IMG/VR virus record: IMGVR_UViG_3300010389_000126
Coordinates: 1 to 24,996 of that record
Length of the DNA stretch: 24,996 nt
DNA from: a virus
Strand: one strand, 5' to 3'
Below are positions 1-24,996 of the stretch, piece after piece. The translations under genes and the position numbers were made by a program. Within the stretch, counting starts at the first letter, position 1. The number at the start of each line of letters is the position of its first letter. Below the pieces are notes generated by a model. That model was given only the letters and a program-made list of their open reading frames with translations, was not told the DNA's origin and did not search any database.

Positions 1-3000
1 ATGCTTTTGCTACTGTTCCTTATCACGCTAAGGGCGATTCCTACTGGAAGGATGACTGGAGAAACTTCCACGTTCGTGCTTCGGAAGATGCATTCATCCA
101 GAACGTTTCGATCTTCGCTGTTGGTTTCGCTGATCACTTCCTAATGGAAAGTGGTGGTGACATGTCGATCACCAACTCTAACTCAAACTTTGGTAATACA
201 TCACTTCATGCTATTGGTTTCAAAGGATTTGCCTTCAACCAGGATAAGGGTGGATACATTACTGACATTATTCCACCTCAAAAAGTTAATGAAAGCTCTA
301 CTAAAAATAAGAGAGTTCAGTATTACACTATTGACATTGCTGGATCTGTTGCTGACAATAATAACTACATAAAACTATTCTTGGGTAGTGAAACTGTAAT
401 TACTCCTAATAATAGACCTGCTGTAACTATTGATGGATACAGACTTGGTGCTAAAACTGATGAAAAACTATATGTTAAACTAGAAGCATCAGTTCCTGGT
501 GGACCAGACGTATTTAATGCAACTTTAGAACCAACTGGTTTTGTTAAGTATGTCACTAGTCTTGATATTTTAAACCCAACTGGTTTTGCTATTAATAATG
601 TTTATGCAGATGCTGCTAATCTAATTGAAAGCAACCGTCGTATGATCCAAGAGGAAACTTTTGGATATATCTTGGAAAAATATCCAAGACTACAAAATAT
701 TTCTTATGTAAATCCAGGCAGAGATCCTAATGCCAACAGATTCTATGATGCAAGAAATCTAATCATTGCAAACAGACAAGAGATTATTAACTTTGCACTT
801 GGCGAAACTCAAGAATCGTATTCATCTATAGTCTTACAATTTGGATTTGATGATGTTGGATTGATTGTTGATGCTATTGCAGAAGACTTACGAGATGGTG
901 GCAATTCAAATGTTATTAATGTAGTTTCTTCATTCTTTAGTGGTGGAGCTCTTTCTCAGTATGTTGGTCAAGAAGAAGCAATTATCTTTGCATATAACAG
1001 AGTAAAAGACCATGCAAAGAAAGCAATTGCTAACTTACTATCAGTAAAGGCTGATCTCTATGATCCAAATCCAAATAGTAATATTAACTTTGTAGATAAT
1101 TACAACGGAACTACAACTGCTGGTTATACTGGATCTGAAGCAGAAGAACTCAATTTAACAACCAATGGTGTTACTGTTGATGCAACTAACTCTGTTGACC
1201 CAGCAGGACGATTCAAAGATGCTAGAAATCTAATCGTAGAAAATAGACAATATATCCTTGATAATGCACTTGCTGAGATTGCTGTTTATCACCCAGATTT
1301 CTATTTCCCTGGTGAACTACAAGAGACGCAGTATTCTAGATTCTATGATGCGTATCGCTTCATTCGTCGCAATAAGGATCAAATTCAGACTCAAGTAATT
1401 GCTGATATCCAAACTCAATTCCCAGGATTTACTTTCCCAAATGGAACACCTGATAAGTGCCGTAGAGATATCGGTTACTTTATTGATGCTGTTGGTCTTG
1501 ATATTTTCTTAGGTGGTAACGAGTATACTAGAAAGTTTGCAGAGCAATACTTCACTGGTCCTGGTATTGGATCACTAGCTGGTGAAGAAACTGAAACAAG
1601 ATATGCTTTTGATAGAACAAAGGATCTATTGAATCTTGCTGTTTCGAATCAACTAACATCTCCCCCATACTATGTCGATCTTACTATCTCTCCTGGTGAG
1701 AGTGAATATGGTGATGGTCTTGGTGACGTTTCCAATACTGATCCTACTGCTTGTGCTGATGTACAAAGTGCAATCACAACTTTAGCTGGAATTGTTGATC
1801 AAGTTATTGCAGATGGAGATCTAGATTCTCTAACTGATATTGCAGATCCAAATTTTGTTGTTCCAACAACTGCTAATCTGTCTGTTGTTGCTACTAAGTG
1901 CCGTAGAGATATTGGTTACATCGTAGATGCTATCGCACAAGATCTATGGTTTGGTGGCAATGAGTATATTATCTCTGCTACTAAGGAATATCTCGTACAA
2001 GATTCTGGAAACACTCTAATCACAAATGGTGTAGAAGGAGAAGTAGCAGAATCTATCACTGCATTTAAGCGTATTGGTGATGCAATTAACTATGCAATCA
2101 ATAACCAACTATATGAGAAGGATCTAACAATCACACTTGACAACACTGGTGATCCTCCATATGTCTCTGATATTAATGCTGATGCAGCTGACCTTGTATT
2201 GAAGAACAAGGAATTTATTGCTAAGGAAGCATATGAGCGCATGAAAGCTAACTTTGCTTCTGTTCAATATAGTTGGAATCCTGGTGGACAACTAGGATGG
2301 ACACCACGCCCAGGCACTACAGAACAGGATTGCTTGGACGATGTTTATGATGTCCTAGAAGAGGTAATGTATAACGTTAAGTTTGGTGGAAACCACAAGA
2401 CTTACGATGCAGCAAATGTATACGTTACTAACATGCTTGGTGGTCAAATGATTGACACCTTTATTGATGAAGAGCGTGATGAAGCAGCATTTGTTTTTGA
2501 GGAAGCAAAGAACGTTGCTATCGACGTAATGAGAAACTTTGTTGTATCTCCAACTGGCGATAATACATTAACTCAGTATATCGATAACACTATTGTTACC
2601 GATTGGAATGCAGATCTATATGGAATTGCTCAGACATGTGCAGATGCTGCTAGTGCAATTTCCACACTGATGGATATTGTCATCCAAGCAATTGGAACTG
2701 ATGCTGGTGTTGGAAATCTAACTGGTGTTCCAAGAACTGAACCAACACAACCAACTGATTATGTACTAAACAACTGCTCTGATGTTCTTTCTGCTGTTGA
2801 TACATTAATCAGCATTCTTTGCGATGCTTTAGATCCTACTTATCCAAATGAGTTTGCATTAGATACTGGTCTATGGGATTGCGCTAATGTTCGTGCTGCA
2901 ATCGAGAGCTTGGTTGATATTGCTGTAGATTCTATTAGAGGAGGAACTCTAGCAGATCTACCACCAATCAACACTGGATCATTTACTACTGATGCAGAAG

Positions 3001-6000
3001 CATCCAAGTGTTTCCGTGATGTTTCATATATCGTTGATGCTATTGTTAATGACCTTAGATTTGGTGGAAATATTGCTAGCATCCAAGCAGCAGAAGCATA
3101 CTATGTTGGTAATGATCTAGAGTATATTGATGGAGAGAAGACAGAAACTCTAGACGCTTGGAATTATGTTGGTAAGTTGGCAACAGCTGCCATGAGAAAC
3201 TTTGACTATCTACAGTGGGATTGTCAAACAACTGCTGGATCTGCAATCGTTAATGTTGGAGATACCAGCGGAATTGTTATTGGTATGAGTGTCGTAGAAT
3301 ACTATGAGACTGATCCAGGTGGATTGCCAGGAGGATTTGTAGCTCCATATGTAAATGGACTACTTCAGGATGGAGCATCTGTTAATCCCAATAATATTCC
3401 TCCAGGTGCATATGTTAAGCAGATTCTAAGTGATACTGAAATTGAACTTGGAGTTAAGAATTCTAGATTAGATTTTGGTAATACAGTAGAAGCATTAACT
3501 ACTGGCACAATTAATCTGTATTTCACATTCGAAAATGGTCAGTGGGCAGACACTCTACCAAGAACTGTTACTGTTGGTCCATCTGCTAGTGATCCAGATG
3601 TTATTCAAGATACTGCAGTTGTTCCTGGTGTTGTAGAATGTGCAAATACTGCCAGTGCAATTGATACTTTGGTTAATGACACTATTGTTACTATCATTAA
3701 TACTGGTGTTGGTACAGTTGAAAGAGAAGAACCAACTATAAATCCATCTTCGTTTGCTTCTAGAGCTACAGTATTTACTATCAATACTACTGGTTATGGT
3801 GCTTCTAACCCACATAACTTTGAAACTGGAACACCAGTAAGACTTGTTCCAAGAGCACGTTTTGATACAAATTCTGGTCAGTATGTTGATGTTGATAAGC
3901 GTCTTATTAGACTACCAAATGGATTTGAAACTAATAGAACTTATTATGTAATTGCTCCAGGTAGAAACACAATTCAAGGTGGAACAGAATACAACAACAC
4001 AACGTTCTTTAATGGCAGTGATCAGACTAAACTGATGCTAGCCACATCAAAAGAAAATGCAGCTGCTGGTATTTACATCTACTCTTCTGAGTCTAATAGT
4101 ATTGATCCAGACGTTGAAATTGATATGTATCAATTTGTCTTGGATGAAAGTTATGATTTGCATAATTATACTTGTTTTCTGACTAACACTGTTAATGCTG
4201 GTATTCAGACAGATATTTCACATATCTTTGACGTACCAAATGATCAAACCACTCCTCAAAAAGTATTCTTTAGAGCATTAGAAGGTGAAGAACTACCTGA
4301 GGTATCTAATAATGCTCTAATTCAATTTGGTTCTTTGGTAGCAATTACAGATACTTTAGATCCAAACTATGGCAAAATTGATCCTACTAAAGAATTCTAC
4401 GCTAAGTATCAGAACGATAAAGTTTTTACTATTCACACTACTCATGCTGATGCAATTAATGGAAATTCACCAATTACCTTCCAGCCAGGTCAGACAAGAA
4501 AATTCCAAATATATGCTAACAAGCGTAGAAGTCCTGTAAAATTTGATCCATCATTTGTAGATAATGTTACCGACAGTGGTAAGTGGTATATTAACCTTAA
4601 GGATGAATCTTCTCCTAGCGTTCCCGCTAATATTAGAGAAGAAAATATTCTTTGGAGAATCAAGCAACCAGATCTCTCAGATAGACCAAAGTCTACTGAT
4701 ATGTGGTTTATTAGACTTGATGATACTAGAGATAAGGATGATAGAACATATAAACTACGTTATGTCATTCCTAAGTATCTTGAGAATGCTAGAGATCCTA
4801 TCAACGGTTTTGTTATTAAGACGAGAACTGATGATACCCGTAAGTTAGTACCACAGAAGATTTTACTTAAGCCAGTTGTTGGCACAGTTTATGGTGCTAG
4901 ATTTGCAAACCCAGTTCAAAAGTCTGAATTTATTGGATGGACATCTGATCAAATTGCTGCAGCTGGATTGAATCTAGATTTACAGTATGATCCATATAAG
5001 AAAGATCTTACAAATTCTGGTATTGACTATAGAGCATTTGCTAAGTTTAACTCTGGTATTCAAGCAACTATTCAAAGTGGTAGATATGTAGAAAGTCTTG
5101 CAGATCCTACAGTTAAGTATCTAGAATTGACTGTATTTGACCATGCAGTTGATGTAGTTAATTTCCCTGGATTGAAGAACGAAAACTTCTCTACAGTTGA
5201 AATTACTGCTCCTCAGGGTGGTAGCTTTATTGTTAATAATGAAACAGTTGCCTCTAATCAAGTAACTTGGTCTGGTAACTCTACTGGAACTGCAAATATT
5301 CACAAGTATTATAGTGTTAATGGTAAGCATTACTTAATCCTCAAGAATATTGGTGGTGGTAAGTTAGAATATAGTGAGTATACCAGCACAGTATTCACTC
5401 AGGATCAAGGCGGCGGCGTAGAAGTATTTGCTACTATGGTTGGCGACCAGGATATGGGTAAGTCTTTACCACTCAAGACTCTTATCCGCAAGGGTTATCC
5501 TGAGTATTACTACAAGCAAAATGGTGCTAATGTCTATACTGTCACTCCTGGTGATCGTATTCAAGATGACGCTGGTATTGAATATTATGTTGATTCTGTT
5601 GAAGACGCTGGAGTTATTGAAGATACATTCTATGTCTTTAGTTATGAAACTCTCCAGCGTAGAATCGCAGGTCAGCAAGATGGTATTTACTATCTCTCCT
5701 GCCTACGTGGTAATATCTCTCCATTCCCAACTGGTGCTGGTGTCTCTACTAACTTCCGTAGATTTAAGTTCTCCCAACCAGTTAGTAGTCTATATCCTTT
5801 GAACTATAAAAATGATCCTCTATGGTTCAAAAAAGCATATACTACATTAGAAGAAAAAGCATTAGTTGAGGATCTAGTAGATCCTCCATCAACTTCTTGT
5901 GCGGCAAACAATTATATTCATGGTCTTGTAACAACTAACGATTATAAGAACTCTGTAACTAGAGAATTGGTTGATGATCTTCTTGATCAACCATCATTTA

Positions 6001-9000
6001 TTAATAATAACTACACCAACACAACTTCTGATGTTAATGGAAATATAATTGATAACAGAGTTAGAGCACAGGAAGGTAATGCTACTTCTGGATCTGAAGA
6101 TCGTCGTATTCCTATTGCTGGTGATAGCAAAGTTGCTTCTGATCAACGTTACTATGTTGAACTTCGCAGACCATCTATCGCTCGTGCTGGTAATCACACG
6201 TTTGAATACCTTGGTTTCGGTCCTGGTAACTACTCTACTGGTCTCCCAGCGCGTCAGGAGATCGTCCTTTCACCTACTGAGGACTTCTATGCCCAAAGTA
6301 AGAAACAGGACGCTGGTATCGTCTTCTACACTGGTCTGAACTCCAACGGTGACCTCTATATTGGTAATCGTAAGATCAACGCTATTACAGGTGAAGAGAC
6401 GTTCCTTGAAGCTGCAGTTTTAGCAGAGAGTGAGGATGATGGAGAAGATATTGGTTCACTTGTTACTACTTTTGACACTCCTGTAACTTTCAACCAAAAC
6501 ATCACAGTTGTTGGTGGAGAAGGGTCATTAACAAACACATTTAATTCACCAATCGTTGTTTCTGTACAAAATAATGATCTGACTGAACAACCAAGTCCAT
6601 TGACTATTCGTTCTTATGTCCAAGGAAACAATCCAATTACAAATGCTACTCAGGATAGATTCTTAGATAGAACATCATTTAATGTTCCTGATGATGGTGA
6701 CATTTATATCGGTCAAAATAGAGTGCAAGCAGCTCTATTTGGAATCACTGGAAAGGGTGACGGACAAGCATATCAAGTACAGACTCATGTTTCTATAACT
6801 AATGAACCAACTAATATCACTCCAAATAATAATGCATTAGTTGCTAATGGTGGTGATAGATTACTTGTATCTCAATTTACAACTTATGATGGAGTTATTC
6901 CTCAACCTGGAGATGTTATTCTCAAAGGTATTGAAGTTGGTAAGAGTGGATCTTTAGGTTGGATATACGCAAATTACTATACTTCTATTGTTGCATCTAA
7001 TATTTTCCAGATTGAATTTAATGGAACAAATGTAGTTAAAGTCATCATGAGAGATGAAGCTACTACATTGCCAGTTACAAATGAAGATCTTGGTATTGTA
7101 TCTGGTTCTCAGATTAGAATTACTAATTTCTATAATCAAACTTCAATCAACGGTGTTTGGACAATTGTAAGTCCTGCAGGAGATGCGTTTAATCTTACCA
7201 ATAACTACTTCCATATTCAGGTTGTTAGTAACATCCCAGCATCTACATTAATCTGGAGAACAGATGTAATTAATGCCGTTACTCCAGGTCTACCACTACC
7301 TAACATTGAGTTCTCTCTTGCTAACTTTAAAGAACTTGGTGTTATTGGTGCAGAAGTACTGAGAACAAACACTGAAAATATTGGCGATTATAAACTTGGT
7401 ATTAACACTGTTGCAAGAACTGCACACAGTGCTGCAAATAATGGATTCGTTTCTACTGAATCTGATCCAAGAGCAAACTTGGATGTAGTTGGTACTGCAT
7501 TTATTAGTGGTAAGACAATCGATTCTTATAAGACTGAAACCACAATTATTAAGACTGAGACAGAGCAAGATAATGCTCTGTTAGTTGGTGGCGATAGTGA
7601 TGATCCAGATAGAGTCGCTACTCTAAGAGTAATGACCACTAATAATGGTAGAGTTGGTATTAATACTGCTGTTACTGATGCTGTCAATCCATTTAAGGAA
7701 CTTGATAAGACATTCGTTGTTGTTGGTGATGCTAGAATCCACGAGAATCTAGAAGTTACTGGTGATTTAGAAGTTAATGATGGAGACATCACTACTACTA
7801 ATGAGACATTCAACTTTGTCAATGCAGATGCTGCTATTTTAAACTGGGGTGGTGATGGTCAGCAGTTAAATCTAGTTAACAATTATAGTGGTGCTCAAAA
7901 TATCAATATTGGTAACGCTGCCAGCACATCTGCTATTCTTATTGGTGGATCTGCATCCAATACGTTATTCAGAATTCATTCACTTTCTCAAGATGCTACA
8001 GTTTCTATCGCTGCTATTGGTAATGATGCAGCAAATAACTGTGACATCCGAATAGGTGGTGCATGGGGTAACACAGCTTCTCAAACTAGAATTGACACTT
8101 ATAATGTTGTTCTTGGTGGTAATATAGAAATTGGTAATCTCTTTGGAGCTGGAACTAGCACTTCTAGATTGTTTACTCAAACTAGAACAGTTAATGTATT
8201 TGATGGTGACCAAACTAACACTGTTAACTTTGCTACAAATGCAACAACCTTGACTATGGGTTCTAGCGGTGGTTCTACTACTGTTAGAAATAGTTTGGGT
8301 GTTGAGGCGAGTGCTACAATAGAAGGAAATATTATTCTAAATGGTGGATTGAATGCTGGTATTCTTGAAATTACTAGAGGAGCATTCAGTACTACTATTG
8401 TAGAGCATAATGTTGGTAGCGTACAGAATTCTAATATTGACTTCTATAAGTACCAGTCTACTGGCAGAGTTATTGATACTCCTGGAGCTTCTTTCTGGGG
8501 TTCTGTTAATTTCTTACTATCAGGTGGTCAGATTGCTGCTATTGATAACATCACAAATAATGGTGATCAATTTAGAAATCCTGGCAATTATCAGTTCTTA
8601 GTTCCAACTGGTGGAACTGGTGAAGGAGCAACCTTCTCTGTTCTCATTAGAGCAGATAAGACGATTGAAATTACGAGAGAAAGTCCTGGTTCTGGATATA
8701 CTGATGACGATCTATTAACACTTACTGCTGCACAACTTGGTGGTGGTGTTGGTGCAGGTGATCTTACTTTCCAAGTAAATGGAACAAATGATGCAGGAAC
8801 TAGTTACTATCTGCCAATTTCCACTCCTTCTATCACTGACTTCCAAATTGGCGATCTTCTTCTAATCGATAGAGGAAATAATGCATCCCCAGATGTTGTA
8901 GGTGTTGCTCCCAACCAAATAACTGGTTTACGAAATCAAGCAGAGAGTGAAATTGTTCGTGTTGTTGGACTTGCAAACCTAACTAATCCAAATGATCCAA

Positions 9001-10331
9001 ATGGATTTAGACTAATCGTTAGCAGAGGTCAAGATGGTACTGGTACATATACAAACCATCCTGATGGTTGTGTTATTGCTAAGTTAGATAAGCAAACTAA
9101 TGCAAGCTTTATCACTGGTTCTGATCTAGATCTTGATGATGTCGTTGATGTTCCAGAATCTGGTATCAGTGCCAATACTGCAAACGTTAGAATTGGCGTT
9201 GCTGAATTTGGCGGAACTATTTCTACTAGAGATTATCTAAGATTATCTGGAAGTGAAATCGTAGGAATTGCTGATATTATTTCTACTTTTGCACAGTCTC
9301 TAATTGTTAATGATGGTGGTTTACCTGCAACGACAACATTCCGAGTAGAATCTACTACTGGCAATACTCAACTTTCTGGTGATCTTGGTGTTGGTCTGGG
9401 ATTCAATAGATTTACTATTGATGGATCTACAGGCAATACAGTAACCCAAGGATCATTAACAACCGAAAATACATTAACAATTAATGGTTCTACAATTCTA
9501 CAGACTCAATTCTTCACTATCACTAATGGTGGAAGTGACACCGTTCCTCTAAGAACTACATTCCAAATTGATACTGCGAATGGTGATATGATTAACTATG
9601 GTGGAGATATGATCTTCTACGGTCAGAATCCATCCACTGGCAATTTTGATGTTCCTCAGTTAGAGTTTATTAACGGAGATCTAACTACCTACGGTTCACT
9701 TTCTGCTGTTGGAACTGGAGTAAGTACATTTGGCGGTGATTTAGTTATTGCAGGAGATATTGAAGTTAATGGTGGAGATCTTGTAGTTAAAACTGAGACA
9801 TCTCTTTCTGGACTACCAAGAAATGCACCTGACAATGTTCGCAATGTAGGAGATACAGTATTTTCTGTTGCTGATGATGGTGCAGTTAATATTGCTGGAA
9901 TACCTAATTACTTTACTAGAACTGGTGGTTCTAAGTGGGAATATTCTGGGGATACAATTATTCAAGCAGAATCTAATATCAACTACTTTATTAATCCATC
10001 TGGTAATACTTTGCTTAAGCTCCCACAAAATGCTTTAATTGGCGATACTATTCGCATTATAGATATTAGTGGAAACTTAACTTATAACCTGTCCTTAGTT
10101 GTTAGAGCACCCGATAATCAAAATGTTCAGAGTTCTATTACCAATACTGGAACTGCTATGTTAACAGCAGTACCTAATTTAAATAATGAATTGGTTGGAT
10201 GGAATGGTGGTGAATTAGTTGTACAGACACCTAACGCTGCATTTGGACTAGTTTACGCTGGTGCTTCAACACCAGACGGCAACCCAGGAGTTCCATCAGC
10301 ACTGGCTGGTTGGTATTTAATGGAAGTATAA
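1..10331 (+). CDS. Giant cyanophage virion structural protein (tail/baseplate fibre type), 5'-partial
   Basis: The reading frame is open from the first complete codon (base 3) to the TAA at 10329-10331, giving about 3,442 visible residues. The first in-frame ATG, at 144, is not the start, because the codons before it read as ordinary protein with the same style (for example HVRASEDAFIQNVSIF). The first ~600 bases encode a beta-rich segment. Bases ~600-3700 encode interleaved helical repeats (annotated separately), ~3700-6080 mixed beta segments, and ~6130-6420 a block of the type seen in other cyanophage structural proteins (RPSIARAGNHTFEYLGFGPG, FYTGLNSNGDLYIGN). The rest is fibre-like, with repeats such as GDLEVNDGD and GDIEVNGGD, and ends in AGWYLMEV. 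No enzyme motif or membrane segment was seen. Very long structural proteins beside tail-collar genes are typical of T4-like cyanophages. The exact virion location (tail fibre, baseplate or whisker) cannot be told from sequence alone. Confidence 0.85.
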   Translation, partial: AFATVPYHAKGDSYWKDDWRNFHVRASEDAFIQNVSIFAVGFADHFLMESGGDMSITNSNSNFGNTSLHAIGFKGFAFNQDKGGYITDIIPPQKVNESSTKNKRVQYYTIDIAGSVADNNNYIKLFLGSETVITPNNRPAVTIDGYRLGAKTDEKLYVKLEASVPGGPDVFNATLEPTGFVKYVTSLDILNPTGFAINNVYADAANLIESNRRMIQEETFGYILEKYPRLQNISYVNPGRDPNANRFYDARNLIIANRQEIINFALGETQESYSSIVLQFGFDDVGLIVDAIAEDLRDGGNSNVINVVSSFFSGGALSQYVGQEEAIIFAYNRVKDHAKKAIANLLSVKADLYDPNPNSNINFVDNYNGTTTAGYTGSEAEELNLTTNGVTVDATNSVDPAGRFKDARNLIVENRQYILDNALAEIAVYHPDFYFPGELQETQYSRFYDAYRFIRRNKDQIQTQVIADIQTQFPGFTFPNGTPDKCRRDIGYFIDAVGLDIFLGGNEYTRKFAEQYFTGPGIGSLAGEETETRYAFDRTKDLLNLAVSNQLTSPPYYVDLTISPGESEYGDGLGDVSNTDPTACADVQSAITTLAGIVDQVIADGDLDSLTDIADPNFVVPTTANLSVVATKCRRDIGYIVDAIAQDLWFGGNEYIISATKEYLVQDSGNTLITNGVEGEVAESITAFKRIGDAINYAINNQLYEKDLTITLDNTGDPPYVSDINADAADLVLKNKEFIAKEAYERMKANFASVQYSWNPGGQLGWTPRPGTTEQDCLDDVYDVLEEVMYNVKFGGNHKTYDAANVYVTNMLGGQMIDTFIDEERDEAAFVFEEAKNVAIDVMRNFVVSPTGDNTLTQYIDNTIVTDWNADLYGIAQTCADAASAISTLMDIVIQAIGTDAGVGNLTGVPRTEPTQPTDYVLNNCSDVLSAVDTLISILCDALDPTYPNEFALDTGLWDCANVRAAIESLVDIAVDSIRGGTLADLPPINTGSFTTDAEASKCFRDVSYIVDAIVNDLRFGGNIASIQAAEAYYVGNDLEYIDGEKTETLDAWNYVGKLATAAMRNFDYLQWDCQTTAGSAIVNVGDTSGIVIGMSVVEYYETDPGGLPGGFVAPYVNGLLQDGASVNPNNIPPGAYVKQILSDTEIELGVKNSRLDFGNTVEALTTGTINLYFTFENGQWADTLPRTVTVGPSASDPDVIQDTAVVPGVVECANTASAIDTLVNDTIVTIINTGVGTVEREEPTINPSSFASRATVFTINTTGYGASNPHNFETGTPVRLVPRARFDTNSGQYVDVDKRLIRLPNGFETNRTYYVIAPGRNTIQGGTEYNNTTFFNGSDQTKLMLATSKENAAAGIYIYSSESNSIDPDVEIDMYQFVLDESYDLHNYTCFLTNTVNAGIQTDISHIFDVPNDQTTPQKVFFRALEGEELPEVSNNALIQFGSLVAITDTLDPNYGKIDPTKEFYAKYQNDKVFTIHTTHADAINGNSPITFQPGQTRKFQIYANKRRSPVKFDPSFVDNVTDSGKWYINLKDESSPSVPANIREENILWRIKQPDLSDRPKSTDMWFIRLDDTRDKDDRTYKLRYVIPKYLENARDPINGFVIKTRTDDTRKLVPQKILLKPVVGTVYGARFANPVQKSEFIGWTSDQIAAAGLNLDLQYDPYKKDLTNSGIDYRAFAKFNSGIQATIQSGRYVESLADPTVKYLELTVFDHAVDVVNFPGLKNENFSTVEITAPQGGSFIVNNETVASNQVTWSGNSTGTANIHKYYSVNGKHYLILKNIGGGKLEYSEYTSTVFTQDQGGGVEVFATMVGDQDMGKSLPLKTLIRKGYPEYYYKQNGANVYTVTPGDRIQDDAGIEYYVDSVEDAGVIEDTFYVFSYETLQRRIAGQQDGIYYLSCLRGNISPFPTGAGVSTNFRRFKFSQPVSSLYPLNYKNDPLWFKKAYTTLEEKALVEDLVDPPSTSCAANNYIHGLVTTNDYKNSVTRELVDDLLDQPSFINNNYTNTTSDVNGNIIDNRVRAQEGNATSGSEDRRIPIAGDSKVASDQRYYVELRRPSIARAGNHTFEYLGFGPGNYSTGLPARQEIVLSPTEDFYAQSKKQDAGIVFYTGLNSNGDLYIGNRKINAITGEETFLEAAVLAESEDDGEDIGSLVTTFDTPVTFNQNITVVGGEGSLTNTFNSPIVVSVQNNDLTEQPSPLTIRSYVQGNNPITNATQDRFLDRTSFNVPDDGDIYIGQNRVQAALFGITGKGDGQAYQVQTHVSITNEPTNITPNNNALVANGGDRLLVSQFTTYDGVIPQPGDVILKGIEVGKSGSLGWIYANYYTSIVASNIFQIEFNGTNVVKVIMRDEATTLPVTNEDLGIVSGSQIRITNFYNQTSINGVWTIVSPAGDAFNLTNNYFHIQVVSNIPASTLIWRTDVINAVTPGLPLPNIEFSLANFKELGVIGAEVLRTNTENIGDYKLGINTVARTAHSAANNGFVSTESDPRANLDVVGTAFISGKTIDSYKTETTIIKTETEQDNALLVGGDSDDPDRVATLRVMTTNNGRVGINTAVTDAVNPFKELDKTFVVVGDARIHENLEVTGDLEVNDGDITTTNETFNFVNADAAILNWGGDGQQLNLVNNYSGAQNINIGNAASTSAILIGGSASNTLFRIHSLSQDATVSIAAIGNDAANNCDIRIGGAWGNTASQTRIDTYNVVLGGNIEIGNLFGAGTSTSRLFTQTRTVNVFDGDQTNTVNFATNATTLTMGSSGGSTTVRNSLGVEASATIEGNIILNGGLNAGILEITRGAFSTTIVEHNVGSVQNSNIDFYKYQSTGRVIDTPGASFWGSVNFLLSGGQIAAIDNITNNGDQFRNPGNYQFLVPTGGTGEGATFSVLIRADKTIEITRESPGSGYTDDDLLTLTAAQLGGGVGAGDLTFQVNGTNDAGTSYYLPISTPSITDFQIGDLLLIDRGNNASPDVVGVAPNQITGLRNQAESEIVRVVGLANLTNPNDPNGFRLIVSRGQDGTGTYTNHPDGCVIAKLDKQTNASFITGSDLDLDDVVDVPESGISANTANVRIGVAEFGGTISTRDYLRLSGSEIVGIADIISTFAQSLIVNDGGLPATTTFRVESTTGNTQLSGDLGVGLGFNRFTIDGSTGNTVTQGSLTTENTLTINGSTILQTQFFTITNGGSDTVPLRTTFQIDTANGDMINYGGDMIFYGQNPSTGNFDVPQLEFINGDLTTYGSLSAVGTGVSTFGGDLVIAGDIEVNGGDLVVKTETSLSGLPRNAPDNVRNVGDTVFSVADDGAVNIAGIPNYFTRTGGSKWEYSGDTIIQAESNINYFINPSGNTLLKLPQNALIGDTIRIIDISGNLTYNLSLVVRAPDNQNVQSSITNTGTAMLTAVPNLNNELVGWNGGELVVQTPNAAFGLVYAGASTPDGNPGVPSALAGWYLMEV
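600..3700 (+). repeat. Three interleaved protein repeat families inside the giant gene
   Basis: Family 1 is a helix of the form DA..LI..NR..I (near 600, 740, 1215, 1345 and 2180). Family 2 has the pattern C-R-D-I-x-Y-I-V-D-A-I-x-x-D-L-x-x-G-G-N, starting at 1458, 1899, 2331 and 3009, with a degenerate Cys-less copy at 843. Family 3 has the pattern C-A-D-V-x-S-A-I-x-T-L, starting at 1752, 2637, 2775, 2880 and 3639. The DNA of family 2 copies 1458 and 1899 is almost identical over their first ~20 bases. The period is irregular (441, 432 and 678 bases between family 2 copies), so this is domain-level duplication with later divergence, not a simple tandem repeat. Confidence 0.75.
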
Positions 10332-10335
10332 TTCT

Positions 10336-11574
10336 ATGTTTTATCAATCTTCTAAAACTGCAAAAGCTGCAATTATAGGCACAATTATGCCATGGTCTGG
10401 TCCTTTGGGAGACATCCCAAAGGGTTGGATTCTGTGTGATGGTTCTATATTAGATGCAGATTTGTATCCTCTTTTGGTTCAAGCAATAGGTGATACTTAT
10501 AATGCTGGTGTTAGCAATTTAGGTGGTTCTTTTCCAGACTATAGTGGTCAATTTGTTCTTCCTGATTTGAATGGAAGGCATTTAATGGATATTGAAGATG
10601 ATTATTTTGATACTGTAGCAAATGGTGGAACTGGAAAAACTGTTGATATTGATGTTGATGCTAGAACTATAATTTCTCCATATATTGGTGATAATGTTGA
10701 TAACGGAGTTCCAACTCTTTTTGCTGGTGGAAGTTCACTTAAGACTGATGTAGAGTTTACTCTTAACGAGAGAAATGGATATGCTGGTAGAATTAATGGG
10801 AACACTATTATTGACGGACAGGGTTCTCAAGTTGTTTATGTTGGTGGAAGAAAATTAGGAGTAAGTCATATAAGAGGTCATGCTCATAATGGTACATATG
10901 AAACTATTCAAGGAGCTGGTACTAATGAACTTAAACCAGGACTTGGTGTTATACCATATGAAAACATTACTACTAGATGGAGATACTTTACTACTGATAA
11001 CGTTACTGACGTATTTGGTGCTGAAGATACAGGTCTAGCACTTAGATATTATTATGAACTTATATCAGATGACTGGCCAACTGTAGAAAATAAAAATGGG
11101 TTTGGTAATGGAATTCCAGGAAGAACGCTTGCATCAGTAAGATCTGAGAGACCACCAACTAATATTAGACCAAAGTATACAACTTGGACTCCTATTCAAA
11201 ATCTTTCTAATTACGTACAAGCACAGTTAGATAGTGAAGCTTCCGTGCAATATGGTCTTTTTGGGTCTACTTTACAAGTGCCTTCGGGATTTAGAAATTA
11301 TTACCCAGATTATCCTGGCGATGGAAATTATGGAACTTTGATTAGTAATCCTGGTACTGCTTGGAGTGATGAGGCAATTCAGGCTCATGATCATGATGTT
11401 ATTGAAATTGAATATGATCAAGGAACTCTCAAACCCCAAAATTCTATTTCATCTGAAGTTGAAATACCAGCAGCTACAGTTTTGGATAATGCAAGTAATA
11501 TTGGTGCGTTGGAGATTGAGATGAATACTAGTCAACCAAGTTTAACATGTCAATACATTATAAGAGCTTACTAA
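10336..11574 (+). CDS. Tail-collar domain protein (short tail fibre-like)
   Basis: 412 residues. Residues ~13-85 match the phage tail-collar domain layout: IGTIMPWSG, then IPKGWILCDGS, a Tyr-rich helix (LYPLLVQAIGDTYN), and a FVLPDLNGRH strand. Two histidine clusters follow, H178/H182/H184 and H351-D-H353. In T4 gp12-type short tail fibres such His pairs bind a metal at the trimer axis. The C-terminus QYIIRAY resembles the KYVIKAY end of the 1012-residue fibre further downstream. The gene starts 4 bases after the giant gene stops, with a GGAAG (10322-10326) 9 bases before the ATG, so co-transcription and translational coupling are likely. Probable role: a trimeric fibre or adhesin of the baseplate. 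The collar call is firm; the exact position in the virion is inference. Confidence 0.8.
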   Translation: MFYQSSKTAKAAIIGTIMPWSGPLGDIPKGWILCDGSILDADLYPLLVQAIGDTYNAGVSNLGGSFPDYSGQFVLPDLNGRHLMDIEDDYFDTVANGGTGKTVDIDVDARTIISPYIGDNVDNGVPTLFAGGSSLKTDVEFTLNERNGYAGRINGNTIIDGQGSQVVYVGGRKLGVSHIRGHAHNGTYETIQGAGTNELKPGLGVIPYENITTRWRYFTTDNVTDVFGAEDTGLALRYYYELISDDWPTVENKNGFGNGIPGRTLASVRSERPPTNIRPKYTTWTPIQNLSNYVQAQLDSEASVQYGLFGSTLQVPSGFRNYYPDYPGDGNYGTLISNPGTAWSDEAIQAHDHDVIEIEYDQGTLKPQNSISSEVEIPAATVLDNASNIGALEIEMNTSQPSLTCQYIIRAY

Positions 11575-11587
11575 TTTTTTAAAACAG

Positions 11588-12469
11588 ATGGCAAATTATT
11601 CCCGAGAGAGATCTAAGTTTGGTGGATGCACTGGATCTATAATTATTCACTCGACTCCTGGCATTGGAATTAACAATGATCCATCTAGTGCAGTTTTTAG
11701 AGAAAATCTTCCAGCTGGTTATTTAAAATGTGATGGATCTATTTTAAATGCATCAGACTATTATGCTTTATCGCAGGTTATAGGTGTTGGAGAATCATGT
11801 AGATTTAAAAAAGAAAGGTCAACATTAAGAAATGCTGATGGTGGAGATTTAGGTCAAATTCAATTACCTGATTTGGGATCGAAAGTTATTCTTGGTGGAA
11901 GATCTACTGGTGTTTATAGAAATGATGTAGTTGATGCAGAAAATACACAATCTTTACCTATCACTAAAGTCGGACCTCAAATCGAAGTTATCAGTAATCA
12001 GGGAAATCAAATTTCCGCTTCTTATGTTGGAAATATGGAGATTCTTAGTAGCGGTGATATAAATTTCTTGGGCAACCCAAAATATAATTTGAGTAGCAAT
12101 ACTAGTGAAACAGAATTATCAATTCAAAATTTTCAGGGACATGCACACAGATCAAATCAAGCTTATTTAAACTATAACGGAAACCATGAAGTTGGTGGAG
12201 AAGGTGGTAAAGATTATGGGAGAAGAAGTGGTAATAGTGGATCTGGTAATGCTTTTTCTTTTACTAATGTTGGTGGCAGTGAATCAATCCATAAACATGG
12301 AATACAAAAACCTTTTTCATATGCACATGATTTTACATATTCTCATTCTGTAACTCCAGTTGATATGGGTGGTGTTGTTGCAAACCTTGATATTGAGTTA
12401 TCAAATGATCAAAAATTAGATCAATTAGTAACACCTTTTATATTAGTAGAATATCTAATCAAGTTTTAG
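11588..12469 (+). CDS. Second tail-collar domain protein
   Basis: 293 residues. The collar signature is at residues ~40-100: LPAGYLKCDGSILNASDYYA, then IQLPDLGSKVILGG. His clusters follow: H185-A-H187, H235-K-H237, and H247/H253 in the sequence AHDFTYSHSV. The region 200-230 is Gly/Ser/Asn rich. The C-terminus FILVEYLIKF is a looser version of the aromatic end seen in the preceding gene. It lies 13 bases after that gene and 3 bases before the next, so it belongs to the same operon. It is shorter than the first collar protein and lacks much of that protein's middle domain. A probable short tail fibre or fibre-tip protein; the collar call is secure, the function is inferred from family. Confidence 0.75.
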   Translation: MANYSRERSKFGGCTGSIIIHSTPGIGINNDPSSAVFRENLPAGYLKCDGSILNASDYYALSQVIGVGESCRFKKERSTLRNADGGDLGQIQLPDLGSKVILGGRSTGVYRNDVVDAENTQSLPITKVGPQIEVISNQGNQISASYVGNMEILSSGDINFLGNPKYNLSSNTSETELSIQNFQGHAHRSNQAYLNYNGNHEVGGEGGKDYGRRSGNSGSGNAFSFTNVGGSESIHKHGIQKPFSYAHDFTYSHSVTPVDMGGVVANLDIELSNDQKLDQLVTPFILVEYLIKF

Positions 12470-12472
12470 AAA

Positions 12473-13882
12473 ATGCCACAATATAGAAATAGTAGGCAAA
12501 TCGGATATAATAGTTGGACTAATGGTGCATGGAGTAGTTTTATGAACTCCTATGCTGCAACTCCTTTTAACACGGGAGGAAGTGGTGTGTCTGGTGTTAG
12601 CTTTAGTGGAAGCACAAATGTCACTGCTCCATGGAGTGGAACTTACACTATAAGAGCAGCTGCAGATGATAGTGGAAACATTAATATGGGTGGTGCTAGT
12701 ACTTCTACCAGTGGTTTTAATGGTGGAGGAAATACTGCCAGTAGATTTTTTAGTAGAGGAAATAATATTAATATATCATGGAGTGTTCAAAACTCTTCAA
12801 CTTCAGATGTTTTTACTGAGAATCCTTGTGCAATCTCATGGACACTTGATGGTCCTTCACAACCACCAGCTCCATTTGCTTCATTATCCGCAAGTCCAAC
12901 GACAATTATTCGGGGGGAGGGAGTTACTCTTACTTGGAGCGGTAGTGGTTCTTATCTTTACAATGCCAGTTTGACTGATTTTTCTAATCCTGGTTTTTCT
13001 GGATCTACTGTAGTTTTTCCTCAGGATGATAGAACTTATACTTATAGTGTATCTGCTGAAGGTGGTATTAGTTCTGTGAGTAGAACTATTACGGTATACA
13101 TTCCACCAACACTTAATTTGTCGGTATCGCCTAATCCTATTGTTGCTGGACAGAGTGCAACAGTTTCATGGAACACTACTGGAGATGGTGATACCGTTAC
13201 ATGGTTATCTGGAAATCTTACTAATCAAAATGTTACTAGTAGTAGTACTGTGTCTCCTTCAGATACAACAACTTATAGTGGATATGTTAGTGGTCTTGGT
13301 GGAACTTCACCAACAGCATCCGTAACTCTTCTTGTCTATCAAATACCTGTCATTAACTCTTTTGATACTCCTGAAACTCTTCTTTATGGGCAGCAAGGAA
13401 ATATATTTTATGATGTTGACTATGCAAATATTTCAATAAGTGTTGATGTTTCTTATAACTATGGTTCTGGATATCAGTTTATAGAAACTGTAAATTTCCC
13501 AAATCTTTCTGACTCTGCCGAGATAGGTGTTGGCACAACTAACGTTACAAATACATTTCCTACAAACATTGTATATAATGATCAAGGACCAAGATTTGTT
13601 CAATATACGTTTAATATTCAGGGTGATGGCGGAAGCATAACGGAAAATAAGATTGTTACTATTGAAATAGATGAAACACCCGATAATTTTATTGTTCCAG
13701 AGACAGATGAAAAAATAAAAGAACAAGAACCAGTATACACGCCTGATATAGTTCCAGATCAAATTTTAACATCAGATTTATTGAGTATTAATGGTATAGA
13801 TATTCCAGTGGAAATTAAATCTAATTTTCCAATCAAAGTAATTGTTAACGAATCTAATCCACGATCTGTTAGGGAGATATAA
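12473..13882 (+). CDS. Adhesin-like structural protein 1: beta (PA14-like?) head, Ig-like domains, shared C-terminal tail
   Basis: 469 residues. Residues 1-130 form a Gly/Ser/Trp-rich beta domain (WSGTYTIRAAADDSGNINMG), reminiscent of PA14-type or jelly-roll carbohydrate-binding folds; this comparison is tentative. Two Ig-like domains follow, ~135-210 (LSASPTTIIRGEGVTLTWSG) and ~211-290 (LSVSPNPIVAGQSATVSWNT ... DTTTYS). A third beta domain lies at ~291-400 (NLSDSAEIGVG, YNDQGPR). The acidic/proline tail at 401-469 (ETPDNFIVPETDEKIKE ... IDIPVEIKSNFPIKV ... VREI) recurs in the next two proteins. No signal peptide or transmembrane segment is visible. The stop codon overlaps the next start as TAATG. 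Ig-like domains are common on phage tails and capsids and help surface attachment. Likely a tail-attached receptor-binding or accessory protein. Confidence 0.7.
   Translation: MPQYRNSRQIGYNSWTNGAWSSFMNSYAATPFNTGGSGVSGVSFSGSTNVTAPWSGTYTIRAAADDSGNINMGGASTSTSGFNGGGNTASRFFSRGNNINISWSVQNSSTSDVFTENPCAISWTLDGPSQPPAPFASLSASPTTIIRGEGVTLTWSGSGSYLYNASLTDFSNPGFSGSTVVFPQDDRTYTYSVSAEGGISSVSRTITVYIPPTLNLSVSPNPIVAGQSATVSWNTTGDGDTVTWLSGNLTNQNVTSSSTVSPSDTTTYSGYVSGLGGTSPTASVTLLVYQIPVINSFDTPETLLYGQQGNIFYDVDYANISISVDVSYNYGSGYQFIETVNFPNLSDSAEIGVGTTNVTNTFPTNIVYNDQGPRFVQYTFNIQGDGGSITENKIVTIEIDETPDNFIVPETDEKIKEQEPVYTPDIVPDQILTSDLLSINGIDIPVEIKSNFPIKVIVNESNPRSVREI
13730..13819 (+). repeat. 90-base near-identical block, copy 1 (partner 17041-17130)
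   Basis: Aligned by eye with 17041-17130 it has 87 of 90 identical bases, including an unbroken 49-base run (13742-13790). The three differences fall at 13741, 13791 and 13810; two are synonymous and one changes Asn to Thr. The block encodes the C-terminal tail segment from PVYTPDIV to IPVEIK. Confidence 0.9.
13871..13876 (+). promoter_or_regulatory. Shine-Dalgarno inside the last codons of the preceding gene
   Basis: AGGGAG lies 5 bases before the ATG at 13882 and is part of the codons for the terminal Arg-Glu of the upstream protein. With the TAATG stop/start overlap this predicts translational coupling. Confidence 0.6.
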
Positions 13883-15672
13883 TGTTAACTTACACATCTA
13901 CTTACAATACGCCTGTTGATGAAAGTGTTACTGGACAAAATACATGGAATATCGATCCATGGATGTATAGTTGTCGTGTTCGTGTTTGGGGCGCAGGTGG
14001 TGGTGGAGAATTTATAAGCAATCCTTCATTAAGTTCAACAGCTGGAAATAATGGAGGAGATAGCAGTATTTTTGGTGTTACTGCAGAGGGTGGCGGTGGC
14101 GGAGGATCTCCGTCTAAAAATAATGGCGGCACTGGCGGATCAACTTCTTTCTCCAATAGTCCAGATTGGAATACTATAGGAATATTATTTACTACTTTCG
14201 ATGGTGGTAACGGCACTATTCCTGCAGGTGGACTTCCTGGTTTTTCTGGTGGTCTTAGAGGACGAGGTGGTAATGGATCTGATGGAAGTAGAACATATAC
14301 TTCTACATCTACCCATTTTTTTAATAATACTACTAATCAGCATATTCAAACTAGTACTAGTAGTGATATTAATATTTTTTACCAAAATCCATCAGCGCCA
14401 GACGGACTCTATGGAACTACACCCTCGAATGGAAAATATTATAGTTTGAGTTTTATAGACCCCTATAAAAATAATAATTGGTCATTTAGTATTTTTAATA
14501 TATGTCAGCAATCAGCGGGTGGTGGAACTGGATTCCCACCATATGGTCTAAATGGTACTAATAATAAAAGTAGTTCTGGTATCAATATTTGGTTTCAAAG
14601 AGGTGATGGTGCTAATGGGTATATTAGATGTTTTACAATCCAAACTACTGGAGTTAAAGTTGGTGCTGAGGGTATAGGTGGTGGAGCTGGGGGATTTGTT
14701 GAGTTTGAATTGACACGGCAGAATTTAATTGATGCTGGATATAATATGAATCCATATGATGAATTTGGCAATCAACGTGTAGGAGACTTGTTAACTTATA
14801 ATATTGGTGCAGGTGGAACTTCTAGTGTTGATAGTGGAGAAGACGGTAGAGTTCAAATAGTGTGGTATGAAATACCTCAAGTTTATTTGGTAGCTAGTTC
14901 GTATGCTGTAGTTGCTGGAACTACTGTTAACTTACAGTGGGAAACTTTTGGAGATGCTGATACATTAACATTCATTTCTGGTGATGTTACTAATAATAAT
15001 CTAACAAGTAGTGAACTTGTAACTCCATTAGACACTACAATATATACAGCACAAGCTAATGGAATTGCTGGTGCTTCATTTAATAATGAAGCAAGTGTAA
15101 CTATAATTGTTTATCAAATACCAATAATTAATAGTTTAGATGTTCCCGAGAGTGTTGATTATGGTAATTCTTTTAATATTTCATATGATGTAGAGTATGT
15201 TAATATTGACATAAAAGTTGATATATCTTATAATTACAATGATGGAAATGGATTTCAATTGGTAGATACAATTGATATTCCTGGAAATCTTTCTGATTCT
15301 GCTCAAATTGGAGTTGGAAATACTAATGCACAAGACATATATTCTTTTGATATTGCATATAATGATCAAGGACCTAGATCCATTCAATTAGTATTTTCTT
15401 TTGAGGGAGACGGTGGAATAATACAAGAAACTAAAATTATACCTATCAATATTGATGAAACTCCAGATAATATAATTATACCAGAAACAGATGATCGAAT
15501 TAAAGAGGAACAACCTGTATATTCACCAAATATTGCTCCTAATGATATAATATTGAGCGATCTTCTGGAGATTCAAGGAATTGATATTCCAGTTGAAATA
15601 AAATCAAATTTTCCAATTAAAGTTATATTAAATAATGATAATCTGGTCTTAAGAAATGTGAGAGAGATATAA
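13882..15672 (+). CDS. Adhesin-like structural protein 2: glycine-rich head, Ig-like domains, shared C-terminal tail
   Basis: 596 residues. The head (1-330) begins like known phage glycine-rich tail domains: an aromatic/Trp beta strand (TWNIDPWMYS), then CRVRVWGAGGGGE, several Gly-rich stretches (residues 69-75 are seven glycines in a row) and a closing strand (YNIGAGGTSS ... DGRVQIVWYE). Such domains are thought to pack polyglycine-type helices at fibre tips. An Ig-like domain follows at ~333-411 (AVVAGTTVNLQWETFGDADT), then a beta domain at ~412-524 (NLSDSAQIGVG, YNDQGPR) homologous to residues 291-400 of the preceding protein. The shared tail is at 525-596, ending RNVREI. The start overlaps the upstream stop by one base; the next gene starts directly after the stop. 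Likely a receptor-binding accessory protein paralogous to its two neighbours. Confidence 0.72.
   Translation: MLTYTSTYNTPVDESVTGQNTWNIDPWMYSCRVRVWGAGGGGEFISNPSLSSTAGNNGGDSSIFGVTAEGGGGGGSPSKNNGGTGGSTSFSNSPDWNTIGILFTTFDGGNGTIPAGGLPGFSGGLRGRGGNGSDGSRTYTSTSTHFFNNTTNQHIQTSTSSDINIFYQNPSAPDGLYGTTPSNGKYYSLSFIDPYKNNNWSFSIFNICQQSAGGGTGFPPYGLNGTNNKSSSGINIWFQRGDGANGYIRCFTIQTTGVKVGAEGIGGGAGGFVEFELTRQNLIDAGYNMNPYDEFGNQRVGDLLTYNIGAGGTSSVDSGEDGRVQIVWYEIPQVYLVASSYAVVAGTTVNLQWETFGDADTLTFISGDVTNNNLTSSELVTPLDTTIYTAQANGIAGASFNNEASVTIIVYQIPIINSLDVPESVDYGNSFNISYDVEYVNIDIKVDISYNYNDGNGFQLVDTIDIPGNLSDSAQIGVGNTNAQDIYSFDIAYNDQGPRSIQLVFSFEGDGGIIQETKIIPINIDETPDNIIIPETDDRIKEEQPVYSPNIAPNDIILSDLLEIQGIDIPVEIKSNFPIKVILNNDNLVLRNVREI
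15514..15603 (+). repeat. Diverged middle copy of the 90-base C-terminal tail block
   Basis: This is the codon-for-codon equivalent of 13730-13819 and 17041-17130, but by hand count only 58 of 90 bases match the first copy. The encoded protein is still clearly homologous (PVYSPNIAP ... IDIPVEIK). The middle copy therefore did not share the recent homogenisation of the outer two. Confidence 0.8.
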
Positions 15673-17196
15673 ATGGCAAGAGTACAGTGCATATCTGTTA
15701 TTGACGAATCTAGTCCCGCACAAGCTATATTTGATGCCGATTGGGATCTTTTTCGAACAAACTATCCTGACAGAGAATTTTGGTTATTGCAACCAGGAGG
15801 TCCTGGTTTTGGACCACTAAAAGAACCAGCAGCATATGTAATTGATCCCTTTGCATATGGACCTATTACTGTTAACAGAGATGGTGGCAATGTCGCCAAT
15901 AGATCTGATTGGTTTGCCATTTGTAACTTAGATACTCAACCATCTGGTGCTGTTATATCTGTTGCTATCGATACATCTGGTAGCATGACTCTTGCAACAG
16001 TCCAAGCATCTTATGATTATTTTCTTGAAAGATGTGCCAGTGCTGGATTAATAATTGTTTTAAATACGACATTTGGTGATGAAAGATGGATACCTCCACA
16101 TAGTATTTCTATTGCTCCTAGTGTTGGATTTTTTATTATAGATGGTGATGGAAATGAAGTAGAACAAATTGAGGTTCTTCCTGGCACTATAGTTACCTTA
16201 GGATGGATTATTTTTGGAGATTCTGATAGTGCTAAAATACAACCAATAGATTATGATATTGCGTCTGCAAACTTCCAAGATGGTAGTACTATAGATGTAG
16301 TAGTAGATGATACAACATCATTTACACTAACTGCATTTGGAAGTGGTGGTGCTCCAGATAGTAATAGAACGGTAACAGTAAATGTAGTACCTCTTCCATC
16401 TATTACTTTAAATGCATCGTTAAATCCTATTGTTGCTGGAAATTGCACTACTTTAAGTTGGAGTACAACAGGTACAGTTGATAGTATAAGTTGGAATGAG
16501 GCATCTGGTATTACCAATGGAAACTTTAATAGTTCTGAAGTCGTTTGTCCATTAGATACAACTACATATACAGTTACTGCAACAGCAACAATTCTTGGAA
16601 TAGTTTACACAGATGTTGCTACAGTAACTATAGTTGTCAATCAACTACCAACAATTGATTTATTTTCTGTACCAGAAGAAGTTGATTATCTTACAACACC
16701 AATTAATATAGAATATGGATTTAGCTATGCTAATGTGTCAGTAGAATTAGAAGTATCTTCTCTTTTTGAAGGTTTTGAAACATATTTTTTGGATACTCTA
16801 TATGATATCACTCCCATTTCTGGAGGAGCACAGATTTCTAGTCTAAATTCAAGTAGAAGTGGTAATATAGATACATCTGTCACTTATAATAATCTTGGTC
16901 CAAACAGTATACAATATGTACTTACTATTACTGGAAGTGGTGGATCTATTTCGCAAAGTAAGATTACTACAGTAAATATTGACAGAACTCCAGATAATAT
17001 AATCATTCCAGAAACTGATGACAAATTAAAAGAAGAAGAGCCAGTATACACACCTGATATAGTTCCAGATCAAATTTTAACATCAGATTTATTGAGTATT
17101 ACTGGTATAGATATTCCAGTAGAAATTAAAGCTAGTAGACCAATTAAAGTTGAAGTGAATCAATCAGGAATACTTGAAAATGTTAGAGAAATATGA
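15673..17196 (+). CDS. Adhesin-like structural protein 3: vWA-like head with DTSGSM motif, Ig-like domains, shared C-terminal tail
   Basis: 507 residues. The head (1-145) contains AVISVAIDTSGSMTLATVQ, with D100-T-S102-G-S104 matching the DxSxS metal-ion-dependent adhesion site (MIDAS) of von Willebrand A domains, followed by a helix (ASYDYFLERCASAG) and a beta strand (LIIVLNTTFGDERW). A full vWA domain is ~180 residues, so this is a short or divergent version and I did not find a convincing second MIDAS Thr/Asp pair. Ig-like or beta domains lie at ~146-240, 241-325 (NPIVAGNCTTLSWSTTG ... DTTTYT) and 326-437. The shared tail occupies 438-507 (TPDNIIIPETDDKLKEEEP ... ENVREI). It starts immediately after the previous stop, and its own stop overlaps the next gene as ATGA. 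Probably a cell-surface-binding tail accessory protein. Confidence 0.7.
   Translation: MARVQCISVIDESSPAQAIFDADWDLFRTNYPDREFWLLQPGGPGFGPLKEPAAYVIDPFAYGPITVNRDGGNVANRSDWFAICNLDTQPSGAVISVAIDTSGSMTLATVQASYDYFLERCASAGLIIVLNTTFGDERWIPPHSISIAPSVGFFIIDGDGNEVEQIEVLPGTIVTLGWIIFGDSDSAKIQPIDYDIASANFQDGSTIDVVVDDTTSFTLTAFGSGGAPDSNRTVTVNVVPLPSITLNASLNPIVAGNCTTLSWSTTGTVDSISWNEASGITNGNFNSSEVVCPLDTTTYTVTATATILGIVYTDVATVTIVVNQLPTIDLFSVPEEVDYLTTPINIEYGFSYANVSVELEVSSLFEGFETYFLDTLYDITPISGGAQISSLNSSRSGNIDTSVTYNNLGPNSIQYVLTITGSGGSISQSKITTVNIDRTPDNIIIPETDDKLKEEEPVYTPDIVPDQILTSDLLSITGIDIPVEIKASRPIKVEVNQSGILENVREI
17041..17130 (+). repeat. 90-base near-identical block, copy 2 (partner 13730-13819)
   Basis: Second copy of the block described at 13730-13819, with 87 of 90 bases identical by eye. 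The flanking DNA on both sides is clearly less similar, so the homology has fairly sharp edges. Confidence 0.9.
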
Positions 17197-17783
17197 TAAA
17201 ATATACACCCTATATCATTCAATATGATAACGTTGTTGATGACGAAAAATTAGATTATTATACTCAGTTTCTTTCTGAATCATTTAAAGGAAAGAAATCT
17301 GATGTATCTAGAGAAGAAGGAAGAAAAAATGATGCGTATACTCTAGGTTATTATTGCAAAAATAATCCTGAACTTGCGTCTATCAATAAAGAGTTGGATC
17401 AAATTAGTTTTAAATCCTTGCTACAATATTATAAAGATTGTCCATTAGCAAAAGTTTATTTTGGACCAAGAGAAGGATTGTATGGATTAAATTTGTTTAG
17501 AACATATGATGAACAAGATTCTTATGAGTGGCACTGTGATGAAGGACCTCACATGAGATTTATTGCATCATTTTTGCTGTATCTTAATGATGACTTTGAA
17601 GGTGGTGAAACTATGTTTTTGAATGATAGACTAAAAATAAAACCAAAGAAAGGATCTGTATTAATGTTTCCTTGTGGTCCATATTTCATACACAAATCAT
17701 CTCGTATTAGATCTGGAAATAAACATGTGATATGGAATTGCTTTAGAGATTATTTTCGTCATCCAAATCTACAGAATAAATAG
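17193..17783 (+). CDS. 2-oxoglutarate/Fe(II)-dependent oxygenase, prolyl 4-hydroxylase-like
   Basis: 196 residues. The double-stranded beta-helix core spans residues ~90-190. Iron ligands are H114 and D116 (in EWHCDE) and H167 (in YFIHKSS). K177, ten residues after the distal His (SGNKHVIW), sits where prolyl 4-hydroxylases bind the 2OG carboxylate. NDDFEGGETMF between them is the usual family strand-turn. The expected reaction is hydroxylation of a protein side chain coupled to 2OG decarboxylation, in the infected-cell cytoplasm. The start ATG overlaps the upstream stop in ATGA, so it is translationally coupled to the vWA/Ig protein, which suggests (inference) that the adhesins or another tail protein could be the substrate. 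The family call is strong; the substrate is unknown. Confidence 0.82.
   Translation: MIKYTPYIIQYDNVVDDEKLDYYTQFLSESFKGKKSDVSREEGRKNDAYTLGYYCKNNPELASINKELDQISFKSLLQYYKDCPLAKVYFGPREGLYGLNLFRTYDEQDSYEWHCDEGPHMRFIASFLLYLNDDFEGGETMFLNDRLKIKPKKGSVLMFPCGPYFIHKSSRIRSGNKHVIWNCFRDYFRHPNLQNK
17775..17782 (+). promoter_or_regulatory. Candidate T4-type late promoter
   Basis: AATAAATA fits the NATAAATA form of late promoter described for T4-like cyanophages (T4 itself: TATAAATA). It overlaps the stop codon of the preceding gene and lies 29 bases before the ATG at 17812, leaving room for a short leader. Such an 8-mer also occurs by chance in AT-rich DNA, so this rests mainly on position. Confidence 0.45.
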
Positions 17784-17811
17784 TAAGACTGGGAATATAA
17801 CTTAAGCACGA

Positions 17812-20800
17812 ATGACTTATTCATTTGCTCCATCTAATGATCCGCTATTTGTATCTGAAGGTGATTTAGTTCAGTTTCAGTTTCAGGCACCACTTACTTG
17901 GAATACTACTGAAACCGTAACAGTTCAAATTGGAGATCTAACTCAGTTCTGGTATATTACCACTATACCAGAAGATTTTACTCCAGATCCATTTCCTTTC
18001 CAGAGATATGAAGGAGCTGAGTTAGACACTTTGTATACATATGCAGATGGAACTAGAGCAGGTGAACAAGTTGTTGTCGTATCAGGATTAACACCAACTA
18101 CTCAAGCAGCAGTATATATTGCTTCTAATGTTTCTGGTGGTATCGATACTTATGCTATTCGCATTGATTATGATGGCGATGGCACATGGGATACACCATG
18201 GTTTCAACCAACTTCTATAGATGCAATTACTGTAGAGAATGGGTCGAGGATACAAATTAGAGGAAGATCTAGTGTATTTTCAAATGATGAAACTAGAATT
18301 AGTGTAGTTATTGGTACATCTTCTGAAACATGGACTATCAAAACAGTAACTATTCCATTAAATGAACCACTTCCATTCCCAGAATTTACTAGTCTTGTTG
18401 GTCTGTCTGCTTTAGAAGTCGCATATAGTAATATTGTTCAGATTACTGGTCTTACAACAGATGCTGTTGTTTCTTTAACTAATGGTGCAACTTACGGAAT
18501 ATCAAATTCTAATGCCACTAGTGTAAATGGAGATGGATATTCTGTATTGACTGGAACTGACTTTGATAATCCTCCAGCGACTGTTTCTAATGGTCAGTAT
18601 TTGCAACTTCGCATGTCTGCTTCTGAATTCGCAAATACGCCAAAGTTAACTTCTGTTAGTATTGGAGATATTTCTGGTGGTTCTAGTTGGACTATTACTA
18701 CTGGATCAAACCCATCAGAGACTCCCGATTCCTTTAGTTTTGATGATCAAACTGATGTATTAGAAAATACTTTAATTGCTTCTAATCCCGAACCACCTGG
18801 AGGAATTAGTGGGTTGGGCATACCTGTTGAAGTTGTTTTAGTATCAACAACTTCAACTGATGTTAGAGTAAAAGTAAATAATGGATCTGTTTCTCTTTTA
18901 CCAGTTACTGTAGAAAATGGTGATGTTTTAACTCTTTATCAACAATCATCTCCAGATTTTGATGGTATTGCTTCAACAGTAGTTCAAGTTGGAACTAGAG
19001 TTATTAGTTCTTGGGATGTAATAACAAATTCTGGACCAGATTATGATGCATTATTTACTCCTCCATCCAATTTAACTAATCAAGTTCCAAATACTTTTGT
19101 AACCAGTTCTTCTATTGAATTGACAGGTATCAATAGACCAATAACAATTACAGCAACAAATGGTGCTTTAATTTCTATTGATTTTGGTACATATGTTGCA
19201 TCTCCTGTTACCTTTGATCCATCTTCTAATTCTTCATTTAGATTAGGACTTCTTACATCAACCTCATTAAACACTCTAGAATCTACAGATGTTGTGGTTG
19301 GCACTGAGGCTGTTGATGTCCCAGCGGTTTCTTTCACTTGGGAAACTACAACATATGCTGTAGCTCCACCACCTCCATCTTATCGTGGTGTATGGTATAG
19401 CAAAAAATCTGAGAAATTTGATGGTTATCCTATTGGAACAGTTTTGCCAGTATTTAAAGAAAATATTGTTGTTTCATATGGTGATCTAAGTGGTGATAAT
19501 AGTTCTAGATATCCTGGATTTGTTGCTTGTGATGGAACTGAATATCCTGTTACTAGATTCCCTCATCTTTGGGATGTAATTAAAAACACGTATGGTGGTA
19601 ATGGTGATTACAACGAAACAACCAAAGAATATAGTGGAGTGTTTAATGTTCCCGATTATAGAAACAGAAGACTAACTGGAACTGGATTTGTTGATGGTAG
19701 TCGATCTTCTTCTGCTGGATTACCTGTAGATACTATTGGTAAATCAATTTATGATGTTGGAGCAGAAGGTGGATATTGGTATTTTGATAAAGTAGATGCC
19801 AGTGGACCAAACCCATTAGAACAGGTAATTGGAACGTCAATTTCTGGTGTTGAAAGTGAATTTTTCACTCTTGGTAGTATAAGAATGACTGGTTTAGAAA
19901 CCCTTACAACAGAAGTTGTATTTGATATAGAAGGTACAGTATCAGCTCAAGTTGGACCTTTGACTAGTGTTCTTGTTACACCACCAGAACATGATCACTT
20001 CTATCTTGCTGCTGTAGTTGAAAGTGAAGATGGTGATCCTCTAAATCCATGGGAACCAGAAGGTAGAGCATTATTTAGAATTGCAACAACAGAAGCTGCT
20101 TTAGAATTAGGTAGTACTGCTCCTGGAGAAGATGGAAGTCTTGGTGGTAGAGATGATTATAGTGATGCTCGTGCAAGAGACTATTGGGAACAATTTATCA
20201 CTAATACTCTTGGAGCTGCCTTCGTTGATGAATTGAGAAAATACGATCCAAATTTTGGTAATTTAAGTAATTTTGTTAATTTGCTTCCTGTTGGAGCTCC
20301 TCCAGGTCCTGGATCTAATCTTGAGTTGCAAGTTGACATTGATTTCTTAACATATTGGGGAAGTCCAGATAGTGTTATGGATGCAGTAAAAGCTCAAGGA
20401 TTGCTGAGAAGAATTGACCCATCTGATGATCCAGCATCATGGCCAGCTACTCACCGTCAACTTACTGCGATTATTGATACTCAACCTACTAATTTTACAA
20501 TAAGTTCTTATACTCCACCAACTGGACAAACATATCCCCATTCTCACGTTATCACTGTTGATCCAGTTAATGATCCACAAACCGATTATACTGCTGGAAA
20601 CGTTGTCGGTGCTGGTATTATTGGTGCTGGTGTTGGTTCTGGATTGGGTAATGCGAATACTCAATTGCAAATTGTTTTCAGTCAAAATAATCCAAATAAT
20701 AATCCAGTTTTTATGGATATGACAGAGGGTACTTTTAGTTTCTTGGATAACTTTAAGAGTCCTGTTCCAGTTGCAGTATTAAGACCACAAAAACAAATTC

Positions 20801-20850
20801 CAGTTATCAATCCATTCCACAAAACTAAATATGTAATAAAAGCTTATTAA
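17812..20850 (+). CDS. Large tail fibre protein: repeated beta modules followed by tail-collar domain
   Basis: 1012 residues. The N-terminal half (1-515) is built from about five beta modules, each ending in a strand pair of the form IG.....W.I.T (near residues 40, 168, 284, 393 and 497), and several also carry V.NG..L.L. A proline linker (519-522) leads to a collar domain at ~538-640: YPIGTVLPVFKE, YPGFVACDGTEYP, then FNVPDYRNRRLTG. His pairs H727-D-H729 (PPEHDHFYL) and H910-S-H912 (YPHSHVITV) are placed like the metal-binding His of short tail fibres. A Gly-rich stretch (932-946) comes before the end, KTKYVIKAY, matching the end of the 412-residue collar protein. No clear Shine-Dalgarno is seen before the ATG, but a late-promoter-like octamer lies 29 bases upstream. 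Probably a host-recognition fibre. Confidence 0.78.
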   Translation: MTYSFAPSNDPLFVSEGDLVQFQFQAPLTWNTTETVTVQIGDLTQFWYITTIPEDFTPDPFPFQRYEGAELDTLYTYADGTRAGEQVVVVSGLTPTTQAAVYIASNVSGGIDTYAIRIDYDGDGTWDTPWFQPTSIDAITVENGSRIQIRGRSSVFSNDETRISVVIGTSSETWTIKTVTIPLNEPLPFPEFTSLVGLSALEVAYSNIVQITGLTTDAVVSLTNGATYGISNSNATSVNGDGYSVLTGTDFDNPPATVSNGQYLQLRMSASEFANTPKLTSVSIGDISGGSSWTITTGSNPSETPDSFSFDDQTDVLENTLIASNPEPPGGISGLGIPVEVVLVSTTSTDVRVKVNNGSVSLLPVTVENGDVLTLYQQSSPDFDGIASTVVQVGTRVISSWDVITNSGPDYDALFTPPSNLTNQVPNTFVTSSSIELTGINRPITITATNGALISIDFGTYVASPVTFDPSSNSSFRLGLLTSTSLNTLESTDVVVGTEAVDVPAVSFTWETTTYAVAPPPPSYRGVWYSKKSEKFDGYPIGTVLPVFKENIVVSYGDLSGDNSSRYPGFVACDGTEYPVTRFPHLWDVIKNTYGGNGDYNETTKEYSGVFNVPDYRNRRLTGTGFVDGSRSSSAGLPVDTIGKSIYDVGAEGGYWYFDKVDASGPNPLEQVIGTSISGVESEFFTLGSIRMTGLETLTTEVVFDIEGTVSAQVGPLTSVLVTPPEHDHFYLAAVVESEDGDPLNPWEPEGRALFRIATTEAALELGSTAPGEDGSLGGRDDYSDARARDYWEQFITNTLGAAFVDELRKYDPNFGNLSNFVNLLPVGAPPGPGSNLELQVDIDFLTYWGSPDSVMDAVKAQGLLRRIDPSDDPASWPATHRQLTAIIDTQPTNFTISSYTPPTGQTYPHSHVITVDPVNDPQTDYTAGNVVGAGIIGAGVGSGLGNANTQLQIVFSQNNPNNNPVFMDMTEGTFSFLDNFKSPVPVAVLRPQKQIPVINPFHKTKYVIKAY

Positions 20851-20855
20851 TTATT

Positions 20856-21521
20856 ATGAGTATTCCTCTTTATAGACCACTTGAGTTGATGCAAAACGAA
20901 AGAATCACCAAGTTTGAATTTGATCAATTTATTGGAGTTTGGGATAGTTTTGTGCCAAAACCATTATGCGATCAAGTAATCGCATATTTTGATGATGTAT
21001 ATGAAAATCAGGGATGCTATATTGCGCCTAAAGAAAATCCCGTACCTAATCTAGGACAACAAATTCATAGATCGGAAGATATTTATGGAGATGCTTTAAT
21101 TAGAAAAGATTATGCATTTCTTTTAAATTATGCTGATGGTGACATAACACAAAAAATCAACTCATGTTTGAAATCTTGTGTTTACCATTATGTTGAGCAA
21201 TTTCCTCAACTAAAGCAAGCATCATTAATATCAACAGATTTAAAAATACAAAAAACTCCACCAGGCGGTGGATATCATGTTTGGCACTATGAAAATTCTA
21301 ACATGGTTCATGCTATGAGAGATTTAGTTTGGATGATTTATCTTAATGATATGCCAGATGGTGATGGTGACACGGAGTTTTTATATCAAAGAAAAAGAAT
21401 TCATCCCAAAGCAGGAACAGTTGTAGTATGGCCTGCTGGATTTACACACACGCACAAAGGTAATACGGTATTTGCTCAGGATAAATACATACTGACAGGA
21501 TGGTATATCAAGACTTCATAG
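20856..21521 (+). CDS. 2-oxoglutarate/Fe(II)-dependent oxygenase with HxE motif
   Basis: 221 residues. Core motifs are GGGYHVWHYEN (H144-Y-E146, an HxE in place of the usual HxD), LVWMIYLNDMPDGDGDTEF, and AGTVVVWPAGFTHTHKGN (distal His H200). Lys210 is ten residues after H200, in QDKYILTGWY, where 2OG is normally held. Residues 1-130 form a helical N-terminal extension longer than in the other three oxygenases of this window. It begins 5 bases after the large fibre gene, without an obvious Shine-Dalgarno, suggesting coupling with it. Glu as the carboxylate ligand is known in a minority of 2OG enzymes, so activity is plausible. The substrate is unknown; a fibre protein or a host protein are both possible. 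Confidence 0.78.
   Translation: MSIPLYRPLELMQNERITKFEFDQFIGVWDSFVPKPLCDQVIAYFDDVYENQGCYIAPKENPVPNLGQQIHRSEDIYGDALIRKDYAFLLNYADGDITQKINSCLKSCVYHYVEQFPQLKQASLISTDLKIQKTPPGGGYHVWHYENSNMVHAMRDLVWMIYLNDMPDGDGDTEFLYQRKRIHPKAGTVVVWPAGFTHTHKGNTVFAQDKYILTGWYIKTS
21480..21487 (+). promoter_or_regulatory. Weak candidate T4-type late promoter
   Basis: GATAAATA, also compatible with NATAAATA, lies 43 bases before the ATG at 21531, inside the 3' end of the oxygenase gene. It also encodes Asp-Lys-Tyr of that enzyme, so its presence may be due to coding alone. Confidence 0.25.
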
Positions 21522-21525
21522 AGGT
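21520..21525 (+). promoter_or_regulatory. Strong Shine-Dalgarno
   Basis: AGAGGT lies 5 bases before the ATG at 21531 and begins within the stop codon of the upstream oxygenase. It is one of the few good ribosome sites in the window and fixes the start of the next gene. Confidence 0.65.
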
Positions 21526-21530
21526 AGCAA

Positions 21531-22454
21531 ATGTTTTCTCCATTAGAATCTGTTTTAGAAGCAGACTTTTTAAATAACTACATTCTTATTAAAGAAGATG
21601 GATCTTTTGGTAGTGACCAAAAAATCAGAATGGATTCTGTCCTGAAAGATGGATTTTTAGCAAACGTTGTTGATTCTTTCTGGCATGGTAGCAAAGATAA
21701 ATTAGATTATTTTGTTTTTTATAGTGATGGTTCTTACTTTTGCCAAAGAAGAAAGGAAAAAACTGATTTTAATACTGGAGCAAAATACTGGTCAACATAT
21801 CAATTTACTCACGGCACTAATGAACAAGGTGCAGTATTGAAAGGTCAAATACTTGATTTTTATAATGCTTTACGTGAGGTAAAAGAGATCAAGATTGATC
21901 TTGAGATCAAACAAATTGATGAAAATGTCATTTTCTTTGAACAAAGATATCTCAAGAAAAAGAGAGAAAAGAATGAGATGTTAGCAGGATCTGACTGGAG
22001 AGTATTACCAGACATTGCTGATAGTTATCCTAATGAAAAAGATATGTGGATTCAATGGAGAGCATATCTTAGAGATTTTGTTTTGCTTAAACCAGAAACT
22101 TTTCCTAGTATGCTAGAATTCTTTAAGTATACTTATGATATGAAGTTTCCCATCGATCCCAAAAACTATAGAAAAATATATCCTGATGGATTAACAACAG
22201 AAGGAACTGCAGCACCAGCATATATGGATGAGAATGATCCAAATCAGTGGGGTCAATATGATATTGATGTTTCCAGTGATTTTATGGAAGCAAGACTACA
22301 AAGCATTTACAATCTTGCTAATAGTTATGATACAGGATATAGAAAGATTTCTGAAAATCTGATGAATATCATGAAACTTATTGGTGTCGAGGATGTAGTT
22401 CCTGTTGATTGGAGTAGATATTATACAGATGATGCTGAACTAGAGGGTGCATGA
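21531..22454 (+). CDS. Phage protein with tail-assembly-chaperone-like segment
   Basis: 307 residues. Residues ~138-185 fit the short helical pattern of phage tail assembly chaperones (the type found in tail-fibre assembly proteins, Phage_tail_APC): basic helix KKKREKNEMLAGSDWRVLPD, then EKDMWIQWRAYLRDF. In that family the pattern is R..RN.LL...DW..L.D followed by a W..YR..LRD helix. The first ~130 residues are a mixed alpha/beta domain I do not recognise. The C-terminal part (190-307) has aromatic and Asp-rich stretches (FPIDPKNYRKIYPDG, DENDPNQWGQYD). The start is set by AGAGGT 5 bases upstream. The stop overlaps the next gene as ATGA. Likely helps fold or attach fibre proteins encoded alongside; confidence is moderate on the motif and low on the precise role. 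Confidence 0.55.
   Translation: MFSPLESVLEADFLNNYILIKEDGSFGSDQKIRMDSVLKDGFLANVVDSFWHGSKDKLDYFVFYSDGSYFCQRRKEKTDFNTGAKYWSTYQFTHGTNEQGAVLKGQILDFYNALREVKEIKIDLEIKQIDENVIFFEQRYLKKKREKNEMLAGSDWRVLPDIADSYPNEKDMWIQWRAYLRDFVLLKPETFPSMLEFFKYTYDMKFPIDPKNYRKIYPDGLTTEGTAAPAYMDENDPNQWGQYDIDVSSDFMEARLQSIYNLANSYDTGYRKISENLMNIMKLIGVEDVVPVDWSRYYTDDAELEGA
22443..22447 (+). promoter_or_regulatory. Shine-Dalgarno-like GAGGG within upstream gene
   Basis: GAGGG lies 3 bases before the ATG at 22451, within the last codons of the chaperone-like gene. The spacing is short but supports the coupled ATGA start. Confidence 0.4.
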
Positions 22455-22945
22455 TATTTGAAATTGATTTATTAAATGATGAACAATTAGATTACATCAA
22501 AACATATTATAATTACCTACACTTCTGTGATGGCAGAGTAAGTAATCCAGTTGTTCCTAAAATATGTGAAACATGTTATGCAGGACCTGGATCATTAGAT
22601 CTTAACAATTATTGTCAAGATATAATATCTGAGACATCTTTGCCATTTCCTCTAGCTGCAGTATCTCAGGTTTATTTTGTCAAGTATCATACTGGTGGTA
22701 AATATGATGATCATTATGATGTTCCAGATTGTGGTGGTGTTCGAGTAGACTATAGTATGACTTGTTTTCTTAGTGATGATTATACTGGCGGAGAGTTGGT
22801 TATCACTAAAGACGACAAAGAAATTGCATTTAAAATGCAAAAAGGGAAAGCAATAATATATCCTGGCAATTTACTACATCGAGTAAATGAAGTAAAATCT
22901 GGTAGGAGAGATGTCTTTATTTGTTGGTTGCAAGTACATGAATAA
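22451..22945 (+). CDS. 2-oxoglutarate/Fe(II)-dependent oxygenase, PKHD/PiuC-like
   Basis: 164 residues. The catalytic core is unusually complete for the length: QVYFVKYHTGGKYDDHYD gives H88-Y-D90, SDDYTGGELVI is the family turn, KGKAIIYPGNLLHRVNEV gives distal His H143, and R153 (GRRDVFICW) ten residues later is the 2OG-binding Arg seen in PKHD-type hydroxylases. Several Cys lie in the N-terminal third (C26, C39, C42, C55) and could be structural. The ATG overlaps the upstream stop (ATGA), and the gene itself overlaps the next oxygenase by 8 bases. Expected role: hydroxylation of a protein or small molecule using 2OG and O2. The family is clear; the substrate is not. Confidence 0.8.
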   Translation: MIFEIDLLNDEQLDYIKTYYNYLHFCDGRVSNPVVPKICETCYAGPGSLDLNNYCQDIISETSLPFPLAAVSQVYFVKYHTGGKYDDHYDVPDCGGVRVDYSMTCFLSDDYTGGELVITKDDKEIAFKMQKGKAIIYPGNLLHRVNEVKSGRRDVFICWLQVHE

Positions 22946-23456
22946 TATAATTGAATATGATGATTTCTTTTCCGATGAAGATTATAACAAGATATTAGAA
23001 ACTGTTCGTAGTCCTAATTGGCAATTTGGTCATGGATCTTATCACCCAGATGATCCAGATTATGATAAAGCTTTCCCATTCTGGGTTATGGGACTAGAGA
23101 AAGATAGGTTCTTCACAGATCATCTTCTAAATATAATTGAGCAAAAAACTCAACAACATTATGAATTGTATGATGTGTATGCTAATGGACATACATTTGG
23201 AACAAATGGACTATTTCATGAAGACTGGCATGATGACAGAGGAAGAACTTTTCTGTTGTATGCAAATAAATCGTGGGATGTAGATTGGGGAGGTAAAACC
23301 GTATTCAATCTAGGTAATGATAATTACCATTTCGTTGTTCCAAAACCAAACTCAGCAATATTATTTCCTGGTATAATTCCACATGCTGCTGAAGGTACAT
23401 CTAGAAAATTTGTAGATCTTCGTGTAACAATCGCTTGGAAACTTCTAATTAAATAA
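22938..23456 (+). CDS. 2-oxoglutarate/Fe(II)-dependent oxygenase (cyanophage type with RTFLLY/WGGKT motifs)
   Basis: 172 residues from the ATG at 22938. Iron ligands are H94 and D96 in GLFHEDWHDDRGRTFLLYAN, followed by SWDVDWGGKTVF. The distal His is H149 (PGIIPHAAEG) and R162 (DLRVTIAWK) is the likely 2OG ligand. This layout is that of a well-known cyanophage and bacterial 2OG family with an RT.L.Y.N..W...WGG.T core. I chose MNNIIEYDDFFSDEDY as the start because members of the family begin this way. An earlier in-frame ATG at 22911 would add nine residues; it has AGGAG only 2 bases away, too close to be a good ribosome site. It overlaps the preceding oxygenase by 8 bases. Function as a hydroxylase is likely; the target is unknown. 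Confidence 0.8.
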   Translation: MNNIIEYDDFFSDEDYNKILETVRSPNWQFGHGSYHPDDPDYDKAFPFWVMGLEKDRFFTDHLLNIIEQKTQQHYELYDVYANGHTFGTNGLFHEDWHDDRGRTFLLYANKSWDVDWGGKTVFNLGNDNYHFVVPKPNSAILFPGIIPHAAEGTSRKFVDLRVTIAWKLLIK

Positions 23457-23458
23457 CC

Positions 23459-23806
23459 ATGCTATACTCAAATTATACTGCACTTTACTTTGAAGATTTT
23501 ATTGCTAAGTATGCAGCTACCATAGGAAAACCAGTAATTTATTTTCGATCTTATGGTTGGAATAATAGTACTGATGTTGATAAGATTAATCAAGCCTATG
23601 AGTTTTATGAGGATATTTTAGATCCAGATATCTTTACTTGCTTGAAGAATTCTGAGTATGTATTTGTAGAAGTTGAAAGTGTTGAAGTTGCTATGCAATA
23701 CTTGGAGGATGATTTCCCATCTAGTCAAACTGCAGTCGCATTCCCAGAACTGTATATACATTATTCTCTATTCAACGCTGACGGTCAAATCATTCTCGCT
23801 AACTAA
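23459..23806 (+). CDS. Unrecognised small protein of the structural operon
   Basis: 115 residues, starting 2 bases after the preceding stop with no Shine-Dalgarno. I recognise no domain. It is acidic and aromatic, with alternating strands and helices (KPVIYFRSYGWN, DKINQAYEFYEDIL, SEYVFVEVESVEVAMQYLE, ELYIHYSLFNADGQIILAN), consistent with a small globular alpha/beta protein. No signal peptide, membrane segment or cysteine pair is visible. Codon use and close packing match its neighbours, so it is a real gene. Location among tail and oxygenase genes suggests a tail-related or assembly role, but this is context only. Confidence 0.65.
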   Translation: MLYSNYTALYFEDFIAKYAATIGKPVIYFRSYGWNNSTDVDKINQAYEFYEDILDPDIFTCLKNSEYVFVEVESVEVAMQYLEDDFPSSQTAVAFPELYIHYSLFNADGQIILAN

Positions 23807-23807
23807 A

Positions 23808-24653
23808 ATGTTTTCTGAAAGTTTTCACATATCTGACACATATAGTTTAGTATCAAAGGAGTATTTGTATACTTCTAGTGCTATGCCATATGTTTACACC
23901 TCTCTATTTTCTGATGAATATTTGCCTGTATTGAGTCAAGAAACAAAAGATAAACTGTTGGGTTTATTGAACTTTAAGAATGTTTTTTCTACGGATGCCA
24001 TACCACCAGGCATGAAGATGATTACTTTAGATTATGTGGGTGATCAAATTAAGGGATATGATATTAGATCGAAGTATCAGTATAGTTCTCTTGCATTTAA
24101 GACAGTATTTTGGCGTAGATTTTGTAATTCATGTAACATACCAGAATTTGTTGGATTAAAAGATAAGATTGATATTATTACAGACGTATCACCTTCTGAA
24201 CATAGTTATTTTTGTGGTATTTACTATGATGAAAACGTTCAAGCATCGTCTGTAATTATTGAAGACACTGATTGGAACTTTAATTCATTTCATCCTATGT
24301 TAAAAACAGTGGATGAGTATCGCTTAGAAGAAGGTAGTATGTCTAGATCATTCGTAAGTCTAGGTAATACGAGCACTATCAAGTATTTGTTGGAGTTAAA
24401 CTATCCTAGTTACGTTCAATTAGTTAATGATGTTCCTAGAACAAAAACAGATTATCCTACTAGAAGAGCTTGGCATATTGATAGGTTATTGAATCGTGGA
24501 TTGATTACAGCAGATCAGGCACAGTTTATAACTGATACAGTAACAGGTAGATCAATATTTAATATTGAATTTGTTGTTGATGATACAGATGTTCTTGATG
24601 TTCGTTTGATTCATCAAAGAATAAAAGGATTTGAAGACTTGACAACCGCTTGA
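23808..24653 (+). CDS. Unrecognised protein closing the structural block
   Basis: 281 residues from the ATG at 23808, one base after the upstream stop. The same frame is open further back to an ATG at 23673, but that would overlap the 115-residue gene by 134 bases, and the extra residues look like out-of-frame translation. The protein is mixed alpha/beta, rich in Tyr and Phe (SYFCGIYYDENV, YQYSSLAFKTVFWRRFCNSC), and ends with a helical region (WHIDRLLNRGLITADQAQF). It contains three Cys (two in FCNSC). I recognise no family. It is the last gene before a hairpin and a promoter, so it probably ends the late transcript. Confidence 0.65.
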   Translation: MFSESFHISDTYSLVSKEYLYTSSAMPYVYTSLFSDEYLPVLSQETKDKLLGLLNFKNVFSTDAIPPGMKMITLDYVGDQIKGYDIRSKYQYSSLAFKTVFWRRFCNSCNIPEFVGLKDKIDIITDVSPSEHSYFCGIYYDENVQASSVIIEDTDWNFNSFHPMLKTVDEYRLEEGSMSRSFVSLGNTSTIKYLLELNYPSYVQLVNDVPRTKTDYPTRRAWHIDRLLNRGLITADQAQFITDTVTGRSIFNIEFVVDDTDVLDVRLIHQRIKGFEDLTTA

Positions 24654-24668
24654 CGCCCGTGCTATGGT
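24639..24668 (+). promoter_or_regulatory. Sigma70-type (early) promoter with extended -10
   Basis: A perfect TTGACA (24639-24644) is separated by 18 bases from TATGGT (24663-24668), with TGC directly before the -10 (extended -10 TGn). Transcription would start near 24675 and give a ~16-base leader to the ATG at 24691. The -10 lies inside the hairpin annotated at 24653-24680. T4-like phages use host-type promoters for early genes, so this marks the downstream gene as early or always expressed. Confidence 0.6.
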
Positions 24669-24680
24669 AGCAGGGCGTTT
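24653..24680 (+). terminator. Hairpin after the structural block, probable terminator
   Basis: ACGCCC (24653-24658) pairs with GGGCGT (24673-24678). An inner GCTA/TAGC stem (24661-24664 with 24668-24671) closes a three-base loop, and TT follows the stem's final T. The U-run is short, so termination may be partial. The stem starts at the stop codon of the upstream gene. Confidence 0.55.
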
Positions 24681-24690
24681 GTAAGAAAGC

Positions 24691-24921
24691 ATGAAAGTCC
24701 CCACACAATATGAACTGCAGCATATGCAACTACAAGCGATGCTCCGTGATCATAATATTCCTGAAAGTGAGATAAAGTATTTGGGTGAATTTGAATACAC
24801 GGCAGAATATAACGCACACCCAGAATATCATGGTTGCATGATGCATTGGTATCGCATTGCTAATGAACATGAAGTTCCTGTTTGTGACATTGCATCCGTG
24901 GATCGGGTGGACGATCAATGA
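24691..24921 (+). CDS. Small cyanophage protein of unknown function
   Basis: 76 residues. It has its own sigma70-type promoter upstream and a strong terminator 10 bases after the stop, so it is probably a single-gene transcript. A weak AAGAAAG precedes the ATG. Residues 1-20 are helical and Gln/Met rich; the middle is aromatic (YLGEFEYTAEYNAHPEY). His and Cys residues cluster at H43, H47, C49, H52, H60 and C65, a spacing that could hold a metal, though no named zinc motif fits. Base composition is richer in GC than the structural genes. I do not recognise the family. It may be a small early-phase host-takeover protein (inference from promoter type only). Confidence 0.6.
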   Translation: MKVPTQYELQHMQLQAMLRDHNIPESEIKYLGEFEYTAEYNAHPEYHGCMMHWYRIANEHEVPVCDIASVDRVDDQ

Positions 24922-24931
24922 ACTGTCACAG

Positions 24932-24952
24932 GGGGTCGCAAGACCCCTTTCT
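24932..24952 (+). terminator. Rho-independent terminator
   Basis: GGGGTC (24932-24937) and GACCCC (24942-24947) form a six-base-pair GC-rich stem closed by a GCAA tetraloop, extendable by a G-T pair, followed by TTTCT. It lies 10 bases after the stop of the 76-residue gene. Confidence 0.8.
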
Positions 24953-24953
24953 C

Positions 24954-24996
24954 ATGCCCTATACTATTCTCATCAACAGCGCACCACATGACCCTG
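24954..24996 (+). CDS. Possible start of a further gene, truncated by the window end
   Basis: An ATG at 24954, just past the terminator, opens a frame with no stop up to the window end. The 14 codons read as a beta-strand-like start (MPYTILINSAPHDP). No Shine-Dalgarno is visible and the sample is too short to judge coding character, so this is a weak call. Confidence 0.3.
   Translation, partial: MPYTILINSAPHDP

Follow-up and report, generated by a model that had tools for sequence, protein, structure and literature searches.

On balance, we favour the view that three adjacent genes (P1, P2 and P3) in a 24,996-nucleotide stretch of viral DNA (the window; IMG/VR record IMGVR_UViG_3300010389_000126) belong to a T4-like cyanophage (Kyanoviridae) and together form a modular adhesin cassette. 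The cassette would be of reversed polarity, with products that dock via their C-terminal tail, plausibly on the neighbouring fibre protein P0006. Each product would form a rod that starts with an exchangeable N-terminal head, with a fold of a carbohydrate- or surface-binding type, and continues through one or two Ig-like domains as spacers and a beta domain to a C-terminal tail for docking. This tail probably corresponds to the first two thirds or so of a TPD beta-repeat, the element of which the N-terminal half of P0006 is built. Being unable to complete a domain alone, it would most likely gain order when it stacks on a shared partner or is completed by it; a plausible candidate is the TPD array of P0006, near the baseplate. 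This would account for the fact that the tails of all units in one phage are matched to that phage, while the heads are exchanged between phages by recombination, with breaks at the unit start and at the tail or in the few hundred bases that precede it.

Host recognition by marine T4-like cyanophages is poorly known. Studies of laboratory evolution of cyanophages implicate many structural genes and put forward no clear receptor-binding protein (PMC9910659, PMC6224464). For the chemostat evolution of S-PM2d, changes are reported in S-PM2d218, 219, 220 and 224, and 221-223, which by this count are the cassette, are not named in the passages concerned (PMC9910659). For the ACG-2014 phages host range was found to be little linked to lineage (PMC5112629). 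Both observations count against the view favoured here. The cassette provides a concrete set to work with: defined heads, a tail, near-isogenic isolates and a candidate partner.

Shared architecture and exchangeable heads

The open reading frames have exactly the positions and sizes (469, 596 and 507 residues, back to back) that an earlier note on this DNA had given, and the motifs YNDQGPR or YNNLGPN and TPDN...VREI lie where it had placed them (Table 1). The common C-terminal architecture that was claimed for the three proteins is evident from pairwise BLASTP (P1/P2: 54% identity over 293 aa, E 4e-97; P1/P3: 44% over 342 aa, E 2e-66; P2/P3: 44% over 293 aa, E 1e-58). The common region spans the ~290-340 C-terminal residues and includes one or two Ig-like domains, the beta domain and the tail; it is thus more than the tail alone. 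Over the 70-aa tail the identity to P1 is 71% for P2 and 77% for P3. We defined the family by a tail profile (HMM A1; C-terminal, ~66 positions, end of the unit), which matches all three proteins over its full length and ends on their last residue.

Existing annotation says little about these proteins. A megablast search of the cassette region against phages returned 0 matches and a search of NCBIfam no meaningful one. P1, P3 and P2 match PHROG 2155 (E 7e-99), 29022 (E 2e-115) and 9770 (E 2.5e-147), all annotated only as 'virion structural protein' under 'head and packaging'; the record of S-PM2 p223-p225 reads 'virion structural protein' as well, and p226 of that phage is the orthologue of P0006. 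These PHROGs divide or join the cassette proteins according to their heads and to whether units are fused (phrog_29022 is one long profile that aligns with both P1 and P3), and the shared tail, the exchange of heads and the idea of docking are absent from their descriptions. No literature was found on the cassette or on its S-PM2 locus tags.

Table 1. Features of the cassette and its module in the window
Feature	Positions	Strand	Description or basis
P1, unit 1, 469 aa	12473..13882	+	PA14-like head, two Ig-like domains, beta domain, tail
P1 head, res 1-130	12473..12862	+	head family C1 (PA14-like), by clustering
P1 two Ig-like domains, res ~133-290	12869..13342	+	AlphaFold; Foldseek to tandem Ig proteins
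P1 beta domain, res ~291-400	13343..13672	+	contains YNDQGPR; sequence and AlphaFold
P1 C-terminal tail, res 401-469	13673..13879	+	ETPDN...VREI; tail alignment, AlphaFold, profile comparison
Probable gene-conversion tract, P1 side	13727..13819	+	89/93 nt identical to P3, 49 nt mismatch-free (codon listing)
P2, unit 2, 596 aa	13882..15672	+	Gly-rich head, one Ig-like domain, beta domain, tail
P2 head, res ~1-330	13882..14871	+	head family C0 (Gly-rich); Pfam and clustering
P2 C-terminal tail, res 526-596	15457..15669	+	tail alignment
P3, unit 3, 507 aa	15673..17196	+	vWA-like head, two Ig-like domains, beta domain, tail
P3 head, res ~1-157, alpha/beta, motif DTSGSM, head family C2	15673..16143	+	
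P3 C-terminal tail, res 438-507	16984..17193	+	tail alignment; AlphaFold
Probable gene-conversion tract, P3 side, shared with P1	17038..17130	+	
P0007, giant tail protein, 3395 aa	144..10331	+	phrog_4527; same module
P0005, collar-domain short tail fibre, 412 aa	10336..11574	+	phrog_4591, Pfam Collar; same module
P0004, tail collar protein, 293 aa	11588..12469	+	phrog_4714, E 1e-126; upstream border, 61 complete loci
2OG-Fe(II) oxygenase, between P3 and P0006	17193..17783	+	phrog_61
P0006, 'short tail fibre', 1012 aa	17812..20850	+	phrog_4924; downstream border, candidate docking partner
P0006 TPD beta-repeat 1, res 58-167	17983..18312	+	profile match E 5e-23
P0006 TPD beta-repeat 2, res 186-284	18367..18663	+	profile match E 2e-19
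P0006 TPD beta-repeat 3, res 305-393	18724..18990	+	profile match E 5e-17
P0006 TPD beta-repeat 4, res 418-496	19063..19299	+	profile match E 3e-14
Tail assembly chaperone-like protein	21531..22454	+	phrog_4697; same module, rival tail partner

The N-terminal heads were first clustered as a whole, which yielded one giant cluster via Ig and low-complexity links; this was replaced by a clustering of the first 130 residues, according to which at least eight head families plus singletons carry the tail. The heads of P1, P2 and P3 belong to distinct families (C1, C0 and C2) and are indeed unrelated to one another. The fold labels that they had been given fared unequally. Gly-rich is retained for P2, with a match to Pfam Gly_rich_2 below cut-off (E 0.033), and PA14-like is retained for P1 by way of its relatives: P1 itself has no PA14 match in Pfam, two members of its head family match PA14 at E 0.011, one fused relative passes the cut-off (E 5.8e-6), and the best match of P1 in BFVD is an S-RIM44 protein annotated as 'PA14 domain-containing protein'. 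The vWA-like label of P3, which draws on the motif AIDTSGSM and an alpha/beta fold in the AlphaFold model, is the weakest of the three, because the Pfam search of this head gave no vWA match and the motif pattern is present in just 9 of 21 representatives of the family. Foldseek searches with the whole P1 and P3 models say little about the heads, since generic Ig domains dominate the match lists. Heads of the PA14, Gly-rich and DUF5648 types are suggestive of proteins that bind the host surface and set host range, and the heads may act as receptor binders.

The tail is present in 49 public Kyanoviridae records and in many IMG/VR contigs, from which 219 units were collected in total. Among 84,980 bacterial and archaeal species genomes, a search for the tail pattern found a single match, on a 7.8 kb MAG contig. 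In 61 of 61 sufficiently complete loci, the window included, the cassette lies between the genes for a P0004-like collar protein (phrog_4714) and a P0006-like fibre (phrog_4924). A gap before the latter as large as the oxygenase gene of the window recurs in L018, and most loci are without it. The cassette is missing from some relatives that do have this gene module. The number of units per locus ranges from 1 to 6, with three in 26 of the 41 dereplicated complete loci, however these are split into genes. An obligate heterotrimer was considered and rejected, as 1, 2, 4 and 6 units also occur and three is the mode, not the rule. Units are fused in 11 of 42 dereplicated loci, and the tail can therefore lie inside a protein as well as at its C-terminal end. 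The same 42 loci display 30 arrangements of head types. With at least eight head families in so many arrangements, the association of tail and heads extends across cyanophages beyond the three heads of the window, and is not one of full-length orthologues only.

A comparison of near-identical phages provided direct support for the earlier suggestion of swappable heads on one tail. Between the ACG-2014j isolates US23 (L009) and US103 (L011) a head has been cleanly replaced, with one break at +5 nt relative to the gene and the other at -8 nt relative to the tail; the flanking sequences are 93.4% and 94.5% identical. A break at -16 nt from a tail separates L045 from L052, L055, L056 and L057, and in L066 and L073 versus L078 and L079 the third head alone has been exchanged, with the right break 769 nt upstream of the tail. 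Replacement breaks thus coincide with unit starts, and otherwise lie either at the tail or up to a few hundred bases upstream of it. Natural near-isogenic isolates (ACG-2014j US23/US103 and S-CAM4) differ mainly in their heads across this locus, and the cassette may in this way help the virus to change its attachment target.

The tail, the genome and the repeats of the neighbouring fibre

Indirect support for docking of the tail to a common virion site comes from its homogenisation within genomes, its poor order alone in AlphaFold models and its likeness to a truncated repeat of the neighbouring fibre. Regarding the first, tail identity is 0.65 between differently headed units of one genome versus 0.47 between genomes, irrespective of whether the heads are the same or different. 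The excess persists at matched beta-domain identity (0.641 observed versus a maximum of 0.498 in 2000 permutations). Moreover, the tail tree follows the genome (69 changes versus a shuffled minimum of 99) and the head only slightly (49 versus 50), whereas the beta-domain tree follows the head (37 versus 51) and the genome less (90 versus 98). Tail length is also largely genome-specific.

In the AlphaFold monomer of P1 the head, Ig and beta domains mostly have a pLDDT above 90 (the head about 81-96 in 10-residue blocks), compared to 41-65 for the tail. Being unfolded alone is not uniform among tails, as that of P3 was modelled at moderate confidence (52-81).

A sequence search of the PDB with the tail gave nothing better than E 0.6-0.8. 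Profile comparison connected it to the TPD beta-repeat of P0006: the tail aligns with the repeat in register (hhalign score 22.8, E 9e-4) and the whole C-terminus scores 28.6 (E 2.6e-4), as compared to a maximum of 16.6 in 200 column shuffles, 6.2 for the reversed profile and 11.3 for the beta domain. In most P0006 orthologues the tail HMM has a match, at the site of the fourth repeat. The tail ends about two thirds into the ~90-residue repeat, so that the last strands are missing. Judged from these profiles, it is likely a truncated TPD beta-repeat homologous to those of P0006; we say likely because the HH-suite probability is low (23-42), although the match beats all of the controls.

All genes of the module co-occur with the cassette. 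Co-occurrence was therefore rejected as a partner test, and that with P0006 does not single this protein out because the module genes are inherited together. The sole feature that separates phages with a cassette from those without is the N-terminal half of P0006: the TPD half is found in the full-length orthologues of cassette phages (47 used) and is absent in the four phages with an empty slot that were inspected. We infer that P1-P3 are located in the virion and that P0006 is their partner. The number of repeats is nearly always 4 and does not vary with how many units a locus has, and the idea that the former sets the latter was rejected. More tentatively, the units could be plug-in adhesins, each ending in an unfinished repeat that the fibre array completes or stacks upon, such that any head would be mountable through its tail, whose sequence would also supply the DNA homology for exchange. 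If the tail does serve as a general plug for mounting heads, the diversity of heads across Kyanoviridae metagenomes would be indexed by one short sequence.

Alternatively, a shared assembly chaperone such as the phrog_4697 protein could recognise the tail as a signal, with the Ig and beta part attaching to the virion and the genome-wise matching resulting from co-evolution of tail and chaperone, but this we consider unlikely. The chaperone-like gene does lie in the same module and co-occurs with the cassette, a chaperone-bound segment might well be poorly ordered in an isolated model like that of P1, and the retention of internal tails in fused proteins is consistent with a folding signal per unit. 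However, the tail is similar to a TPD repeat found in a structural neighbour, and the chaperone-like gene is also found in phages that lack the cassette, so the protein has other clients.

Relation to known fibres, decoration proteins and adhesins

If docking on the virion is accepted, the cassette resembles the exchangeable fibres and adhesins of T4-like phages (gp37/gp38/gp12 type) in that proteins of a host-interaction type are encoded in the tail-fibre module and recombination keeps the virion-facing part while changing the distal part. The polarity is opposite: the gp37 and gp12 fibres have a conserved N-terminal anchor and a variable C-terminal receptor domain, whereas in the cassette conservation is at the C-terminus, the presumed virion-facing end, and variability at the N-terminus. 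In addition, the cassette has several differently headed paralogues per operon, which are sometimes fused.

The Hoc proteins of T4 and RB49 and other Ig decoration proteins do share the arrangement of N-terminal Ig-type domains and a C-terminal anchor. In T4 Hoc the Ig domains point outward from such an anchor. Accordingly, the products might be Ig-rich rods fixed by their C-terminus on the capsid or tail surface, which adhere weakly to cells or particles and do not decide host range. Tandem Ig domains are present in P1 and P3 (Foldseek), RB49 Hoc (3SHS) ranks 10 for P3, and the PHROG category is that of the head. Nevertheless, we regard this as quite unlikely: many unrelated Ig proteins score equally well in Foldseek, no Hoc is among the matches of the PDB sequence search, the PHROG label itself says merely 'virion structural protein', and in all complete loci the genes lie within the tail-fibre and collar module. 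Unlike Hoc, the cassette proteins also have non-Ig heads and a tail that is unlike any PDB sequence.

Tip adhesins of the chaperone-usher type such as FimH have an N-terminal binding domain and an incomplete C-terminal beta domain that needs completion by a partner. The cassette is similar by analogy, not homology, with its N-terminal head and probably incomplete C-terminal beta unit, for which completion in trans is hypothetical; it has no usher, no periplasmic chaperone and no sequence relation to FimH.

Gene conversion in the tail

Identical runs of at least 30 nt occur in 10.3% of the tail pairs within genomes versus 0.2% between genomes, and conversion tracts are concentrated in the tail, a probable one being shared by P1 and P3 in the window. 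Synonymous identity of tails within genomes is modestly raised (0.62 versus 0.52); hence most of their homogeneity at the amino-acid level is not due to recent conversion, although conversion tracts explain part of the genome-wise matching. That the tail has no special docking role and is just the most conserved end of genes in a tandem family, kept alike within a genome by conversion, is very improbable: tandem copies convert easily, the tracts concentrate in the tail, and in the close orthologues of the window and L018 evolution of the tail is no slower than that of the beta domain (with a similar dN/dS), but the synonymous signal is small, the tails are retained even within fused proteins, and between genomes they are better conserved than the beta domain (0.47 versus 0.31-0.33).

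A common C-terminus with different heads

The three cassette proteins P1, P2 and P3 lie where the earlier note had placed them, and its description of one shared C-terminal part joined to unrelated N-terminal heads was borne out. Every pair is 44-54% identical over the last 290-340 residues (BLASTP), the P1 tail shares 71% identity with the tail of P2 and 77% with that of P3, and the N-terminal parts give no alignment; this combination is far beyond chance. In the AlphaFold model of P1, based on an input alignment of 88 sequences, the pLDDT is mostly above 90 for the head, the two Ig-like domains and the beta domain, and 41-65 for the tail (residues 401-469). The model of P3 has the same layout with an alpha/beta head, and its tail (pLDDT 52-81) scores above that of P1 yet still lower than the rest. 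P2 combines a Gly-rich head with a single Ig domain. The head of P1 is PA14-like: PA14 Pfam matches are weak in its relatives, a fused relative matches above the Pfam cut-off and the top viral fold match of P1 is a protein annotated as PA14. The head of P3 contains a DTSGSM motif, and none of the family models run called it vWA.

Coordinates of genes in the window (24,996 bases of a T4-like cyanomyophage virus record, in gene order) and of features in other loci
Feature	Location	Size or remark
Giant tail protein (phrog_4527)		3395 aa; first gene
Collar-type short tail fibre		412 aa
Collar protein		293 aa; just before P1
P1	window 12473-13882	469 aa
P2	window 13882-15672	596 aa
P3	window 15673-17196	507 aa
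2OG-Fe(II) oxygenase-like gene	window 17193-17783
P0006, 'short tail fibre'	window 17812-20850	1012 aa
2OG-Fe(II) oxygenase-like gene	window 20856-21521
2OG-Fe(II) oxygenase-like gene	window 22451-22945
2OG-Fe(II) oxygenase-like gene	window 22911-23456
Tail-assembly-chaperone-like gene		after the oxygenases
PA14-like unit, deleted	L050 7029-8201	237 nt (79 aa) missing, in frame
PA14-like unit, intact	L049/L051 6792-8201
Tandem genes with tail, Opitutia MAG	L091 1066-5063	7.8 kb contig
Cassette-slot proteins, Sf-CH1b	L092 2191-8637	681 and 1466 aa
tRNA-Gly, S-PM2	L003 2630-2701 = S-PM2 173312-173383	same strand as ORF

In each of the 61 loci that are sufficiently complete for the flanks to be assessed, the cassette has a collar gene on one side and a P0006-like gene on the other. 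Three units are present in 26 of the 41 dereplicated complete loci, and 1, 2, 4 or 6 elsewhere. A stop codon follows within 20 residues of the tail end in 183 of 219 tail copies; nearly all others are internal, in ORFs holding two or three consecutive units joined by short Gly/Ser/Asn-rich linkers. Such linkers recur after the internal tails of L001, L009, L024, L031, L039 and L045 (e.g. GTxPxVQGxSVGGNS), and the former start Met retained at several junctions suggests fusion via loss of the stop codon. The same gene module with an empty slot is found in ACG-2014h, S-H9-1, S-RSM4 and S-WAM2 (L094, L096, L097, L098); the module thus does not depend on the cassette.

Four oxygenase-like genes lie amid the tail-fibre genes of the window; the name 'DNA endonuclease V' given to some such genes (PHROG, RefSeq) looks like a misannotation. 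One of them separates P3 from P0006, and L018 has an equal-sized gap, whereas the corresponding genes are nearly contiguous in most loci.

The 69-aa tail of P1 alone retrieved 43 phage records and the divergent S-PM2 tail six more. All 49 are T4-like cyanophages or one marine virus placed in Kyanoviridae, and include S-PM2 p223-p225 and S-CAM3 gp229-gp234. A profile search yielded 72 loci in IMG/VR. Pattern scans, which are non-exhaustive and give lower bounds, found a sole match among 84,980 bacterial and archaeal species genomes, on a MAG contig. Its tandem-gene layout resembles the cassette, and the contig probably comes from a phage and was binned with a bacterial genome.

Exchange of heads

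Clustering of the first 130 residues gave head families of 94 (Gly-rich, G), 40 (PA14-like, P) and 34 (vWA-like, V) units, at least five more families, and singletons. One family is DUF5648, above the Pfam cut-off, and another head is DUF4114-like. The 42 dereplicated loci show 30 arrangements: for instance P-G-V in the window, V-P-G in S-RIM44 and Sf-CH11, V-G'-G in S-PM2, G-G-V in S-RIM32, and P-C3-V in one single ORF in L024. Thus, the proposal that the heads are swappable withstood the search suggested with it, in which the tail served as query and the attached heads were listed.

Individual exchanges can be recognized, with breakpoints that are approximate BLAST end-points stretching to the nearest conserved sequence, so that exact positions should not be over-read. 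ACG-2014j US23 and US103, of the same species, share a left flank of 93.4% DNA identity that ends 5 nt into the second cassette gene and a right flank of 94.5% identity that starts 8 nt upstream of the tail, with unrelated DNA of 5.4 kb versus 1.5 kb in between. Between L045 and L052/L055/L056/L057 the break lies 16 nt upstream of a tail. In L066/L073 versus L078/L079/L081 the third head alone is swapped, the right break lying near the Ig domain, 769 nt upstream of the tail, and in L031/L033 versus L047 two units are swapped for one. Other pairs compared have breaks more distant from the tail. Separately, L050 differs from L049 and L051 by a deletion within the PA14-like head, either a small deletion that arose naturally or a variant produced by assembly; the contigs are otherwise 99.96-100% identical.

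Tails within and between genomes

Among the 42 dereplicated loci, the mean tail identity of differently headed units of one genome is 0.65, versus 0.47 across genomes, heads matching or not. Beta-domain identity is 0.39 within and 0.31-0.33 between genomes. When pairs of similar beta identity (0.2-0.4) are compared, tail identity is 0.59-0.64 within versus 0.43-0.49 between genomes, and none of 2000 permutations reached the observed value. The tail tree takes 69 changes of genome label (at least 99 in shuffles) and 49 of head label (at least 50); the beta tree takes 90 (at least 98) and 37 (at least 51). Genome-specific tail lengths are largely common to all copies of that genome. Judging from the sequences, the tail homogeneity within genomes is due in part to gene conversion. 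Synonymous identity of tails is 0.62 within versus 0.52 between genomes, and 10.3% of tail pairs from one genome contain an identical run of at least 30 nt, compared with 0.2% of pairs from different genomes. Such runs reach 86 nt in L069; in the window, 49 consecutive nt are identical between the P1 and P3 tails (from the codon listing).

The TPD repeat and the role of the cassette

When the tail HMM was compared with all other ORFs, an internal segment of P0006 orthologues ranked first, with a weak score. This segment is part of a ~90-residue beta-repeat, TPD, present in four copies in P0006. In profile-profile comparison the tail aligns in register with the repeat start and stops short of the last strands, scoring 22.8, or 28.6 with the whole C-terminus offered, versus at most 16.6 for 200 column shuffles, 6.2 for the reversed profile and 11.3 for the beta domain. 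The tail is thus likely, rather than proven, to be homologous to the TPD repeat, since the HH-suite probability is low. The P0006 homologues of the four cassette-less phages lack the TPD half. In Sf-CH1b, four complete TPD repeats form the C-terminal end of each of the two cassette-slot proteins, and the P0006 homologue has none, apparently an alternative distribution of the same connector. On these grounds, the connector shared across the locus seems to be the TPD repeat.

Modularity, head exchange and tail homogenisation are established, and the units are most likely adhesins, their C-termini mounted on one common site. The TPD array of P0006 is the leading, if still tentative, candidate for that site, and the putative binding of the heads to host or particle surfaces is fairly probable. 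Modular exchange is well known in phage receptor-binding proteins, so the cassette, which shares it, belongs to a known kind of system. As far as the open literature searched shows, what is new is the reversed polarity of its units, an operon of several heads that also occurs in fused forms, and a tail that remains with its genome while heads move.

In the part of the S-PM2d chemostat study considered (PMC9910659), evolved changes are reported around the cassette, in S-PM2d218, 219, 220 and 224, and the cassette genes, 221-223 counted from gene order, are unnamed among them, which speaks mildly against adaptation to WH7803 having centred on the cassette. Also in S-PM2, the annotation places a tRNA-Gly within the giant tail-fibre ORF.
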